A stretch of DNA of 64,000 bases from Eubacterium sp. (GTDB taxonomy: Bacteria; Bacillota; Clostridia; Oscillospirales; Acutalibacteraceae). This document shows, in pieces, positions 1 through 64,000 of the stretch. Below the pieces are notes generated by a model that saw nothing but the letters and a program-made list of their open reading frames with translations, was not told the origin of the DNA and ran no database searches. The number at the start of each line of letters is the position of its first letter. Positions within the stretch are counted from its first letter, which is position 1. The position numbers were made by a program, and so were the translations under genes. Location of the stretch: NCBI GenBank assembly GCA_022511205.1, contig JAFLRY010000001.1, forward strand, positions 62,001 through 126,000. The letters are read 5' to 3'.

Positions 1-111
1 AAATCCGATATAGAAGGTGGCCTTGCCGTTATTGACCATTTCTCTGATTTCTTCTTCGTTGGTGACCTGAGCGATAAGTCCGCGGGCCACTAATTCTTCA
101 TAAATTCCCAT
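1..111 (-). CDS. tyrS: Tyrosyl-tRNA synthetase, N-terminal fragment (cut by window edge)
   Basis: Only the first 37 codons lie in the window. The peptide begins MGIYEELVARGLIAQ and continues with a run ending ATFYIGF, which matches the start of class Ic tyrosyl-tRNA synthetases just before the HIGH-like signature. The enzyme charges tRNA-Tyr in the cytoplasm. The ATG overlaps the recN stop codon by one base (TAATG), and an AGGAGG Shine-Dalgarno sits about 10 bases upstream inside recN, so it looks translationally coupled to recN. No T-box leader precedes it here, unlike many stand-alone tyrS genes. Confidence 0.85.
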   Translation of the reverse strand, partial: MGIYEELVARGLIAQVTNEEEIREMVNNGKATFYIGF

Positions 112-1787
112 TATTGTATATCCTCCTGTGATGAAAGCATCTCTTCGGCGCTCTTAAGAAGCGTATCGGTGATCTGAAGTCCGCCCATAATCCTCGCAAG
201 CTCCCTTTTGCGCCCCTCGAAATCAAGGGGAGATACCTTCGTATATGTTTTGTTATTATCAAAATCCTTAGAAATAAGGAAATGTTCATCTGCCGCAGAG
301 GCGATCTGCGCTGAATGGGTAACGGTTATTACCTGTGTTTCCTTTGAAACTGCTTTCAGCTTCAAGCCTATCTTTCTGCTGGCTCTGCCCGATACGCCTG
401 TATCGATCTCGTCAAATATCAGCGTACCTATCGTATCATTATGCACTATAACGTTTTTAATTGCAAGCATTATTCTTGAAAGTTCGCCGCCGGACGCTAT
501 TTTTGCAAGGGGTTTTGCGGGTTCGCCCGGGTTTGTTGAAATCAAAAACTCGATTTTATCAAAGCCGTTTGACGAGAGATTCCCGCGGTCAAACTTAACG
601 ATAAACTGAATTTTCGGCATATCGAGAAATTCAAGCTGCGCCTTTACGTCGCTCTCAAACTTTTTAGCGGTTTTCTTTCTGTATTCCGAAAGCTTTTCAG
701 CATTTTCAACTACACTGTCAAAAAGCTTATCGTACTGCGCCGTAAGCCTTTCAAGCTCTTCATCATTATTAAGGATAGAATTGCGCTTTTCCCTTGCTTT
801 TTCAAGGAACGCCAGCATGTCGGCTTCCGTTTCGCCGTATTTTCCGCTGAGCTTGTAAAGCAGATCAAGCCTATCCTCAACCTGCTCGCGCTCTCCCTCA
901 TCAAAATCAAGGGATAGGATCTCGGCATCAATAAGGTCTTTGACCTCTTCGATTATTTCGCCGATATCCGTAAGCTTGGAAGCGATCTGCTTAATGGTTT
1001 CGGAAGCGGCCTTCAGCGAATTCAGCTCCTTAACGGAGGAGGATATCAGTGTTTGCGCGCCGTTAAAATCATCGTCGCCGTTCAACGCCGCTAAAGCTCC
1101 CGAAAGAGCAGTCAGCATAGCTTCGCCGTTTTCGATCAGAAGCTTCTTTTTGCCCAGTTCTTCCCTTTCGCCTACCGTTATATTCGCCGCTTCAAGCTCC
1201 TTGATCTGATAGTTGAGAAGCTCCAGCGTTCGCTCCTTGTCCTCCTCATCGGCGGTAAGCGCCTTAAGCCTTCTGCGAACGGAAATCAGCTCGTGAAAGC
1301 TTTTCTTATAATCGGCAAGGATACCCTTATCATCGCCAAGCATATCGATGAAAAGATAGTGGCTGTCAGGATTCAAAAGCTGCTGGCTATCATGCTGACC
1401 GTGGATATTCACAAGAAGCTGACCGATCTCTTTGAGAATAGAGACGGTGGCACTCGCTCCGTTTATCTTGCAAACAGATTTCCCCGATTCGGAAATGCGC
1501 CTTGTGAGAAGCAGTGAGCCGTCCTCCTCGGCTTCAAAGCCGAGTTCCTTGAGCTTGTCCTTAACCACATATGATATATCATCAAAATAAGCGGAAACGA
1601 AGGCGTGATCCGCTCCGTGGCGAACAAGCTCGCGGGAGGTGCGCTCGCCCAAAATCGCGTTAATAGAATCAACAACGATGGATTTACCCGCGCCTGTTTC
1701 ACCCGTAAGTACATTAAGTCCCTTATTAAATTCGATCTGAGCCTTTTCAATAACGGCTATGTTTTCGATATTAAGAGTTCTTAACAT
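111..1787 (-). CDS. recN: DNA repair protein RecN
   Basis: RecN is an SMC-like ATPase that acts early in double-strand break repair. The 558-residue product has a Walker A motif GETGAGKS at residues 29-36, a long central coiled-coil region rich in Glu/Lys/Leu, the signature IASGGELSR, and a Walker B segment LIFDEIDTGVSG in the C-terminal half. Length is typical of the family. The start overlaps the end of argR by 17 bases and the stop overlaps the tyrS start, the conserved argR-recN linkage of Bacillota. Confidence 0.95.
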   Translation of the reverse strand: MLRTLNIENIAVIEKAQIEFNKGLNVLTGETGAGKSIVVDSINAILGERTSRELVRHGADHAFVSAYFDDISYVVKDKLKELGFEAEEDGSLLLTRRISESGKSVCKINGASATVSILKEIGQLLVNIHGQHDSQQLLNPDSHYLFIDMLGDDKGILADYKKSFHELISVRRRLKALTADEEDKERTLELLNYQIKELEAANITVGEREELGKKKLLIENGEAMLTALSGALAALNGDDDFNGAQTLISSSVKELNSLKAASETIKQIASKLTDIGEIIEEVKDLIDAEILSLDFDEGEREQVEDRLDLLYKLSGKYGETEADMLAFLEKAREKRNSILNNDEELERLTAQYDKLFDSVVENAEKLSEYRKKTAKKFESDVKAQLEFLDMPKIQFIVKFDRGNLSSNGFDKIEFLISTNPGEPAKPLAKIASGGELSRIMLAIKNVIVHNDTIGTLIFDEIDTGVSGRASRKIGLKLKAVSKETQVITVTHSAQIASAADEHFLISKDFDNNKTYTKVSPLDFEGRKRELARIMGGLQITDTLLKSAEEMLSSQEDIQ

Positions 1788-2235
1788 TTAATGAATTCTC
1801 CAAATTTATGGTAAAGTTTTTTGCGGAAATTTCCGATCTGCAAAGAACGAAAATCGTATCGTCCCCGGCGATAGTACCCAAAACGTCATTCCAATGCATA
1901 GAATCTATCGCTGCGCATGCCGCGCCGGCCATGCCGGGAAAGCATTTGATACACACAGTGTTCAACGCATAATCAACGCTCAATACGGAATCAACGAATA
2001 TCCCCGCGGCGCGGGCTGAAACGGAACCGTTATTGACTTTATTGCCTGAGGAATAGATATATCGTCCGCTGTCCGACAACTCCTTAACAAGTTTTAATTC
2101 CTTGATATCTCTTGAGATCGTTGCCTGAGTGACCTCAAAGCCGTTTTCTCTGAGGCGTTCCTGAAGCTCCTCCTGAGTCTCAACGTTGAAATTCTTTATG
2201 ATATCTAAAATCTTAGCCTGCCTTCTCTTTTTCAT
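1771..2235 (-). CDS. argR: Arginine repressor ArgR
   Basis: ArgR is the arginine-dependent regulator of arginine metabolism, normally a hexamer. The 154-residue protein has the N-terminal winged helix (roughly residues 1-70, including TQATISRDIKEL, the typical recognition helix) and a C-terminal oligomerisation/arginine-binding domain with a GTIAGDDTIFVLCR-like strand near the end. It overlaps recN. No good Shine-Dalgarno is visible at the ATG; instead the 3' arm of a long hairpin (2240-2314) lies only 4-5 bases from the start codon, so initiation may depend on RNA folding. Confidence 0.93.
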   Translation of the reverse strand: MKKRRQAKILDIIKNFNVETQEELQERLRENGFEVTQATISRDIKELKLVKELSDSGRYIYSSGNKVNNGSVSARAAGIFVDSVLSVDYALNTVCIKCFPGMAGAACAAIDSMHWNDVLGTIAGDDTIFVLCRSEISAKNFTINLENSLNVKNS

Positions 2236-2239
2236 CTGT

Positions 2240-2314
2240 AATTCACATAGCCTTTCCGGCTACAATAATAAAACACCAATACCCTTGCGTAGCCGTACAA
2301 GGCGTATGTGAATT
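2240..2314 (-). repeat. Long imperfect hairpin directly upstream of argR
   Basis: Read on the minus strand, the 5' arm (AATTCACAT, then GCCTT, then CGGCTAC) pairs with the 3' arm (GTAGCCG, then AAGGC, then ATGTGAATT), separated by a loop of about 25 bases. The stem is about 20 pairs with small bulges and ends almost at the argR start codon. It could be a regulatory leader, an RNA-processing site in the nadK-argR transcript, or a small mobile inverted-repeat element. It does not match the usual ArgR operator. Confidence 0.6.
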
Positions 2315-2321
2315 CAGCCAT

Positions 2322-2386
2322 CTCAAAATTATGCCACAGTCAAATTTTGAGGGCAATATAATGAATTTTGCGTGATTTATCACGCT
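2322..2386 (-). repeat. Two small inverted repeats after nadK
   Basis: CTCAAAATT (2322-2330) is followed about 12 bases later by AATTTTGAG, and GCGTGA/TCACGC (2371-2386) forms a second short hairpin over the nadK stop region. Neither is followed by a clear T-tract on the minus strand, so they are not confident terminators. I could not place a convincing sigma-A promoter for argR in this gap. Confidence 0.35.
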
Positions 2387-3242
2387 AAATTCTTCTTTCT
2401 ATGAGTTTCTTTTTTAAAATTTCGTAGAAATTATCAGGCTTCAGCCTGATAAGCCTTGCTTTATACGGGGAAATGGATACCGCCACTCTTCCGCTTCCCG
2501 TTATATTTACAGGAGGTTCGCCGTCACAGGTCAGGATAGCGTTATTGTTAACATCGCTGGAAACCTTGACCTCAAGGCGGCACTCACTGTTTACTACCGT
2601 GCTTCTGTCCATTAACGAGTGCGGGCAGATCGAGGTGATCACAAAGCAGTTAAGATCCGGGCTTAAGATCGGACCGCCCGCGGCAAGGCTGTAGGCAGTC
2701 GATCCTGTGGGCGTTGAAACGATAACGCCGTCCGATCGAACGCTCATAACCTCTCTGCCGTCGCCCGTGATGTTAACGTCTATAAGCCTCGCGAAATCGC
2801 CTCTTGAAAAAACCGCGTCGTTGAGGCAATGAAACGTGGAAATAACACTTTCGTTTTCAATGATCTCGGCCTTTAGCATTATTCTTTCGTCAGCCCTATA
2901 ATCGCCCTCTGCGATTTTTTTCAGAAGATGAAGCTCGTTTTTTTCAATACCGCTCAAAAAGCCCAGCCTCCCGGCGTTGATGCCGAGAGTCGGTTTGGAG
3001 TGAATGGCGGCGTTCTTTGCAACCTTCATCGTAGAGCCGTCTCCGCCGATGACTATCGCAACGTCACAGGCCTTCATCAAATCGCTTTCAGGAAGAAAAT
3101 CGCTGTGAACGTCTCCGATAACGGCTTTTGATTCATCGGAAAAATAAACCCTGCAGTCGCTTTGATTTAATACGGCAAGCGCCTGCCTTGCTATGCTTTC
3201 TATCTCGCCAATATTCAGATTTGCGAAAACTGAAATGATCAT
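2385..3242 (-). CDS. nadK: NAD kinase
   Basis: NadK phosphorylates NAD to NADP and supplies the NADP pool. The 285-residue protein has the family GGDG motif as IGGDGSTMKVA near residue 66, the following GRLGFL segment, and the conserved substrate-binding stretch with TPTGSTAYSLAAGGP around residues 180-195. Its start overlaps the tlyA stop by four bases (ATGA), so translation is likely coupled. The tlyA-nadK-argR-recN order is standard in clostridia. Confidence 0.95.
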   Translation of the reverse strand: MIISVFANLNIGEIESIARQALAVLNQSDCRVYFSDESKAVIGDVHSDFLPESDLMKACDVAIVIGGDGSTMKVAKNAAIHSKPTLGINAGRLGFLSGIEKNELHLLKKIAEGDYRADERIMLKAEIIENESVISTFHCLNDAVFSRGDFARLIDVNITGDGREVMSVRSDGVIVSTPTGSTAYSLAAGGPILSPDLNCFVITSICPHSLMDRSTVVNSECRLEVKVSSDVNNNAILTCDGEPPVNITGSGRVAVSISPYKARLIRLKPDNFYEILKKKLIERRI

Positions 3243-4045
3243 AAAAGCTCCTCGTGGGATCGGTTAACAAGTTTATCGGGGTCAACGCATTCGTCTTTGA
3301 TCGGCTCAAGAGATTTTTCCAAATAAATGAGGTATTCGATATTTCCCTCAGGCCCTTTGATCGGTGAAAACTGCAAGCCCTTAACGGAAAAGCCGTTTTC
3401 AAGCGCCATTTCAATAACGTTCTTTACGACCTCTAAATGTACCTCTTTATCTCTGACAACGCCCTTTTTGCCGACCTTTTCCTTGCCGGCCTCGAACTGG
3501 GGCTTAATAAGGCAGACTGCCTGTCCGTTTTCGATAAGCAAGGAATTGAGATTCGGCAGGATATGCTTTAAAGAAATAAAGGATACATCTACGGAAGCGA
3601 AATCTATCTTATCCTTGACCTGTTCGTCAGTCACATAGCGGAAATTCGTCTTTTCAAGGTTGACTACGCGTTCGTCACAACGCAATTTCCACGCAAGCTG
3701 ACCGTAGCCCACGTCTATGGAATAGACCTTAACGGCGCCGTTCATCAGCATACAGTCTGTAAAGCCACCGGTGGAAGCGCCAACGTCCATACAAATTTTT
3801 CCGTTCAGATCAATCGGAAATTCCTGCATTGCCTTTTCAAGCTTCAGTCCGCCGCGGCTGACGTATTTCAGCGTGCCGCCGCGAACCTCGAGAACGTCGT
3901 CCTCCTTGATATCCGTTCCCGCTTTATCCACCTTTTGATTGTTAACGTATACTTGACCCGCCATTATTATCGCCTTGGCTTTTTCGCGGCTCGGGGCGTA
4001 TCCCCTTTCAAAAACGGCAACGTCAAGTCTTATTTTTTTAGACAT
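3239..4045 (-). CDS. tlyA: TlyA-family rRNA 2'-O-methyltransferase
   Basis: The 268-residue protein has an N-terminal S4 RNA-binding domain (residues about 1-60) followed by a Rossmann methyltransferase domain of the FtsJ/TlyA class, with the SAM-binding motif DVGASTGGFTDC near residue 87. TlyA-type enzymes methylate the ribose of cytidines in 16S and 23S rRNA. It overlaps dxs by 8 bases and nadK by 4. Some TlyA-family members have been called haemolysins; nothing in the sequence supports that role. Confidence 0.92.
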   Translation of the reverse strand: MSKKIRLDVAVFERGYAPSREKAKAIIMAGQVYVNNQKVDKAGTDIKEDDVLEVRGGTLKYVSRGGLKLEKAMQEFPIDLNGKICMDVGASTGGFTDCMLMNGAVKVYSIDVGYGQLAWKLRCDERVVNLEKTNFRYVTDEQVKDKIDFASVDVSFISLKHILPNLNSLLIENGQAVCLIKPQFEAGKEKVGKKGVVRDKEVHLEVVKNVIEMALENGFSVKGLQFSPIKGPEGNIEYLIYLEKSLEPIKDECVDPDKLVNRSHEELL

Positions 4046-5876
4046 TCGAAACCTCGTTTATAATTGAATTTCTGTCCATCTTATATGTTTTAAGCTGGCT
4101 CTCAACCGAAGCCTGCTTAACGAATTCGTTGTTAACGGCAATATGTTTATAATTCAAATGAATTCCTTTTTCCTCAAGCATTTCAGCGAGGACTTCCCCT
4201 ACGCTTCCCGTCTTAATGCTTTCCTCGTAGAAAAAGACATTTTCAGCGCCTGAAATTGCTTCTAAAACGCTTTTATCGATCGGTTTGATGCGGTTGAGCT
4301 TAATAAGGAAAGAATCTTCAAGCTGAGCATACGCGGCGTAGCACTCGGCAAACTCCCTGCCGTAAGTGATTATGCAATTCTTTGAATTCAAGTCTCCGAA
4401 AACGGTGAACGCAGATTTATCGTAATGATAATCCTCAGGCATTTGCGCTTCTTTTCCGCGGGGATAGCGAACGGCTACCGCGCCGTTATCATGATAAACC
4501 GCCTGACCGAACATAAGCGAAAGCTCCTCATAGCAGGAGGGTGAGTAAACGGTAAGATTTGGTACGGTGTTTAAGTATGAAACATCAAAAAGGCCCTGGT
4601 GGGATTCGCCGTCCTCACCAACGAAGCCCGCGCGGTCTATGCCGAATATCACCTTTAAATTTTGCATTGCCACGTCGTGGATAAGCTGATCGTAGGAGCG
4701 CTGTAAAAAGGTTGAGTAAACCGCGAAAACGGGAACTAAACCGTTTCTGGCAAGTCCGCTTGAAAACGTAACCGCGTGCTGCTCGGCTATGCCAACGTCA
4801 AAAAACCTTTTGGGATACAGCTTCGCAAACTTGCTTAAGCCTGTTCCCTCTGCCATAGCGGCGGTAACGCAGCAGATGCGAGAATCCTTTTCGGCAAGAG
4901 AACACATAGTATCTCCGAATACGGAAGAAAAGCTATCACTTCCCGAAACGGCTTCACCCGTAGCAACGTTGAATTTACCGATTCCGTGGAACTGCGTTGG
5001 GTCTTTTTCAGCAGGCTCATAGCCCTTGCCCTTTACCGTGTTAACGTGGATAAGTACCGAATGGGTATGCGCCTTGGCGGCGTTTAAAGCGGAAATAAGA
5101 CTATCAAGATTATGGCCGTCTATAGGGCCGTAATAGCGAAAGCCGAGATCTTCAAAAAAAGTTGCGCTTTTATAAACCTTTCTTCTGATCCTGCCGTTTA
5201 CAGCGGTAATGAATCTGTTAACGTATTTCCCGATTTTCGGTACTCTCGCAAAAACACGCTGCACCCTTGATTTAAAGGTAAAATAGCGTTTCGAGGTTCT
5301 AATCGTAGTCAAATGCTTTGACATTGAGCCAACGTTCTGACTTATGGACATATTATTATCGTTAACTATAACGATGAGATTGCTGCTGTCGTTGGAAGCG
5401 CTGTTGAAGGCTTCATAAGCAAGCCCGCCGGTGAGGGCGCCGTCTCCTATCACGGCGATGACCTTTCCCTTTTCACCCTTCAGCTTTTTCGCCTTGGCAA
5501 GACCGAGCGCCTGAGAAACCGCAACGCTTGAATGTCCGCTTGAGAAAATATCGTGTTCGCTCTCAACAGGTCTTGTAAAACCGCTGATCCCGCCCTCTTT
5601 TCTGAGGGTGGAGAACTTATCTTTTCTGCCTGTAAGGATTTTATGGGTATAGCACTGATGACCGACGTCAAACACGATCTGATCGGTAGGACTGCTGAAT
5701 ACTTTATGAAGCGCCACGGTAAGCTCAACTACTCCGAGATTGGAGGCAAGGTGACCGCCGTTTTCGGAAACAGTTTCTATGAGCAGCTGCCTTATATCGG
5801 AGCAAAGCTCCTCCAGCTCTGCGTTATCAAGTTTTTTTATATCCTTTGGTGACTGCACTTTTTCAAGAACAGACAT
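4038..5876 (-). CDS. dxs: 1-deoxy-D-xylulose-5-phosphate synthase
   Basis: Dxs condenses pyruvate and glyceraldehyde 3-phosphate, using thiamine diphosphate, in the first step of the MEP isoprenoid pathway. The 612-residue product carries the N-terminal HLASNLG motif, the ThDP-binding GDGALTGG segment near residue 150, and EDGESHQG in the transketolase-like second domain. It lies 87 bases downstream of ispA, so substrate supply and prenyl elongation are co-located. The Shine-Dalgarno is weak; the start was chosen from conserved N-terminal length. Confidence 0.95.
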   Translation of the reverse strand: MSVLEKVQSPKDIKKLDNAELEELCSDIRQLLIETVSENGGHLASNLGVVELTVALHKVFSSPTDQIVFDVGHQCYTHKILTGRKDKFSTLRKEGGISGFTRPVESEHDIFSSGHSSVAVSQALGLAKAKKLKGEKGKVIAVIGDGALTGGLAYEAFNSASNDSSNLIVIVNDNNMSISQNVGSMSKHLTTIRTSKRYFTFKSRVQRVFARVPKIGKYVNRFITAVNGRIRRKVYKSATFFEDLGFRYYGPIDGHNLDSLISALNAAKAHTHSVLIHVNTVKGKGYEPAEKDPTQFHGIGKFNVATGEAVSGSDSFSSVFGDTMCSLAEKDSRICCVTAAMAEGTGLSKFAKLYPKRFFDVGIAEQHAVTFSSGLARNGLVPVFAVYSTFLQRSYDQLIHDVAMQNLKVIFGIDRAGFVGEDGESHQGLFDVSYLNTVPNLTVYSPSCYEELSLMFGQAVYHDNGAVAVRYPRGKEAQMPEDYHYDKSAFTVFGDLNSKNCIITYGREFAECYAAYAQLEDSFLIKLNRIKPIDKSVLEAISGAENVFFYEESIKTGSVGEVLAEMLEEKGIHLNYKHIAVNNEFVKQASVESQLKTYKMDRNSIINEVSNV

Positions 5877-5963
5877 TGAATCAACTCATTTCATCAGTAG
5901 AAAGAAAATTTATTCTTGGAAGATATGATATCACACAATGTATAAAAATTCAATACTTGTATA

Positions 5964-6848
5964 TTATTTGATCCTGTTTGTCAATTTTTCAGCTAAAAGC
6001 CTGAGAAAATCGGCGTTTTCAAAGGCGTCAAGGGCTGAAATTGCTTCGGCGGTAAGCGCTTCAACGTCCTTTTGTGACTGCTCTAAGCCCATTAAGCTAA
6101 CGTAAGTGGTTTTATCATTTTCAGCGTCTGAGCCCACGGGCTTTCCGAGAACTTCGCTATCCCCAACCACGTCAAGGATATCATCCTTGATCTGAAAGGC
6201 GATCCCAAGCTTTTCGGCGTATTTCTTGGCAGCTTTCATTTGGGCTTCGCTTGCGTTTCCCGCCAAGCACCCAAGCTGACAGGCGGCGGAAATAAGCGCG
6301 CCTGTTTTCAGAGCATGAACGTGAAGAAGCTGTGAAAGCGTGGGATTTTCGCTTTCATATTTAAGATCGATCACCTGTCCGCCGATCATTCCGCCCACTC
6401 CCGCACATTTTGCGAGGATCGCCACGGCAAGCGCTTTTTTGCCTGCGTGAAGATCGGCACAAGTGATTATCTCAAAGGCATGAGTTAAAAGAGCGTCACC
6501 GGCAAGGAGCGCGGTCGCCTCGCCGAACTGCTTATGGCAGCTGGGCTTGCCGCGCCTGTAATCATCATTATCCATACAAGGAAGATCATCGTGGATCAAA
6601 CTGTAGGTGTGAACGTATTCAAGAGCGCATGCAAAGGTGAGCGCGGTTTCAGCGGAAGCGCCGCAGCATTTCGCGAATTCAAGGCAGAATATGGGTCTCA
6701 GCCTCTTTCCGCCGTTTTTCAGACTGTAGCTCATAGCTTCAACAACGCTGTCCTGACCGTATTTACAATCGGGAAGATGATCGGAAAGCGCCTTTTCTAT
6801 CAGCTGAATGTCACTATCCATTATATTCTTAAATTCCAAATCTGTCAT
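5964..6848 (-). CDS. ispA: Farnesyl/geranyl diphosphate synthase
   Basis: A 294-residue trans-prenyltransferase that elongates IPP/DMAPP to C15 (or C10) diphosphates. The first Asp-rich motif DDLPCMDNDD is near residue 91, the shared HKQFGEATALLAGDAL region follows, and the second Asp-rich motif KDDILD is near residue 222. It starts 4 bases after xseB. Chain length cannot be read reliably from sequence alone; farnesyl diphosphate is the usual product for this genomic context. Confidence 0.92.
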   Translation of the reverse strand: MTDLEFKNIMDSDIQLIEKALSDHLPDCKYGQDSVVEAMSYSLKNGGKRLRPIFCLEFAKCCGASAETALTFACALEYVHTYSLIHDDLPCMDNDDYRRGKPSCHKQFGEATALLAGDALLTHAFEIITCADLHAGKKALAVAILAKCAGVGGMIGGQVIDLKYESENPTLSQLLHVHALKTGALISAACQLGCLAGNASEAQMKAAKKYAEKLGIAFQIKDDILDVVGDSEVLGKPVGSDAENDKTTYVSLMGLEQSQKDVEALTAEAISALDAFENADFLRLLAEKLTNRIK

Positions 6849-6852
6849 AGCT

Positions 6853-7041
6853 TTAGTCCTTATTGATCTCCGTGATTTTCTGCTTTGCGTTTACAAGCTT
6901 TTCATTACAAAACGCCGCAAGCTTCGTACCCTCCTCAAAAAGCTTCATGCTTTCGTCAAGGGGAGCTTCGTTCTTTTCAAGCAGATCAACGATTTCTTCA
7001 AGCCTTTTCACGGCTTTTTCATAAGTTAATTCATCAGCCAT
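6853..7041 (-). CDS. xseB: Exodeoxyribonuclease VII small subunit
   Basis: A 62-residue all-alpha protein beginning MADELTYEKAVKRLEEIV, with the family pattern of a Glu-rich helix, a LDESMKLFEEG turn and a second Lys-rich helix. Several XseB copies bind each XseA to form the single-strand exonuclease VII. Its start overlaps the xseA stop by 8 bases, as is usual for this pair. Confidence 0.93.
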   Translation of the reverse strand: MADELTYEKAVKRLEEIVDLLEKNEAPLDESMKLFEEGTKLAAFCNEKLVNAKQKITEINKD

Positions 7042-8236
7042 TCGTTATTACCTCTCTTATCGTACACTCTGCCCTGCCGTCCTGCAAAACGAGCGTTATA
7101 TCGTCGTTTTCTTTGATTTGTGAAACGGTTTTTATGATCTCGCCGCTCTTTTGAGCAACCGAATAACCCCTCGCAAGCACCGCCAGCGGACTGAGCGCGT
7201 TGAGCTTTTCCGCTAAAACGCCGAAGCTGTGTGCTCTGCTTTCATAGGATCGAAGCGTTGAATCAACGAGCCTTTGGGTGAGCACTAAAATCGTATCGCC
7301 GTAGCCGTCAATCACGGCTTCATAGTTTTCAAGCACGGGAGCTGACGCAAGATCGTAAACGCGCTGAAGCTGATCGTCCACGATATAGTTTATCTGAGCG
7401 TTCAGGCGATCCTTTATTACCGCAATATCAGCCAGCATTTCCCTTATATCGGGGCAGATAAGCTCCGCCGCCGCGCTTGGCGTGGGCGCTCTTAAATCGG
7501 CAACGAAATCGCAAATGGTGGTATCCGTTTCGTGACCGACTGCGGAAACAATCGGCGTTTTACACTGTGCAACGGCTCTTGCCACGGCTTCATCGTTAAA
7601 AGCCCATAAATCTTCCGCAGAGCCGCCTCCCCTGCCCAAAATGATAACGTCTATATCGCCCATGGAATCAAGGATTCTCAGCGACCTCACGATATCGGCA
7701 GGCGCGTATTCGCCCTGTACGATCGTAGGCACGATAACGACCTCGGCAAGCGGATACCGCCTTGCGGTGATATTTTTGATATCCTCCACCGCCGCGCCGG
7801 TGTTTGAAGTGGCAACGCCGATCTTTTTCGGATATTTCGGGATCGGCTTTTTCAGACTGCTGTCAAAAAGTCCCTCCCGCTCCAGCTTTTCCTTAAGCTG
7901 ATTATAAGCAAGGTAGAGCGCGCCTAAACCCTCGGGCTGCATATCCTCAATATAAAGCTGATATTCACCGCTTTTTTCATACACGGATACTCTGCCGAGG
8001 CAAATGACCTTCATACCGTTTTGCGGCTGAAATTTGAGCCTTTCGGCATAAGAAGCGAACATAACAGCCTTAAGCTGGCTCTTTTCGTCCTTCAGCGTTA
8101 AATACATATGCCCTGTGCGGTAATAATAGGTGAAATTTGAGATTTCGCCGCTGATATAAAGCTTCTTAAGCGGAGCGCTTCCGTCGATCAGCGCCTTGAT
8201 ATAGGTATTTAATTGTGATACCGATAAAATGTTCAT
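7034..8236 (-). CDS. xseA: Exodeoxyribonuclease VII large subunit
   Basis: The 400-residue catalytic subunit of exonuclease VII, which degrades single-stranded DNA from both ends. It has the N-terminal OB fold (residues about 1-100, with GEISNFTYYYRTGHMYLTL), the central catalytic region with GRGGGSAEDLWAFNDE and VGHETDTTICDFVAD, and a C-terminal coiled coil. It overlaps the TsaD-like gene by 4 bases upstream and xseB by 8 downstream. Confidence 0.95.
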   Translation of the reverse strand: MNILSVSQLNTYIKALIDGSAPLKKLYISGEISNFTYYYRTGHMYLTLKDEKSQLKAVMFASYAERLKFQPQNGMKVICLGRVSVYEKSGEYQLYIEDMQPEGLGALYLAYNQLKEKLEREGLFDSSLKKPIPKYPKKIGVATSNTGAAVEDIKNITARRYPLAEVVIVPTIVQGEYAPADIVRSLRILDSMGDIDVIILGRGGGSAEDLWAFNDEAVARAVAQCKTPIVSAVGHETDTTICDFVADLRAPTPSAAAELICPDIREMLADIAVIKDRLNAQINYIVDDQLQRVYDLASAPVLENYEAVIDGYGDTILVLTQRLVDSTLRSYESRAHSFGVLAEKLNALSPLAVLARGYSVAQKSGEIIKTVSQIKENDDITLVLQDGRAECTIREVITNG

Positions 8237-9162
8237 AAGGATTTCAGGTATGCGTAGATCGCTATGCCCGCCGCGTTATCACTGCTGAATTCGGGAGAAG
8301 CGAAGTACGCTGAGTATTTCTTACTGAGTTTTTCGTTAATTAGTGAATTAGACATAACGCCGCCCGCGAAAACAAGCGGAAGATCGCCGTATTTTTCGAG
8401 AATTCGGGCAGTCATTTCATCAAGCGTGGAGCAAATATGGGAAATAACGAATTTCGCCACGTCATTATACGCCTCGCCGTTTTCCAGCATTTTCTTTACC
8501 TTGTTTTCAACGCCCGATAAAGAGCAGTTTAAGCCCTGCATTGACGGCTTAATTTTATATTCCCTGTCGCTTTCCCTTGCCATTTTGTCCAGCTCTGCGC
8601 CGCAGGGAAATTTCAAGCCCATTAAAACGCCCGCTCTGTCAACAGCCTGTCCCGCCTTAAGATCGGCGCTTTCGGCAATCACCTCGGCTTTTATCACCTC
8701 GTCAACCTCAGGCGTAACGAGCAAGGCTTCAGTCGTTCCGCCCGATACGTGAAAAGCGATAAAGGGCTTTTTGATAAAATCAAGACGATTTATTGAATAA
8801 AGCGCCGCCAGAATATGACCCACTTGGTGCGAGGTTTTATAAAGCGGAACGCCGCAAAGACCGGAAGCGCAGACCGCCGCGTTCTCCCCCACCAAAAAGC
8901 AAGGCATATAGCTGCCCTCGATATTTCTCGGGCGGGTGCTGACGGCAACGGCATTTATATTCCCTTTAAAATCTATCTCCTCAGACAGCGAATCGGCAAG
9001 CTTCGGCAAGTTGACAATGTGCTGAAATACCGCTTCACTCTGGCGAAGTCCCCGCTCTCCCTGCTTTACCTCAAGAAGCTTCTTTCTCTGGATGATCCTG
9101 CCCTCGCTGAAAACGGCAATAGAGGTGGTATAGTTGCTCGTATCAAAACCAACGTACATCAT
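8233..9162 (-). CDS. TsaD/Kae1-like paralog (peptidase M22-like family)
   Basis: A 309-residue ASKHA-fold protein related to TsaD, the catalytic subunit for tRNA t6A synthesis. It keeps the HxxxH metal-binding pair (HQVGH near residue 111), a glycine-rich FAGGVMSN and SDNAAGIA near the C-terminus. The canonical SGGHTQ segment is altered to SGGTTEA, and the region normally reading GEAFDKVAK is GQAVDRAG. It sits between nusB and xseA with 4-base overlaps on both sides. I infer a conserved clostridial paralog rather than the true TsaD, which is probably elsewhere since tsaB and tsaE are at 47-48 kb. Function is unknown. Confidence 0.8.
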   Translation of the reverse strand: MMYVGFDTSNYTTSIAVFSEGRIIQRKKLLEVKQGERGLRQSEAVFQHIVNLPKLADSLSEEIDFKGNINAVAVSTRPRNIEGSYMPCFLVGENAAVCASGLCGVPLYKTSHQVGHILAALYSINRLDFIKKPFIAFHVSGGTTEALLVTPEVDEVIKAEVIAESADLKAGQAVDRAGVLMGLKFPCGAELDKMARESDREYKIKPSMQGLNCSLSGVENKVKKMLENGEAYNDVAKFVISHICSTLDEMTARILEKYGDLPLVFAGGVMSNSLINEKLSKKYSAYFASPEFSSDNAAGIAIYAYLKSL

Positions 9163-9551
9163 TTGTTTCTGATATAGCTTCCGAGAATGCCGTTTATAAA
9201 CTGATAATCGTCCTGCCCCGAATACTTTTTCGCAAGCTCGACCGCCTCGTTAACGGCAACTCCCGCAGGCACGCCGTCGGAATAAATCATCTCATAAAGC
9301 GCAAGGCGAAGAATAGAGAGGTTGATCTTCGGTATCCTGTTTATTCTTCTCGAAGTAGAATACTTTGCGATGATCTCGTCAAGCTCGTCCCTGTGCAAAA
9401 GGGTGCTTTCAAAGGCTTCCTTTCCGTATTCGGACAGGGGCGCAACGTTTTCGGAATAGATATTCTCTATTTCCTCAGCAGGCATGTCCTTAAAAAATTC
9501 CTTTTCAAAGAGCAGAATAAGCGCCTGCTCTCTCATTTCACTTCTGTTCAT
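9159..9551 (-). CDS. nusB: Transcription antitermination factor NusB
   Basis: A 130-residue all-helical protein starting MNRSEMREQALILLF, with the C-terminal family signature around VAVNEAVELAKKYSG and a terminal FINGILG helix. NusB with NusE binds boxA RNA in rRNA transcription antitermination. A GGAGG Shine-Dalgarno lies about 5 bases upstream of the ATG. A terminator-like hairpin separates it from Asp23. Confidence 0.94.
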   Translation of the reverse strand: MNRSEMREQALILLFEKEFFKDMPAEEIENIYSENVAPLSEYGKEAFESTLLHRDELDEIIAKYSTSRRINRIPKINLSILRLALYEMIYSDGVPAGVAVNEAVELAKKYSGQDDYQFINGILGSYIRNK

Positions 9552-9560
9552 ATGTCCTCC

Positions 9561-9597
9561 AAAAAAACACGGCTGAAAATAATTATACTTTCAGCCG
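9561..9597 (-). terminator. Terminator-like hairpin between Asp23 and nusB
   Basis: On the minus strand CGGCTGAAA pairs with TTTCAGCCG around a ten-base loop and is followed within two bases by seven T residues, ending at the nusB Shine-Dalgarno. It has the form of an intrinsic terminator inside what otherwise looks like one operon, so it may attenuate nusB and downstream expression relative to Asp23. Confidence 0.65.
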
Positions 9598-9608
9598 AAT
9601 TTTCATAA

Positions 9609-10007
9609 TCACTCTTCACTTTCAGTAGGTACTACAGACGAAGGCGTGCTTTCCTTTTTGTCCTCAAGAGACGCGACGATGACGTTTACCTTTGAAACGT
9701 ACTTGCCCGTCATATTCTGTATCGCCTCTTTAACGACTCTCTGCACTTCCTCGGCAACAGGCTGAATTTTCTCTCCGCTTGAAATATTGATGTAAATGCT
9801 GATATCAATATTGTCGCCGTCCTGAACGATCCTTACGGGACTCATTACTCTGAGGCTTCCCTTTTTAATTGTTGACACGACGTCCGCAGGTCTGTTGGAA
9901 AATCCCGTAACACCGTCAACGTCCTTCGCGGCATTGGTGGCTATCGCGGAGACTGCCTCTTCCGAAATAATAAGATCACCCTTGGCGCTGTATTTTGAAA
10001 TCTCCAT
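9609..10007 (-). CDS. Asp23/Gls24 family envelope stress protein
   Basis: A 132-residue Asp23 (DUF322) protein. The start MEISKYSAKGDLIISEEAVSAIA, the VDGVTGF turn and the ISSGEKIQPVAEEVQ strand-helix unit are typical. Members are linked to cell-envelope stress or membrane anchoring; in clostridia one copy commonly precedes nusB, as here. The last ~15 residues are Ser/Glu-rich and disordered. The Shine-Dalgarno is AAGGAGG upstream of the ATG. Confidence 0.88.
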   Translation of the reverse strand: MEISKYSAKGDLIISEEAVSAIATNAAKDVDGVTGFSNRPADVVSTIKKGSLRVMSPVRIVQDGDNIDISIYINISSGEKIQPVAEEVQRVVKEAIQNMTGKYVSKVNVIVASLEDKKESTPSSVVPTESEE

Positions 10008-10034
10008 ATTATATTGCCTCCTTGCTCGGTATCA

Positions 10035-10207
10035 CGGCATTATTATATGCCGTATTAGCGCTGAAAACACATCGGCTATAGAATTGCCGCCGTTTTTCAT
10101 TACTTTTAAAATAGTATAACATAGTAACGAGGCGGTGGTACGTCGCCGAAGTGCTATGTTACAATGTTCTCCGAAGCAGTCCAAATCTTGATTTGGTTCC
10201 TGCTTCG
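10035..10207 (-). promoter_or_regulatory. Structured 5' leader of the Asp23-nusB operon
   Basis: Reading minus, the predicted start near 10208 is followed at once by a hairpin (CGAAGCAG then CCAAATC-like arms, 10172-10207, loop of two bases), then by a second (TAACATAG/CTATGTTA outer arms, 10117-10161, with an inner GGCG/CGCC pair), then a short palindrome CGGCAT/ATGCCG (10035-10052) before the Asp23 Shine-Dalgarno. The leader is about 200 nt. It does not match a riboswitch class that I recognise. A small inverted-repeat insertion is the main alternative. Confidence 0.5.
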
Positions 10208-10214
10208 TGAGGTT

Positions 10215-10243
10215 ATTATAACATAAAAGGCAAAAATATACAA
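10215..10243 (-). promoter_or_regulatory. Sigma-A-type promoter for the Asp23-nusB operon
   Basis: Minus strand TTGTAT, a 17-base spacer and TATAAT lie just after the spoIIIAH stop codon. This separates the vegetatively needed Asp23/nusB/xse/isp block from the sporulation operon upstream. Confidence 0.7.
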
Positions 10244-10246
10244 GGA

Positions 10247-10867
10247 TTAATTTGACTGTATTATCGTAACGTTTTCAAAGCTGCACTGAAGCTGCTGCAT
10301 TGATATTTCTTTTATCTGCAATATCAGCTCGTCTGTGAGCTCTTCCGTATCAATTATAACGTCCACCCTCGTGCCTTCCTCATTGATAACGGCAAGGCAG
10401 TTGTTAACACCCTTTGCCTGCACGAGTGTTTCGATTTTGTTTTCGATCTCCATATTTGCCGTAAGTCTTGCTACGCCCTGGGAAGCCGCTAAGCGGGATT
10501 CCTCGCTTTCGTCAGTTCCCGCAATAACCATCTGAAGCTGTTCAAGGGCTTCGTCACGGGTAGTCTGTCTATCAACCCTCGCGGCGGAGAAGTAATCGCT
10601 CTCACCCTTTGTGGTAATTTCAGTCGGCGCGTCAACGTAGGTTGCTTCGCCGAGGGTTTTATCACTGCTTACTATCGTATTTATCTTTGAGGATATATCG
10701 CTGTTTTGCCAATACCAGTTTCCGCCGAGACCTATTGCCAGCAACAAAACGAATACGGAAAGAGCCGTTTTCGTCCTTTTATCCTTTTTCTTTTTAAGCT
10801 CGTCTTCAGTCATAATGCCCTTAACTTTTGCCTTTGAGTTTGCTTTTACTGTATTCTTTTCTTCCAT
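10247..10867 (-). CDS. spoIIIAH: Stage III sporulation protein AH
   Basis: A 206-residue bitopic protein with a Lys-rich cytoplasmic N-terminus, one membrane segment near residues 34-50 (ALSVFVLLLAIGLGG) and an extracytoplasmic domain related to YscJ/FliF ring proteins. SpoIIIAH in the mother-cell membrane binds SpoIIQ from the forespore to form the feeding-tube channel. It ends the eight-gene spoIIIA operon. SpoIIQ is not in this window. Confidence 0.9.
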   Translation of the reverse strand: MEEKNTVKANSKAKVKGIMTEDELKKKKDKRTKTALSVFVLLLAIGLGGNWYWQNSDISSKINTIVSSDKTLGEATYVDAPTEITTKGESDYFSAARVDRQTTRDEALEQLQMVIAGTDESEESRLAASQGVARLTANMEIENKIETLVQAKGVNNCLAVINEEGTRVDVIIDTEELTDELILQIKEISMQQLQCSFENVTIIQSN

Positions 10868-10908
10868 AACGTTTTCATACCTTTCCGACTGTAATTGTTT
10901 TGTTTTAC

Positions 10909-11445
10909 CTAATAATCCGCACTTATTTTTGAAACAGAAATCCTGTTTGATGAAATATTAAACAGCGATGAAACGCATTGTATTATTTTTTCTTTAACAA
11001 CAATATTATCACCGCCGCTGCAAACCACGGCTACACCCTCGATCTGCGGGAAAATTTCCTTCAGCAATATGGGGCTGTCGCCGTTTTCTCCGTCATAAAT
11101 AACATATTCATCATTTTGAGAATAAGAACTCTCTGTCTGATTATTTTGCGTATTTTTTGCGAAAACGCTTTCCGTTGTATTCTTAAGCGTTATCATAACC
11201 TTGCATTTTCCTACTCCGTCTATGCTGGATATAAGATCGGTCAGCTTATCGTCAAGCTCGTTAACGTAATCGGAATAGCTTATAGAGGTAACCTCTGTTT
11301 CAGGCTTTTTCTTATCCGTTGTGAAGCTGATCTCCGAAAGCAAGATCATTAATATTCCCACGATCCCGGCAACGAACAGAAGCTTTGTTTTATTCTGCTT
11401 TGATTGAAGAAAGCCTTTGAATTTCTCTTTTATTTCACTCGCCAA
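10909..11445 (-). CDS. spoIIIAG: Stage III sporulation protein AG
   Basis: A 178-residue protein with a transmembrane helix near residues 22-40 (LLFVAGIVGILMILLSEI) and an extracytoplasmic ring-building domain containing VGKCKVMITL and IEGVAVVCSGGDN. SpoIIIAG forms a large ring in the mother cell-forespore channel. The start overlaps spoIIIAF by 11 bases. Confidence 0.9.
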   Translation of the reverse strand: MASEIKEKFKGFLQSKQNKTKLLFVAGIVGILMILLSEISFTTDKKKPETEVTSISYSDYVNELDDKLTDLISSIDGVGKCKVMITLKNTTESVFAKNTQNNQTESSYSQNDEYVIYDGENGDSPILLKEIFPQIEGVAVVCSGGDNIVVKEKIIQCVSSLFNISSNRISVSKISADY

Positions 11446-11875
11446 TATGCTTCACTTCCGCCACAACTCCCAATTCTTTAAACACTATGTCCTTTACTTC
11501 TTCCACTGAATAGCTGTCCGCAACCGATATTTTGACCGAGTTGATCGTCAGCTCGTCTCCGTTTTGTGATACGATTGCGCTCACGATTGAATTATAGACC
11601 TTATTTTCATCTAAAACTGTCTCCACGGCGTTTTCTATCTGCACCTTGGCGGCATCCTCCACAACATTCGTATATTCGCTTCCGAAATCGAAATCAAGCT
11701 TAAAATCTGCTATATTGAAATCCGAAAGAGGATAAAGAAAAGACAGAAAAATAAAGGTTGAAATTATCACCTTGTAAAACTTTCCCATAGTTCCCTTGGG
11801 GGCAAGAATGGATAGTATCACCGATATTATCAGCGTTATGCAAATGCAAAACGTCCAGGTCTTTATGTAGTCCAT
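11435..11875 (-). CDS. spoIIIAF: Stage III sporulation protein AF
   Basis: A 146-residue protein with two N-terminal membrane helices (WTFCICITLIISVILSI and a second around residues 35-52) followed by a small soluble domain, as in the SpoIIIAF family. Its role in the channel complex is structural. It starts one base after spoIIIAE. Confidence 0.88.
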   Translation of the reverse strand: MDYIKTWTFCICITLIISVILSILAPKGTMGKFYKVIISTFIFLSFLYPLSDFNIADFKLDFDFGSEYTNVVEDAAKVQIENAVETVLDENKVYNSIVSAIVSQNGDELTINSVKISVADSYSVEEVKDIVFKELGVVAEVKHIGE

Positions 11876-13006
11876 CTATACACTTCCCTTCGCCGCAATG
11901 AGAATTCCTATGGAGATAACGGTGGTTACAGCCGAAAGTATCAGTATGACCTCCATGATCATCATCGCGTCGCAAAAGCCCTTGATAACGAGCGTAACGG
12001 AATCGTCACCGAACACCTCAGAAATGATGTTCGAAAGGCTCAGGAAAAACCTCCAGAGCGCCACCTCGATTATGGCAGGCAAAAATACGAGTACCACGGC
12101 GATTATGCCGACTACGCCAACGCTTGAGCGTATCAGCGACGAATAGGACTGAATTGAAAGCAGCCCCTCGCTGATGGAGCCGCCGATAACGGGAACAACC
12201 GAATTTATGGCAAAGCGTATTGAACGGATACCCAGCATATCTGCCCTTGCCGCCACGGCGGTTTTTATGGATAAAACGGATACGAAGGCGGCGGCGCAAA
12301 GAGATATACCGGTTGTAATATATTTCTTCATAAAGCCCAGTACGGATTTCAAATTCAGCTCGCTTCTCAATCCCGAACATATGCTTACTGCGAGAAAGCA
12401 GTTTGAAAGCGGCACGAAAACGTTTTTAGAAATAAAGTTTAACGCCTGCGCCATTGAAAGAAGCAAGGTATTCGTTGAAAACGCTGCAAGCGTGTTCCCG
12501 GATGTTGCCACGATAACGCAAAAGGTCGGAACAAAAGCATAGATGAAATCGGCGCAGACTGAAATCGAGGTGCAGGAAAGACTGATGGTATTTTTCATTT
12601 TCACCGCAAGCAACGCGGCTATTATCAGGGCGCTCACCGTTGAAAACATCGAGCCCATTTCGCTGTCCTCAAGGGTGGACTTCATATTCTTGAAAAATGA
12701 CGAAAGTATTATAAATACGAGGATCATTATGCAGGATTGAAGCGGCGTTTGGGCTGAAGCTTTCAGCATATCTTTTAAAGAAGCAATGAAATCAGTCAGC
12801 GAAAAATTCACTATGGTATTATAGTCAAAATCAGTCAGCCCGAGGTCCTCAAGGAGATCGTAAGTATCACTGTCAAGCTCATCGAAAAAGGAAAGATCGT
12901 AGCTTTTTAGATACTCGGCGTAGTCGTCCTCTTCAGCGCAGAAAGCCGTCAGCGGACAGGAAAGAAGCAATATTAAAACGAAAAATCCAATTACAAATCT
13001 TTTCAT
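11876..13006 (-). CDS. spoIIIAE: Stage III sporulation protein AE
   Basis: A 376-residue polytopic membrane protein with an N-terminal signal sequence (FVIGFFVLILLLSCPLTAFC) and multiple hydrophobic helices. The order AE-AF-AG-AH and the length identify it as SpoIIIAE, a core membrane part of the engulfment-stage transport complex. It overlaps spoIIIAD by 4 bases. Confidence 0.9.
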   Translation of the reverse strand: MKRFVIGFFVLILLLSCPLTAFCAEEDDYAEYLKSYDLSFFDELDSDTYDLLEDLGLTDFDYNTIVNFSLTDFIASLKDMLKASAQTPLQSCIMILVFIILSSFFKNMKSTLEDSEMGSMFSTVSALIIAALLAVKMKNTISLSCTSISVCADFIYAFVPTFCVIVATSGNTLAAFSTNTLLLSMAQALNFISKNVFVPLSNCFLAVSICSGLRSELNLKSVLGFMKKYITTGISLCAAAFVSVLSIKTAVAARADMLGIRSIRFAINSVVPVIGGSISEGLLSIQSYSSLIRSSVGVVGIIAVVLVFLPAIIEVALWRFFLSLSNIISEVFGDDSVTLVIKGFCDAMMIMEVILILSAVTTVISIGILIAAKGSV

Positions 13007-13383
13007 TGCAGAAGTCCCGAAATAATGCCCACCACCGATTCAAACAGCGGCAGTACCATTGATATTACTATTATTTTCGCGGCGGTTTCCGTCTGCCCCG
13101 CAAGGGCGTTTTCGCCGCTGTCCCGGCAAAGGTCTGAGATAAACTGCGTTATGAGTACAATTCCCAAAACCTTCAGCATAAGCTTTATGTATCCGGCGGC
13201 TGATTCAACGCCTGAGGATATTTCCCTGATCGAGGAAAAAACATCCGAAATACCCGTAATAATGCGAAAAAATATAAGCGCCGCCGCGGCAAGCATTATT
13301 ACGAGAGAAGCCGTTTTGTTGTGATCCTTAATAAATACGGCGAGTATCAGCGCTGAAAGAGAAATGCCAATTACCGCCGTCAT
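13003..13383 (-). CDS. spoIIIAD: Stage III sporulation protein AD
   Basis: A 126-residue membrane protein with about four hydrophobic segments, a GIVLITQFISDLCRDSGENALAG-type loop and the C-terminal GIISGLL helix found in SpoIIIAD. It overlaps spoIIIAC by 4 bases and spoIIIAE by 4 bases, so the set is probably translated together. Confidence 0.9.
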   Translation of the reverse strand: MTAVIGISLSALILAVFIKDHNKTASLVIMLAAAALIFFRIITGISDVFSSIREISSGVESAAGYIKLMLKVLGIVLITQFISDLCRDSGENALAGQTETAAKIIVISMVLPLFESVVGIISGLLQ

Positions 13384-13574
13384 AGGTTAAAAAGCGATTT
13401 AACGGTTGAAAACAGGTCGCTTATTTCGGGAATGAGCATCATCAAAACCACTATTACTCCCGCAAGAGTGGTAAGCATTGCCTGATCCTCTCTGCCGCTT
13501 CGCATCAGCACCGTATTCAATACCGAAACGATTATACCTATCGCCGCTATTTTAAAAATCAGATTTACGTCCAT
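13380..13574 (-). CDS. spoIIIAC: Stage III sporulation protein AC
   Basis: A 64-residue protein with two membrane helices and the family pattern MDVNLIFKIAAIGIIV followed by a short polar hairpin around SGREDQAML. It is the small partner of SpoIIIAD in the channel complex. Confidence 0.9.
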   Translation of the reverse strand: MDVNLIFKIAAIGIIVSVLNTVLMRSGREDQAMLTTLAGVIVVLMMLIPEISDLFSTVKSLFNL

Positions 13575-13627
13575 TTATCCTCCTATATTCAGGCTTGAGT
13601 TCAACGCGCTCAACCTGTACCGAAATA

Positions 13628-14089
13628 TCATATCAAAACGAGTGTTATGGCAAAGCCGCCGAATATGCCGAACATCACGTAAAGCTTTGCGTGGCTTTTA
13701 TAATACTCGTCATATCGCTTTCTGCTTTGGTTCATATTCTGCCTGAAGGCTTCCAGCAAATTGAGCATTGAGGAAGTATCCGTTTTGCCGATATTATCAA
13801 AAAGAAAATTGATCTTTTCGTTATCCTCACCGTCAAGCTCCGTTCTGATATTTACGTTTTCAAAATCTATACTTTTTAGGAAATCGAGATGCGAAAGCGT
13901 TGGCTCGCTACTCAGCCGATCAACGATCCTCCCCGATTCTCTTGCGGAGAATTCCAGCTCCACCGCCATAAGATCGCACATTTCAATAAGCTCTTTTGAT
14001 ATCAGGCATTTTCGCTTCAGCTTATAAGCGCAGCTAACACCCGCCGCCGCCCAGCATAAGTTCAGAAGAATAATTCCTAAAAATTTCAC
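13628..14089 (-). CDS. spoIIIAB: Stage III sporulation protein AB
   Basis: A 153-residue protein with an N-terminal membrane helix (FLGIILLNLCWAAAGVSCAY), a cytoplasmic helical domain that resembles GspF-type secretion proteins in the family literature, and a C-terminal membrane helix (LYVMFGIFGGFAITLVLI). The start lies inside spoIIIAA, giving a 56-base overlap in a different frame, which is longer than the other overlaps in the operon. Moving the start inward would delete the N-terminal helix, so I keep it. Confidence 0.88.
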   Translation of the reverse strand: MKFLGIILLNLCWAAAGVSCAYKLKRKCLISKELIEMCDLMAVELEFSARESGRIVDRLSSEPTLSHLDFLKSIDFENVNIRTELDGEDNEKINFLFDNIGKTDTSSMLNLLEAFRQNMNQSRKRYDEYYKSHAKLYVMFGIFGGFAITLVLI

Positions 14090-15014
14090 TTCTCAATTCA
14101 CTTACTTCCATTATCTCAAAATCATTCGTGTAATCATTCAGCATAACGATATATTCAAATTCGTTTTTCGCGATCAGCTCTCTGATTATCGCTTTTTCGG
14201 AAAGGTCTTTGATATTTGCGGCATGAACGGATACCGCAAATTTTACGCCCGAATTGAAGCCGTCCGCCATAGCGGATACCTCTGCGGAGCTTGAAATCTC
14301 ATCACAAACGATAATATCCGGCGAAAGCGTTCGTATCGCCATTTCAATGCCAACGCTTTTCGGAAAACCCGTTAAAACGTCCGTATTCAGCCCGATATCG
14401 GCATTGATCTCCGCCGCGCCCTTATAGGCGATCTCGTTTCGCTCATCTACTATTACTACCTTTCGGTAGCGGTTATTAAAGCCGCTTGAAAGAAGCCTCG
14501 CGAGATCCCTTAAAAATGTGGTTTTTCCTCCCGCCGGAGGCGACGCGACTATAATGCTCGGAAAGCTGTTTACATAAAGCATATTGAGTATCTGCCTTGA
14601 GCAGTCCTTGATCTCATTGGCGATTCGTATGTTCAGCGAGCTTATGTCCTTGACTGAGGCGATCTCTTTATCCTTTATGACAGCCGTTGAGGTAATGCCT
14701 ATTCTGTTTCCGCCCTGCGCCGTCGTAAACCCCTTAATGAGATTATCCATAACGGAATGAACGGAATAATTGCTGAGCCTTCGGAATATAAGATCAAACT
14801 CTTCATCGTCCACCGTATAAGCAAGCTCAGAATAATGGTTAAGGAGCTTGCCCCTGCCTGTAATAAAAAGGCAGCTTTTGCCAAAGACTAAAATGAGCGG
14901 CTGATTTCTTCTTATCCTTATCTCATTTAAATGCTTTAACACTTCGTTTGGAAGAGCTGAAATTGAGCCCGCCATACCGTCAGACAGGGACGGAATTATG
15001 CTTTGTAAACTCAA
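14034..15014 (-). CDS. spoIIIAA: Stage III sporulation protein AA (ATPase)
   Basis: A cytoplasmic AAA-type ATPase related to type II/IV secretion ATPases, the motor of the SpoIIIA-SpoIIQ channel. Walker A is SPPAGGKTTFLRDLA and the Walker B-like strand is SPDIIVCDEIS. I place the start at a TTG preceded by GAGGTG with 6-base spacing, giving 326 residues. The frame stays open to a TTG at 15077, but that lies upstream of a good sigma-E promoter, so the longer form is unlikely. The C-terminus (LMLGGGGC) overlaps spoIIIAB. Confidence 0.9.
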   Translation of the reverse strand: MSLQSIIPSLSDGMAGSISALPNEVLKHLNEIRIRRNQPLILVFGKSCLFITGRGKLLNHYSELAYTVDDEEFDLIFRRLSNYSVHSVMDNLIKGFTTAQGGNRIGITSTAVIKDKEIASVKDISSLNIRIANEIKDCSRQILNMLYVNSFPSIIVASPPAGGKTTFLRDLARLLSSGFNNRYRKVVIVDERNEIAYKGAAEINADIGLNTDVLTGFPKSVGIEMAIRTLSPDIIVCDEISSSAEVSAMADGFNSGVKFAVSVHAANIKDLSEKAIIRELIAKNEFEYIVMLNDYTNDFEIMEVSELRSEIFRNYSSELMLGGGGC

Positions 15015-15031
15015 ATCGGTCACCTCAATAA

Positions 15032-15060
15032 CATATATGAGTTCTTGTCCGTGAATATTA
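15032..15060 (-). promoter_or_regulatory. Candidate sigma-E promoter of spoIIIA
   Basis: On the minus strand TAATATT fits the sigma-E -35 consensus KMATATT, followed by a 14-base spacer and CATATATG (consensus CATACAHT). The predicted start is just upstream of the GAGGTG Shine-Dalgarno. Mother-cell sigma-E control of spoIIIA is established in Bacillus subtilis. Confidence 0.65.
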
Positions 15061-15085
15061 CATCTTTTGAAAATCAATAAATGCG

Positions 15086-15114
15086 TTGAACTTTTTACAA
15101 GGATATGATATTAT
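15086..15114 (+). promoter_or_regulatory. Sigma-A-type promoter for the YfhO-like gene
   Basis: TTGAAC, a 17-base spacer and TATTAT. The predicted transcription start near 15121 lies after or at the first in-frame ATG (15126), which supports translation from the second ATG at 15144. It is divergent from the spoIIIA promoter. Confidence 0.6.
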
Positions 15115-15143
15115 TTTAAAAGAATATGTTTAGGTGGTTAAAT

Positions 15144-18100
15144 ATGGATATTACAATTCGTAAAGAAAGAAGAAAATCAAATCAATTTATAAACGGAGAA
15201 GCAGTAAACTATGCAATAGCCTGCATAGCTTCCTTTACACTGCTTATCGCTGTTAAGCAGCTGCTAAAAACCTTTTTAGGGATAGATACTACAGTTGCCT
15301 GCGTTATAGGATTTATATTCGCTGAAGTGTCATTATTCCTTCATGAAAAATTCTTCGTTTTCAGAAACAACATCAGCGCCTCCCCGTTCGTACAAGCCCT
15401 GTTCATTCTGCCAAACGCGGGCGTGCATTTCGGAATATTCCTCCTTGCCAAGACCGTTTTATGTGATACCTTCGGTCTTTACGACTTTACTGCTTGGTTT
15501 ACCGCCGCAATATTTATTTTCGTGATTAACTACCCTATCGCGCGGATCCTTATATTCAACTGCCCCGAAAAACCGGACGATAAGAATGCCGGTAAAATTT
15601 ATAATTTATTTTTAAGTAACAGATTTATAGTTCTCTCAATGATCGTTTCTTTGATCTGTATGGGCTTTGCCTTTATCATTTTTAAGGTTTTCCCCTTTGG
15701 CGACACAACGGTTTTGAGAATGGACCTCTATCATCAGTACGGTCCTCTTTTCATTGAGCTTTTTGACAGGATCACGCAGGGAAAATCGTTTATCTATAGC
15801 TGGATCTCCGGCGGCGGCTCGCCGTTTATAGGAAATTATTTCAATTATCTTTCAAGCCCGTTTAATTTCCTGATCTTCCTTTTTGACAGGGATCAGATGC
15901 CCTATGCCATCTCATTTTTAGTAGCGTTTAAATGTATGCTTGCGGCAGGCGCCTTTACTCTCTACCTTAAATTCAGCCAGAAGCACCATTCCTTTGCAAG
16001 CGCTGCATTTGGTGTACTGTATTCCTTTTCCGCTTATATGCTGGCGTATTTCTGGAATATAATGTGGCTTGACGGTATGTTTATGCTTCCGCTTATAGTG
16101 CTTGGTATCGAAAGAATTATAGACAGCGGAAAATGTAAGCTCTACATTATTTCTCTTATCTATATGCTTTTCGCAAGCTATTATATTGGCTTTATGCTCT
16201 GCATTTTCTCTGTTATTTATTTCATTGCCTATTTTCTGCTTACCGCAAACGGAAGCAGGATAGACAACAGTTTCGTTTCATCAAAGCGGTTTTCAATAAA
16301 AGCACTTTTCAACAACAAATTCTTAAACCGAGGATTTCGCTTCGCTTTCGCGTCAATATTCGCGGCGGCGATATGCGCCTTTTTCCTGATTCCCGTTTAC
16401 TATATTCTCTCCGGCAGCAGCGCCACCTCCGATTCCTTCCCCGATAGCGGAAAAACGTATTTCACCATTCTTGATTTCTTCCAAAGCCACCTTGCCGGGC
16501 TTGAAACGACCATACGCTCCAGCGGAGACGACGTTTTGCCGAACGTTTATTGCGGAGTCGCAACGCTTATCCTCGTTCCTCTGTTCGCAATAAATAAGGA
16601 GATAAGGCTTCGCGAAAAATTCGTTTATATTGCGTTGTTGATCTTCCTTTTCGTTTCATTTAACACGAATTATTTAAACTTCGTCTGGCACGCGTTCCAC
16701 TTCCCCAACGATCTGCCTTACCGCTTTTCATTTATGTATTCCTTCATTTTGCTGGTAGTTGCCTTTAAGGCGCTAACCTGGCTGAAGAGTATAAGCATAA
16801 AGGAAATCGGCATAATCGCTATGCTGTGGATCGTCGGCGTGGCGCTCTCTCAGGAGCTTCCGACGAATAAGATAACCGATTTCTCGATCTACGCCACTAT
16901 AGCCTTTATCATGATTTGGACGGCATTCCTGTTTTTCGCGAAAAACAAAAACAGCGGAAAGCTCATTATCGGCGTTTTGGTCGTTGCCATAACCTTCTGC
17001 GAGGTCATTATATGTGACACACACGCCTTCAATTTTAATCAGAAGCTTACCTACTATAATGAAAACTATGATAACTACACAGAAGCCGTTGAGCATTTAA
17101 AGGAGAGCGATCAGACGTTTTACAGAACGGAGCTTTGCTATCTCAACACGCGAATGGATCCTTGCATTTACGGCTATAACGGCATAAGCGCTTTCTCTTC
17201 AATGGCTTATGAGAAATACTCCCGTCTGCAATACAGTCTCGGTATGTACGGCAACAGGATAAACAGCTACACCTACCATACGCAAACGCCGGTTTACAAC
17301 CTGATGTATTCCATAAAATACGTTATTTATAATGGCATTGATACAAGACCTTGTACAGATCTTTACACCAAGTATTACCAGGCATCGGAAGACAGCTCTG
17401 AGATCTTCAAAAACGATTATTTCCTTCCGATCGCCTACGGCGTTAACAACGCAATAGATTCTTGGGCAACGGAGGAAGGCAATCCATTCCAGCTTCAGTC
17501 CGACTTCTTCTCCCTTGCAACAGGCTTTGACGACGTATTTCTTCAGCCTGAATACGTCTCCTGCGAATACGCCGGAATAACCGGAGACGATGCCACGGGA
17601 AACGGAACGTTCTGGTTTACAAAGTATGATTCAAACTACGCAACGATCGATATCACTTTAAGAGCCGTGACCGACGGAAATCTTTACGTGTACCTTTCCT
17701 CATCTGAAATCAAAACACTCACCTATAAGATCGGTGAGGAAACGAAAACGCAGCACGTTGATACGCCCTATATTTACGATTTAGGATATTTTAACGCCGG
17801 TGACGAAGTTACCATTAATGTTGATAACGGCGCCATAGAGGGCGACAAGGGCGGATATAAGATATATGCCTATAGCATAAATAAACCCGTTTTTGAGGAA
17901 GGATATAAAAAGCTCCTTAACAATGCGCTTGATATCACCGAGTATTCAGACACGAAAATTTCGGGAACGATCAACATAGACAGAGATTGTACGCTCTACT
18001 CCTCAATTCCCTACGACGAGGGCTGGAACGTTTATATTGACGGCGAAAAGGCTGAAACCTTTATGATCGGCAACTGCCAGCTTGGAGTTGAAATATCCGC

Positions 18101-18263
18101 GGGAAGCCATACTGTAAAGTATTCCTATAGCCCCAGGGGCGTGCTCATAGGCGCGGCAGCCTCAGCAGCTGCCATTATCGGCTTTGCGGCGCTTCAAATC
18201 CTAAAAAAAAGAAAAAAGCTTTTACAAAATGTTCCGGATATTACCCCATCCTCCGATAATTAA
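15144..18263 (+). CDS. YfhO-family membrane protein with N-terminal GtrA-like domain
   Basis: A 1039-residue polytopic protein. Residues about 20-150 hold four hydrophobic helices with a GtrA-like pattern (GEAVNYAIACIASF, FLHEKFFVFRN). After a short linker comes a YfhO-like region of ten or more membrane helices with the GGGSPFIGNYFNYLSSP and IMWLDGMFMLP loops, an extracytoplasmic domain (about 640-1000), and a last helix near the C-terminus. YfhO proteins are glycosyltransferase-like and are linked to polymer glycosylation using polyprenyl-phosphate sugars; GtrA-like domains are proposed to help translocate such lipids. The AGGTGG Shine-Dalgarno 6 bases before the second ATG sets the start. 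Confidence 0.82.
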   Translation: MDITIRKERRKSNQFINGEAVNYAIACIASFTLLIAVKQLLKTFLGIDTTVACVIGFIFAEVSLFLHEKFFVFRNNISASPFVQALFILPNAGVHFGIFLLAKTVLCDTFGLYDFTAWFTAAIFIFVINYPIARILIFNCPEKPDDKNAGKIYNLFLSNRFIVLSMIVSLICMGFAFIIFKVFPFGDTTVLRMDLYHQYGPLFIELFDRITQGKSFIYSWISGGGSPFIGNYFNYLSSPFNFLIFLFDRDQMPYAISFLVAFKCMLAAGAFTLYLKFSQKHHSFASAAFGVLYSFSAYMLAYFWNIMWLDGMFMLPLIVLGIERIIDSGKCKLYIISLIYMLFASYYIGFMLCIFSVIYFIAYFLLTANGSRIDNSFVSSKRFSIKALFNNKFLNRGFRFAFASIFAAAICAFFLIPVYYILSGSSATSDSFPDSGKTYFTILDFFQSHLAGLETTIRSSGDDVLPNVYCGVATLILVPLFAINKEIRLREKFVYIALLIFLFVSFNTNYLNFVWHAFHFPNDLPYRFSFMYSFILLVVAFKALTWLKSISIKEIGIIAMLWIVGVALSQELPTNKITDFSIYATIAFIMIWTAFLFFAKNKNSGKLIIGVLVVAITFCEVIICDTHAFNFNQKLTYYNENYDNYTEAVEHLKESDQTFYRTELCYLNTRMDPCIYGYNGISAFSSMAYEKYSRLQYSLGMYGNRINSYTYHTQTPVYNLMYSIKYVIYNGIDTRPCTDLYTKYYQASEDSSEIFKNDYFLPIAYGVNNAIDSWATEEGNPFQLQSDFFSLATGFDDVFLQPEYVSCEYAGITGDDATGNGTFWFTKYDSNYATIDITLRAVTDGNLYVYLSSSEIKTLTYKIGEETKTQHVDTPYIYDLGYFNAGDEVTINVDNGAIEGDKGGYKIYAYSINKPVFEEGYKKLLNNALDITEYSDTKISGTINIDRDCTLYSSIPYDEGWNVYIDGEKAETFMIGNCQLGVEISAGSHTVKYSYSPRGVLIGAAASAAAIIGFAALQILKKRKKLLQNVPDITPSSDN

Positions 18264-18293
18264 TGACAATTTAGTTAAAAGTTCAAAATAATA

Positions 18294-18323
18294 TTTACAA
18301 TAAACATTAAAATATTGTAGAAT
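18294..18323 (+). promoter_or_regulatory. Sigma-A-type promoter for prs
   Basis: TTTACA, an 18-base spacer and TAGAAT, about 30 bases before the prs start, in an AT-rich gap after the YfhO-like gene. Confidence 0.5.
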
Positions 18324-18354
18324 ATCAGCGGAATAATTTCAGGAGGATAATTTT

Positions 18355-19533
18355 ATGCCAAGATTAACAGCAGAAAACGTTGAAACGATACCCTACGGAC
18401 CGCTTGGTATCATTGCCATGCCGGGTTGCGAGGCGCTCGCCGAAAAGATAGACAGCTATCTTGTTAAGTGGAGAAAGGAACAGGCTCAGGAGCATCACGG
18501 CACCATAGCTTTTTACGGCTATCAAAGAGATTCTTTCCTTATCGATATTTCAAATCCCCGCTTCGGCAGCGGCGAAGCAAAGGCGGTTATCAACGATTCC
18601 GTAAGAGGCTACGATCTCTATATCGTGACCGACTGCTTCAACTACAACGTTAAATACAAAATGTATTCAATGGAAGTTCCAAAATCTCCGGATGATCATT
18701 TTCAGGATTTAAAGAGAATTATTTCCGCCGCAGGCTCAAAGGCGAAAAGGATTTCTGTTATAATGCCTATGCTCTATGAGGGCAGACAGCATAAGAGATC
18801 CTCCCGTGAATCTCTTGACTGTGCCATGGCGCTTCAGGAGCTTGTACATCTGGGCGTTGAAAACATCATCACCTTTGACGCTCACGATCAGCGTGTTCAA
18901 AACGCTATCCCCCACACCTCCTTTGAAAACGTTATGCCCACGTATCAGATGATAAAGGCACTCGTTAATTCAGTAGACGATCTTAAGATCGATAAAAACA
19001 ACCTTATGGTCATCTCTCCCGATGAGGGCGCGATGTTCAGATGCATCTATTTTGCCACTCAGCTTGGCATAAACCTTGGAATGTTCTATAAAAGACGTGA
19101 CTACACGAGAGTTGTAAATGGCAGAAACCCAATCATTGAGCATCAGTATCTCGGCGATTCCGTTGAGGGCAAGGATATTATCATCGTAGACGATATGATC
19201 TCCTCCGGCGAATCAATGCTCGACGTTGCAAGAAAACTGAAACAGCTTGGTGCGAACAGAATATTCGTATGCACCACCTTCGGTCTCTTCGCCAGTGGGC
19301 TTGAGGTATTTGACGAGGCTTACGCCGACGGGACGATCGCCAAGGTTTTATCCACCAACGGCGTTTATCAGACCCCCGAGCTTCTTTCGAGAGAATGGTA
19401 TGTATCCGTTGAACTTTCAAAATACATAGCCTATTTCATTGATACACTCAATCACGATATGTCCGTTTCCTCCCTTCTTGATTCCGGCGTGAAGATAGAC
19501 AAACTCCTTCGCGATAAGGGCTTAAAGGCATAA
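18355..19533 (+). CDS. prs: Ribose-phosphate pyrophosphokinase, divergent long form
   Basis: PRPP synthetase makes PRPP from ribose 5-phosphate and ATP for nucleotide, His and Trp synthesis. The PRPP-binding loop VDDMISSGES is near residue 280 and the catalytic-region FDAHDQRVQNAIP near residue 180. At 392 residues it is about 75 longer than the classical ~315-residue enzymes, with an extra N-terminal region and an AYADGTIAKV-containing insert before the C-terminus. An AGGAGG Shine-Dalgarno precedes the ATG. The true activity of this subgroup could differ, but the PRPP loop is intact. Confidence 0.85.
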   Translation: MPRLTAENVETIPYGPLGIIAMPGCEALAEKIDSYLVKWRKEQAQEHHGTIAFYGYQRDSFLIDISNPRFGSGEAKAVINDSVRGYDLYIVTDCFNYNVKYKMYSMEVPKSPDDHFQDLKRIISAAGSKAKRISVIMPMLYEGRQHKRSSRESLDCAMALQELVHLGVENIITFDAHDQRVQNAIPHTSFENVMPTYQMIKALVNSVDDLKIDKNNLMVISPDEGAMFRCIYFATQLGINLGMFYKRRDYTRVVNGRNPIIEHQYLGDSVEGKDIIIVDDMISSGESMLDVARKLKQLGANRIFVCTTFGLFASGLEVFDEAYADGTIAKVLSTNGVYQTPELLSREWYVSVELSKYIAYFIDTLNHDMSVSSLLDSGVKIDKLLRDKGLKA

Positions 19534-19545
19534 AACACAAAAAAT

Positions 19546-19572
19546 AAAACCACCCGCTTGGGTGGTTTTTTG
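19546..19572 (+). terminator. Intrinsic terminator after prs
   Basis: AAAACCACCC, loop GCTT, GGGTGGTTTT and a T-rich tail. The symmetry means it may also stop minus-strand transcripts leaving the AlkD-like gene. Confidence 0.9.
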
Positions 19573-19602
19573 TTTTTTGCTTTCTATTGAGGGAAAAGCA
19601 GT

Positions 19603-20262
19603 TTATCGCCTCAATGTCTTTAAATAAGCTTTATCTTCTTTGTCTACACGGAAGCTGTCCCGTATCTTTGAGATCGTCATATTATGTATCTCCTTTGTGA
19701 GACAACCGTTTTCGATGAGAGGCATTACCTTATCCCTATATTTCACGAACGCCACGGAAAGCGCCCACGCAGCCGCCATATTCACGTAGTAATAATCGCT
19801 CGATATGCCTTTCAGATAATTAACTGTAAAATCAACATATTCATCATCGATATAATAATCCATTAAAATAACGGCGGCGAAGCGAATCTCATATTCCCTG
19901 TCTGAGTTCATAAACTTTTTCAAATATTCAAGAAATTCTGCCTTGTTTTTGTTGACGAATTTCAGCGTTGAGCAAACGCAGTCGCACACCGCCCAGTTAT
20001 CTATTTTCGGAACGAACTCGTTAAGAAGCGCGAGCCTTTCCCCGAAGGGCAGTTTTGCGTAGCCGATATAAAAGCCGTGGAGCATTATCTCCTCGTAATA
20101 GTCCCATTCAAAGTCATTGTTGCTGAGCGCCTTGCCGATTTTCCGCAATTCGGGCAGTCTCACTCCGATGATTTTATCTTTTTCGATAGTAGGAACAAGC
20201 TTTGAATGAAAATCTTTATATTCCGGATCCTGCTTTTTGAATAATTCTTCTCTTACGTTCAT
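19603..20262 (-). CDS. AlkD-family DNA alkylation repair protein
   Basis: A roughly 220-residue HEAT-repeat protein starting near MNVREELFKKQDPEYKDFHS, with GVRLPELRKIGK, DNWAVCDCVCS and a NMAAAWALSVAFVKY helix typical of AlkD-like glycosylases, which remove alkylated purines without base flipping. Three in-frame starts (GTG 20274, ATG 20268, ATG 20262) are close together; the GGTG at good spacing favours 20262. It lies 20 bases after the unknown membrane protein. Confidence 0.85.
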   Translation of the reverse strand: MNVREELFKKQDPEYKDFHSKLVPTIEKDKIIGVRLPELRKIGKALSNNDFEWDYYEEIMLHGFYIGYAKLPFGERLALLNEFVPKIDNWAVCDCVCSTLKFVNKNKAEFLEYLKKFMNSDREYEIRFAAVILMDYYIDDEYVDFTVNYLKGISSDYYYVNMAAAWALSVAFVKYRDKVMPLIENGCLTKEIHNMTISKIRDSFRVDKEDKAYLKTLRR

Positions 20263-20281
20263 TTTCATCACCACAATTATT

Positions 20282-21118
20282 TTACCATTTTCTCTTTTCT
20301 TTTACAAGGCGTGAAAAGTAATAGGATACAGCGCAGATGAAAACGCCCAAAATAAGGATAAAGACTATATTCTCCCGGTGAATGATAAGCTCAAACAAAG
20401 AGCCGCTAACGGAAAAGCCGCTTCGTATATCCGCAACGTTCGCAATGAAATAGCAAAAGAAATTGAATACTAAAAAAATGAAATAGTACGGCGTAAATAC
20501 AAACAAAAGCATAAGGAGATAGGCAGTCATATTCCCTGTTAGAAAAGCAAAAAGCGTTATGAATAACACTTCTTTTCTGTGCTTACCGATCGCAAGGGAA
20601 ATTCCCAGCCCCGCGAAAAGAGAAAGGTATTTTCCGCATAAATACATCGAAGCTTCCCGGCAGGAATGATTCAGCATATAGATGTCAACTGCTCCGGTAG
20701 CGATCCTGCCGTTAATGAGCTTTGAGCCGCCGTAGGACGTGTGATAGATAAGCTCCTCAAAGTCAGTCAATCCAAATGTATTACAAAGTGAATTGACCGT
20801 ACCGAAAAATATTCCGTTATTCTCACAATTTTCTGCCAGCGCCACGGAGATATCATTGTAAACGTTGTTATAAAGAACGCACAGTATAAGCAATATCAAC
20901 ATTATTGAAACACGCTTATAAACACTCTTCGTGTGATCGATCAGCGCTACGGTTACAAGAACGATCATCGCGCCGAGCATTAAGCTGTCCGCGGCGGAAA
21001 CCTCCAGAAACTTTAAACCGTAAGTAACTACCGATAAAACGGACAACGCCATTAAAGGCTTTAGGAGAAAGCTGTAATCATGTTTGAATTCAATTTTGAT
21101 CTTTTTTAAATTTCTCAT
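20282..21118 (-). CDS. Multi-pass membrane protein of unknown function
   Basis: I do not recognise this family. The 278-residue form starts MRNLKKIKIEFKHDYSF and has about seven or eight hydrophobic segments, with a central polar stretch (FFGTVNSLCNTFGLTDF and SYGGSKLINGRIATG) likely to form a loop. The frame stays open to 21292, but the upstream part would read through the terminator of the preceding gene and part of its coding sequence, so I start at 21118. No clear Shine-Dalgarno is seen. A transporter or lipid-linked enzyme role is possible but unsupported. Confidence 0.6.
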   Translation of the reverse strand: MRNLKKIKIEFKHDYSFLLKPLMALSVLSVVTYGLKFLEVSAADSLMLGAMIVLVTVALIDHTKSVYKRVSIMLILLILCVLYNNVYNDISVALAENCENNGIFFGTVNSLCNTFGLTDFEELIYHTSYGGSKLINGRIATGAVDIYMLNHSCREASMYLCGKYLSLFAGLGISLAIGKHRKEVLFITLFAFLTGNMTAYLLMLLFVFTPYYFIFLVFNFFCYFIANVADIRSGFSVSGSLFELIIHRENIVFILILGVFICAVSYYFSRLVKEKRKW

Positions 21119-21140
21119 ATGAGTAATATGGGAAATTTCA

Positions 21141-21179
21141 GAAAAAAATAAACAGCACACGGAAAAAAACTCCGTGTGC
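21141..21179 (-). terminator. Intrinsic terminator after the DUF6171 gene
   Basis: On the minus strand GCACACGGA pairs with TCCGTGTGC around a T-rich loop and is followed by a T-rich tract (TGTTTATTTTTTTC). Confidence 0.85.
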
Positions 21180-21197
21180 CTTAAATTTTTATAAGTA

Positions 21198-21452
21198 TTA
21201 CCATTTCCTGTCGTCAAAATTTGGGCAGGATTTATCTTTGAGAGAAGCACGAATTTCAACGTAGCAACCGCATTGGCGGCACATTCCCGCAATCAGATTA
21301 TCGCATTCCCTGCAATGCGCGAGGCGCTTATCGAGAATGCTCTTATCAACCTTTAATTCATCATCAAGCGTATCGAGATAATCTCTAACGGTTTTGTAAG
21401 CCGCCTTCTCCCCCGCTTCGAGCAGCAGGCATTTTTTGCAGATATGCTCCAT
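21198..21452 (-). CDS. DUF6171-like small Cys-rich protein
   Basis: An 84-residue protein with eight cysteines, seven of them in three clusters: CKKC near the N-terminus, CRECDNLIAG in the middle and CRQCGCYVE followed by a C-terminal SCPNFDD. The pattern resembles DUF6171 proteins, small putative zinc-binding proteins common in clostridia. No function is known to me. A strong terminator follows it. Confidence 0.75.
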   Translation of the reverse strand: MEHICKKCLLLEAGEKAAYKTVRDYLDTLDDELKVDKSILDKRLAHCRECDNLIAGMCRQCGCYVEIRASLKDKSCPNFDDRKW

Positions 21453-21484
21453 CTTTTCTACCTACATTAATCGTTAAATAAGTT

Positions 21485-21973
21485 CTAAGGCTCCTGAAAC
21501 CATTCCAGTTCTTTTGCCGGAACTATAACATAATTATCAGCGCCTTCTCCTACCCTCAGGATGACATTGTTAATTCCTGCTTGAATGATGCTTCTTGCAC
21601 AGAGCGGACACGGTCTTGCCTTATGTATAGAATTATCATGAGGATTAACGCCCACAAGATACAAATCTGCTCCTATCGTCTGCTGCCTCGTACAATTCAA
21701 TAAAGCATTCGCTTCAGCATGGATCGCCTTACATATTCCGTAACCGTCACCTTGATGCATATTTCGTTCTATTCTCAGACACTTACCCGTATCGCAACAA
21801 TTGTCAAACCCACGCGGAGAACCATTGTATCCTGTTGAAATAACAACATCATCCTTTACAATTACCGCGCCATATTTTCGTTTGATACAGGTACTTCTAT
21901 ATGCGAATGTTTCAGCGCAGTTTAAATAAGTATCTGTTTTTGATATTCTATTTCCATTCTGCGGCTTTATCAT
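21485..21973 (-). CDS. Deoxycytidylate (dCMP) deaminase family protein
   Basis: A 162-residue zinc-dependent deaminase. HAEANAL supplies the zinc-ligand His and catalytic Glu, and PCPLC supplies two zinc-ligand cysteines. The GYNGSPRGFDNC segment is typical of dCMP deaminases, which make dUMP for thymidylate synthesis; ComE-type proteins share the fold. An AGGGGAC Shine-Dalgarno precedes the ATG. Codon use looks more AT-rich than the surrounding operons, as for the GNAT gene upstream, so the pair may be a later acquisition. Confidence 0.88.
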   Translation of the reverse strand: MIKPQNGNRISKTDTYLNCAETFAYRSTCIKRKYGAVIVKDDVVISTGYNGSPRGFDNCCDTGKCLRIERNMHQGDGYGICKAIHAEANALLNCTRQQTIGADLYLVGVNPHDNSIHKARPCPLCARSIIQAGINNVILRVGEGADNYVIVPAKELEWFQEP

Positions 21974-22031
21974 ATAGTCCCCTTAGACTCATTGGTTCTT
22001 AAAAGGTCGATCACTGAAATGGCTATTATAA

Positions 22032-22472
22032 CTACATATTGATCCACTGAATAAAAGCAGTTTTATCTGTGCAATTATATCCGGCATTATTGTAAAAGCT
22101 CAATGTCTTTTGCTCCTTTGAACCGGTAAGCAACATCATCTTATAACAATTATTCTTTTCAGCCACCGCTTTTGCAAATGCCAAACACTCAGTAGCATAT
22201 CCTTTATTTCTATATTCCACGTGCGTAACCACATTTTCAACAAACGCATACGGACGAACATTTCTGGTTAAATTAGGAATGATCACACAGACGCACGAAG
22301 AAACGATTTTTCCATTTATCTCATTAATAATAAGATGATGATTCTCATCCTGTATAATCTGATTCCACGTTTTTATTAAATGCTCAGATGTTTCAGGTAC
22401 CGAATCTTCATGAAGATAAAGATATAGTTCTAATATTTCTTTTAAATCTTCCTTTTTCGCTTCTCGCACCAT
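22032..22472 (-). CDS. GNAT family N-acetyltransferase
   Basis: A 146-residue GNAT protein. The N-terminal MVREAKKEDLKEILEL is the usual beta1-alpha1 start, the acetyl-CoA loop is YRNKGYATECL (R/Q-x-x-G-x-G/A type), and LSFYNNAGY is the conserved C-terminal segment. The substrate cannot be told from sequence. The gene is visibly AT-rich compared with GH51 next to it. Confidence 0.85.
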   Translation of the reverse strand: MVREAKKEDLKEILELYLYLHEDSVPETSEHLIKTWNQIIQDENHHLIINEINGKIVSSCVCVIIPNLTRNVRPYAFVENVVTHVEYRNKGYATECLAFAKAVAEKNNCYKMMLLTGSKEQKTLSFYNNAGYNCTDKTAFIQWINM

Positions 22473-22508
22473 AGTATTGATTTCCTTACAAATTTGGCTT
22501 GTTTAACT

Positions 22509-23999
22509 TTATTTTTCGATAACGAATTTAACGACGGAGCAAGCGGGAATATTGGCGGTAAAGCCGTCTTTAAGCATTCTGAAATCGGTGAATTCCTCAA
22601 CCTTAACGGCATCTGCGTTATCAAAATCATTCTTAGCGTTGATATTGCCTGTGAGTATCTCCGCCTTTATGCTCTTGACCTTTGTATCGGCGATCTGGCA
22701 CTTGATTTTTGAAGCCTTCGTTGCGGAAGTATTCGTGATCGTTGAATAGATAACGCCGTTTTCATCAATTGAAGCGGATTCAACAAGCTGCGGGAATTTC
22801 CTGCTGTTATCGTTTTTCGACTCGATCTCATCCGTTGTAATGTAAGAGCCGATAAGGGTGTTTTCCTGATGCTCCTTATACATTTTGAAAACGTGATACG
22901 TGGGCGTGAGCACCATTTTCTCACCCTCGGTGAGAATTACAGACTGAAGCACGTTAACAGTCTGGGCGATGTTTGCCATCATAATTCTGTCTGCATGCTT
23001 ATTGAAAATATTAAGGGTAAGACCGGCAACGATAGCGTCACGCATCGTATTCTGCTGATAGAGGAAGCCGGGATTGGTTCCGGGTTCAACGTCGAACCAA
23101 GTTCCCCATTCGTCAACGATAAGCTTAACCCATCTCTGAGGATTTACGCAGTCCATTACCGCAAGATGATTGTTGATAAGCTCTTCCATCTTGTAAGCCT
23201 TGCAGATGGTTGAGTTATACTCGTTTAAATCAAAATCAGTCGCTGAGCCCTTATGGTGCCACTGACCGGTTGGGATCGTATAGTAATGAAGTGAAATGCC
23301 CTGCGCCTTGTGCTTAACCTTTATCATTACCTCACGCATCCAATGGTAATCGTCCACGTTCGGACCGCAGGCAATGCGCTGAATTCTGTTTTCATCGCTG
23401 TAATCCTTAACGAAGGAATTATATTGCTTATAGAGGCAGCCGTAGAATTCGGGATCCATATTTCCGCCGCAGCCCCAAGACTCGTTGCCGACACCAAAGT
23501 ATTTCACCTTCCAGGGCTTCTCTCTGCCATTCTTCTTGCGAAGCTCAGCCATGGGAGAAACGCCGTCAAAGGTCATATACTCAACCCACTCGTTCATTTC
23601 CTGAACTGTGCCTGAACCGACGTTGCCGTTAACGTAAGCGTCACAGCCAAGCTGTTCGCAAAGCTCAAAGAATTCGTGGGTGCCAAACGAGTTATCCTCA
23701 ACAACACCGCCCCAGTTGGTGTTTACCATTTTCTTTCTGGTTTCGAGCGGACCGATGCCGTCTTTCCAATGGTATTCGTCCGCAAAGCAGCCGCCCGGCC
23801 AGCGGAGAACGGGAATCCCCATTTCCTTAAGCGCGTTGACAACATCCGTCCTCATACCGTTTACGTTTGGGATTTTGGAATCCTTGCCAACGAACAAACC
23901 GCCGTAAATGCATCTGCCGAGATGCTCCGCAAAATGACCGTAAAGGTCTTTATTGATCTTGCTGATTTTTTGATTCGGATTAATAAGATACTTTTCCAT
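22509..23999 (-). CDS. Alpha-N-arabinofuranosidase, GH51
   Basis: A 496-residue glycoside hydrolase removing terminal L-arabinofuranose from arabinoxylan or arabinan oligosaccharides. There is no signal peptide, so it is probably cytoplasmic and acts on imported oligosaccharides. The start region [21 protein letters not shown], the general acid/base Glu in GVGNESWG and the nucleophile Glu in VDEWGTW are all present, followed by a C-terminal beta-sandwich (from about residue 380). An AGGGG Shine-Dalgarno lies 7 bases upstream. Confidence 0.94.
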
Positions 24000-24036
24000 A
24001 AGTTACCCCTATATATTGTGTAATTTGGTTAAAGAT

Positions 24037-24065
24037 ATATTAATATATAGAAGATTGAATGTCAA
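24037..24065 (-). promoter_or_regulatory. Sigma-A-type promoter for the GH51 gene
   Basis: Minus strand TTGACA, 17-base spacer and TAATAT, about 40 bases before the start codon. No clear operator palindrome is seen between it and the gene. Confidence 0.7.
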
Positions 24066-24087
24066 TATAAAGATAGTAAATTTAAAG

Positions 24088-24112
24088 AAAAAAAGGCACC
24101 GATTTCGGTGCC
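24088..24112 (-). terminator. Intrinsic terminator after copA
   Basis: Minus strand GGCACCGA pairs with TCGGTGCC and runs into a tract of seven T residues, 15 bases after the copA stop. Confidence 0.9.
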
Positions 24113-24126
24113 TTTTGTTTTGCTGA

Positions 24127-24351
24127 TTACTTTTTGATTTCAACGAACTTATAGCCCGCATCGGTAACGGCTTTGGCGATTGCCGCTTCGTCTGCTTCGC
24201 CGCTTTCGATAACGGCTCTCTTTTGCGTGTGATCCGCCTTTACGGTGAGCCCGATCTTGGCAAGCTCCTCGGTAACGTGCGCTTCACAGTGGGGGCACAT
24301 CATACCTTCGATAACAATATACGGTTTCTCGTTCTTCTTAAAAATACTCAT
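24127..24351 (-). CDS. Possible internally initiated CopZ-like chaperone
   Basis: In-frame ATG at 24351 within copA is preceded by AAAGGAAAGGAA about 6-8 bases upstream. Translation from it would give a 74-residue protein starting [16 protein letters not shown] and containing one HMA domain with CPHC, the size of free CopZ copper chaperones. This is inference: the full-length copA frame has no stop before it, so both a fusion and a free chaperone may be made from one gene. Confidence 0.4.
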
Positions 24352-26625
24352 ATCAAATTCCTTTCCTTTCTTGTTCTTATGAGTTATTTTGTTTATGTTT
24401 ACTATATTCAGCCTCAGCGCGTTCATAACAACGCAGAAGCTTGATAGGCTCATTGCCGCCGCTCCGATCATCGGATTGAGCGTTATGCCGAAGGCGGGAT
24501 AAAGCACGCCCGCGGCTACAGGGATTCCGATAACGTTATAGATAAACGCCCAGAAGAGGTTTTCCTTAATATTCGTCAGCACCTTGCGCGAGAGCGTGAT
24601 CGCCGAGGAAATGTCAACAGGATCGCTCTTCATAAGAACCACGTCCGCCGCGTCTATGGCAACGTCCGTTCCGGCGCCGATCGCTATACCCGTGTTCGCT
24701 CTCGTAAGCGCGGGAGCATCGTTTATTCCGTCGCCGACCATTGCAACGCTACCGTATTCAGAGAGCAGGCGTACCTTTTCCTCTTTACCGTCAGGCAAAA
24801 CCTTTGAAATTATATTGTCTATTCCAACCTGTTTGCCTATGGCGTTCGCCGTTTCATCGTTATCGCCTGTTATCATAACGACTGAAACGCCCATATTCTT
24901 TAGGTTTTCAACTGCCTGTTTACTTGTTTCCTTAACGGTATCGGCTACGGCAATAATGCCTAAGAATTCGCTTTCTACAGCAAAAAACAGGGGCGTTTTT
25001 CCCATTGCCGAAAGCTCTTTGGCATAGCTTAAATACTCCGTTGGTATTTCGCAAAGACCGCCGATATACTCAGCGTTTCCACCGTAAACCACAGCGCCGT
25101 CAACCGTACCGTAAAGTCCGTTGCCCGCAACGGCTTTTGAGTTTTCTGCTTCGGCAAGCTTGATCTTATTGTCTTCACAATATTGAGTGATCGCCCTTGA
25201 AAGGGGATGTTCGCTCTTGCTTTCAATAGCGTATGCAAGCTCCAACAATATCGTTTCGTTATCAGACTTAATATCGGTAACGGACGGATTGCCCTGGGTT
25301 ACCGTACCCGTTTTATCGAGGCAAACGATATCCGTTTTGCCCGCGATCTCGAGGCTTTCAGCAGTCTTAAAGAGAATGCCGTGTTTCGCACCTTTTCCGC
25401 TTCCCACCATAATGGCAACGGGCGTTGCAAGGCCCAGCGCGCAGGGGCAGCTTATAACGAGAACTGAAATACTTCTCGCAAGTGAGAAGCCGATAGTCTG
25501 CCCCGAAATAAGCCAGGCGATAAGAGTTATGATCGCAATACAAATTACAACAGGAACGAACACGCCCGATACCTTATCGGCGATCTTAGCGATCGGCGCT
25601 TTCGTTGCCGACGCGTCCGAAACCATTTTGATTATCTTTGAAATGGCAGTGTTCTGACCGACTGAGGTGGCGCGGCATTCAATATAGCCGCTTTGGTTTA
25701 TCGTGGCGGCGGAAACGCTGTCTCCAATAGCTTTATCAACTGGAATGCTCTCCCCTGTCAGTGCGGATTCGTCAACGGCGCTTTCGCCTTTGATAACTAC
25801 GCCGTCAACGGGAATGCTCTCACCCGGGCGAACAACGAAAATATCGTCCACAACAACCTTTTCCGCTCCAATGGTTATCTGCTCGCCGTTTCTGATAACA
25901 GTTGCCGTATCGGGAGCAAGCTTCATAAGGCTCTTGAGCGCGTCGGTAGTTCTTCCCTTCGAATATGCTTCAAGGGTTTTTCCGACTGTGATGAGCGTTA
26001 ATATCGTAGCCGCGGATTCAAAATAAATATTATCATGCATATACGTGTGGGCGGCTTCCATATTGCCGTTTGTTATCTCAACAGTCATCAGGAAGGTTAT
26101 CACAGTACTGTAGATAAACGCCGCTCCCGCGCCGAGGGCTACGAGCGTATCCATATTGGGCGCTTTGTGAATAACGCCCTTAAAGCCGCTTATAAAGAAT
26201 TTTTGGTTAATCACCATTATGGCTATGGTTAAAATCATTTGAAAGAGAACGATTCCAAGGTGATTGCCCTCAAGAAAAGCGGGCACTTTCCAATCCCACA
26301 TCATATGGCCCATTGAGACGTACATTAATGGTACCAAAAGCAATACCGAAGCAACAAGCCTTTTAATCATAAGCGGAGTTTGCTCGTCCTTTAATTCTTC
26401 GCTTTTTGTTGATTTTTCGCTCTGCTGTGATTTTTCAGAAGCGCCGTATCCCGCTTTAACAACTGCGTTGATAATAACGGAGTTTTCCGCGCTTCCTTCT
26501 ACAACCATTGAATTTGTCAGCAGATTTACCGCCACCATATCAACGCCGTCAACGGCGGAAACAGCCTTTTCCACTCTGGCACTGCATGCGGCGCAGCTCA
26601 TTCCTGTAACGTTAAACTCTCTCAT
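24127..26625 (-). CDS. copA: Copper-translocating P1B-type ATPase with N- and C-terminal HMA domains
   Basis: An 832-residue Cu(I)-exporting ATPase. Domains in order: an HMA domain with [11 protein letters not shown] near residues 8-18, membrane helices, actuator domain with GESIPV, the ion-binding CPC in [11 protein letters not shown], the phosphorylation site DKTGT, the hinge [10 protein letters not shown], and after the last helices an unusual second HMA domain with [10 protein letters not shown] near residues 774-783. The final 74 codons from an internal ATG at 24351 look like a CopZ-type chaperone with its own Shine-Dalgarno. It lies downstream of csoR in the same operon, so it is probably induced by copper. 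Confidence 0.94.
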
Positions 26626-26661
26626 ATATCACACTCCCTTTATATTTTTCGCAATAAAGAA

Positions 26662-26961
26662 TCATTTCATCAATTTTTGAAGCGTAAGAAGCAGATCGTC
26701 CACCGTTTCACTCTTCCCTGCTTTTATATCATCGGCAACGCAGGTTTTGATATGCGTTGAAAGAAGCTCACGGTTAAAGGCATTCAAGGCGGCGGTGGCG
26801 GCGGCAACCTGAGTGATAATATCGGTGCAGTAAGCGTCTTTTTCCACCATACCCTTAATGCCTCTTATCTGCCCTTCGATTCTGTTTAAACGATTGATGA
26901 GGCTCTTATACTCTTCCTCATTTCTTACTTTGGTTTTATGACAGCAATTACATTCTTCCAT
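26662..26961 (-). CDS. csoR: CsoR-family copper-sensing repressor
   Basis: A 99-residue all-helical repressor that releases DNA on binding Cu(I). The Cu-ligand set is visible as a Cys in KDAYCTDII and the STHIKTCVADDI pair (His and Cys). The N-terminus MEECNCCHKTK adds three more cysteines. The ATG at 26961 has an AAGGAG Shine-Dalgarno at 8 bases; the frame is open further upstream but that would cross the promoter. It heads the copA operon, and its own operator overlaps the promoter. Confidence 0.93.
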   Translation of the reverse strand: MEECNCCHKTKVRNEEEYKSLINRLNRIEGQIRGIKGMVEKDAYCTDIITQVAAATAALNAFNRELLSTHIKTCVADDIKAGKSETVDDLLLTLQKLMK

Positions 26962-26976
26962 AAATTTCAACTCCTT

Positions 26977-26993
26977 ATACCCATTAGGGGTAT
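26977..26993 (-). promoter_or_regulatory. Second CsoR-type operator
   Basis: ATACCC-n5-GGGTAT-like imperfect palindrome (ATACCCATTAGGGGTAT), just downstream of the -10 element and near the predicted transcription start. It matches the copper-operator pattern of G/C-tracts flanked by TAT. Confidence 0.65.
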
Positions 26994-26997
26994 TTTT

Positions 26998-27026
26998 ATT
27001 ATATACCCCCAAAGGGTATATGTCAA
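26998..27026 (-). promoter_or_regulatory. Consensus promoter of csoR-copA with operator in the spacer
   Basis: Minus strand TTGACA, 17-base spacer and TATAAT, both hexamers perfect. The palindrome TATACCC-n5-GGGTATA-like sequence at 27002-27020 fills the whole spacer, so bound CsoR would block RNA polymerase. Confidence 0.88.
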
Positions 27027-27035
27027 TAGGCATAC

Positions 27036-27064
27036 AAAAAACAGCACCGAATTATCGGTGCTGT
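27036..27064 (-). terminator. Intrinsic terminator after the zinc-ribbon gene
   Basis: Minus strand ACAGCACCGA pairs with TCGGTGCTGT around a four-base loop and is followed by six T residues. It separates this gene from the copper operon. Confidence 0.9.
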
Positions 27065-27080
27065 AGATCTTGAAATTCAA

Positions 27081-28025
27081 TTATTTCTTATGCTTTTCAG
27101 CCTTTTCTTTTTCCTTAGCATCATGCTCAGCAAGCTTTCTCTTGGCCTCTTCAACAACCCTTTTCTGCTCCTCTGCGGCCGCTTTCGCTGCTTCTTCACG
27201 AGCCTTTGCTTTTCTTTCGGCGTCTTCCTTAGCCTTCTGCTCCTTCGCGTCCGCCTTCGCCTTTCTTTCAGCCTCAAGCTCTTCATCGCTCTTAGCGGGA
27301 GCAACCGCAACGGCAACATTGATTCCCAGCGCAACAAGGAAAAGAACAACGGCAACAATATAACCCCATGCAAATCCGCCCGAAACGTTGATAGCGGAAA
27401 TCGCGCCAAAGGAGAATGCCGTGAAATCATTTCCGAGAGAAGCGGCAATAGAGAAGATTATCATTGAAGCTAAGGAAACGATAATTGCCAAAGATTCATA
27501 GATAACGCTTGACTTCGTTTTCGGCTTAGCGCACTTGATGATCGTCATAAAGAACGCGATAACAATGAAAATCAAAGAAAGCAGATACAGCACCGTTGCT
27601 ATAAACATAAAGGTAACAGGGCCGCTGTACGCTTCAAAGCCCATATTTGCAAAGATAAGTGATGAATTACCGGTGAGCTGAGAAATTATATCAAGGATAC
27701 CCTTATTGCCGGAAAGAGAAATAAGAGCCAGATCAAAGCCCGCGCCCGTTGAGCCTGCCTTAATAATCGACCAGGGAAGGATAAAAGCGATTACCTGAAT
27801 AAAGGTAAGAACGATCCTTGCGATACGAAGCTTGGTGCCAAAAAGTGAATACTTCACACGGTTTAAGGTTTTGTAAAACGTTCCAAAAGCTCTTTCGGCG
27901 TTTTTATTATCCTCTTCAAGCCTTTCCATCCAATTAAAGTTGGGAATAGATACTCCGCACTTTGAACATTCGGCCTTTATGTTCCAAAACGGTATTTTAA
28001 CTCCGCAATTAGGGCAGTTTGCCAT
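27081..28025 (-). CDS. Zinc-ribbon membrane protein with charged coiled-coil tail
   Basis: A 314-residue protein that I cannot assign to a named family. Residues 4-24 form a zinc ribbon (CPNC and CSKC). Four to five hydrophobic helices follow (about 70-235). The last ~75 residues are a continuous Lys/Glu/Ala helix (e.g. DAKEQKAKEDAERKAK) ending in Lys. Zinc ribbon and tail would both be cytoplasmic. A role in membrane organisation or scaffold binding is possible but not shown. It is monocistronic, between its own promoter and terminator. Confidence 0.75.
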   Translation of the reverse strand: MANCPNCGVKIPFWNIKAECSKCGVSIPNFNWMERLEEDNKNAERAFGTFYKTLNRVKYSLFGTKLRIARIVLTFIQVIAFILPWSIIKAGSTGAGFDLALISLSGNKGILDIISQLTGNSSLIFANMGFEAYSGPVTFMFIATVLYLLSLIFIVIAFFMTIIKCAKPKTKSSVIYESLAIIVSLASMIIFSIAASLGNDFTAFSFGAISAINVSGGFAWGYIVAVVLFLVALGINVAVAVAPAKSDEELEAERKAKADAKEQKAKEDAERKAKAREEAAKAAAEEQKRVVEEAKRKLAEHDAKEKEKAEKHKK

Positions 28026-28060
28026 AAGAACACCTCATCACTTAGAATATACCAATAATT

Positions 28061-28089
28061 ATTTTATAATGTTTAAATAAAAATGTCAA
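28061..28089 (-). promoter_or_regulatory. Sigma-A-type promoter for the zinc-ribbon membrane protein
   Basis: Minus strand TTGACA, 17-base spacer and TAAAAT in an AT-rich gap, about 40 bases before the start codon. Confidence 0.65.
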
Positions 28090-28096
28090 TATAAAT

Positions 28097-28132
28097 AAAA
28101 AAATAATGCCTTCCCATCACAGAGAAGGCATT
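28097..28132 (-). terminator. Intrinsic terminator after the AGCS symporter gene
   Basis: Minus strand AATGCCTTC pairs with GAAGGCATT and runs into a T-rich tract of about seven bases. Confidence 0.88.
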
Positions 28133-28139
28133 TGATTCA

Positions 28140-29534
28140 TCACTTCATTAGCTTTGATTTTTTTATGTATTCATTCGTATCCTTAGCAAGCACGCCCGAA
28201 AGAACCAGCAAACAAATCAGGTTTGGAATAGCCATAAGCGCGTTTGCGATATCGCTGAAGGACCATACGATATCAAGGGCAACCGTAGCGCCGATAAATA
28301 CGAATATCGAGAAAATAACCCTGTAAATATAGCAAACGTAGTGCTTTTTAAAGAGATATTCAAGGGATCTTTCGCCCTGATATTCCCAGCCGAGAATAGT
28401 AGAAAAAGCAAACATAAGAATACCTACTGTTACGAGTATCGCTCCGGGTTTACCGAGCGCGGATTCAAAGGCGGCAATGGTAAGCGGAGCGCCGGAAATA
28501 AGAGCTCCGTTTGCATCAACAGAGCCGATAACTCCCGAAGTCGCAATAGCAAGGCCTGTTATGGTGCAAACGATGATCGTATCGATAAAAGTGCCGCACA
28601 TATTTATGAAGCCCTGCTCAACGTGCTCGTCAGTTGAAACTGAGGAAGCGGTGATCGCCGCCGAGCCGAGACCTGCCTCGTTGGAGAAAACGCCTCTTGC
28701 AATGCCGTATCTTGCACTGCTGAGAACAGAAGCTGTTACAGTACCTGCAATGCCTCCGGCAACTGCTTTTCCGCCGAATGCCATTGAAAAGATCGTGGCA
28801 AGACCGGCGGGAATGTTTTTGAAATTAATGCAGATCACCGCAATACCCGCAACTATGTAGAAAACAGACATAATAGGTACGAGTATTGAGGATACCTTGG
28901 ATATGGATTTGATGCCGCCGAATACGATAACAGCAGTCAGAGCCCCAATAATAAGGCCTGTTACCCACGTAGGAACGGTAAAGGTGCTTTCCATCGAGCT
29001 TGAAATTGAGTTAGCCTGAGAGAGATTGCCGATACCGAAGGAAGCTATAACTGTAAACACGGCAAACGCGCCGGCAAGAAACGTTGCGATACCCTTATGC
29101 TTAAAGGCATTTTTGATCGTATACATCGGTCCGCCGACTGATTCGCCCTTTTCATTTACAGTGCGGTATTTAACGGCAAGTGCGCATTCCGCATATTTCG
29201 TTGTAATGCCGAAAGCCGCGGCGATCCACATCCAGACGAGCGCGCCGGGGCCGCCCATTATCATAGCTGTGGCAACGCCTACGATGTTACCCGTTCCGAT
29301 AGTTCCGGCAAGAGCGGTCATAAGAGCGGAAAAAGGAGATATCTCGCCTGTTTTTCCGTTTGTTTTCCTTGATTCGGGGCTGATAATTGCCGCAAGCGCC
29401 TTGGGAAGCCTGATCCACGGGATAAATCTCAGTCTGAACGTGAGGAAAATTCCCGTGCCGACCAAAAGCACAAGCGTAACGGGACCCCAAACAACGTCGT
29501 CAATGGAGTTGAGGATCTGTTGTAGCTTTTCCAT
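28140..29534 (-). CDS. alsT: Alanine/glycine:cation symporter (AGCS family)
   Basis: A 464-residue sodium-coupled transporter for alanine or glycine with about eleven membrane helices. Family features: WGPVTLVLLVGTGIFLT at the N-terminus, the signature GTIGTGNIVGVATA near residue 95, and FSNEAGLGSAAI near residue 285. It is 31 bases after trkH and precedes a terminator, so it is the last gene of the ABC-trkA-trkH operon. Sodium coupling links it loosely to the ion transport genes upstream. Confidence 0.93.
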   Translation of the reverse strand: MEKLQQILNSIDDVVWGPVTLVLLVGTGIFLTFRLRFIPWIRLPKALAAIISPESRKTNGKTGEISPFSALMTALAGTIGTGNIVGVATAMIMGGPGALVWMWIAAAFGITTKYAECALAVKYRTVNEKGESVGGPMYTIKNAFKHKGIATFLAGAFAVFTVIASFGIGNLSQANSISSSMESTFTVPTWVTGLIIGALTAVIVFGGIKSISKVSSILVPIMSVFYIVAGIAVICINFKNIPAGLATIFSMAFGGKAVAGGIAGTVTASVLSSARYGIARGVFSNEAGLGSAAITASSVSTDEHVEQGFINMCGTFIDTIIVCTITGLAIATSGVIGSVDANGALISGAPLTIAAFESALGKPGAILVTVGILMFAFSTILGWEYQGERSLEYLFKKHYVCYIYRVIFSIFVFIGATVALDIVWSFSDIANALMAIPNLICLLVLSGVLAKDTNEYIKKSKLMK

Positions 29535-29565
29535 AAATAAATCTCCTTTCGATCTATACTATGAT

Positions 29566-31011
29566 TTATTTTAATTTGTAAGTCCTTGGAGCGAAAAGAA
29601 TCAGTATCGGGAAAAGCTCAAGCCTTCCTGCCAGCATATCAAAGCAAAATACGATTTTTGAAAGCAAGCTAAACGAAGCATAGTTCCCCGTTGGTCCTAT
29701 CATTTCAAGACCGGGTCCTACGTTATTAAGGCATGAAATTACGGACGTGACAGTGGTAGGAGTATCAAATCCGTTTATCGAAATGATCAGCATTGAACCC
29801 AATAAGATTCCGAGATAAATGATAAGATATGAGTTAATTCCCGTGAGCACCTTTTTTTCAACAACGTTTCCGTTCATTCTGACTTTCGTTATGGCGTTGG
29901 GATTGAGTGCCTTTTTGATATCGGCGTGCATTTCCTTGAAATACAGCATAATACGCGTAACCTTCATACCGCCGCCCGTTGAACCTACGCTTCCTCCAAC
30001 GAACATCAGTGCTACCAGAAGCAGCTTACTGAAGGTATTCCACGTATTGAAATCAACGGTGCAGAAGCCGGTGGTACTCATAATCGCGTTTACGTTAAAT
30101 GCCGCGTCACGGATTGCGTCCGCAATATTTTCATAGCTACCCGCAATATTCAGAGTAATAAGTACAACGGAAATGAGGTTTAGTGAAACGTAAGTCCAAA
30201 ACTCTTCGTCTTTAAACGCACTTGAGAATCTTCTTATAAGAACGAAGAAATACAAATTGAAGTTTACGCCGAAAAGGAACATAAACACGATCAGTATCCA
30301 TTCAATAGTGGGGCTGTTATAAGACAATATTGAGGCGTTTTTAACGGCGAACCCGCCTGTGCCTGCGGTTGAAAAAGCGGTTGTGACCGCGTCAAAAAAG
30401 CGCATTTTCGTGAAGAAAAAGAGAATGAGCGCTTCTATAAGGGTCAAAGAGCAGTAGATAACGTAGAGTATTCTCGTACTGGTTTGTATCTTGGAAACCA
30501 CCTTGCCCGCCTTTGGACCGGGGACTTCGGCTTTCATTATATACATAGAATGGCTTTCGCTTTTGGGGATCAAAGCGATCATAAAGGAAAGAATTCCCAT
30601 ACCGCCTATCCAGTGGGTAAATGAACGCCAGAAAAGTATTGATTTCGGCAGTGCTTCGATCTCAGTAATTATCGTTGCGCCTGTGGTGGAGAAGCCCGAA
30701 CAGGTTTCAAAGAAAGCGTCTATATAATGAGGAACTGCTCCGCTGATAAGAAAAGGCAGTGCGCCGAAGGCAGACATTAATATCCACGAAAGGCCGCAGA
30801 TAACAAGCCCTTCTTTAGTAAATATACTTCTATCCTTTGGCTTTTTTGCCACCAGCAGTATGCCGAGAAAAAGCAAAAGCGCGGATGGCACGAGAAAAGC
30901 TATCGTTAATCCTTCGCTGTAATAAAAGGAAACGGTTATTGGCAGAAGCATAAGCGCGCCGACTACTAAAAATATTTTACCGAGTACATAAGATACTGCT
31001 CTGTAATTCAT
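29566..31011 (-). CDS. trkH: TrkH-family potassium channel subunit
   Basis: A 481-residue SKT-family potassium transporter with four M1-P-M2 repeats. The pore loops carry filter Gly residues in STTGATI, STAGTGGF, STTGFCT and NNVGPGL. The cytoplasmic partner TrkA is 50 bases upstream in the same operon. Substrate is potassium, with sodium or proton coupling depending on subtype; KtrB is the alternative name for short forms. Confidence 0.92.
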   Translation of the reverse strand: MNYRAVSYVLGKIFLVVGALMLLPITVSFYYSEGLTIAFLVPSALLLFLGILLVAKKPKDRSIFTKEGLVICGLSWILMSAFGALPFLISGAVPHYIDAFFETCSGFSTTGATIITEIEALPKSILFWRSFTHWIGGMGILSFMIALIPKSESHSMYIMKAEVPGPKAGKVVSKIQTSTRILYVIYCSLTLIEALILFFFTKMRFFDAVTTAFSTAGTGGFAVKNASILSYNSPTIEWILIVFMFLFGVNFNLYFFVLIRRFSSAFKDEEFWTYVSLNLISVVLITLNIAGSYENIADAIRDAAFNVNAIMSTTGFCTVDFNTWNTFSKLLLVALMFVGGSVGSTGGGMKVTRIMLYFKEMHADIKKALNPNAITKVRMNGNVVEKKVLTGINSYLIIYLGILLGSMLIISINGFDTPTTVTSVISCLNNVGPGLEMIGPTGNYASFSLLSKIVFCFDMLAGRLELFPILILFAPRTYKLK

Positions 31012-31061
31012 AAAGCACCTGAAAATCTTTCTGCAAATTAATTGAATACGGTTTACTCTGT

Positions 31062-32423
31062 TTAATCAAAAATATCCTTAAGCTTTTCGATCTTTCTCTC
31101 CTTGGAAACTACAACGATCCTGTCGCCTTCCAGAATAACGTCGTCGCCCTTGGGGAAGATGATTTTTCCTTTACGGCTGATTGAAGCGATAAGAATATCT
31201 CTCTTGAAATTGATCTCATTGAGAGGCTTATTGAGATTTCTCGTCTTGGAATCAACAAGGAACTCAGCGGCTTCAACCTTGCCGTCCACAAGCTTGTATA
31301 GGGTTTTCATCTCGCCTGAAGCGGCAAATCTTTTGGCGCGAACGTAGTGGGTTATCGCCTCAGCGGCAATTCCTGTTACGTTGATCACACTGTCTGTTGA
31401 GAATTTATCAAGAATGATAGAAAGATTGTCGTTATCTATTTTTGTGATATTCTTCGGAACTTTGCAGGCCTCGGCAAACGCCGTTACCATTATATTGATC
31501 TCGTCCGAATTCGTAAGGGTGATAACGGCATCCATTTTTTCGATACCTTCTTCTTTTAGGAAAGAGTATTCATTCGCGTCACCGCAAACAACTGTGGTAT
31601 CGTCTAAAAGATCAGAAAACTCATCGCACACAGCCTTATCCTTTTCGATGAGAATAACGTTTTTTCCTTGCTTTTCAAGCATTCCCGCAAGGTAAAACGC
31701 GATCCTTGATCCGCCGATTATCATGATGTCTTTAATATTGGCGAACTTTTTATTCGGGCTGAATTCCTTAACGATGGAAGAAAGGTACTTGTGGCTTCCC
31801 GTGATATAGATTTTATCATATGCCTTAATGCAGAAGTTTCCGTTGGGAATATAAACCTCATCGCCTCTTTCTACGGCGCATATGAGCATTTTTTTCTTAA
31901 ACTGAGATGATATATCCCAAACGGTTTTATCGGCAAAACTGCTTTCAGGATGGATCTTAACCTCCGCCAGATCCACAAGTCCGTCCGCAAAAGTATCTAT
32001 CTGCATTGCGCTGGGGAACTGAATTATCCTTGAAATCTCAAGCGCGGCGCTGAAATCGGGATTAAAGAGCATTGAAATACCCAGCTCTGATCTCATAAAA
32101 TTGATCTGCTTCATATATTCGGGGTTTCTTACGCGCGCAACAGTGTGTTTAGCGCCAAGCTTCTTCGCGATAATACAGGAAAGTACGTTGTATTCATCAG
32201 AAGCAGTGCAGGCGATGAGAATATCGGTTTTCTTAACTCCCGCTTCTTCAAGATCGTGCCTGATAACAGCTCCGCCGACCATTCCCTGAACGTCGTAATT
32301 GTCTACGATGTTATTTACGATTTCCTCTTTCTTGTCAAAAACCGTGATATTATGGTTTTCGTCTGAAAGACTTTTCGCAAGAGTTGTTCCGAGCTTTCCG
32401 CAGCCAACAATTATAATGTTCAC
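31062..32423 (-). CDS. trkA: TrkA potassium uptake regulator, two RCK domains
   Basis: A 453-residue cytoplasmic protein with two RCK_N/RCK_C units. The first Rossmann motif is GCGKLGTTLAKSL near residue 7 and the second starts near residue 228 (IIGGSRIAFYLAG). NAD(H) or ATP binding to these domains gates TrkH. It overlaps the ABC transporter stop by 4 bases (ATGA), so its translation is coupled to the exporter, an unusual partner. Confidence 0.93.
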   Translation of the reverse strand: MNIIIVGCGKLGTTLAKSLSDENHNITVFDKKEEIVNNIVDNYDVQGMVGGAVIRHDLEEAGVKKTDILIACTASDEYNVLSCIIAKKLGAKHTVARVRNPEYMKQINFMRSELGISMLFNPDFSAALEISRIIQFPSAMQIDTFADGLVDLAEVKIHPESSFADKTVWDISSQFKKKMLICAVERGDEVYIPNGNFCIKAYDKIYITGSHKYLSSIVKEFSPNKKFANIKDIMIIGGSRIAFYLAGMLEKQGKNVILIEKDKAVCDEFSDLLDDTTVVCGDANEYSFLKEEGIEKMDAVITLTNSDEINIMVTAFAEACKVPKNITKIDNDNLSIILDKFSTDSVINVTGIAAEAITHYVRAKRFAASGEMKTLYKLVDGKVEAAEFLVDSKTRNLNKPLNEINFKRDILIASISRKGKIIFPKGDDVILEGDRIVVVSKERKIEKLKDIFD

Positions 32424-34180
32424 GATTCGCTCCTCCTTAAACCGCTGAACTGACTATAATACAGTTTATTATAAAATCCTTTTTTGTCAAGTAATTCTTT
32501 ATGAGTTCCCGTTTCAATAACCGTTCCGTTATTCATAACGAGTATCAAATCAGCGTTTTTAATGGTTGAAAGCCTGTGGGCAACGATAAAGGTGGTCTTG
32601 CCCTTCATCAAAGTGTTGAACGCCTTTTGAATTCTGATCTCCGTTCTCGTATCTATGCTGGAGGTCGCCTCGTCAAGAATAAGCATCGGCGGATTGACCA
32701 GCATAAGCCTCGTTATGCACAAAAGCTGTTTTTGACCTTGGGAAAGATTGCCGCCGTCCGAGCCGATGACCGTATCGTAGCCCTTCGGCAAACGCTTGAT
32801 AAAGGAGTGGGCATGGGCTTTTTTCGCCGCTTCGATCGCTTCTTCTGTGGTAGCGTTCGGCTTTCCCATACAGATATTTTCAAGCACTGTGCCGCTCTTC
32901 AGCCAAGTGTCCTGCAACACCATGCCGAAGGCGTTGCGGAGCGATCTAACATTGATATCGTTATAATCTATGCCGTCAGCGGAGATAGAACCCCCGTTTA
33001 TATCGTAAAACTTCATCAAAAGATTGATAAGCGTTGTTTTACCGCAGCCTGTGGGGCCAACGATCGCAACCCTCATACCCTCTTTGATGTCAAGCGATAA
33101 GTCTTTGATAAGCTCCTTATCCTCCGTGTAGCTGAAGGAAACGTCATCAAGAACGATGTTGCCCTTTACGTTCTCAAGCACAGTATTTTCATCTGTATCG
33201 GGCTTGACTTCCTTTTCCTCGATAAGCTCAATAAGTCTGCCGGCGCAGGCAAGGGAGTTTTGAAGCTCCGTGATAACACCGCTGATCTCATTGAAGGGCT
33301 TCGTATACTGATTGGCATACGCCAAAAACGAAGCGAGGATACCGACTGTTATTCCGCCGTAGCCCGAAACAGCCATTATCGCTCCGAAAAGTGCCACCGC
33401 CGCATAGACGATACTGTTTACAAATCTCGTTGCGGGATTTGTTATTGAGGAATAAAAGGTTGCGCGCAAGGAATATTTTCGAAATCTCTCGTTGATCTCG
33501 TCAAACTTTTCCATATTCTGCGCTTTGTGGCCGTACGCCTCGATGACCTTTTGATTGGTTATCATCTCGTCTACGAAGGCGGTCTGCTCTCCCCTTGTCT
33601 CACTCTGAAGCTTAAACATCGAATAGGTTTTGTTTGCGATGAATTTTGCGATAAAGAACGAGAGCGGCGTTAAAACCACAACTACTATCGCGATCCAAAC
33701 GTTTATGGAAAGCATAAAGAAGAGCGTTCCGATAATCGTAGCAACACCTGTAAATAGCTGAGTGAAACCCATCAGCAATCCGTCCGCGAACTGATCCGCG
33801 TCCGATATAACCTTGCTGACGGTATCTCCGCTCGAGTGGGAATCGAGATAGGTAAAGGGCAGCACTTCGATTTTTTTAAACGCCTTATCCCTCATATCTC
33901 TTACTACGTTGAAGGTGATCCTGTTATTGAATACGTTCATCACCCACTGAAGCAGTGCGGCAACGAGAACTATCACGGCTATCTGGATCAGAAGCTTTGT
34001 GATCGAATCAAAATCAACGTTATTTTTTGCTACGATAAAGTCTATCGCCCTGCCCACTAAAACGGGAACATAAAGGGTAAGCGCAGTTGAAAGTACGGCA
34101 AAAATCAGCGAAACAAAGATGAAATATTTGTATCTGCCGACGTAGGACAATACTTTTTTAAGAATCGTTTTATTCTTCAT
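32420..34180 (-). CDS. ABC exporter half-transporter B (canonical NBD)
   Basis: A 586-residue type IV ABC exporter with an N-terminal six-helix domain and C-terminal NBD: Walker A GPTGCGKTT, signature LSQGQKQ, Walker B MLILDEATSSID with the catalytic Glu, and the switch His in IVAHRLST. The start at 34180 has an AGGAGG Shine-Dalgarno 7 bases upstream inside the preceding gene, giving an 11-base overlap; the longer open frame is not needed. With the upstream gene it forms a probable heterodimeric multidrug or lipid exporter. Confidence 0.9.
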   Translation of the reverse strand: MKNKTILKKVLSYVGRYKYFIFVSLIFAVLSTALTLYVPVLVGRAIDFIVAKNNVDFDSITKLLIQIAVIVLVAALLQWVMNVFNNRITFNVVRDMRDKAFKKIEVLPFTYLDSHSSGDTVSKVISDADQFADGLLMGFTQLFTGVATIIGTLFFMLSINVWIAIVVVVLTPLSFFIAKFIANKTYSMFKLQSETRGEQTAFVDEMITNQKVIEAYGHKAQNMEKFDEINERFRKYSLRATFYSSITNPATRFVNSIVYAAVALFGAIMAVSGYGGITVGILASFLAYANQYTKPFNEISGVITELQNSLACAGRLIELIEEKEVKPDTDENTVLENVKGNIVLDDVSFSYTEDKELIKDLSLDIKEGMRVAIVGPTGCGKTTLINLLMKFYDINGGSISADGIDYNDINVRSLRNAFGMVLQDTWLKSGTVLENICMGKPNATTEEAIEAAKKAHAHSFIKRLPKGYDTVIGSDGGNLSQGQKQLLCITRLMLVNPPMLILDEATSSIDTRTEIRIQKAFNTLMKGKTTFIVAHRLSTIKNADLILVMNNGTVIETGTHKELLDKKGFYNKLYYSQFSGLRRSES

Positions 34181-35894
34181 AAGTATCCTCCTCTCCAAAC
34201 TGCGAATCGTATATTTCTTTGTATACGTCACAGTTTTCAAGAAGCTCCTTATGAGTGCCGATGCCTACCGCCGCGCCGTCGTCAAGCACGATGAGCTTAT
34301 CGGCGCACATAACTGATGAGGCGCGCTGGCTGACGATAAACACAGTGGGAGCGTAATCAAGGCTGAGTATCTCCTCGCGCATCGCTGCTTCGGTGGCGAA
34401 ATCAAGGGCAGAGGTACTGTCATCAAGAACGAGTATCTCCGGCTTTCTCACAAGCGCCCTCGCAACGGAAAGCCTTTGCTTCTGACCGCCGGAAAGGTTT
34501 GAGCCGTTTTGCTCTATCTCAGCGTCAAGCCCGCCCTTTTCCATTACGGAATCAAATATCTGCGCTTTTTTCAGCGCTTCAAGCATATCCTCATCCGTGG
34601 CGTTTTCGTCGCCCCATTTGAGGTTATCTCTTACAGTGCCTTTAAAAAGCGCCGCCTTTTGAAGGGCGAAACCCGTCTTTTGGCGAAGCTCGTCGTCGGA
34701 ATAAGCCTTAACGTCAACACCGTCAACCAGCACTTCTCCCTCGGTGGCATCATAAAAATGCGGAATGAGAGAAACGAGGCTCGTTTTTCCGCTTCCCGTA
34801 CCGCCTATAATTCCTATAACGCTTCCCTTTTCCGCGCTGAAGCTGATATTTTCAAGGGAATTTTCGGAAGCGCCCTTGTATTTCAACGAAACGTTTTTGA
34901 AATCTACTGCGTTATCCGTCTGCTTACCGTTGTTTGAATTATGCTCGAGCGTGTTTTCAAGCTCTAAAACGCCCTCTATTCTTGAAGCGCAGGCAAGCGC
35001 CTTCGTAACCGTTACGATAAGATTCGCAAGCTTTATCAGCTCAATGAGTATCTGGCTCATATAGTTGTAGAGCGCAACAACTTCGCCCTGCGTGAGATTA
35101 CCTGAATCCACCTGAAGCGCGCCGCTGTAGATAAGAAGCACTACGGCAAAATTGATTATAACGTAGGTTACGGGATTCATCAGCGCGGATATTCTGCCCA
35201 CTGCCTTTTGAAGGTGGGAAAGGAATTTGTTCTTCGCTACGAAATCCTCAATCTCGTTTTCTTCCTGCGTAAAGGCTCTTATTACTCTTGCGCCGCTTAA
35301 ATTCTCTCTCGTTTTGAGCGTTATCACATCAAGATTATTTTGTATTTTTCTGTATTTCGGAATGGTGTACGCCATAATTCCAAAAACCACTAACGATAAA
35401 AGCGGGATCGCGCCGGCGAAAATCAGAGCTGATTTAACGTCTACGGTGAATGCCATTATCATCGCGCCGAACACGATAAAGGGACTGCGCAGAAACAGGC
35501 GCAGAACGAGGTTGACGCCGTTTTGCACCTGATTTGAATCTGTATTTATCCTTGTGATAAGGCTTGAAGTGCCGATTTTATCAAGCTCGTTAAATGAGAG
35601 TGACTGAATTTTTTCGAAAAGCGCGTGGCGAAGCTCCATACCAAAGCCCGTTGCCGCCTTTGCCGCGAAGTACTGAGCCGTGATTGAAGCCACCATTCCC
35701 ACTACAGCAAGGAGAACGAGTATTCCGCAACGAGTAAGAATGAAGCCGAGATCATTATTAATAATGCCCTTGTCAATTATCGCGGCAACAACGAGGGGAA
35801 CTATAAGCTCAAAAGCCGCTTCAAGCATTTTGAAAAGCGGCGCGAGGAAAGATTCTTTTTTGTAATTTTTCAGAAATATGAGCAATTTCTTCAT
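34170..35894 (-). CDS. ABC exporter half-transporter A (degenerate catalytic site)
   Basis: A 574-residue ABC exporter half. Walker A is GGTGSGKTS, the signature is NLSGGQKQRLSVARAL, but Walker B reads LVLDDSTSALD, with Asp where the catalytic Glu should be, and the switch region reads IVSQRASS with Gln instead of His. This one-degenerate-site pattern is known for heterodimeric exporters such as TM287/288 and BmrCD. The substrate is unknown. It is the first gene of the operon with trkA, trkH and alsT. Confidence 0.9.
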   Translation of the reverse strand: MKKLLIFLKNYKKESFLAPLFKMLEAAFELIVPLVVAAIIDKGIINNDLGFILTRCGILVLLAVVGMVASITAQYFAAKAATGFGMELRHALFEKIQSLSFNELDKIGTSSLITRINTDSNQVQNGVNLVLRLFLRSPFIVFGAMIMAFTVDVKSALIFAGAIPLLSLVVFGIMAYTIPKYRKIQNNLDVITLKTRENLSGARVIRAFTQEENEIEDFVAKNKFLSHLQKAVGRISALMNPVTYVIINFAVVLLIYSGALQVDSGNLTQGEVVALYNYMSQILIELIKLANLIVTVTKALACASRIEGVLELENTLEHNSNNGKQTDNAVDFKNVSLKYKGASENSLENISFSAEKGSVIGIIGGTGSGKTSLVSLIPHFYDATEGEVLVDGVDVKAYSDDELRQKTGFALQKAALFKGTVRDNLKWGDENATDEDMLEALKKAQIFDSVMEKGGLDAEIEQNGSNLSGGQKQRLSVARALVRKPEILVLDDSTSALDFATEAAMREEILSLDYAPTVFIVSQRASSVMCADKLIVLDDGAAVGIGTHKELLENCDVYKEIYDSQFGEEDTYEE

Positions 35895-35933
35895 AATTCA
35901 CCAAAAAACAAATATCGTAATTTTGCTGTATAG

Positions 35934-35963
35934 ATTATAATACCCAAGTTATAAAGAAATCAA
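35934..35963 (-). promoter_or_regulatory. Promoter of the ABC-trkA-trkH-alsT operon
   Basis: Minus strand TTGATT, 18-base spacer and TATAAT, about 40 bases before the first ABC gene; divergent from the DUF2809 promoter. Confidence 0.6.
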
Positions 35964-35981
35964 TACTAATCATTTATTTTA

Positions 35982-36010
35982 TTGAAAAATTTAGATATTT
36001 AATATATAAT
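35982..36010 (+). promoter_or_regulatory. Promoter of the DUF2809-Gfo/Idh operon
   Basis: TTGAAA, 17-base spacer and TATAAT about 33 bases before the DUF2809 start. The two divergent promoters lie back to back with 18 bases between their -35 boxes. Confidence 0.7.
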
Positions 36011-36042
36011 AGGCATAATCAATTATGCAATTGGGGCTCAGT

Positions 36043-36438
36043 ATGGAAAACAAAAAGAAAAAAAGAATATTCTATGCCGCGGCAACGCTTATCCTTTTGG
36101 CGGTTGAGGTGCTTATAGCGCTTTACGTTCACGATGATTTCGTGAGACCGTATATAGGCGACGTGCTGGCGGTTATCGTTGTTTACACATTCATACGAAT
36201 AATCGTTCCTGAAAAGTGTGCTTTGCTTCCCCTTTTCGTATTTATATTTGCAGTGGGAGTAGAGGTTTTGCAGTATTTTGATTTGGTAACGGTTTTAGGC
36301 TTGGAGGGCAACAGATTTTTAAAAATTTTGCTTGGATCTGTATTTGACTTGAAGGATATAATGTGCTATGCTATCGGCTGTGCATTATTAGGGCTATATG
36401 AGTTTGGAGGAAGAAAATTATGGAAAAGAAACCTGTAA
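36043..36438 (+). CDS. DUF2809-like small membrane protein
   Basis: A 131-residue protein with four hydrophobic helices and a PYIGDVLAVIVVYTFIR stretch, LPLFVFIFAVGVEVLQYF and a final DIMCYAIGCALL helix, which matches DUF2809. Function is unknown. I start at the second ATG (36043) because the first, at 36025, has no ribosome-binding site. The 3' end overlaps the Gfo/Idh gene by 19 bases, and the GGAGG for that gene is inside this one. Confidence 0.75.
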   Translation: MENKKKKRIFYAAATLILLAVEVLIALYVHDDFVRPYIGDVLAVIVVYTFIRIIVPEKCALLPLFVFIFAVGVEVLQYFDLVTVLGLEGNRFLKILLGSVFDLKDIMCYAIGCALLGLYEFGGRKLWKRNL

Positions 36439-37730
36439 CGGCAATAATCGTTGGAGCGGGCCACCGCGCACTCGTTTACAGTGAACTTGCAAAGAGCAAG
36501 CCCGAGCTGCTTAAAATTGTTGGCGTAGCCGATCCCAATCCCGTAAGACGTAAAAAGACTATGGAATATTTCGGCTTCGGCGAGGATATGTGCTTTGAAT
36601 CGGCGCAGGAGCTTGCCAAAAAAGGCAGACTTGCCGATACGATAATCAACGGCACTATGGATGAACAGCATATTGAAACTTCCCTTCCCCTTTTGGAAGC
36701 AGGCTACGATATGCTTCTTGAAAAGCCCTTTGCCGTAAATGAGGAAGAAATGCGCACCCTCGTTGAATGCGCGAGGAAAAACAACAGCAAGGTTATGATC
36801 TGCCACGTTCTGCGTTACACTCCCTTTTACTACAGCATTAAGGAACGCATCGTTAACGGCGAGATCGGCGATATTATCAATATCCAGATGACGGAACACG
36901 TCAGCTATCATCATCTTTCCACCTCATACGTTCGCGGAAAGTGGGCGAATTCCGACAGATGCCATACCACAATGCTTCTTGCGAAATGCTGCCATGATAT
37001 TGACCTTATGATGTGGTTTATGAGCGAAACGAAGCCTACTCAGATTTCCTCTTTCGGCTCTAAATACCAGTTTAAGCCCGAAAACGCCCCCGAGGGCGCG
37101 GGTACGATCTGTATGAAGGATTGCCCCCACGTTGACACCTGCGTTTACTCAACGAAAAGGCTTTATATCGACCACCCGGACAGATGGGCGTTTTACGTTT
37201 GGGACGCTCTTGAGCATATCGAAAACCCCACCATTGAGGACAAGATCGCCCTTATGAAGAGTGACAGCCCCTACGCAAGATGTATGTATAAGTGCGACAA
37301 CAACGTTGTTGACCATCAGAGCGTACTTGTTAACTTTGCCAGCGGCGCAACGGGAACGCACAATATGGTGGGCGGCTCGGCAGAGCCCAGAAGAAACATA
37401 CATATTATCGGCACTAAGGGCGAGATTTTCGGCAACTTTGAGGAATCGAAATTCACCGCGCTTAAGATAAACCCGTCACCAGACGCTCACCACGAGGAGT
37501 GCGACATAGAAGAGGTCGACCTCAAGGTTACGGGCGATATGGTTGGCGCTTACGGCGGACACGGCGGCGGAGACGAACGCCTTTCCGAGGATTTCGTTCA
37601 CTTCATCAGAGGTGAAAAGCCGAGCCTTGCCTGCACCTCTATATTTGATTCGGTTGCCGGTCACCTCTGCGTTTATCTCGCTGATAAATCAAGGGAAAAA
37701 GGCGGTATGCCTATAGACGTTGTGTTTTAA
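36420..37730 (+). CDS. Gfo/Idh/MocA-family oxidoreductase with Cys cluster
   Basis: A 436-residue NAD(P)-dependent oxidoreductase. The N-terminal Rossmann motif is IIVGAGHRALVYS, and EKPFAVNEEE is the family EKP segment near residue 101. Between about residues 225 and 300 there is an insert with five cysteines (CMKDCPHVDTC and later RCMYKC), suggesting a bound metal. Substrate is probably a sugar or inositol derivative. It is co-transcribed with DUF2809 and followed by a terminator. Confidence 0.85.
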   Translation: MEKKPVTAIIVGAGHRALVYSELAKSKPELLKIVGVADPNPVRRKKTMEYFGFGEDMCFESAQELAKKGRLADTIINGTMDEQHIETSLPLLEAGYDMLLEKPFAVNEEEMRTLVECARKNNSKVMICHVLRYTPFYYSIKERIVNGEIGDIINIQMTEHVSYHHLSTSYVRGKWANSDRCHTTMLLAKCCHDIDLMMWFMSETKPTQISSFGSKYQFKPENAPEGAGTICMKDCPHVDTCVYSTKRLYIDHPDRWAFYVWDALEHIENPTIEDKIALMKSDSPYARCMYKCDNNVVDHQSVLVNFASGATGTHNMVGGSAEPRRNIHIIGTKGEIFGNFEESKFTALKINPSPDAHHEECDIEEVDLKVTGDMVGAYGGHGGGDERLSEDFVHFIRGEKPSLACTSIFDSVAGHLCVYLADKSREKGGMPIDVVF

Positions 37731-37747
37731 AGTATAACTGATAAACG

Positions 37748-37779
37748 AAGCCACCCATTGAATGGATGGCTTTATTTTT
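37748..37779 (+). terminator. Intrinsic terminator after the Gfo/Idh gene
   Basis: AGCCACCCATT pairs with ATGGATGGCT (one mismatch) followed by TTATTTTT. Confidence 0.85.
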
Positions 37780-37824
37780 GGCGTAAATGATTTATAAAAA
37801 AATTTTAAATTATTTTGTAACACT

Positions 37825-37854
37825 TTGATCGTTTTTCAATACTTACATTATAAC
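37825..37854 (+). promoter_or_regulatory. Candidate promoter for the HExxH lipoprotein
   Basis: TTGATC, 18-base spacer and TATAAC, about 35 bases before the start codon. Confidence 0.45.
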
Positions 37855-37888
37855 AGTGTCTGTAATTATATCAAAAAAGAGGGATATT

Positions 37889-39763
37889 ATGAAAAGCTTC
37901 AAAGCTTTTGCTTCAAAAAAGAAAACGCATATTATATCAGCTGTTTTATTTCTATTGATCGCATCCTTATTCGCAGGGTGTGCAAGCTTTAACGGGCTAC
38001 TAAAGCGTGAATACACGCTGATGAATTCCGCCGTACCGATTGCCGGTAATAATAACCTATTCTACGTTCCCAATGAAATCGTTGAAAACACTGATGATAT
38101 AGATTTTTATGCTTTTTGTGATGATCTGCTGATAAGCTCTTATGTTTACGATGAACAATTCAATCCCCAAAAAATCAATTTAAAGCGTATTTCATTAGCT
38201 GACGGCGAATTGGCTTATGAGGCGAATATTACTTGCGGCGGAAGCGTTAATATTCAGGTATCCGATAACGCTGTTTCTGTTACAGACCCGGTTGGCGGCA
38301 AAGTCACAGTGCTGAATGAACGTCTCGTTGAGTCCGCAGTCTATAATTTTGAAAGCAGTAACGATTACGAATGGTACTATAACAATGATACGAAAAAGCT
38401 TTTCAGCTTAAACAACAACGTTGTATATTCTTTAGATCTGCCGTCAAAAGAGCGCACCGATATTCTTACTGATATAACGGAAATCGGAGTATGCGGGATT
38501 TCTGATGCGTACGTTGTATTCACATACATAGACGTAAAAAGCCAAATGTACCGCAGTGCAAGCCTGAATTTAGAAAGCGGCAGGGTCGAGGCTTCACCGA
38601 TCAACGGCGAGCTTTGGTTTGACAGTTTCAGAAAGGGAGAAAATTGGATATTACGAGGCGCTTTAACGGACGGAGACTACGTATTACATACATCAAATGA
38701 AGGCAGGATATTGCCGCGAAATGATACAAATAATGATCTTCTGTTCGCTCCGCAGGACCGTCTGTTAACTTTAGACTTAGGCATTAAAAACATGAATCTC
38801 TATGAGCTTGACGGAAGCTTCATCTCCCATTGCGCTTTGCCGGAAAATGAAGATTATTATACCGGGCGAAATTTGATTTGGAATGCGCATTGGAACGGAT
38901 ATTTCTTTATAGAATATGAAAGTGATCCCGAGTCATTCAGCCGTTCAGGAAAATTATTGTTTTGGGATTTGAATACAGAAACCTCCGGCTCTGCGCTGCA
39001 GCTTCAAAGCACTGAGAAAACCTCGGTTTCCGGCGGAAAATCTGCCGATCCTGAGCTTTATGCAAGGGCGGCAAAGCTGTCCGAACAGTTTGGTGTAGAT
39101 ATCCGTATTGCCGACCAATGCCGCCTTGATTACGGCGAGTTTACTTCTGATGAAGAAAATGATTTCAGAGCAGTATCGTTAGCTCTTGATTATTTGGAGA
39201 AAGCTTTGGAGCAATACCCCAAAGGATTTTTTAAACAGCTTTCATACGGCAATGTTTCGTCCGTTCGCATAGAGCTTGTAACGGATCTTATATCCCCTGC
39301 CGAAATGCCCAATTCGATCGCATTTGAGAAAGAAGAGGGCGATCATTCCCTTATCGTTATGGATATGAGCACTTCCTCCGAGTGGGAATTCTATCACGAG
39401 GTTTCGCATATTATTGATAAACGCCTTGAATGGGACGCGCGCCTCAGGAGTGATGCCGTATACAGCAACGCAGGCTGGCTGGAGCTTCAGCCGAAGGGCT
39501 TTGAATATGCCTATTCCTATACAGATATCCCCGATCATGCAGACGAATTTGATTATACAGAATACTTTGTCAGAGACTACGCGATGATTTCACCAACTGA
39601 GGATAGGGCTACCTTATTGGAAGTAGCAATGAGCGGTTATTTTGATACGGAAAAAGGAAGTCACCTTTGGAACAAGCTGAATTACTATAGCAAAAGCATT
39701 CGCGATTGCTTTGATACGACAGGCTGGCCTGAAACGACCGCTTGGGAAGAAGCTTTGCAATGA
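37889..39763 (+). CDS. Lipoprotein with C-terminal HExxH metallopeptidase-like domain
   Basis: A 624-residue secreted lipoprotein. The signal peptide ends at the lipobox LFAGC (Cys about residue 31). Residues about 45-370 are repetitive beta-strand-rich sequence with many Asp/Asn/Tyr, suggestive of a beta-propeller. The C-terminal domain has HEVSH at about 503-507 and, about 64 residues later, SPTEDRATLLE, which fits a gluzincin third ligand (Glu near 571). The start at 37889 has AGAGGG upstream. I do not recognise the family; a surface peptidase is the most likely reading. Confidence 0.75.
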   Translation: MKSFKAFASKKKTHIISAVLFLLIASLFAGCASFNGLLKREYTLMNSAVPIAGNNNLFYVPNEIVENTDDIDFYAFCDDLLISSYVYDEQFNPQKINLKRISLADGELAYEANITCGGSVNIQVSDNAVSVTDPVGGKVTVLNERLVESAVYNFESSNDYEWYYNNDTKKLFSLNNNVVYSLDLPSKERTDILTDITEIGVCGISDAYVVFTYIDVKSQMYRSASLNLESGRVEASPINGELWFDSFRKGENWILRGALTDGDYVLHTSNEGRILPRNDTNNDLLFAPQDRLLTLDLGIKNMNLYELDGSFISHCALPENEDYYTGRNLIWNAHWNGYFFIEYESDPESFSRSGKLLFWDLNTETSGSALQLQSTEKTSVSGGKSADPELYARAAKLSEQFGVDIRIADQCRLDYGEFTSDEENDFRAVSLALDYLEKALEQYPKGFFKQLSYGNVSSVRIELVTDLISPAEMPNSIAFEKEEGDHSLIVMDMSTSSEWEFYHEVSHIIDKRLEWDARLRSDAVYSNAGWLELQPKGFEYAYSYTDIPDHADEFDYTEYFVRDYAMISPTEDRATLLEVAMSGYFDTEKGSHLWNKLNYYSKSIRDCFDTTGWPETTAWEEALQ

Positions 39764-39770
39764 AAGTAAC

Positions 39771-39802
39771 AAAACCACCCGTCAATGGGTGGTTTTGTTT
39801 TT
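39771..39802 (+). terminator. Terminator between convergent genes
   Basis: AAAACCACCC, loop GTCAAT, GGGTGGTTTT followed by GTTTTT. The stem is the same as in the prs terminator at 19546. It probably ends the lipoprotein gene and may also stop the minus-strand mannosidase transcript. Confidence 0.88.
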
Positions 39803-42800
39803 AGTAATATGCTTTTATGGTTTTAATTTCAAAAGGTCTGAACTGTGTTTTAAACTCATTGCCCAAAACGGTATCCCCTGTTTTTTCCTCAAGCATATTC
39901 GTTAATTCGAATTTCTTAACCTTGTCAGCAAACTTGATCTCGCAATTTGTAAACGTTCCTTCAGCTTCATAAAGGCGGACGATGAAGGCCTTATCCGCAT
40001 CCTCGCAGGGCTTTATCGCCTCAACGATGATATTGGGAGCATTTACCTTAACAAGCTGTAAAATATCAAATTTGCCCTGTGAAACGATATGAGGAATATT
40101 CAGCTCATAGGCAGGTCTTGCGACGGCTTCGGCAGAATATCCGCAGTTATGGGGCATAAAGGAGTAAACGCAGTGGTGATATCCCCTGTCGCCCTCAATA
40201 TCGGGGCGGTTGCCGCCCTTGTGAAGTGAAAGCCGAAGGCTTGATCCCTTAGCAGAAATGCCGTATTTGCAATCATTCAGAATGGCTATGCCGTAATTCG
40301 GCTCGGAAAGATCTGTGTACTTATGATTGACCACCTCAAACTTTGCCTGCTCGAGCGTGTTATTTCTCGTGGTGGGGCGCTTGCAGTTGCCGAACTGAAT
40401 TTCCTGGCGAACGAAATCCTCACGAACGCTCGTATCAAAGGCGGTTTTCAGGAAACGGTGATTGTCCTGCCAATCCATATATGTATCAAAGCGAACCTCG
40501 GGAGAATCGGCAAAAAAGATCATATCCTGCGTGATGCTTGACTTCTCGCTGATCTGATACTTGCTTCTGATTATAAAAGCGACCGCGCCGTTAGATACCA
40601 CTTCCCTGCTGAGAAGCGCCCCGCACTCCTTGAATTTCAGCTCGATATCAGCGTCGATATCCCAGTTATCCCAGGAGGACGGCACGTCTTCAGCCATAAG
40701 GAATGTATTGAACAGCAGACCGTCTACCAATTCCCTGTTAGCTTTTGTATCAACGAACGAAGAAATAAAGCCGTTTTCATTGAATTTTATATTAGCAAAC
40801 GGCGTTGTAAGATTGTCTCCGTCATATTCGAACGGGCTGTCAACAGCGAATGCATCATCAGTTATTTCAAGATGAACCGATGAGTACGCGCCTATATCAA
40901 TTCCGCCGATAATCAGCTTCTTATTGCCGTTGATATCGGTGTATCTTTGCTGTGGATATCCCGAAATATTCTCGCCAAAATCATCCGCGAAAATCGCATC
41001 GTGTCTCTCAAAAGAAAGCGTATTCGTGACGGAAATTCCATCGCCCGTTCCTTTGCTCAATTCAGCAATACAGCCGTCTGCTTTGCGTATCATTTCGCCC
41101 ATTTCAGCCTTGCATTGCTTATGCGCGGCGTTTATGCAAGTTCCCGGCAGGATATCGTGGAATTGGTTTATAAGCAGAGTTTCATAAAGCGCATTCGTTT
41201 TATCGGGACTGCAGATTTCGCCCTTTTGAACGCACTCATTTACGGTTAAGATTTCAAGATCACGAAGCTTCAATTCTGCTTTTCTGTTGTTGCGCTTGAT
41301 TTCGTGCTGATTCGTCAGGGTGCCTCTGTGAAGCTCAAGATAAAGCTCGCCGGAATAAACGTTGGGATCAGCGGCAGTTTCTTCAAGATCTCGCATAAAA
41401 TCGCTGACGGTAACGCTTTTCGCCTTAGGGATCTCATTAAGATCGGCGCAACGCCTGCCCATTTCTATCATCTCAAACTGCGGACCACCACCGCCGTCTC
41501 CGTAGCCGAACGCTGAAAGCCGCTTGTTTGAAACGCCCGCCTGTCCGCCTGCGTTCTTGTCAGTGTAAACAGCTTCCAATTGTGTTTTCGGATCGGGCCA
41601 GGTGTGGGTTAAATTGAAGTGAGCAAAAACTTTCGTTCCGTCTATTCCCTGCCAATAAAACGTATCATATGGGAAGCGGTTGGTATCGTTCCAAGTAATT
41701 TTCGTAGTTAGGAAATAATCGACTCCGCAGCCCTTCATGATTTGCGGGATCGCGGCGGAATAGCCAAAGGTATCGGGAAGCCAGAAGCAATCAGAGGTGT
41801 AGCCGAAATGCTTTCTCGTGAAGCGCTGACCCCATAAAAATTGGCGCACCATTGCTTCGCCTGAGGTGATATTGCAGTCGCATTCCACCCAAACGGCGCC
41901 GTTTGGCTCATATCTGCCCTCAGTTACCTTTTCCTTGATACGCTCGAACAGATCGGGATAGTTTTTCAAAATCATATCACTGTGGCAGGAGGAGCTTTGT
42001 ACGAATTTATATTCGGGATACTGCTCCATAAGGCTTATCTGATTTGAATAGGTGCGGGCGCATTTCTTTACCGTTTCACCGATATGCCAGAGCCACGCCG
42101 TATCCATATGGGAATGCCCGATAACGCCCACCTCAGGCGCGTTTACGCCGTTTTTCTCGCTGAGAATCTCAGTTAGATAGGGCTGAGCCGCTCTGATCGC
42201 GCCGATAAAATTCTCGGGTGAAGTATCATCGGGAGAATAGAAAAGAAGCTTATGTACCTCAGTTAATGCATTGATTGCGCGCGCCTTGAAAAAGCTTGAA
42301 TCGGGCAGGTACTCCGCAAGTTGATTTACGGTTTTTAAGTCAAAATAAAACTTGCAAATCTCGTCATTTTTAACGCAGACATCAAGGCTTTCGAATGAAT
42401 ATTTATAATCCCTCGTTTCCTCGGAAAAGGGATCGCAACCGTGGTAATCATGACCCGCGTAATACTCGATAGCTATATTGATTTTCTCGCCCGCGGCGGC
42501 GTTTTTCTTGATAAGTCCGCAATAATGATTGCCGTGGGAAGTATACACGATTTTCGTGTTGAAAGTGCCGAAAGGAACTCCGTTTACCCATAGCATTGCT
42601 TCGTAGCCGCCCATATGAGGCATAACGAAAATATCCCTGCCGTCAAGACTTTCAGGCACGGTAAACTCCGATTTCATCCAGCAGTAGCGCCCTTCTCCGC
42701 CCCACTCCCAGCCTGACGTTATATTTTCAAAAAGCTCTTCATCGGGAATGGAATGATATTGCTTATCCGCAACAAAAGCAGATACGGGAACGCTTTCGAT

Positions 42801-42884
42801 TATTTCAAATAAATAGGGATTTATGGTCTCCTCAAAACGCTTTAATTTTGAAAGCATTTTTTCATAATGTGCCTTGCAAAGCAT
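39801..42884 (-). CDS. Alpha-mannosidase, GH38
   Basis: A 1027-residue GH38 enzyme. The zinc-binding GHSHMDTAWLW is near residue 265, and the nucleophile Asp lies in WLPDTFGYS. Domain order: an N-terminal ~240-residue accessory region, the seven-stranded barrel, a three-helix bundle, and C-terminal beta-sandwich domains. No signal peptide, so it is likely cytoplasmic and processes imported mannosides. A GAGGTG Shine-Dalgarno precedes the ATG. It is monocistronic. Confidence 0.93.
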   Translation of the reverse strand: MLCKAHYEKMLSKLKRFEETINPYLFEIIESVPVSAFVADKQYHSIPDEELFENITSGWEWGGEGRYCWMKSEFTVPESLDGRDIFVMPHMGGYEAMLWVNGVPFGTFNTKIVYTSHGNHYCGLIKKNAAAGEKINIAIEYYAGHDYHGCDPFSEETRDYKYSFESLDVCVKNDEICKFYFDLKTVNQLAEYLPDSSFFKARAINALTEVHKLLFYSPDDTSPENFIGAIRAAQPYLTEILSEKNGVNAPEVGVIGHSHMDTAWLWHIGETVKKCARTYSNQISLMEQYPEYKFVQSSSCHSDMILKNYPDLFERIKEKVTEGRYEPNGAVWVECDCNITSGEAMVRQFLWGQRFTRKHFGYTSDCFWLPDTFGYSAAIPQIMKGCGVDYFLTTKITWNDTNRFPYDTFYWQGIDGTKVFAHFNLTHTWPDPKTQLEAVYTDKNAGGQAGVSNKRLSAFGYGDGGGGPQFEMIEMGRRCADLNEIPKAKSVTVSDFMRDLEETAADPNVYSGELYLELHRGTLTNQHEIKRNNRKAELKLRDLEILTVNECVQKGEICSPDKTNALYETLLINQFHDILPGTCINAAHKQCKAEMGEMIRKADGCIAELSKGTGDGISVTNTLSFERHDAIFADDFGENISGYPQQRYTDINGNKKLIIGGIDIGAYSSVHLEITDDAFAVDSPFEYDGDNLTTPFANIKFNENGFISSFVDTKANRELVDGLLFNTFLMAEDVPSSWDNWDIDADIELKFKECGALLSREVVSNGAVAFIIRSKYQISEKSSITQDMIFFADSPEVRFDTYMDWQDNHRFLKTAFDTSVREDFVRQEIQFGNCKRPTTRNNTLEQAKFEVVNHKYTDLSEPNYGIAILNDCKYGISAKGSSLRLSLHKGGNRPDIEGDRGYHHCVYSFMPHNCGYSAEAVARPAYELNIPHIVSQGKFDILQLVKVNAPNIIVEAIKPCEDADKAFIVRLYEAEGTFTNCEIKFADKVKKFELTNMLEEKTGDTVLGNEFKTQFRPFEIKTIKAYY

Positions 42885-42904
42885 GCGATCACCTCTTGAT
42901 ATTT

Positions 42905-42933
42905 ACCATACCATACGGCAATCAATTTTTCAA
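42905..42933 (-). promoter_or_regulatory. Weak promoter candidate for the GH38 gene
   Basis: Minus strand TTGAAA, 17-base spacer and TATGGT. The -10 is poor, so this may need an activator. Confidence 0.35.
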
Positions 42934-43000
42934 TCTTAAAAGAAATTTATTGTATATTTTACCTTTTCCTTCTAAGAATATTATTGCGGAGGTGAAAACA

Positions 43001-43177
43001 ATGACCAGTAAAGAATTATTGTATATTGATGACGCTCTCGGCCACGAGCAGTACTTTCAGACGAAGTGCAACGAGGTTATCAGCCAGCTTCAGGACAGAG
43101 AGCTTAAAACAACAGTACAGCAGATGCAGCAGACACACCAGCAAATCTATCAGAGTTTCTTTAGCTTATTAGGTTAA
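43001..43177 (+). CDS. Small spore-coat-like protein (CotF-type)
   Basis: A 58-residue protein starting MTSKELLYIDDALGHEQYF, rich in Gln and Tyr, resembling the coat protein F/YhcQ group found in spore formers. The gene has a GGAGGTG Shine-Dalgarno 7 bases before the ATG. The frame is open further upstream to 42848, but that would run into the divergent mannosidase region. It is followed after 31 bases by a second coat-like gene. Confidence 0.75.
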   Translation: MTSKELLYIDDALGHEQYFQTKCNEVISQLQDRELKTTVQQMQQTHQQIYQSFFSLLG

Positions 43178-43208
43178 AGCAAAACGATCACATCAGGGAG
43201 GTAAAATA

Positions 43209-43463
43209 ATGGACGATAAAAACTTAATGCAAAACATTCTTTTGCTTGAAAAGGGCGTGTGCGATCTCTATATGCACGGCTCAATCGAATCATCAACGCA
43301 AAACGTTCATCAGGCTTTCAAGACCGCGCTGAACGATTCGCTCAATATTCAGGATACGATCTACACCAAGATGTCCGCCAAAGGCTGGTATCAGACCGAG
43401 CAGGCGGAGCAGACGAAGATCGACAATTTAAAGCAGAAATTCAGCACACAGAGTGCTCAATGA
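43209..43463 (+). CDS. Spore coat protein (CotF/YhcQ family)
   Basis: An 84-residue protein with LLLEKGVCDLYMHG near the N-terminus and TIYTKMSAKGWYQTEQA near the C-terminus, the pattern of the four-helix coat F family. With its short neighbour it forms a likely complex in the spore coat. An AGGGAGG Shine-Dalgarno precedes it, and a terminator follows. No sporulation sigma-factor promoter was convincing. Confidence 0.85.
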   Translation: MDDKNLMQNILLLEKGVCDLYMHGSIESSTQNVHQAFKTALNDSLNIQDTIYTKMSAKGWYQTEQAEQTKIDNLKQKFSTQSAQ

Positions 43464-43469
43464 TTAAAA

Positions 43470-43497
43470 GCCGCATTCATATGCGGCTCTTTTATTG
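43470..43497 (+). terminator. Intrinsic terminator after coat genes
   Basis: AGCCGCAT, loop TCAT, ATGCGGCT, then CTTTTATT. Confidence 0.88.
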
Positions 43498-43523
43498 ACA
43501 ATAAAATGTATTAATGATATCTT
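43496..43523 (+). promoter_or_regulatory. Candidate promoter for the Pr6Pr-like gene
   Basis: TTGACA, 16-base spacer and TATCTT, starting at the end of the preceding terminator and about 32 bases before the start codon. Confidence 0.4.
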
Positions 43524-43555
43524 TTTCTTATAAGCCAAAGAAAGAGTTGTTTATT

Positions 43556-44305
43556 ATGGAAGAAAAGAAAATCAATCCGCTTTATACGAAAAAATGGTTT
43601 GGGATCGTTTTGCTGATCCTCGGCGTTTTCAGCGTTATGGTGATTCTGCACAGGCTCGCTTATTACGTTTATGAGTTTGATCCCAAATATTCGCCGATCG
43701 ATTACGGCAGATTCAATATTCTTTCTTATTTCACCGTTCAGTCAAACATTTTCGTTTGCTTTTATCTGCTCGTTTCCGCATTCGCCGTTTTTGGAAATAA
43801 GAAGGCGCAAAAAATTGCTTTTGATCCAATGCTCGGCGCAATGGTGACTACTTATATAATCGTTACAGGTGTTGTTTACTGCTGCGGTATCCCCCTAGGA
43901 TTCACGCCGCCCTTTAAATGGGATAACCCGACCCACGCTATGTCAAGCTTTATACAGGTTTATCACCATATGATAATCCCACCGATAATGCTTGCGCTGT
44001 GGTTCTTCCCTGCGATAAATAAAAAAGTAAGCTATAAAAAGGCGTGGCTGTTCGGAATATATCCCCTTGCATATTCTATATTCTCAATGGTCAGGGGCGC
44101 GATTTCGAATCCCACATTTTATCCCTATCCGTTCTACGAGCCAAGCTTCTTTGCCAATATGCTTTTTGCAGATAAAGGGCTGAATCTTTTTCAATCTTAT
44201 CTGCTGATGTTGCCTGTATTGGTAGTTGGAATCGGAATTTTCATTGCGCTGGGAGCAATAATCATTTTGATAAATAACAGGCTAATAAAAGAAATTAACG
44301 AATAA
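43556..44305 (+). CDS. Pr6Pr-like multi-pass membrane protein
   Basis: A 249-residue protein with about six membrane helices. LSYFTVQSNIFVCFY, a conserved His in a DNPTHAMSSFIQVYHHMI-type segment and YPLAYSIFSMVRG resemble the Pr6Pr family, related to eukaryotic AIG1/FAR-17a proteins that hydrolyse fatty-acid esters. Enzymatic activity is not shown for the bacterial members. I take the ATG at 43556; the longer frame starts inside the terminator/promoter region. Confidence 0.72.
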   Translation: MEEKKINPLYTKKWFGIVLLILGVFSVMVILHRLAYYVYEFDPKYSPIDYGRFNILSYFTVQSNIFVCFYLLVSAFAVFGNKKAQKIAFDPMLGAMVTTYIIVTGVVYCCGIPLGFTPPFKWDNPTHAMSSFIQVYHHMIIPPIMLALWFFPAINKKVSYKKAWLFGIYPLAYSIFSMVRGAISNPTFYPYPFYEPSFFANMLFADKGLNLFQSYLLMLPVLVVGIGIFIALGAIIILINNRLIKEINE

Positions 44306-44310
44306 AAAAG

Positions 44311-44360
44311 CGGAAGGGTTTAAGCCCTTCCGTCAAACGGGACATCGACGGCGCCGTCCC
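44311..44360. repeat. Two tandem hairpins before the terminator
   Basis: CGGAAGGG/CCCTTCCG (44311-44332) and GGGAC/GTCCC around a GC-rich centre (44339-44360) precede the terminator. Such G/C-rich intergenic hairpin arrays are often dispersed repeats in clostridial genomes; I cannot test copy number here. Confidence 0.5.
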
Positions 44361-44372
44361 CTACAATAGAAA

Positions 44373-44399
44373 CCTCCCCTTGCAAGGGGAGGCTTTTTT
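44373..44399 (+). terminator. Strong intrinsic terminator
   Basis: CCTCCCCTT, loop GC, AAGGGGAGG, then CTTTTTT. It separates convergent genes and may act in both directions. Confidence 0.88.
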
Positions 44400-44406
44400 G
44401 TATCTA

Positions 44407-46032
44407 TTATTCAGCAACGCTTATCCAACAGCCCTCTGCGCCGACTCTGTCCACAGGCGGTGTGAGTATTCCCTTTTCTATAAGCACTTCGATAAGGGAA
44501 TCGAAAACCGGGGAATTGGCAAGATTGTTAAAGAATCGCCATTCGTCAAGCAGATAATCAGGCACGATCTTTCTAATCAGCCCATAAAGCTTTTCCGCCG
44601 TCTCCTGAGCCTGCGCTTCAAAATAACCCTTTGAAAGCTCACGGCTGATACGAAACATTCTGTCTTTATCTTTCATATCGCTGACAAGTATCTTCGTATA
44701 AAGCATATCTCCCTCTCTATAGAGATAACCGCATTCCACCGCCTTGGCGGCATGCTCCTTTTCGGCTTCATTAAGTGAGGAGATATTAAGCCCGTTTATG
44801 GCGCGAAGCGCAAGCTGTATCTGCGTATCCTTTGACACATTCAGACCGCAGCCAAAATGCTTTTTAACGTAGTCATTATAGATATTCACTAAGTGAACTT
44901 TTGTGTAACCGCACACGTTTTCCGCGTCTACGCTATCCCAACCGCCGCCGTAATATTTTCCGTAATCAACGTAGCCGTAAACGCTGAAGGGTCTGTCGGG
45001 TCGCTTTCTGTCAGAAAAGTATTTTTCCCACAATTTCGTCTCTACGTTATCGGCGAAGGCTCGCGCCATCGTATACACCTGTTGCCATAAAACAAGATTC
45101 AAATCAACATTTTTGTTTAGGTACGGGAAAGCAAGATAATCGTTCTTGCGCTTTTCAATATAGTCGTAAATGATATCACAAACGGTGGGTATGTGTTCGG
45201 TACAGATAGCGGCGGCTTCTTTCATTTCGTCTTTATCCAGCAGAATGAAATTGAGCGCGTATCTGCCGTTATCAAGCCTGCGGAGCAGTCCGTATTTTCC
45301 GTTCGCGCCGTAAGCAAGTACCTCAAGCTCATCTTCAACGTAGATGGTGGGTACGCCCAGTTCTTTGGATATTTCTATCGATGTCATAGGCTTTTTACGG
45401 CAAAGCCAAACGATATGCTTTGATAAAACTCTGTTGAAAATCGTATTTGGATCGCCCCATAGTGGGTCGCCGTCTCCCCATATAACGTAGTTTATCTTAT
45501 CAAGGGCAACGGGTTTATTGTTTATTTCAGTCATTTCCTTAACCTCGCTTCTCACTTTGTTTCTTGCCGAAAATAATCGCTGACGAACGGCAGTTTCGCT
45601 TATATTCTGCCGCTTCGCTATCTCAGCGGTAGACATTCCGTCAAGGTAAAACATTATCATAACCTCGCGGTAAGCCTTCGTCAGAAAAGCGATTCTGTGA
45701 TATACCGCGTTAAGCAGTTCAGGGCTGTTATCGTCTTTATGGTGATTAGCGATAAGCGGTAAAACTTTATTCGGATCACCCTCGTAGAAATGCTCCGCAT
45801 GCCGTTTGCGGTCATTGGAAAAATCAGCGTAAACGTTGCGGGCAACCCGCCAAATAAAGGGATAAGGCTCGTCTATTTCTCCTTCAGTATCAGCCGCCTT
45901 TATCAGCGCGAAAACGATATCAGAGCAAAGCTCCTGCGCTTCATAGCTATCCCGCGTTCTCCCGTAGCAAAAGCCGAACAGCTTTTCAAGCAGTTCACCG
46001 TCTATTAAATTCAGCAATTCATTCTTTTTCAT
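44407..46032 (-). CDS. ECF-like sigma factor with ~360-residue C-terminal extension
   Basis: A 541-residue protein (541 from ATG 46032, which has a GGAGAA Shine-Dalgarno; a TTG at 46044 is also open). Residues about 10-165 are a sigma-70 family protein: region 2 with SDIVFALIKAA and FIWRVARNVYADF, and region 4 with REVMIMFYLDGMSTAEIAKR and a SETAVRQRLFSARNKV recognition helix. The next ~360 residues contain a winged-helix-like unit (MTSIEISKELGVPTIYVEDEL) and further helical sequence without a motif I know. No anti-sigma gene is next to it, so the tail may be the regulator. Confidence 0.75.
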   Translation of the reverse strand: MKKNELLNLIDGELLEKLFGFCYGRTRDSYEAQELCSDIVFALIKAADTEGEIDEPYPFIWRVARNVYADFSNDRKRHAEHFYEGDPNKVLPLIANHHKDDNSPELLNAVYHRIAFLTKAYREVMIMFYLDGMSTAEIAKRQNISETAVRQRLFSARNKVRSEVKEMTEINNKPVALDKINYVIWGDGDPLWGDPNTIFNRVLSKHIVWLCRKKPMTSIEISKELGVPTIYVEDELEVLAYGANGKYGLLRRLDNGRYALNFILLDKDEMKEAAAICTEHIPTVCDIIYDYIEKRKNDYLAFPYLNKNVDLNLVLWQQVYTMARAFADNVETKLWEKYFSDRKRPDRPFSVYGYVDYGKYYGGGWDSVDAENVCGYTKVHLVNIYNDYVKKHFGCGLNVSKDTQIQLALRAINGLNISSLNEAEKEHAAKAVECGYLYREGDMLYTKILVSDMKDKDRMFRISRELSKGYFEAQAQETAEKLYGLIRKIVPDYLLDEWRFFNNLANSPVFDSLIEVLIEKGILTPPVDRVGAEGCWISVAE

Positions 46033-46110
46033 CGTATTCTCCAAAGCGATCGATCAATGCTTTCACTTATATAGTCTGTGAGAAGCTTAAAATGTTAGGC
46101 GGGTCAATAA

Positions 46111-46149
46111 AAAATTTTTCAGCGGCAAAGAAAACCTCCTCCGCCGCTG
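46111..46149 (-). terminator. Intrinsic terminator after the fhs-rpiB operon
   Basis: Minus strand CAGCGGC pairs with GCCGCTG across a loop of about 16 bases, followed by AAAAATTTTTT. Confidence 0.75.
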
Positions 46150-46155
46150 TATTTA

Positions 46156-46692
46156 TTATTTTAAAAACTTTTTTATTCTTTTCTCAATTTTCTGCTCATA
46201 AAGTATCAGGAAGCTTTTCAGCAGAAAATCGTACATAACGAACACCAAGTTCATCGCGGCGGCAAAGCCGATGATGAGCCAAGCTGAGAAAACGCCGTCC
46301 TCAAAAAACGGAATACCGAAAATATAAAAACAAATCAGCTCGATAACTGTAAGCGAAACGTTGAACAGAATGAACTTTAATATGAACCTGATCGCTTTTG
46401 ATTTTATCTTTTCGAAGCTCTCCCTTATGATTGGATAATATCCGAAAAAAAGAACGAACATCATAACGCATTCCTTTTCGGGAACGAGCATTAATGAAAG
46501 CAGAGATACGGCGATATAAACGAACACCGCCGAAGGAGTTCCGAAGCTCTTTTTGATCATAACCGATATAAGCCCCAAAAGCATCGGAACGGTATACGCG
46601 AAAATGTAGACAACGCCGCCGATGAACATCAGCGTAACGCTTAAAGCCGCCGCAAGGCCGCACACGGCGACCCTCAGAGATTTTTTTCTCAT
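46156..46692 (-). CDS. Membrane protein, S-component-like
   Basis: A 178-residue integral membrane protein with about five helices. The N-terminus (RVAVCGLAAALSVTLMFIGG) and the YTVPMLLGLISVMIKKSFG region resemble bacterial ECF transporter S-component-like or DUF membrane proteins, but no binding motif is evident. It overlaps rpiB by 4 bases and is the last gene of the fhs-tsaE-tsaB-rpiB operon. Confidence 0.65.
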   Translation of the reverse strand: MRKKSLRVAVCGLAAALSVTLMFIGGVVYIFAYTVPMLLGLISVMIKKSFGTPSAVFVYIAVSLLSLMLVPEKECVMMFVLFFGYYPIIRESFEKIKSKAIRFILKFILFNVSLTVIELICFYIFGIPFFEDGVFSAWLIIGFAAAMNLVFVMYDFLLKSFLILYEQKIEKRIKKFLK

Positions 46693-47138
46693 TCTACCTC
46701 TTCACCGTTTTCGATTGCGGCGATCTGGTCTATTCTTCTCTGATGCCTGCCGCCCTCAAATTCCGTATTGAGGAAAACGTCCACAAGCTCAAGCGCGATA
46801 CCCTCGCCGATAACACGCTCGCCAAGGCAAAGCACATTGGCGTCATTATGCGCTCTCGTATATTTTGCGCCGAAATAATTTGTGCAGGCGGCGGCGCGGA
46901 TACCTTTAACCTTATTTGCCGCCATGGAAATGCCTATTCCCGTTCCGCAGCAAAGGATCGCTCTCTCGCATTCGCCGCTGATGACGCCGTCGCAAACTCT
47001 CTTGGCGGCAATGGCATAATCAAAGCTTTCAGGCGTGTAGCAGCCGTAATCCTTATACTCTATGCCTTTATCCTCGAAATATTTTTTGATTTTTTCTTTG
47101 AGGTAAAAACCCGCGTGGTCTGAACCGAGTGCTATCAT
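46689..47138 (-). CDS. rpiB: Ribose 5-phosphate isomerase B
   Basis: A 149-residue enzyme converting ribose 5-phosphate and ribulose 5-phosphate. MIALGSDHAGFYLK and the active-site Cys in ILCCGTGIGISMAANK, with the downstream GGRHQRRIDQI, are standard. The start overlaps the tsaB stop by one base. Together with prs at 18 kb it can feed PRPP synthesis. Confidence 0.95.
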   Translation of the reverse strand: MIALGSDHAGFYLKEKIKKYFEDKGIEYKDYGCYTPESFDYAIAAKRVCDGVISGECERAILCCGTGIGISMAANKVKGIRAAACTNYFGAKYTRAHNDANVLCLGERVIGEGIALELVDVFLNTEFEGGRHQRRIDQIAAIENGEEVE

Positions 47139-47815
47139 TATTTGTTCTCCTTTTTAAGTTTTAATTCGCGTTCCGCCTGGCTTGGTCTTAAATAAACAGG
47201 TCTCAAATCTGCGGCGCTGACGGTTTCCTTACCCTCAGCCGCTTTTGCAGCGCCCGTTCCGCTTTGATAACGCCTGTTTTCATCTGCTAAATAAGCGTTT
47301 TCAAGCCCGATGTTATTAAAGCAAAGCTCCGCTCCGTCACCCGCAATAATCACCTTTTCATAGCCTTCAAGGTCTTTTTTCAAGTCCTCAAGGGAAATTG
47401 CCCGATCATCGCAAAGACGCTTTATTTTGCCGTTTTCCGCTTTGAATAAAGCGTTGTAAAACTGCATTCGTCTTGCGTCCATAACGGCGCAGATAACTGC
47501 GTTTTCATCGGTAAAATTGTTAGCAATCGCTTCAAGTGTAGAAACAGATATACAGGGAGTATTATTCGCAAACGCCAAGCCCTTTACCGTTGCGACGCCG
47601 ATCCTCACTCCCGTAAATGAACCCGGACCGGCAGTGATCGCGATCGCGTCAAGGTCACTGTATTTATACTCCCCCATTACCGCTTGAATAAGCGGCAGGA
47701 GGGTTTCGCTATGGGTGAGACCTTTATTTATCAGCTCACTTTTTATAACGCCGCCGTCCTTGGAAAGCGCCGCCGAAGCGGTGACGGCAGACGAATCAAC
47801 AGAAAGCAAAAGCAT
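47138..47815 (-). CDS. tsaB: tRNA t6A synthesis protein TsaB
   Basis: A 225-residue ASKHA-fold protein with the family N-terminus MLLLSVDSSAVTASAAL and the GPGSFTGVRIGVATVKGLA segment. TsaB is the scaffold partner of TsaD in t6A37 modification. It lies between tsaE and rpiB with one-base overlaps at both ends. The matching canonical TsaD is not here; the paralog at 8.2 kb is divergent. Confidence 0.92.
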   Translation of the reverse strand: MLLLSVDSSAVTASAALSKDGGVIKSELINKGLTHSETLLPLIQAVMGEYKYSDLDAIAITAGPGSFTGVRIGVATVKGLAFANNTPCISVSTLEAIANNFTDENAVICAVMDARRMQFYNALFKAENGKIKRLCDDRAISLEDLKKDLEGYEKVIIAGDGAELCFNNIGLENAYLADENRRYQSGTGAAKAAEGKETVSAADLRPVYLRPSQAERELKLKKENK

Positions 47816-48246
47816 TATCCGTTTTCACCTTTTTGATATATTTTGAACGCTCTTTCATTTTCGCTAAGCTTTGAAATCTCTACGATAACAGCCTCATCGG
47901 GAAGCGCTCCGTAGATATTTTCGCTCCATTCGGCGGCGATATACGCGCCGCTGTCGAGGTAATCGAAATAGCCCGTTGAATAAAGATCGTCCCAGGAATC
48001 GATGCGGTACATATCAAAGTGATACAGCACCTTTCCCCCGCCGCGGTATTCATTACAAATAGCAAAGGTCGGCGATGAAACATCAGCATCAATGCCAAGC
48101 CCTTTCACAATGCCCGCCGTAAAGGCAGTTTTCCCCGCGCCGAGGTCACCGAGATAGCCGATAACCGCGCCGTTTGGAAGCGTTTTCGCAAACGCTGCGG
48201 CGGAGGCTACCGTTTCATTATAACTTTTAGTAATAAAAGTTTGCAT
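47815..48246 (-). CDS. tsaE: tRNA t6A synthesis ATPase TsaE
   Basis: A 143-residue P-loop ATPase with GYLGDLGAGKTAF (Walker A) near residue 32 and the SPTFAICNEYRG and HFDMYRID segments. TsaE resets the TsaBD complex during t6A synthesis. It starts immediately after the fhs stop codon. Confidence 0.94.
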   Translation of the reverse strand: MQTFITKSYNETVASAAAFAKTLPNGAVIGYLGDLGAGKTAFTAGIVKGLGIDADVSSPTFAICNEYRGGGKVLYHFDMYRIDSWDDLYSTGYFDYLDSGAYIAAEWSENIYGALPDEAVIVEISKLSENERAFKIYQKGENG

Positions 48247-49914
48247 TTAGAAAAGACCTACCGTATTTCCGTTTTCATCAATATCAATTTTATATGCCGC
48301 GGGAGATTTGGAAAGACCGGGCATCGTCATAATCGAGCCTGTCTGGCAAACGAGGAAGCCCGCGCCGTTTGAAAGAGAAACGGAGGAAACGGTAATTCTG
48401 AAGCCCGAGGGTCTGCCGAGGAGAGCAGGATTATCGGAAAGGCTATACTGGGTTTTCGCCATACAAACCGGCATTTTATCAGCGCCAAGCTCAATGAATT
48501 CCTCAATGCTCTTCTTTGCTTCCTTGGTGTAATCAACGCCGTCCGCGCCGTAAATCTCTCTTGCGATGGTTTCGATCTTCTCGTAAACGGACATATCAAG
48601 ATCGTAAATGTGATGGAATTTATTTTCCTTTTCGCAGGCTTCAACAACCTTTTCAGCAAGCTCAATGCCGCCGTCTCCGCCCTCGGCGAAGCACTTGGTA
48701 ACGGCGAAATCAGCGCCCTTGGCTTCGCAGAAGCTCTTAACGAATTCGATCTCGTTATCGGTATCTGCATAGAAATGGTTGATCGCAACTACTACGGGTA
48801 CGCCGTATTTCTTAAGGTTTTCAATATGAGCGCCGAGGTTTACAGAGCCTTTTTCAAGGGCTTCCATATTCTCGCCGATCAGCTTGTCCTTAGGCACGCC
48901 GCCGTTATATTTCATTGAGCGAACGGTAGAAACCAGAACGATACAGCTTGGAGTAAGACCCGCGAAGCGGCACTTGATATCAAGGAACTTCTCAGCGCCG
49001 AGGTCTGAGCCGAAGCCGGCTTCGGTCACGCAGTAATCAGCAAGCTTGAGCGCCGTTTTCGTTGCTCTTACTGAGTTACAGCCGTGGGCAATATTGGCGA
49101 AAGGTCCGCCGTGCATAATAGCCGGAGTATTTTCAAGGGTCTGAACAAGATTTGGCTTGATAGCATCCTTAAGAAGAACTGCCATAGCGCCGTCTGCCTT
49201 GATATCGCGGCAGTAAACCGGCTTGTTGTCATACGTATAAGCAACGAGGATATTGCCGAGTCTTCTCTTCAAATCAAAGAGGTCCTCAGAAAGGCAGAGG
49301 ATCGCCATAACCTCAGAAGCGACGGTGATGATGAAATGATCCTCTCTGGGAACGCCGTTGAGCTTTCCGCCGAGAGAGCAAACGATATTGCGAAGCGCGC
49401 GATCATTCATATCAAGGCATCTCTTTGCGAGAATTCTTCTCTGGTCTATGCCAAGCTCATTGCCCTGCTGAATATGGTTATCGAGGATAGCGCACATAAG
49501 ATTGTTGGCGCTTGTGATAGCGTGCATATCGCCTGTGAAATGGAGATTGATATCCTCCATCGGAACGACCTGGCTGTATCCGCCGCCTGCCGCGCCGCCC
49601 TTGATACCGAATACAGGACCCAGTGAAGGCTCACGCAGAGCGATAATAGCTTTCTTTCCGATCTTAGAAAGGGACTGACCGAGACCGATGCTGACGGTGG
49701 TCTTACCCTCGCCTGCGGGGGTGGGATTCACTGCGGTTACGAGAATCAGCTTGCCGTCCTTATTGGCCTTAACTCTGTCAACGAGCTCGTCCGACAGCTT
49801 GGCTTTGTAATGACCGTAAGGCTCGATCTCACTGCTTTTGATACCTATCATATCCGCTATTTCATTGATGGGCTTCATTTGTGCCTGCTGGGCGATTTCG
49901 ATATCACTTAACAT
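48247..49914 (-). CDS. fhs: Formate-tetrahydrofolate ligase
   Basis: A 555-residue enzyme that makes 10-formyl-THF from formate, ATP and THF. The nucleotide-binding [15 protein letters not shown] is near residue 67, and [18 protein letters not shown] and the C-terminal [15 protein letters not shown] segment are conserved. It supplies one-carbon units for purine synthesis or serves the methyl branch of acetogenesis; a full Wood-Ljungdahl set is not in this window. A GGAGG Shine-Dalgarno lies 9 bases upstream. Confidence 0.95.
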
Positions 49915-49948
49915 TTGTGTATCCTCCGTATTTTAAATTTGTGAGGTT

Positions 49949-49977
49949 ATTATATCAGCATTGCTTAGATAATTCAA
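49949..49977 (-). promoter_or_regulatory. Promoter of the fhs operon
   Basis: Minus strand TTGAAT, 17-base spacer and TATAAT, about 35 bases before fhs and divergent from the ftsW/rodA-like promoter. Confidence 0.7.
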
Positions 49978-50022
49978 CACTAAAAAAATTAAATAATTAA
50001 AAATAAAGTTAATATTTTCACC

Positions 50023-50051
50023 TTGAAAATAAAGTGATATGAGAATATAAT
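50023..50051 (+). promoter_or_regulatory. Promoter of the FtsW/RodA-like gene
   Basis: TTGAAA, 17-base spacer and TATAAT. The predicted start near 50058 is just before the TTGCG-AAA-CGCAA palindrome. Confidence 0.72.
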
Positions 50052-50060
50052 AAATACACA

Positions 50061-50073
50061 TTGCGAAACGCAA
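50061..50073 (+). promoter_or_regulatory. Palindrome TTGCGAAACGCAA at the transcription start
   Basis: A perfect 5-base inverted repeat with a 3-base centre, right after the predicted transcription start and about 18 bases before the ftsW/rodA-like start codon. Operator or mRNA hairpin are both possible. I do not recognise a specific regulator site. Confidence 0.45.
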
Positions 50074-50090
50074 TTGAAAGGAGGATGCGT

Positions 50091-51260
50091 ATGGAAGGTT
50101 TAAGGAGAAAAACTACGCTGGGCGATTTTTTCGGCGGTATTGATCATCTCTCTATGATTACGGCGATAATCAGCTCTTTATACGGCTTCATTCTCGTTTA
50201 CAGCGCGTTTTACAGAACGCTTGATAAAACGGATATCCTATCCTCCTCCGTTAAAAAAATGATGGTTACAGTCCTTGCGGCGGCGATCGGAATTGCGGTG
50301 GCAATGATACTATCGATGATAAACTACGAGGTAATAAGCAAGCTATGGCCCATCATCGCTGCGGCCTGCGTTGGCATGATGATCGTTACATATTTCTTCG
50401 GAACTGCCCCCTCAAACAGACCGGACGCGCGCTGTTGGCTTGACTTCGGCTTTTTCACTATCCAGACCTCTGAGTTTATGAAGGTTGGCTTTATCATATC
50501 TTTTTCCTATCATCTTGATTTGGTTAAGGATAATATCAACAGGCTCAAAACGATCATTCCGCTGGTTATTCACGGCCTTATCCCCATCGCTCTTGTTCTT
50601 ATAACGGGAGACGCGGGCTCGGCACTGATATTTATGATAATGTTTATCGGCATGCTCTACGCCGCGAAGATCAATATCGGTTATTTCATCGCCGGCATAT
50701 GCGCCATAGTGGTTGCCTTTATCGCCGCCTGGAGATTCAATATTATTGACGGACTTCAAAGATCAAGAATAATCGCGCTGTTTTATCCCGAGCTTTATCC
50801 CGATATTATGTATCAGCAGAATAACGGCAAGATCGCGCTGGGCGGCGGCGGACTTTTCGGTCAGGGCTACTTAAATGGCAGATTAACGCAAAGCGGAGCC
50901 GTTCCTGTTAACGAATCGGATATGATACTCACCGTTGCCGGTGAGGAATTCGGATTTGTAGGCGCTATGGCGGTTATATTACTGCTCGCCGTTCTCATAG
51001 TGAGGATCATATTTATCGGCTTAAAGGCAAGAGATAACGTTGGATATCTGATGTGTATGGGCGTTGGCGTAATGCTTGTATCCCAGCTTATCGTAAACGT
51101 TGGAATGGAGCTTTCACTTCTCCCCTGTATCGGCATCACGCTTCCGCTGTATTCATCGGGCGGATCATCGAGCCTTGGCATCTTCCTGGCCCTCGGCGTG
51201 GTTTTCTCCGTTTACCGATTCAGTATGAACCAAAAAGAAACGTTGTTTTATAAGTATTAA
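50091..51260 (+). CDS. FtsW/RodA/SpoVE-family peptidoglycan polymerase
   Basis: A 389-residue SEDS-family membrane protein with about ten helices. Conserved features: a DAGSALIFMIMF-type segment, the RSRIIALFYPELYPDIMYQQ loop, GEEFGFVGA, and the C-terminal LPLYSSGGSSSLG. SEDS proteins polymerise lipid II with a partner PBP. RodA, FtsW and SpoVE cannot be told apart here, as no PBP partner is adjacent. The ATG at 50091 has AAAGGAGG at 6 bases. It is monocistronic with its own terminator. Confidence 0.9.
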   Translation: MEGLRRKTTLGDFFGGIDHLSMITAIISSLYGFILVYSAFYRTLDKTDILSSSVKKMMVTVLAAAIGIAVAMILSMINYEVISKLWPIIAAACVGMMIVTYFFGTAPSNRPDARCWLDFGFFTIQTSEFMKVGFIISFSYHLDLVKDNINRLKTIIPLVIHGLIPIALVLITGDAGSALIFMIMFIGMLYAAKINIGYFIAGICAIVVAFIAAWRFNIIDGLQRSRIIALFYPELYPDIMYQQNNGKIALGGGGLFGQGYLNGRLTQSGAVPVNESDMILTVAGEEFGFVGAMAVILLLAVLIVRIIFIGLKARDNVGYLMCMGVGVMLVSQLIVNVGMELSLLPCIGITLPLYSSGGSSSLGIFLALGVVFSVYRFSMNQKETLFYKY

Positions 51261-51285
51261 AAATACATAGTTAGAAATAAAAAGG

Positions 51286-51313
51286 ACGGGCAGATCATCT
51301 GCCCGTTTTTTTA
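51286..51313 (+). terminator. Intrinsic terminator after the SEDS gene
   Basis: ACGGGCAG, loop ATCAT, CTGCCCGT, then TTTTTTATT. Confidence 0.92.
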
Positions 51314-51339
51314 TTAAAACACTTGGAATAATGCTTTTA

Positions 51340-51663
51340 TTATGTATCCCCATCTAAGTTGAAAACATCAAAATCTTCACAATAAAAACTTAGTTTATTT
51401 TCTTCAAAATCATTAATTTTGTAATTCATTGATTTATCGTATCCCAAATTCTTATTGCTTAAAATCTCAAATCCTTCAATTTGAAGCGGCATTGATAACG
51501 CTTCTATATTAATATTGGATACATTATAGAACACCAATAAATGTATTTCATTATTGCAACTAATCTTTAAGGATAACTCAAGCTGGTAATCTACACGGTT
51601 TAATATAAATTCAAGTATTTCAATCTGCTGACCCTGAATATCCTTCAAAATATCTGATTTCAT
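51340..51663 (-). CDS. Hypothetical AT-rich small protein
   Basis: A 107-residue soluble protein, acidic, starting MKSDILKDIQGQQIEILEF and with several Asn/Ile-rich strands. I do not recognise it. It has a real AGGAG Shine-Dalgarno 7 bases before the ATG. The coding sequence is visibly more AT-rich than its neighbours, suggesting transfer. Small size and isolation are compatible with an immunity or orphan protein, but nothing proves this. Confidence 0.65.
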   Translation of the reverse strand: MKSDILKDIQGQQIEILEFILNRVDYQLELSLKISCNNEIHLLVFYNVSNINIEALSMPLQIEGFEILSNKNLGYDKSMNYKINDFEENKLSFYCEDFDVFNLDGDT

Positions 51664-51684
51664 ATAATAACTCCTATTTTATTA

Positions 51685-51713
51685 AGCACCGCCTTACATA
51701 AAAAGGCGGTGCT
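51685..51713 (-). terminator. Hairpin after cdaR
   Basis: Minus strand AGCACCGCCTT pairs with AAGGCGGTGCT, a strong 11-bp stem; the downstream tract is TAATAAAAT, so T-richness is modest. Likely a terminator for the cdaA-cdaR transcript. Confidence 0.65.
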
Positions 51714-51726
51714 ATTTAATCGATGA

Positions 51727-53010
51727 TTATTTTTTCGTAACGCTTACGTTGACGGTATACATACCGAGCACCCAGCACCTGCCGTTACCTGAGATAGTTA
51801 CGGTAAGACGGCATCTTTCGGTATTTTCGTCTATGGTTTCCGAGCGCTCAAGAGGAACGAGTGAGAACGAAAGGCTTGACTTATCTATGCCGCTCAACAC
51901 CTCAGGATCGCCCACAATGGTGATCTGTTTTTGAGAGATAGAATTAACTGTTATATCATAGCCCTCCAGCTCGGGAGACAAATCGTTTCTGCTGATAGGG
52001 ATCTTCTTCGTTTCATATTCCTTAGGAACTGTAACGGTTACGGTGATCTCCTCCGTGCCGTCAAGCACGGTAACGCCGTTTATCTGTGCCGCGTTGAAAT
52101 CAAAGGTATTTTCGCCTAAATTGATATCCGAAAATGAAATAGTACCAAGATTAAGCGCCGTGAGCTGAGCGGATTCAGGCGCGCCGACTTCAACGGAATT
52201 TACTGAATATTTCACGTCAAGAAAGCTTTCGGCATTGTTTGGTCCTGCAACGAAGGATACCGCAGGGCGCAGATTCTGAACCTTTAGTATCGGAACACTT
52301 GCGGTAAGCGCAGATTCGCCCTCGGGAATGATAATTTCAACATTATCGATCTTGTTTCCGATTTCGTTCAAAGCAATCGGAGTTAAGCTTACAACCTGTG
52401 ACTCAGACAGTTCGCTTTCAAGCTCAATATCGGCAACTACTCTCTTAACATTTGAAACGTAAGTCCTCGCGCCCCTGAGAATAACGGAGCTTTGATTGAG
52501 CGTAGTCTCTCCAGAAACGTAGCCCTCGGCGGTAAAATTCGTGTTCACAAAATTAAGCTCAACAGGCATTGTAAGCTCTTCGGTATAATCGTAAAAGCCC
52601 ATTATAGCCGTGGGAGCGTAGCTTTCTACAGTAAACTCAGCGTCTTCGGTTACGTTGAGAACGATCGGAACTGATTGGTAGCCCGTAGTAGTAATTGAAT
52701 TCGTCTGCAACGCCGCGCTGAAATCATTTTCGCTGATCTCGCTTGCAATATACTTTTTACAGGATATCGTTACTTCAACGTTTACGTTCTCGTCGCCGTA
52801 ATATTGTATTCCAAGCTGTTCGGCGAGCGTTCCCGAAAAATCAACGCTTACGGGAACTGTTATACGCTTCGTTGTTTCGGGGCTTAAGTTCATCGAGGTT
52901 AAAACCCAGATAACGAGCGCGGCAAATATTGAACAGATAATGAGATATTTATCGTTATATATCAGTTTTCTTATAGAAAACTTTTTATTCTTTTTTGCAT
53001 TATTTTTCAT
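51727..53010 (-). CDS. cdaR: CdaR, YbbR-domain regulator of diadenylate cyclase
   Basis: A 427-residue protein with one N-terminal membrane helix (YLIICSIFAALVIWVLTSM, residues about 22-40) and an extracytoplasmic part of repeated YbbR domains (beta-strand-rich repeats of about 80 residues). CdaR binds CdaA and modulates c-di-AMP synthesis. It overlaps cdaA by 11 bases. The usual third gene, glmM, does not follow. Confidence 0.88.
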   Translation of the reverse strand: MKNNAKKNKKFSIRKLIYNDKYLIICSIFAALVIWVLTSMNLSPETTKRITVPVSVDFSGTLAEQLGIQYYGDENVNVEVTISCKKYIASEISENDFSAALQTNSITTTGYQSVPIVLNVTEDAEFTVESYAPTAIMGFYDYTEELTMPVELNFVNTNFTAEGYVSGETTLNQSSVILRGARTYVSNVKRVVADIELESELSESQVVSLTPIALNEIGNKIDNVEIIIPEGESALTASVPILKVQNLRPAVSFVAGPNNAESFLDVKYSVNSVEVGAPESAQLTALNLGTISFSDINLGENTFDFNAAQINGVTVLDGTEEITVTVTVPKEYETKKIPISRNDLSPELEGYDITVNSISQKQITIVGDPEVLSGIDKSSLSFSLVPLERSETIDENTERCRLTVTISGNGRCWVLGMYTVNVSVTKK

Positions 53011-53878
53011 TTTTTCTCACCCTCTTTACAAGTCTTGCCAAAATCTTGTCGTCAGATGATGAGCCGCCGGGAAGAAATTCGCTCTTCAGAATATCTCTGA
53101 GATCACCGTCTGAAATATTGCTTTTAAGAACCCCGCTCCTTGCAACGGATATCGCACCGGTTTCCTCCGAAACTACAACGACGATCGCGTCGCTCTCCTC
53201 GGAAAGGCCGATAGCGGCTCTGTGGCGCGTGCCGAGTGATGATATAACGTTTTTATTGGTCAGCGGCAAAATACAGCCCGCGGCATATATTGCGCCGTTT
53301 CTGATAACCATTGCTCCGTCGTGAAGCGGGGTTTTCGGATAAAAGATATTCTCGATAAGCGCCCTTGATGCTTTCGCATTAAGCACCGTTCCCGAATCGA
53401 TAATATTTCCCAGCAGCGTATCCTTTTCAAAGGCGATAAGGGCGCCCGTCTTATTATCGCTCATATTGGAACAAGCCTTGATAACCGCCTCAATGCTGTT
53501 TTCGATTTCCGCAAGCTCTACGGCAACGCCGGAGTGAATGATCGTTTTCAAGCTTCTTCTTGCCGAACCCTTACCGATCTGCTCAAGAATATTTCTGAAT
53601 TCAGGAGCAAAGATAACCACCGCGATTATAAGAATATTTGAAAAAATACTTCTGAAGATATACGATGAAGCTTCCATTTGCAGGGCATTAACGATCAGGT
53701 ATATGACCACCATAAATGCGATACCCTTTGCAAGCTGCATCGCCCTCGTTTCTCGTAATATGCGCACGCATATATAAATAACGATCGCAACGAGCGCTAT
53801 ATCAAGAAAATCCGTCAACGTGAAGGTGGAAAAAACGCTCAGTATTCTATTGACATAATCCATTATGGCATCAAGCAT
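53000..53878 (-). CDS. cdaA: Diadenylate cyclase CdaA
   Basis: A 292-residue membrane-bound enzyme making c-di-AMP from two ATP. Three N-terminal helices (about 20-85) precede a DisA_N domain with the catalytic DGAMVI and GTRHRAAIGLSEESDAIVVVVSEE-type segments. c-di-AMP regulates potassium transport and wall homeostasis, and trkA/trkH are in this window. An AAGGA at 9 bases sets the start at 53878 rather than the ATG three codons earlier. Confidence 0.93.
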   Translation of the reverse strand: MLDAIMDYVNRILSVFSTFTLTDFLDIALVAIVIYICVRILRETRAMQLAKGIAFMVVIYLIVNALQMEASSYIFRSIFSNILIIAVVIFAPEFRNILEQIGKGSARRSLKTIIHSGVAVELAEIENSIEAVIKACSNMSDNKTGALIAFEKDTLLGNIIDSGTVLNAKASRALIENIFYPKTPLHDGAMVIRNGAIYAAGCILPLTNKNVISSLGTRHRAAIGLSEESDAIVVVVSEETGAISVARSGVLKSNISDGDLRDILKSEFLPGGSSSDDKILARLVKRVRKNEK

Positions 53879-53983
53879 TTGCAACATTCCTTAATTTACT
53901 GCTGGGCTAAAGGTTTCAAAATTCAATTTTCACTTCGCCGTCTAAATATTTTAACATAAAATTTAATAATAATAAAGATAAAA

Positions 53984-55114
53984 TTATATTTTTTTCAATC
54001 TCTTTAAAAAAATTTCGCAATCCCGCTGAGTAGTAAATGCGGAGGGACACAGGCGAACTGTTCCGCGATCAAGCGTGTTAAAGAATTTGTGAGCAAGCGG
54101 CGAACAGTGAAGCCCCGCTCTGACGGCGATATCCTGCCTTGCGAGAAGCGCCGCCGTTTTTTCGCTTGGATAGTCTTTATAATTAAACGAAATTATCGGC
54201 GCAGAGCTGAACTTTTCAGGCTTCGGGCAATAGAGAACGGCGTTTTGATCTCGCTTTAAGCCGTTATATAAAATATCAGTCATTCGAAGCTCATGATCGT
54301 AAATATTGTTCATTCCTTTTGAATTGATGAAGCTTATCCCCTCGCCCATTGAAATTATTCCAACGTTGTTAAGGGTTCCCGCCTCAAGCCTGTCGGGCAG
54401 AAAATCGGGCTGATACGGATTTTGTGATTCACTTCCCGTGCCGCCGTCTATGATCGTATCGAGATGTACATCTTCATTCACGGCAATAAAGCCCGTGCCC
54501 ATATTGCCGTAAAGGCATTTATGCCCGGGTGCGCAAAGAATATCTATGTTGTCCTTCTCTGAGTTGATCGGCATAACTCCCGCCGCCTGTGCCGCGTCAA
54601 CGATAAATCTTATTCCGTGCCGCCTTGCGAGATTGCCGATTTTTCTCAATGGAAACGCAACGCCGAATACGTTTGAGGCTGCCATACAGACGATCACCGT
54701 GGTGTTGCTTCTGATAAGCCTTTCAAAGTTTTTGACCGTTTCCTCCTCATCAAAATCGTACTGAGCAATATCGAAATCGATAATTCCGTCTTTTCTCAGG
54801 TGATTGACCACTCGCCAGACAGCGTTGTGCTCAAGGGAGGAGATAATGACGTGGTCTCCCCTTTTAACGCTGCCCTTTATCGCCATATTAAGCGCCTGAG
54901 TGCAGTTCATCGTAAAGGCAATATTTTGAGGCTCATAATTAAACATTGCCCCTATTTTTTCACGCACTGAATATATCTTTTCAGCGGTGGCTATGGATGC
55001 AGAGTAGCCTCCCCTGCCGGAATTGAAGCTGTAATTTCTTACGGCGTTCATCGTGCCGTAGATAACGCTTTGCGGCTTTGGATACGATGTTGCCCCGTTG
55101 TCTAAATATATCAA
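53984..55114 (-). CDS. Cysteine desulfurase-like aminotransferase class V
   Basis: A 376-residue PLP enzyme of the NifS/SufS group. N-terminus MIYLDNGATSYPKP, internal-aldimine Lys in the APGHKCLYG segment, and a catalytic-type Cys in AGLHCSPLAH. This subtype removes sulfur (or selenium) from cysteine and is often paired with DUF3343, as here: the DUF3343 stop overlaps this start by 4 bases. Physiological acceptor unknown. Confidence 0.85.
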   Translation of the reverse strand: MIYLDNGATSYPKPQSVIYGTMNAVRNYSFNSGRGGYSASIATAEKIYSVREKIGAMFNYEPQNIAFTMNCTQALNMAIKGSVKRGDHVIISSLEHNAVWRVVNHLRKDGIIDFDIAQYDFDEEETVKNFERLIRSNTTVIVCMAASNVFGVAFPLRKIGNLARRHGIRFIVDAAQAAGVMPINSEKDNIDILCAPGHKCLYGNMGTGFIAVNEDVHLDTIIDGGTGSESQNPYQPDFLPDRLEAGTLNNVGIISMGEGISFINSKGMNNIYDHELRMTDILYNGLKRDQNAVLYCPKPEKFSSAPIISFNYKDYPSEKTAALLARQDIAVRAGLHCSPLAHKFFNTLDRGTVRLCPSAFTTQRDCEIFLKRLKKI

Positions 55115-55326
55115 AGGCGCTCAACCCCCAAAATTTTGATTCCGTTTCTTTGAAGTATTTCAACGGCGTTTCCGTTTCTGTCCTCAACGCTTAAAACGTA
55201 TCCGCAGCCGTCTCCCGGAGCGGGATTTTCAAGCCTTTGCATATATGATTTTATTGCGTTTCGCTGTAAAACGCTTTTCGCGCGCTGCGCGTTGGTAACT
55301 GATCCTACCTTTATATAAATACTCAT
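55111..55326 (-). CDS. DUF3343 putative sulfur/selenium carrier
   Basis: A 71-residue protein with MSIYIKVGSVTNAQRAK and a GDGCGY motif whose single Cys may carry a persulfide. DUF3343 proteins have been proposed as Se/S carriers next to cysteine desulfurases. Its GAGG Shine-Dalgarno lies inside the 3' arm of the hairpin at 55333-55370. The start codon at 55326 is preferred over an upstream in-frame ATG at 55341, which would fall in the hairpin stem. Confidence 0.75.
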   Translation of the reverse strand: MSIYIKVGSVTNAQRAKSVLQRNAIKSYMQRLENPAPGDGCGYVLSVEDRNGNAVEILQRNGIKILGVERL

Positions 55327-55329
55327 AGT

Positions 55330-55370
55330 AAAAAACCTCACTTTCTACATAATATGAGAAAGTGAGGTTT
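55330..55370 (-). terminator. Terminator whose 3' arm carries the DUF3343 ribosome-binding site
   Basis: On the minus strand AAACCTCACTTTC, a 12-base loop, GAAAGTGAGGTTT then TTTAC. The stem is perfect over 13 bases. It likely ends the upstream transporter transcript, yet the AGTGAGG in the 3' arm is the Shine-Dalgarno of the next gene. Confidence 0.8.
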
Positions 55371-55416
55371 AAGTTTAACGATTGATTTGCTTTATCGTAG
55401 CATCAAAGCATAAATC

Positions 55417-57957
55417 TTATTTGTTGATAAGATCCTTATCCTTCTTCTTTTCAGCCTTTTTAGCGGCCTTTTCAAGCTTTCTTGCTTCAAGCTCGGCCTT
55501 TTCCTCGGCGATCTTGGCCTTGGCTTCCTCTTCCTTAAGGCGCTCAGCCTCTTCTGCTCTGAGCTTCGCTTCGTCATAAAGGGCGGCGATCTCATCAAAG
55601 CGGCTGAAGTTTTCCTTCTGGATGAGAAGCTTTCTTGCGGTTATATAGGCATCAGCGGCGCGGTTGAAGGTTGCGTAATCATCCATAGCAAGCTTTGAGG
55701 CCTTGCGGGCCTCCTTGCGCTTTTGCTCAAACGTTTTGATCTCAGCCTTCAGCCTTACAATTTCTTCGATATCCTTGCTCTTTTTGGCTTCGTGAAGCTC
55801 TTTAGAAAGCGCGGCGATGTTCTCGTCACACTCGTCCTCAGCAGCAAAATAGCCTGTAAGAGCGTCCATATCAGGCTCTGCGAATTCCTTAACCGAGCCG
55901 TAATACTTCTCGAAGCTTCTGTGGGAGGAAAGCTTTTTCTTGGCAAGCTCGATCTCAATGGAGCGCATATCCTTTTCCTGCTGATTGGTCTTGGGAAGCG
56001 CTTTCGCCGCTTTAAGTTCTTCCTTAACAGCCTGAACGTCCATATTTCTTATGCCGTCGAGACCCTGATTGTAGACGTTTTGATAAAGAGCTACCTGACG
56101 GATAACGTTATCAGATTCGAACTTATCAAACTCCTCGCAAACGAACTTCGAAATAGCGATCTCTTCGTTGAATTCAAGGGCTTCCTTATAGGCTTTCTTA
56201 GCGGCTTTGCGCTCCGCCTTGTCTTTGATTTTCTTGATATCCTTCTTGGAAACTGCCTTAGGCTCGGCAACCGACATCTCTCTTGCATTATTAACAAGAT
56301 CGATGGCTTCAACAAGCTCACGGTCACTTAAGGCGTTATTTGAATAGTCCTCAAACATTGCGCGAACCTTAAGCACACGGACAACTGATTTCTGCTTTTT
56401 CTCAGTGAAATCATAGAAGAAATAAGGAATAACGTTGAGCGTTGCGCCGATGGCGGCAACGATAATAAGCACGCGGAGAAGCGGAAGCAGTACGCCGTCA
56501 ACGTCATAAAGCGCGTTTGAGGCGTTAAAAATATCCTGTCCGTTCGCCGCTTGCTCCTGAAGCATCTGCCCGATAGTCTGCTGAGCGCCGGGAAGCACTC
56601 TTGACATAAGCGATTGATCGTTAACTACGCGGGTCGCGGTTTCAACGTTCATACCGAGCTTTTCCTGCAATGCGGGCAAAACGCCGGCACTTATAAGAGT
56701 AATAACGTTGCCGATAGTCGCCACCGCGGCAAACATACCGTCGATCCTTTCGCCTGTTTTATACTGCTGATAATCGCGGATATCCGCCTGAATGGACGGG
56801 TTGAGAATATGGGCGAACGCGCCAACGACCGCATTGAAATACAGGCACATAAGAACGAGCCAAATCGTATACTGATTGATCGTGCCGGTAAACAGGATCA
56901 TCATAAGAATGAATATGATATTTAATAAATTCGTAAATATCTGAACGTTCTTTTTGCCCCACTTGCGGATACAGAACGGAGCTAAAAGCATGCCCCAAAG
57001 GGAAGCGTTTCCGTATAACGTTACTATCAATCCGTATGTACTGCCGGAGCTTGCTCCGCCGTAGTTATAGAGCCAATAGAGAATATTGTTGTAAGCGGAT
57101 TCAAGGAAGCCGATCCAGCTGGCAAGAGAAATGATCCAGAAATACTTATTCTTTGCAACGGCTTTCAACGCGTCGATAAACTTAACCTGAATAACGTGGG
57201 TCTTCGCCTGAATGATCTTCTCCTGAGTATTGGCGAAAACGATAACGAGAAGCGCGATACCCGCAATACCGAGGATCGGGAACACAAGTCTGTAAACACG
57301 CACGTCAGTTGAATTCGTGTGGAACACGTTTTCAGCTATAATGGGCATAATGAGGTTTACAACGGTAGGACCGAAGGAGTAAATAACGCTCTTGATAGAA
57401 GAAACGTCCGCCCTTTCCTGAGAGTTCGGAGAAAGAACGTGAATAAGATTCTCGTAAGCATCGTATAAGAAATAATAGAAAAACTGGAGTAAAACATTAA
57501 ATAAAAGTAATACTGCGCACTTTGCTATGTAATCCGCGCTCTTGCCTAAGAATTCACCCGTGCCAAAGATAATGCTGAGCTTATCATACGGGAACCATAC
57601 CATAACAACGAATATTATCGCCGTTGGGATACCCATTGAAAGCAAATACGGTCTGTATTTACCAGCTTTATTTCGCGTGTTATCAATAATATTGGCGCGA
57701 AGTCCCGTAAGCGGGATACCGGAAAGGACGGCAATAACGTAAAGAATATACATATCTGTGGGAGTTATGCCGATCGTACCCGTAATGAATACGTTCGTTG
57801 CGGAAAGAAGGCAGGTGTAGCCCATCTGAACGATGAGATAAAAGCCGATACCGCCGAAGGAATAGGAGGCGATCTCCTTGAAGGACATATATCTGCCCTT
57901 TGGAGGCTTGCTCCAATAATACCTTACGTTGTTTAGCAGTTGTTTGATTTTTTCCAT
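55417..57957 (-). CDS. GPH-family sugar:cation symporter with ~300-residue coiled-coil tail
   Basis: An 846-residue protein. Residues about 1-530 form a twelve-helix MFS transporter of the glycoside-pentoside-hexuronide type (RANIIDNTRNKAGKYRPYL loop, GKKNVQIF segment). The remaining ~300 residues are soluble, mostly helical and rich in Lys/Glu/Ala (KKDIKKIKDKAERKAAKK, later EEEAKAKIAEEKAE). Such a long tail is not usual for the family. It is last of the tautomerase-radical SAM operon and precedes the terminator at 55330-55370. Confidence 0.82.
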   Translation of the reverse strand: MEKIKQLLNNVRYYWSKPPKGRYMSFKEIASYSFGGIGFYLIVQMGYTCLLSATNVFITGTIGITPTDMYILYVIAVLSGIPLTGLRANIIDNTRNKAGKYRPYLLSMGIPTAIIFVVMVWFPYDKLSIIFGTGEFLGKSADYIAKCAVLLLFNVLLQFFYYFLYDAYENLIHVLSPNSQERADVSSIKSVIYSFGPTVVNLIMPIIAENVFHTNSTDVRVYRLVFPILGIAGIALLVIVFANTQEKIIQAKTHVIQVKFIDALKAVAKNKYFWIISLASWIGFLESAYNNILYWLYNYGGASSGSTYGLIVTLYGNASLWGMLLAPFCIRKWGKKNVQIFTNLLNIIFILMMILFTGTINQYTIWLVLMCLYFNAVVGAFAHILNPSIQADIRDYQQYKTGERIDGMFAAVATIGNVITLISAGVLPALQEKLGMNVETATRVVNDQSLMSRVLPGAQQTIGQMLQEQAANGQDIFNASNALYDVDGVLLPLLRVLIIVAAIGATLNVIPYFFYDFTEKKQKSVVRVLKVRAMFEDYSNNALSDRELVEAIDLVNNAREMSVAEPKAVSKKDIKKIKDKAERKAAKKAYKEALEFNEEIAISKFVCEEFDKFESDNVIRQVALYQNVYNQGLDGIRNMDVQAVKEELKAAKALPKTNQQEKDMRSIEIELAKKKLSSHRSFEKYYGSVKEFAEPDMDALTGYFAAEDECDENIAALSKELHEAKKSKDIEEIVRLKAEIKTFEQKRKEARKASKLAMDDYATFNRAADAYITARKLLIQKENFSRFDEIAALYDEAKLRAEEAERLKEEEAKAKIAEEKAELEARKLEKAAKKAEKKKDKDLINK

Positions 57958-57976
57958 ATTTTTACCCCTTTTTTCA

Positions 57977-59077
57977 TTATTTACTATTTAATAAGATGCT
58001 GTTGCCGATCAAATCTTTCATTTGATTTACTGATGAACTGAAAAATTTCTTATAAACTCCGCAAAACTCATTTTCACCTCTGCCGCGTTTACAACCGCAT
58101 CCTCTGCAAAGGGCGAAATAATCGCAACGCTTGCATTTATCTTCTATTGCGAAGCTTTCCTCAATAAAGCATTTTGCCTTTTTTTCACCATGCATCTGCA
58201 AAAAGGACTTTTCGTTAATATTACCAAGCTCCCATTCGTCCGTACAATAGAAATCGCAGGGATACACCGTGCCGTCTCCCTCAACCACGAACTGAACGGA
58301 GCAAAAGCCGTTCATTCCGCATTGCTCGGCATTCCTGCCCTGAAGCAATAAAAGATAATTATCAAAGGAGCGAACGGAAACTCTGTTGCCTCTCATGTTA
58401 TCGTTGTAATAGAGCCTGAACGCCTTTTCAAGGAACTGCGCGTAATCTTCTTCGTTCATATAGATATCGGCGTTATATTCGCCGTCAAAGGGCTTCAGAC
58501 AGTTTATGTACTGGATATCGACAATTCCGTTTTGCTTTAAAAAACGGTAATTATCCCGAACGGTCTCGGCAAGCTTTTTCGTTACGACTGAAAGTACGTT
58601 GAATTCCACGCCGTGCTTTTGCAGAAGCTTGACGCCGTTCATTACGTCATCAAAGGAAGTTTTTCCGTTTGGATAAACTCTGTATGAATTCTGTTCCTCG
58701 TTACCGTCCAGCGAAACGCCGATCAGAAAATTATTTCTTTTGAAAAACGCGCACCACTCGTCATTTATAAGCGTTGCATTGGTCTGCAAGCAATAAATCA
58801 CCTGAGAATTATACGAATTGTAATTATTCACCAATTCAACGAAGTTCTTGAAAAAATCAAGCCCCGAGAGCATCGGTTCTCCGCCCTGAAAGGTGAAGAT
58901 CATCCTCGTTCCCTTAGTGAACTCAACTGCTGATTTTATAATATTCTCAGCGGTTTCAAGACTCATAAAGCCTTTGAAATAATCGCTTCTACCCTCGGAA
59001 AGCGAAGAATAAAAGCAGTATTCACATTTCAAATTGCACGCCGAGGACGATGGCTTTATCATTACCGAAATTGGCAT
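57977..59077 (-). CDS. Anaerobic sulfatase-maturase-like radical SAM protein
   Basis: A 366-residue radical SAM enzyme with CNLKCEYC (Cys 14, 18, 21) for the SAM-binding cluster, then FTFQGGEPML, and a C-terminal SPASM-type set of cysteines (CSVQF...CDFYC...CKRCDYFALCRGCGC) for extra [4Fe-4S] clusters. It resembles anaerobic sulfatase-maturating enzymes that make formylglycine. No sulfatase gene is in this window, so the substrate is open. An AGGTGGAGC precedes the ATG. Confidence 0.85.
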   Translation of the reverse strand: MPISVMIKPSSSACNLKCEYCFYSSLSEGRSDYFKGFMSLETAENIIKSAVEFTKGTRMIFTFQGGEPMLSGLDFFKNFVELVNNYNSYNSQVIYCLQTNATLINDEWCAFFKRNNFLIGVSLDGNEEQNSYRVYPNGKTSFDDVMNGVKLLQKHGVEFNVLSVVTKKLAETVRDNYRFLKQNGIVDIQYINCLKPFDGEYNADIYMNEEDYAQFLEKAFRLYYNDNMRGNRVSVRSFDNYLLLLQGRNAEQCGMNGFCSVQFVVEGDGTVYPCDFYCTDEWELGNINEKSFLQMHGEKKAKCFIEESFAIEDKCKRCDYFALCRGCGCKRGRGENEFCGVYKKFFSSSVNQMKDLIGNSILLNSK

Positions 59078-59085
59078 TGCTCCAC

Positions 59086-59424
59086 CTAAAAGTTCATATT
59101 ATTCCAGCCCCATTGTGATGAGCCGTTGTATTTCACGTAAATCTTATCGGCAGGAATTGCAAGCTCTTCGCCGAAGATCTTGCAAACTTCAACTGTCATT
59201 TTCTCGCACTGAGCATCGGTGGACTTGCCGAAAACTGAGATATCCACGAAAGCCATAGGCACGCTTTCACCCCTGAAATACATAGAGCATTTATCCTCAA
59301 AGCTTATCATCAGCCAGCCCTCGCTTTTCCCGAGAAGCTCAATAGCCTTTCCGAGTCTACTCTTAAGCGCCAGTTCTTTCTCCTTGCTGATCTCAACGTT
59401 TGTATTGGTGTTGATAAACGGCAT
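59086..59424 (-). CDS. MIF-like tautomerase
   Basis: A 112-residue protein with MPFINTNTN at the N-terminus; Pro2 would be the catalytic base after Met removal. Segments KLYVKYNG-like (DKIYVKYNGSSQWGW) and FVDISVFG fit macrophage migration inhibitory factor/phenylpyruvate tautomerase. The gene is 8 bases upstream of the radical SAM gene. Its role in this operon is not known. Confidence 0.85.
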   Translation of the reverse strand: MPFINTNTNVEISKEKELALKSRLGKAIELLGKSEGWLMISFEDKCSMYFRGESVPMAFVDISVFGKSTDAQCEKMTVEVCKIFGEELAIPADKIYVKYNGSSQWGWNNMNF

Positions 59425-59454
59425 TTTAAAACCCCCAATTCGTTTATTAAGTAT

Positions 59455-59483
59455 ATTCTATTATAAAAAAAGGATTAAGTCAA
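59455..59483 (-). promoter_or_regulatory. Promoter of the tautomerase-radical SAM-GPH operon
   Basis: Minus strand TTGACT, 17-base spacer and TAGAAT, starting at the end of the por operon terminator. Confidence 0.6.
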
Positions 59484-59517
59484 CAAAAACAAAGGCAGAC
59501 AAATATTGTCTGCCTTT
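59484..59517 (-). terminator. Intrinsic terminator after porB
   Basis: Minus strand AAAGGCAGAC pairs with GTCTGCCTTT, then GTTTTTG. Confidence 0.9.
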
Positions 59518-59552
59518 ACCTCTTCACTTTTCACTATTACTTATTACTTCAA

Positions 59553-60494
59553 TTATGCGCCCATAACACGGTCGCAGCGCTTGGTGAGTTCATCCCAGCG
59601 GCGGTCTACTTCCTTCTGGAAGGCTTCGATCATCCACTCGTTTTCGGGCTTGAACATATGCTTGAATCTGCCCTGCTTGATGAGCCATTCCTCGATGGGA
59701 ACGTATCTCTTTGGCTCGTAGTTGAGCACCCAAACGCCGTCTATAACCTCAAAAAGAGGCCAGTAGCGCGTTTCAACGGCAAGCTTGCATATCTCCATAA
59801 TATCCCAGGTGTTGTATCTCCAGCCGCGGGGGCAAGGAGCCATAATGTTGAGGAACGCCGCGCCCTTGGTGTAAATCGCCTTTTCGGACTTCACGTGAAG
59901 ATCGCGGAAATTCTGAACGAAGGTGGTCTGCGCAACGTAAGGAACCTTATGCTCCGCAATGATAGCGGATAAATCCTTTCTGTACTGGGTTTTACCGCCC
60001 GATACAGAGCCGACGGGGGTTGTGGTGGTATCGGCAAACATTGGAGTTGCCGAGGAACGCTGGATTCCCGTGTTCATATACGCGCCGTTATCATAGCAAA
60101 CGTAAACCATATCGTGTCCGCGCTCCATAGCGCCTGAAAGAGACTGGAAGCCGATATCGTAAGTACCGCCGTCTCCGCCGAAGGTGATGAACTTAAAGGT
60201 ATCGTTCACCTTGCCCTTGCGCTTCAAAGCGTTGTAAGCACCCTCAACACCGCTGAGGGTAGCGCCGGCGTTTTCAAAGGCGTTGTGGATATAGCTATCC
60301 TTATAAGCGGTGTAAGGATACATAAATGAGGAAACCTCAAGGCAACCCGTGGCGTTGCCAATAACCGCCTTATCACCCGGCTTGATTGCCTTAAGAACGT
60401 TTCTTACGGCGATCGTTCCGCCGCAGCCCGCGCACATTCTGTGTCCGCCCGCAAGGCGCTCTTCCCTGCCGATAAACTCTTTAAAATTATACAT
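59553..60494 (-). CDS. porB: 2-oxoacid:ferredoxin oxidoreductase beta subunit
   Basis: A 313-residue ThDP-binding subunit. It has GHRMCAGCGG near the N-terminus for cluster ligation, the GDGGTYDIGFQSLSGAMERGH ThDP region (about residues 105-125) and the YMNTGIQRSS active-site segment. It closely resembles pyruvate synthase PorB, though keto-isovalerate enzymes (Vor) share this architecture. An AAGGAGG Shine-Dalgarno precedes the ATG. It is the last gene of the T-box-controlled porG-D-A-B operon. Confidence 0.9.
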   Translation of the reverse strand: MYNFKEFIGREERLAGGHRMCAGCGGTIAVRNVLKAIKPGDKAVIGNATGCLEVSSFMYPYTAYKDSYIHNAFENAGATLSGVEGAYNALKRKGKVNDTFKFITFGGDGGTYDIGFQSLSGAMERGHDMVYVCYDNGAYMNTGIQRSSATPMFADTTTTPVGSVSGGKTQYRKDLSAIIAEHKVPYVAQTTFVQNFRDLHVKSEKAIYTKGAAFLNIMAPCPRGWRYNTWDIMEICKLAVETRYWPLFEVIDGVWVLNYEPKRYVPIEEWLIKQGRFKHMFKPENEWMIEAFQKEVDRRWDELTKRCDRVMGA

Positions 60495-60508
60495 TGAAAA
60501 GCACCTCC

Positions 60509-61687
60509 TTATTCTCTTACGCCCATATAGCGGTAGGCTTCTCCAACCTCGCCGCTTTCAGCGATTTTCTCAAGCTCATTATAAATTCCGATCATATCTT
60601 TCACTCTTACGTCACGACCGCCGAGACCATAAACGTAGTTCACCGCAAGGCAATCGGACTTCGCTCTGTAAAGCGCCGTGGTGACCTCCGCGCCGATCGG
60701 TCCGCAGTTGTCGTTATAGCTTTCTGTTCTGTCCATAAGCGCAACGGATTTTACGCCTTTAAGCGCTTCCGCGATCTCGCTTGCGGGGAACGGACGGAAC
60801 AGACGGATCTTGATTAAACCAACCTTTTTGCCCTGCTCTCTCAACTCGTCAACGGCATCCTTAGTGGTGCCTGCCGCCGAGCCGATAATAACTACCGCAA
60901 GCTCCGCGTCGTCCATTTTATATTCTTCAAACAAGCCGTATTCTCTGCCGCTGATCTGCTTGTATTCATTCGCAACGTCAACGGTTACCTGCTTGGCGTT
61001 TTTAAGCGCCTCAGCCTGCGCCCTCTTAGCTTCAAAATAATAGTTTGAAACGCTGTAAGGACCTACCGCCATAGGACATTCGGAATTAAGAAGATAATTC
61101 TCAGGCTCGTATTCGCCTACGAAATCCCTGACCTCTTTATCCTCAAGAAGCTCGATATTCTCAACGGCGTGGGAAGTGATAAAACCGTCCTGGCAGATCA
61201 TAACGGGAAGCATAACGTCCTTATGCTCGGCGATTCTGTATGCCATAACGAGGTTATCGTATACCTCCTGATTGTTTTCAGCGTAAATCTGGATCCAGCC
61301 CGCGTCTCTTGCGCCCATGGAATCGCTGTGGTCGCAGTTTATATTTATTGGGCCTGAAAGCGCTCTGTTTACGAGGGTGAGTACGCAAGGAAGTCTGTTG
61401 GAAGCCGCAAGATAAAGCTCCTCCCACATAAGCGCCATACCTGCCGACGAGGTTGCCGTTACGGAGCGGGCGCCCGCGGACTGAGCGCCGATTACCGCAG
61501 ACATTGCGGAGTGCTCTGACTCAACGGGAATGAATTCGGAATCAACCTGCCCGTTGGCTACGAGCTTTGAAAAATACTGGGGAATTTCGGTGGACGGAGT
61601 GATCGGGAACGCCGCCATAACGTCCGGATTGATCTGGCGAAGCGCTTCCGCTACTGCTTCGTTACCGCTTAATCGGTCTTTTCTCAT
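60509..61687 (-). CDS. porA: 2-oxoacid:ferredoxin oxidoreductase alpha subunit
   Basis: A 392-residue subunit with the N-terminal KDRLSGNEAVAEALRQINP, FPITPSTEIPQYFSK, SSAGMALMWEELY and GYN-like SSIT-type segments, matching PorA. It binds CoA and contributes to the pyruvate site. A GGGGG Shine-Dalgarno lies upstream. Preference for pyruvate over branched 2-oxoacids cannot be set from the motifs I can see. Confidence 0.9.
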   Translation of the reverse strand: MRKDRLSGNEAVAEALRQINPDVMAAFPITPSTEIPQYFSKLVANGQVDSEFIPVESEHSAMSAVIGAQSAGARSVTATSSAGMALMWEELYLAASNRLPCVLTLVNRALSGPININCDHSDSMGARDAGWIQIYAENNQEVYDNLVMAYRIAEHKDVMLPVMICQDGFITSHAVENIELLEDKEVRDFVGEYEPENYLLNSECPMAVGPYSVSNYYFEAKRAQAEALKNAKQVTVDVANEYKQISGREYGLFEEYKMDDAELAVVIIGSAAGTTKDAVDELREQGKKVGLIKIRLFRPFPASEIAEALKGVKSVALMDRTESYNDNCGPIGAEVTTALYRAKSDCLAVNYVYGLGGRDVRVKDMIGIYNELEKIAESGEVGEAYRYMGVRE

Positions 61688-61689
61688 TG

Positions 61690-61992
61690 TTACTTAACCC
61701 CCTTCATCGTGATAGCGCCGGTGTGGCACGCCTTAACGCAGATGCCGCAGCCCTTGCAATGATCGTAGTCAAATTCTCCGCGCTTGCCGTCTACAACGGG
61801 AATAACGCTGTCCGGGCAAACGGGAACGCACAAAAGGCAGTGGATGCAAAGCTCCTCTTTAAGCTCGGGCTTAACGGAGGTCCACTCGCCTGTGTTGAAT
61901 TCAAGGGAGGTCATTTCGCCGTAGATCTGCATACCCTCCGTCAGATCCTGCCATTTGCAGTTCTGATCCAGCTTTTTGATATCTGATTTCAT
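61690..61992 (-). CDS. porD: 2-oxoacid:ferredoxin oxidoreductase delta subunit (2[4Fe-4S])
   Basis: A 100-residue ferredoxin-like subunit with two CxxCxxCxxxC clusters: CIHCLLCVPVCP and CKGCGICVKACH. It transfers electrons from the alpha-beta core to external ferredoxin. A GGAGGAG Shine-Dalgarno precedes the ATG. Confidence 0.92.
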   Translation of the reverse strand: MKSDIKKLDQNCKWQDLTEGMQIYGEMTSLEFNTGEWTSVKPELKEELCIHCLLCVPVCPDSVIPVVDGKRGEFDYDHCKGCGICVKACHTGAITMKGVK

Positions 61993-62006
61993 ATGTATTC
62001 TCCTCC

Positions 62007-62579
62007 CTATTTCACTTCGTTATGCGCCATTTTAAGGGCGTTCATATTGCCCTCGATAACCTCGGGCTTAGAAGAAAACTTGTGTTTGAAGGAAGCTTCC
62101 ATTTCGGTGAGGAAGCTATCCCACTCCATTACCTCGGAAATCTTAACGATACCCGCAAGCATGGGGGTGTTCGGGAAATACTTGCCGAGGCAGGCAACGG
62201 ATACCTTGCGAGCATCGATCGTATAAACCTTGCCCGTATATCCGTTTAAATGCTTCTCAATTTCCTCTTTCGGCTTGGCCGTGTTGATAAGTATAGCGCC
62301 GTCGGGGTTAAGTCCCTCGGTAACGTTGATGGCGTCCAGCAGGCTTTCATCAACGACTACTACGAAATCCGGCTCGTAAATATTAGAATGAACGCGTATC
62401 TCGTTGGGGCTTATTCGGTTATATGCCGTAATGGGCGCGCCCATACGCTCGGGACCGTATTCGGGGAAGCCCTGAACGTATCTGCCCGTTTTAAAGGCAA
62501 CGTCTGCAAGAAGCAGCGCGGCGGTCTTAGCGCCCTGACCTCCTCTGCCGTGCCAGCGGATCTCAACACAATTCTTCAT
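62007..62579 (-). CDS. porG: 2-oxoacid:ferredoxin oxidoreductase gamma subunit
   Basis: A 190-residue subunit starting MKNCVEIRWHGRGGQGAKTAA, the diagnostic gamma N-terminus, with FPEYGPERMGAPI and TPMLAGIVK segments. The ATG at 62579 has an AAGGAG at 8 bases; the TTG two codons upstream is less likely. It is the first gene after the T-box leader. Confidence 0.92.
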   Translation of the reverse strand: MKNCVEIRWHGRGGQGAKTAALLLADVAFKTGRYVQGFPEYGPERMGAPITAYNRISPNEIRVHSNIYEPDFVVVVDESLLDAINVTEGLNPDGAILINTAKPKEEIEKHLNGYTGKVYTIDARKVSVACLGKYFPNTPMLAGIVKISEVMEWDSFLTEMEASFKHKFSSKPEVIEGNMNALKMAHNEVK

Positions 62580-62613
62580 AGTCAAAACTCCTTATGTAAT
62601 AAGACTTTCTAAA

Positions 62614-62648
62614 CAAAAAACGCCTCTCTGCCAAAAGGCAAAGAGGCG
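62614..62648 (-). terminator. T-box terminator
   Basis: Minus strand CGCCTCTTTGCC pairs with GGCAGAGAGGCG (one mismatch), followed by TTTTTTG, 35 bases before the porG start codon. It is mutually exclusive with the antiterminator that includes the T-box sequence. Confidence 0.92.
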
Positions 62649-62878
62649 ATATAAAATACCGTGGTACCACTCTTATTCGTCCTAAAAGACGCACTTACGC
62701 GAACTGACATTCGCTGCCGCTTTAACGGAGGCCGCCGTCCGCGCTTACTGAAATTTCGGCGCAGCCACTCGGGGATGATATTACAGCTTCTTTTTTACTG
62801 CCTTCCAGCAAACGGCAGCTCTCTGTGAAAAAAGTTGAGACCGATTTTTGTTCCCGTCACCGTGTTTGATTTATTATT
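62615..62878 (-). promoter_or_regulatory. T-box leader RNA upstream of porGDAB
   Basis: The leader runs about 260 nt from the promoter to the terminator. It contains AGAGAG followed by a CUGCC/GGCAG distal hairpin with GCUGGAA in the loop (stem I), a UAAUAUCA internal-loop side that I take as the specifier region, CCCCGAGUGG after it, and the T-box core AAGAGUGGUACCACGG at 62659-62674. The leading specifier candidate is AUC (Ile) at 62777-62779, followed by the expected purine; GCU upstream is an alternative. It would raise expression when the cognate tRNA is uncharged. Confidence 0.88.
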
Positions 62879-62884
62879 GGATAG

Positions 62885-62913
62885 ATTATAATACAGGAAA
62901 TTACGTTTGTCAA
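62885..62913 (-). promoter_or_regulatory. Consensus promoter of the T-box-por operon
   Basis: Minus strand TTGACA, 17-base spacer and TATAAT, both perfect. Predicted transcription start near 62878. Confidence 0.88.
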
Positions 62914-62939
62914 CAAAATTTTTTCATTACCGATATTTG

Positions 62940-64000
62940 TTATTTGCCGATCGCTTCGCGCTTTTTATAAAATACGTACACGGCAAAAATAGCTTCTCCG
63001 AATACTACAGCATAGACAACGTATTTTATATACTGCAACACGCGTTCACCCTCGGGCAGATCATCATATGTTACAACTTTAATTGGAAGCCAACCGTTGT
63101 CCTCCGTTCCGCACTCAATATAGATAACCGAGTGATTATTATACTCGCAGTCAAGAAGAATCTTTCTGTTTGCGTCTTTGATTACGATACGCTCACCACT
63201 GTCTACAAAACCGTAGTCATCAGAACCAATGAAAAAGTCTTGATATGGATCGTAATACTCATCATTCTCATCAAACTCGTCATCAGTCCCGTCCAATTCC
63301 TCTGCAATGCTATCAGTATAAATATATTCCTCATTATATGAATAGCCATAGTCATCGGGATCAGATGGATAAAAACCATCCGGTTTCGGATCGGGATACG
63401 GTACGTCCTTCTCCATAAATTCCGCAAAGCTTTCGTAATCGTTAAACACAGTTCCTTCCGCGAATTTCGGCGCAAAGCCGTTCTCCGTAACTGCGGAATA
63501 TATAAAATAACCAAACCCGGATGTAACTATCATACTCAACATACACAGCACTAAAAGAATGTAATTGTGCCGGTGTACTTTTTCCTCTTTAGTAGGTGTC
63601 CAAACTCCTTTTTTCGTCAATCGGGCATTAACGGCAATGGCAATAGTATAGCTGATAAGCGCCGCCAATAACGCCATAAATAAGCCGAATCTTAACCACG
63701 TATTCAGATCTATACCTACATAAACTTCACCTTCCGTAAAATTAAGCGGAAGTGTGAACACGCTGAGTGTTACGGCAAAACCGATAACAAATTCAGCAAG
63801 AGTAATAATTTTCTTTTTAAACACGCCCGTTTCATCGTCTGAAAACTCATCATCCGTTACAGACAAGAGCGCTTTATTCAGGAATATTGCCTGGCAAATG
63901 ACCGCCGCAATAAAGAATATAACACCGATCATAAAGCCGAGGTTTGCTCTAAAGAAAGCGAAATTGCATATCGCCGCGGCGATAAGTCCCGCCAGAGCTA
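62940..64000 (-). CDS. Acidic multi-pass membrane protein, 5' end outside window
   Basis: Not recognised. The frame has no stop up to the window edge, and no Shine-Dalgarno stands before the first in-frame ATG at 63932, so the gene very likely starts beyond 64000. Visible parts: three or four hydrophobic helices, a charged cytoplasmic RLTKKGVWTPTKEEKVHRHN loop, an acidic Asp/Glu/Tyr-rich extracytoplasmic region (DELDEN-type runs, about 100 residues), and a final helix (YVVYAVVFGEAIFAVYVFY). There is no promoter between it and the por T-box, which is divergent in function but on the same strand. Confidence 0.7.
   Translation of the reverse strand, partial: ALAGLIAAAICNFAFFRANLGFMIGVIFFIAAVICQAIFLNKALLSVTDDEFSDDETGVFKKKIITLAEFVIGFAVTLSVFTLPLNFTEGEVYVGIDLNTWLRFGLFMALLAALISYTIAIAVNARLTKKGVWTPTKEEKVHRHNYILLVLCMLSMIVTSGFGYFIYSAVTENGFAPKFAEGTVFNDYESFAEFMEKDVPYPDPKPDGFYPSDPDDYGYSYNEEYIYTDSIAEELDGTDDEFDENDEYYDPYQDFFIGSDDYGFVDSGERIVIKDANRKILLDCEYNNHSVIYIECGTEDNGWLPIKVVTYDDLPEGERVLQYIKYVVYAVVFGEAIFAVYVFYKKREAIGK

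Follow-up and report, generated by a model that had tools for sequence, protein, structure and literature searches.

An isoleucine-reading T-box leader precedes a porGDAB 2-oxoacid:ferredoxin oxidoreductase operon in Clostridia and suggests a role in isoleucine supply

T-box leaders allow expression of the genes behind them when the cognate tRNA is uncharged, as established for the family, and those that read isoleucine are found ahead of ileS, genes of branched-chain biosynthesis and transporters. Annotation usually treats pyruvate:ferredoxin oxidoreductases (PORs) as catabolic enzymes of pyruvate. 2-Oxobutyrate synthase (EC 1.2.7.2) carboxylates propionyl-CoA. The locus described here shares features with each of these systems. 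It has the full-length, transcriptional architecture of an isoleucine-type T-box riboswitch (RF00230), with an AUC specifier, a T-box core and a terminator, but the gene regulated is a 2-oxoacid:ferredoxin oxidoreductase. The enzyme has the same four subunits and domains as the PorGDAB pyruvate:ferredoxin oxidoreductase/pyruvate synthase; unlike that enzyme, it falls under the equivalog cut-offs, has an isoleucine T-box in front and shares its genome with a one-chain PFOR. The 2-ketoisovalerate:ferredoxin oxidoreductase (VOR) belongs to the same superfamily, but PorA and PorB score lower on it than on the pyruvate type, with alpha far below the cut-off. A 2-oxobutyrate synthase would yield the isoleucine-specific precursor in anaerobes, and a ferredoxin-dependent activity is described in PMC7476758; PorGDAB, in contrast, is a candidate from its genes, and ilvA is also present.

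By term counts, the words ferredoxin and oxidoreductase are absent from the main text of a survey of T-box-regulated genes (PMC2494555). A search of the open literature, including passages of that survey, PMC7778990 (TBDB), PMC3766115 and PMC2700814, showed no T-box before a por operon; a bare table entry in TBDB or RegPrecise may exist. What appears to be new is the T-box-por pairing, its conservation and its bearing on the role of the enzyme, while the T-box and the POR are themselves of plainly known kinds.

The leader and its elements occupy the following positions in the window, the 64-kb stretch of DNA that we analyzed:

62885..62913, minus strand: sigma-70-type promoter TTGACA-17-TATAAT, matching the consensus at 12 of 12 positions
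62639..62869, minus strand: T-box leader RNA (RF00230), from stem I to antiterminator, identified by cmscan and by covariation in 32 leaders
62820..62824, minus strand: AGAGA motif of stem I, the same in all 32 aligned leaders
62777..62779, minus strand: specifier codon AUC (Ile), from the Rfam alignment; ATC in 49 of 50 leaders
62659..62674, minus strand: T-box core AAGAGUGGUACCACGG with the UGGU bulge, from the Rfam alignment and the leader alignment
62621..62648, minus strand: intrinsic terminator, its 5' strand shared with the antiterminator, from a terminator scan and folding

A sequence-only reading of this DNA had proposed a consensus promoter, a T-box with its core and stem I elements, and a strong terminator ahead of a por operon, and all of these were recovered. 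The T-box scored 115.2 bits against a gathering threshold of 93 (E = 9.1e-25), covered model positions 1-219, which is the full model, and was the sole gathering-level Rfam match within the window (cmscan). The promoter ends 15 bases upstream of the leader. Scanning the window gave five promoter-like sites against 4.0 expected from shuffling; because this count is near the shuffled expectation, only the perfect match of the promoter carries weight. The terminator that precedes porG consists of 12 pairs followed by TTTTTT (-23.6 kcal/mol, z = -8.0), in a window where the terminator scan found four terminator-like sites against 4.5 expected. The antiterminator pairs of the RF00230 model use the 5' strand of this terminator, so that the two folds compete. 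When the antiterminator was folded on its own, 111 of 200 shuffles folded at least as well, and the RNAalifold consensus displayed the terminator and not the antiterminator. Such weakness of the isolated element is usual where the tRNA must stabilize it. As judged from these elements, this is a T-box of the transcriptional type, read by tRNA-Ile, with tRNA binding and read-through as predicted properties.

The specifier columns of the Rfam alignment read AUC (62779 to 62777). The assignment to isoleucine, which had been conditional in the earlier reading, is thus the one that the alignment gives, and isoleucine derives from a 2-oxoacid. Two of the outcomes that the earlier reading had named as refuting it, a covariance search with no T-box score and a specifier unrelated to amino acids derived from 2-oxoacids, therefore did not occur. 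Eight T-boxes were detected in the genome. As a control on the reading, we read the same specifier columns in the other seven and identified the genes downstream. GUA precedes valS, UUC precedes pheST, UGC precedes cysE-cysS, CCC precedes proS and ACC precedes thrS; UGG (Trp) precedes trpE and the trp operon, and CUC (Leu), read after a shift of two bases that allows for an insertion, precedes leuA. All seven specifiers (Val, Phe, Cys, Leu, Pro, Trp and Thr) fit their downstream genes. These genes score over NCBIfam equivalog cut-offs except for valS, a fragment of 285 residues lying at the end of a contig, whose best match is valS and which is below the cut-off only by length. The biosynthesis genes that carry T-boxes in this genome encode amino-acid-specific steps (leuA, trpE and cysE), and none of the eight T-boxes precedes ilvA, ilvBN or ilvC. 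Because the por leader is the only one of the eight that reads isoleucine and the other seven fit their genes, por appears to be wired as an isoleucine-supply gene. This suggests that porGDAB is regulated as such a gene, from which we infer that it belongs to the isoleucine pathway. The other 48 genomes examined, with T-box-por or related loci, contain 4 to 10 T-boxes each.

We then examined the pairing of T-box and por across genomes. From a PorA scan that returned 572 loci, the best 80 were taken; 49 of these have a T-box, 25 lack one and 6 could not be judged. The same T-box thus stands before por in many related genomes, which, together with the isoleucine specifier, supports the earlier proposal that the oxidoreductase is regulated as an amino-acid-synthesis gene. 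The core AG-GUGG-ACC-CG was present upstream of porG in 47 of the 80 loci. Adding the window genome and two further relatives gave 50 leaders with this core, or 48 distinct ones after two duplicates were set aside. Of these 50, 49 have ATC as their specifier, the remaining leader (L121) being cut by a contig end, and ATC was invariant in an alignment of 32 of the leaders. In the same alignment, 35 of 54 predicted pairs had at least one two-sided change that kept the pair (RNAalifold). Two Lachnospiraceae-labelled loci, L133 (99.4 bits) and L134 (113.4 bits), carry the core GGUGGUAACGCG, and their specifier is again AUC (cmscan). In these T-boxes (L133:6737-7047 and L134:6570-6853), GGUGGUAACGCG replaces GUGGUACC, and motif searches for the usual core miss both; they were recovered by a looser motif search and cmscan.

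On a PorG tree of 105 rows, the T-box label needs three changes, compared with a mean of 35.3 after shuffling, and none of 500 shuffles was as low. The T-box rows are confined to one PorG group of 55, in which 52 carry the T-box and L135, L059 and L083 do not. Fork support was 84/81 for the whole group and 99/95 for the main group of 52. With these values, the L133/L134 line may have gained its T-box independently; one gain and two losses is the most parsimonious account. Records in the main group are labelled mostly Clostridia, Eubacterium, Oscillospiraceae or Ruminococcaceae, with one Bacteroides (L090).

The nearest relative of the por operon in the window, L083/L059, has lost the T-box and kept por. 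In the 600 bases upstream of its porG, the 3' half of the terminator is retained and the T-box is replaced by other DNA, which makes it a natural loss-of-control variant. This loss, together with an antiterminator that alone folds no better than shuffles and a consensus fold that gives the terminator, is what one would see if the T-box had arisen by chance or were in decay and did not control por. The covarying stems and invariant specifier over 32 leaders, and the retention of the T-box in 52 of the 55 rows of its PorG group, make that explanation very improbable.

Among wider relatives, searches for a T-box ahead of por were negative in seven family loci with distant PorG (L024-L030; cmscan, E up to 0.001), in L059 and 19 order-level loci (cmscan, gathering level, with L077 and L082 searched by motif only) and in 29 class-level loci (cmscan, gathering level), some of these negative loci having little upstream sequence. 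The 29 came from 71 genomes of the class that gave a match, the window genome among them. Of the 25 negatives among the 80 loci, 19 were checked by cmscan and six (L140, L141, L149, L159, L161 and L162) by motif only. L154 has a T-box, which sits elsewhere on the opposite strand and not before por. The PorG homologue of L209 (G745) was reported with one in-frame TGA.

Downstream of the leader, the operon in the window is arranged as follows:

62007..62579, minus strand: porG, gamma subunit (TIGR02175, 212.5 bits, cut-off 81.1; PF01558)
61690..61992, minus strand: porD, delta subunit with a 4Fe-4S dicluster ferredoxin domain (TIGR02179, 88.2 bits, cut-off 60.05)
60509..61687, minus strand: porA, alpha subunit (PF01855, PF17147; PorA_Arch, 489.5 bits, cut-off 550)
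59553..60494, minus strand: porB, beta subunit, thiamine diphosphate binding (PF02775; PRK11865, 334.4 bits, cut-off 405)
59486..59522, minus strand: terminator-like hairpin behind porB, probably closing the operon (-18.1 kcal/mol, z = -5.7)

The four genes follow the leader in the order porG-porD-porA-porB, all on the minus strand, and, as had been noted from the sequence, no synthetase, transporter or other gene intervenes. For porG, ATG at 62579 is the start best spaced behind AGGAG, compared with TTG at 62585 in the ORF list. Because a hairpin with a U-rich tail lies behind porB, the operon probably ends there; this hairpin came from folding and is absent from the terminator-scan list. Just after the operon, the window encodes a small MIF-family protein (59086-59424, minus strand; PF01187, 40 bits), whose cluster occurs in 12 of the 80 loci, and an adjoining radical SAM/SPASM protein (57977-59077, minus strand), whose cluster occurs in 11 of the 80.

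The operon encodes alpha, beta, gamma and delta subunits with the expected domains (Pfam and NCBIfam), and gamma and delta exceed the PorC_KorC and PorD_KorD subfamily cut-offs. The substrate class of PorA and PorB was judged from profile scores. PorA scored 489.5 on the pyruvate synthase model (cut-off 550) and 345.2 on the 2-ketoisovalerate alpha model (cut-off 646), while PorB scored 334.4 on the pyruvate synthase model (cut-off 405) and 285.2 on the 2-ketoisovalerate beta model (cut-off 405). Neither protein, therefore, reached the NCBIfam equivalog level for pyruvate synthase or for the 2-ketoisovalerate enzyme. The closest solved structure is the pyruvate:ferredoxin oxidoreductase 9bt4 (phmmer; alpha, E = 8.2e-93; beta, E = 1.7e-73).

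We also compared the loop that follows a conserved Arg in PorA and that, on the basis of PFOR structures, we place at the wall of the substrate site. The loop NRALSGPININCDH was present in 51 of 51 main-group rows (including L083, L110 and L131) and in 26 of 29 other rows. At the residues N-C of this loop, further relatives have N or H at one or both positions, and 9bt4 has W-N. Because the loop is alike in most close T-box-free relatives, nothing there speaks for re-specialization. Four PorA and six PorB positions set the main group apart from the rest, none of them in the examined loop; in this comparison the rest included the T-box-bearing L133 and L134 and the unjudgeable L131, and the main group included the unjudgeable L110. 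On sequence alone, then, PorA gives no sign of a changed substrate.

The window genome encodes a threonine deaminase, IlvA (TIGR01127, 471.5 bits, cut-off 378.75), and also has ilvB, ilvN, ilvC, leuA, leuB and leuC; of ilvD there is only the start, at a contig end. The survey took in 49 distinct genomes: that of L083 and 48 in which the T-box stands before por. IlvA scored over the cut-off in 47 (all except G527 and G533), and ilvC was present in 45 (all except G504, G511, G520 and G527, which may be incomplete metagenome-assembled genomes). Since these genes are so widespread, threonine can supply 2-oxobutyrate and a por route would be dispensable. Two other accounts of por could be rejected from the same survey: it is not a substitute for a missing ilvA, which is over the cut-off in the window genome and in the 47, and, with ilvC in 45 of 49, restriction to genomes without ilvC does not hold as a rule. 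On contig C74 of the window genome (L053:1240-2709), a 489-aa frame resembles LeuA, CimA and homocitrate synthase but is under every NCBIfam cut-off; it is followed by a GntR-like regulator (assigned by eye) and the start of ilvD. Citramalate synthase or Re-citrate synthase would be guesses at its identity. Among the 40 largest gene clusters around por, named by eye, none besides porGDAB was common to more than 28 of the 80 loci, so that no partner enzyme is linked to the operon. A search of the window genome for PF13607, a domain of ADP-forming acyl-CoA synthetases, gave no match.

The earlier reading had considered that a second, unregulated por operon, combined with firm clustering of this one among strictly catabolic pyruvate enzymes, would count against it. 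The window genome does contain a second POR-type enzyme, a one-chain PFOR on contig C61 (TIGR02176, 1503 bits, cut-off 911.35), and no T-box was detected on that contig, which holds about 250 bases before the gene. A POR frame of at least 750 aa was found in 43 of the 49 genomes, the exceptions being G528 (a fragment only) and G501, G504, G520, G524 and G538 (none listed). Given a separate PFOR in the window genome and a long POR frame in most of the others, pyruvate oxidation need not rest on porGDAB. Judged by gene content, these bacteria possess the usual genes for isoleucine and in most cases a PFOR of their own besides, which makes PorGDAB an additional enzyme behind a predicted isoleucine switch.

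These results bear on whether PorGDAB is an ordinary pyruvate synthase or oxidase, with the isoleucine T-box doing no more than linking it to a general signal of starvation, or to pyruvate and ferredoxin supply for branched-chain synthesis. Its top profiles are pyruvate synthases, its best solved match is 9bt4, its loop is unchanged in most close T-box-free relatives and the canonical isoleucine genes are present. However, pyruvate is not specific to isoleucine, yet AUC stands in every readable leader; neither pyruvate-synthase cut-off is reached, and the one-chain PFOR and the long POR frames described above offer another enzyme for pyruvate. We consider this explanation unlikely. An anabolic role in isoleucine supply is, as a whole, the probable function of PorGDAB from the genomic evidence. 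The synthetic direction is the natural reading, because a cell would have little reason to turn on the breakdown of isoleucine carbon while tRNA-Ile is uncharged.

The reactions that would serve isoleucine alone are the conversion of propionyl-CoA to 2-oxobutyrate and that of 2-methylbutyryl-CoA to 3-methyl-2-oxopentanoate, the two substrates named in the sequence-only reading. Under the second, the same switch would control a PorGDAB that carboxylates scavenged 2-methylbutyryl-CoA to 3-methyl-2-oxopentanoate, which would be transaminated directly to isoleucine; isobutyryl- and isovaleryl-CoA would perhaps also be substrates. Branched short-chain acids occur in the gut and rumen, and gut or rumen sources are named for many of the 80 loci. 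The isoleucine specifier fits this route, and the title of Monticello 1984 gives isoleucine from alpha-methylbutyrate in C. sporogenes. Nevertheless, PorA and PorB are both nearer to the pyruvate synthase than to the 2-ketoisovalerate models, the carbon skeleton can be made with the ilvB, ilvN, ilvC and leuC present in the genome, and most close relatives without the T-box have an identical loop. We therefore regard 2-methylbutyryl-CoA as a doubtful main substrate and place it second, although the earlier reading had named it first. The profile closeness to pyruvate synthase favors the smaller substrate, and we favor propionyl-CoA, the part of that proposal that fits better.

In the explanation that we prefer, scarcity of isoleucine would leave tRNA-Ile uncharged, and this tRNA would pair both with the specifier AUC and with the UGGU bulge. 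Formation of the antiterminator would then allow transcription of porGDAB, whereas with charged tRNA-Ile the terminator would halt transcription. The four-subunit 2-oxoacid:ferredoxin oxidoreductase would run in the carboxylating direction, converting propionyl-CoA, CO2 and reduced ferredoxin to 2-oxobutyrate. This isoleucine-specific precursor would enter the IlvBN-IlvC-IlvD pathway, providing a second entry beside threonine deaminase. We place about even confidence in this combination of an isoleucine T-box with propionyl-CoA carboxylation by PorGDAB, in which tRNA binding, read-through, direction and substrate are all predicted. Counting against it are the widespread ilvA and ilvC, the unchanged substrate loop, the lack of a linked partner enzyme, and the absence of the T-box from L135 and from the closest relative, L083/L059, where por is kept. 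Isoleucine is reportedly made from propionate or alpha-methylbutyrate in C. sporogenes (Monticello 1984). PMC7476758 describes ferredoxin-dependent carboxylation of propionyl-CoA to 2-ketobutyrate for anaerobes and cautions that in some of them 2-ketobutyrate may arise from propionate through formate-lyase. GapMind includes isoleucine from propionate (PMC7311316), and both papers cite Monticello 1984.

Collectively, these data give roughly equal chances for and against the clade's PorGDAB being a dedicated isoleucine enzyme, controlled by tRNA-Ile, that would add CO2 to propionyl-CoA and/or 2-methylbutyryl-CoA from the surroundings. A conserved tRNA-Ile switch before a POR is regulatory evidence for service in amino-acid synthesis. 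The pairing was found in a group of mostly uncultured Clostridia. If the explanation is true, it would point to genes that may serve the ferredoxin-dependent incorporation of propionate (or 2-methylbutyrate) into isoleucine, and would put genes to an activity that was reported for anaerobes decades ago. A T-box would then have indicated what an enzyme does where the sequence of that enzyme leaves the substrate hidden. It would also mark gut bacteria that build isoleucine from the short-chain acids of their neighbors and correct pathway predictions for many uncultured Clostridia.
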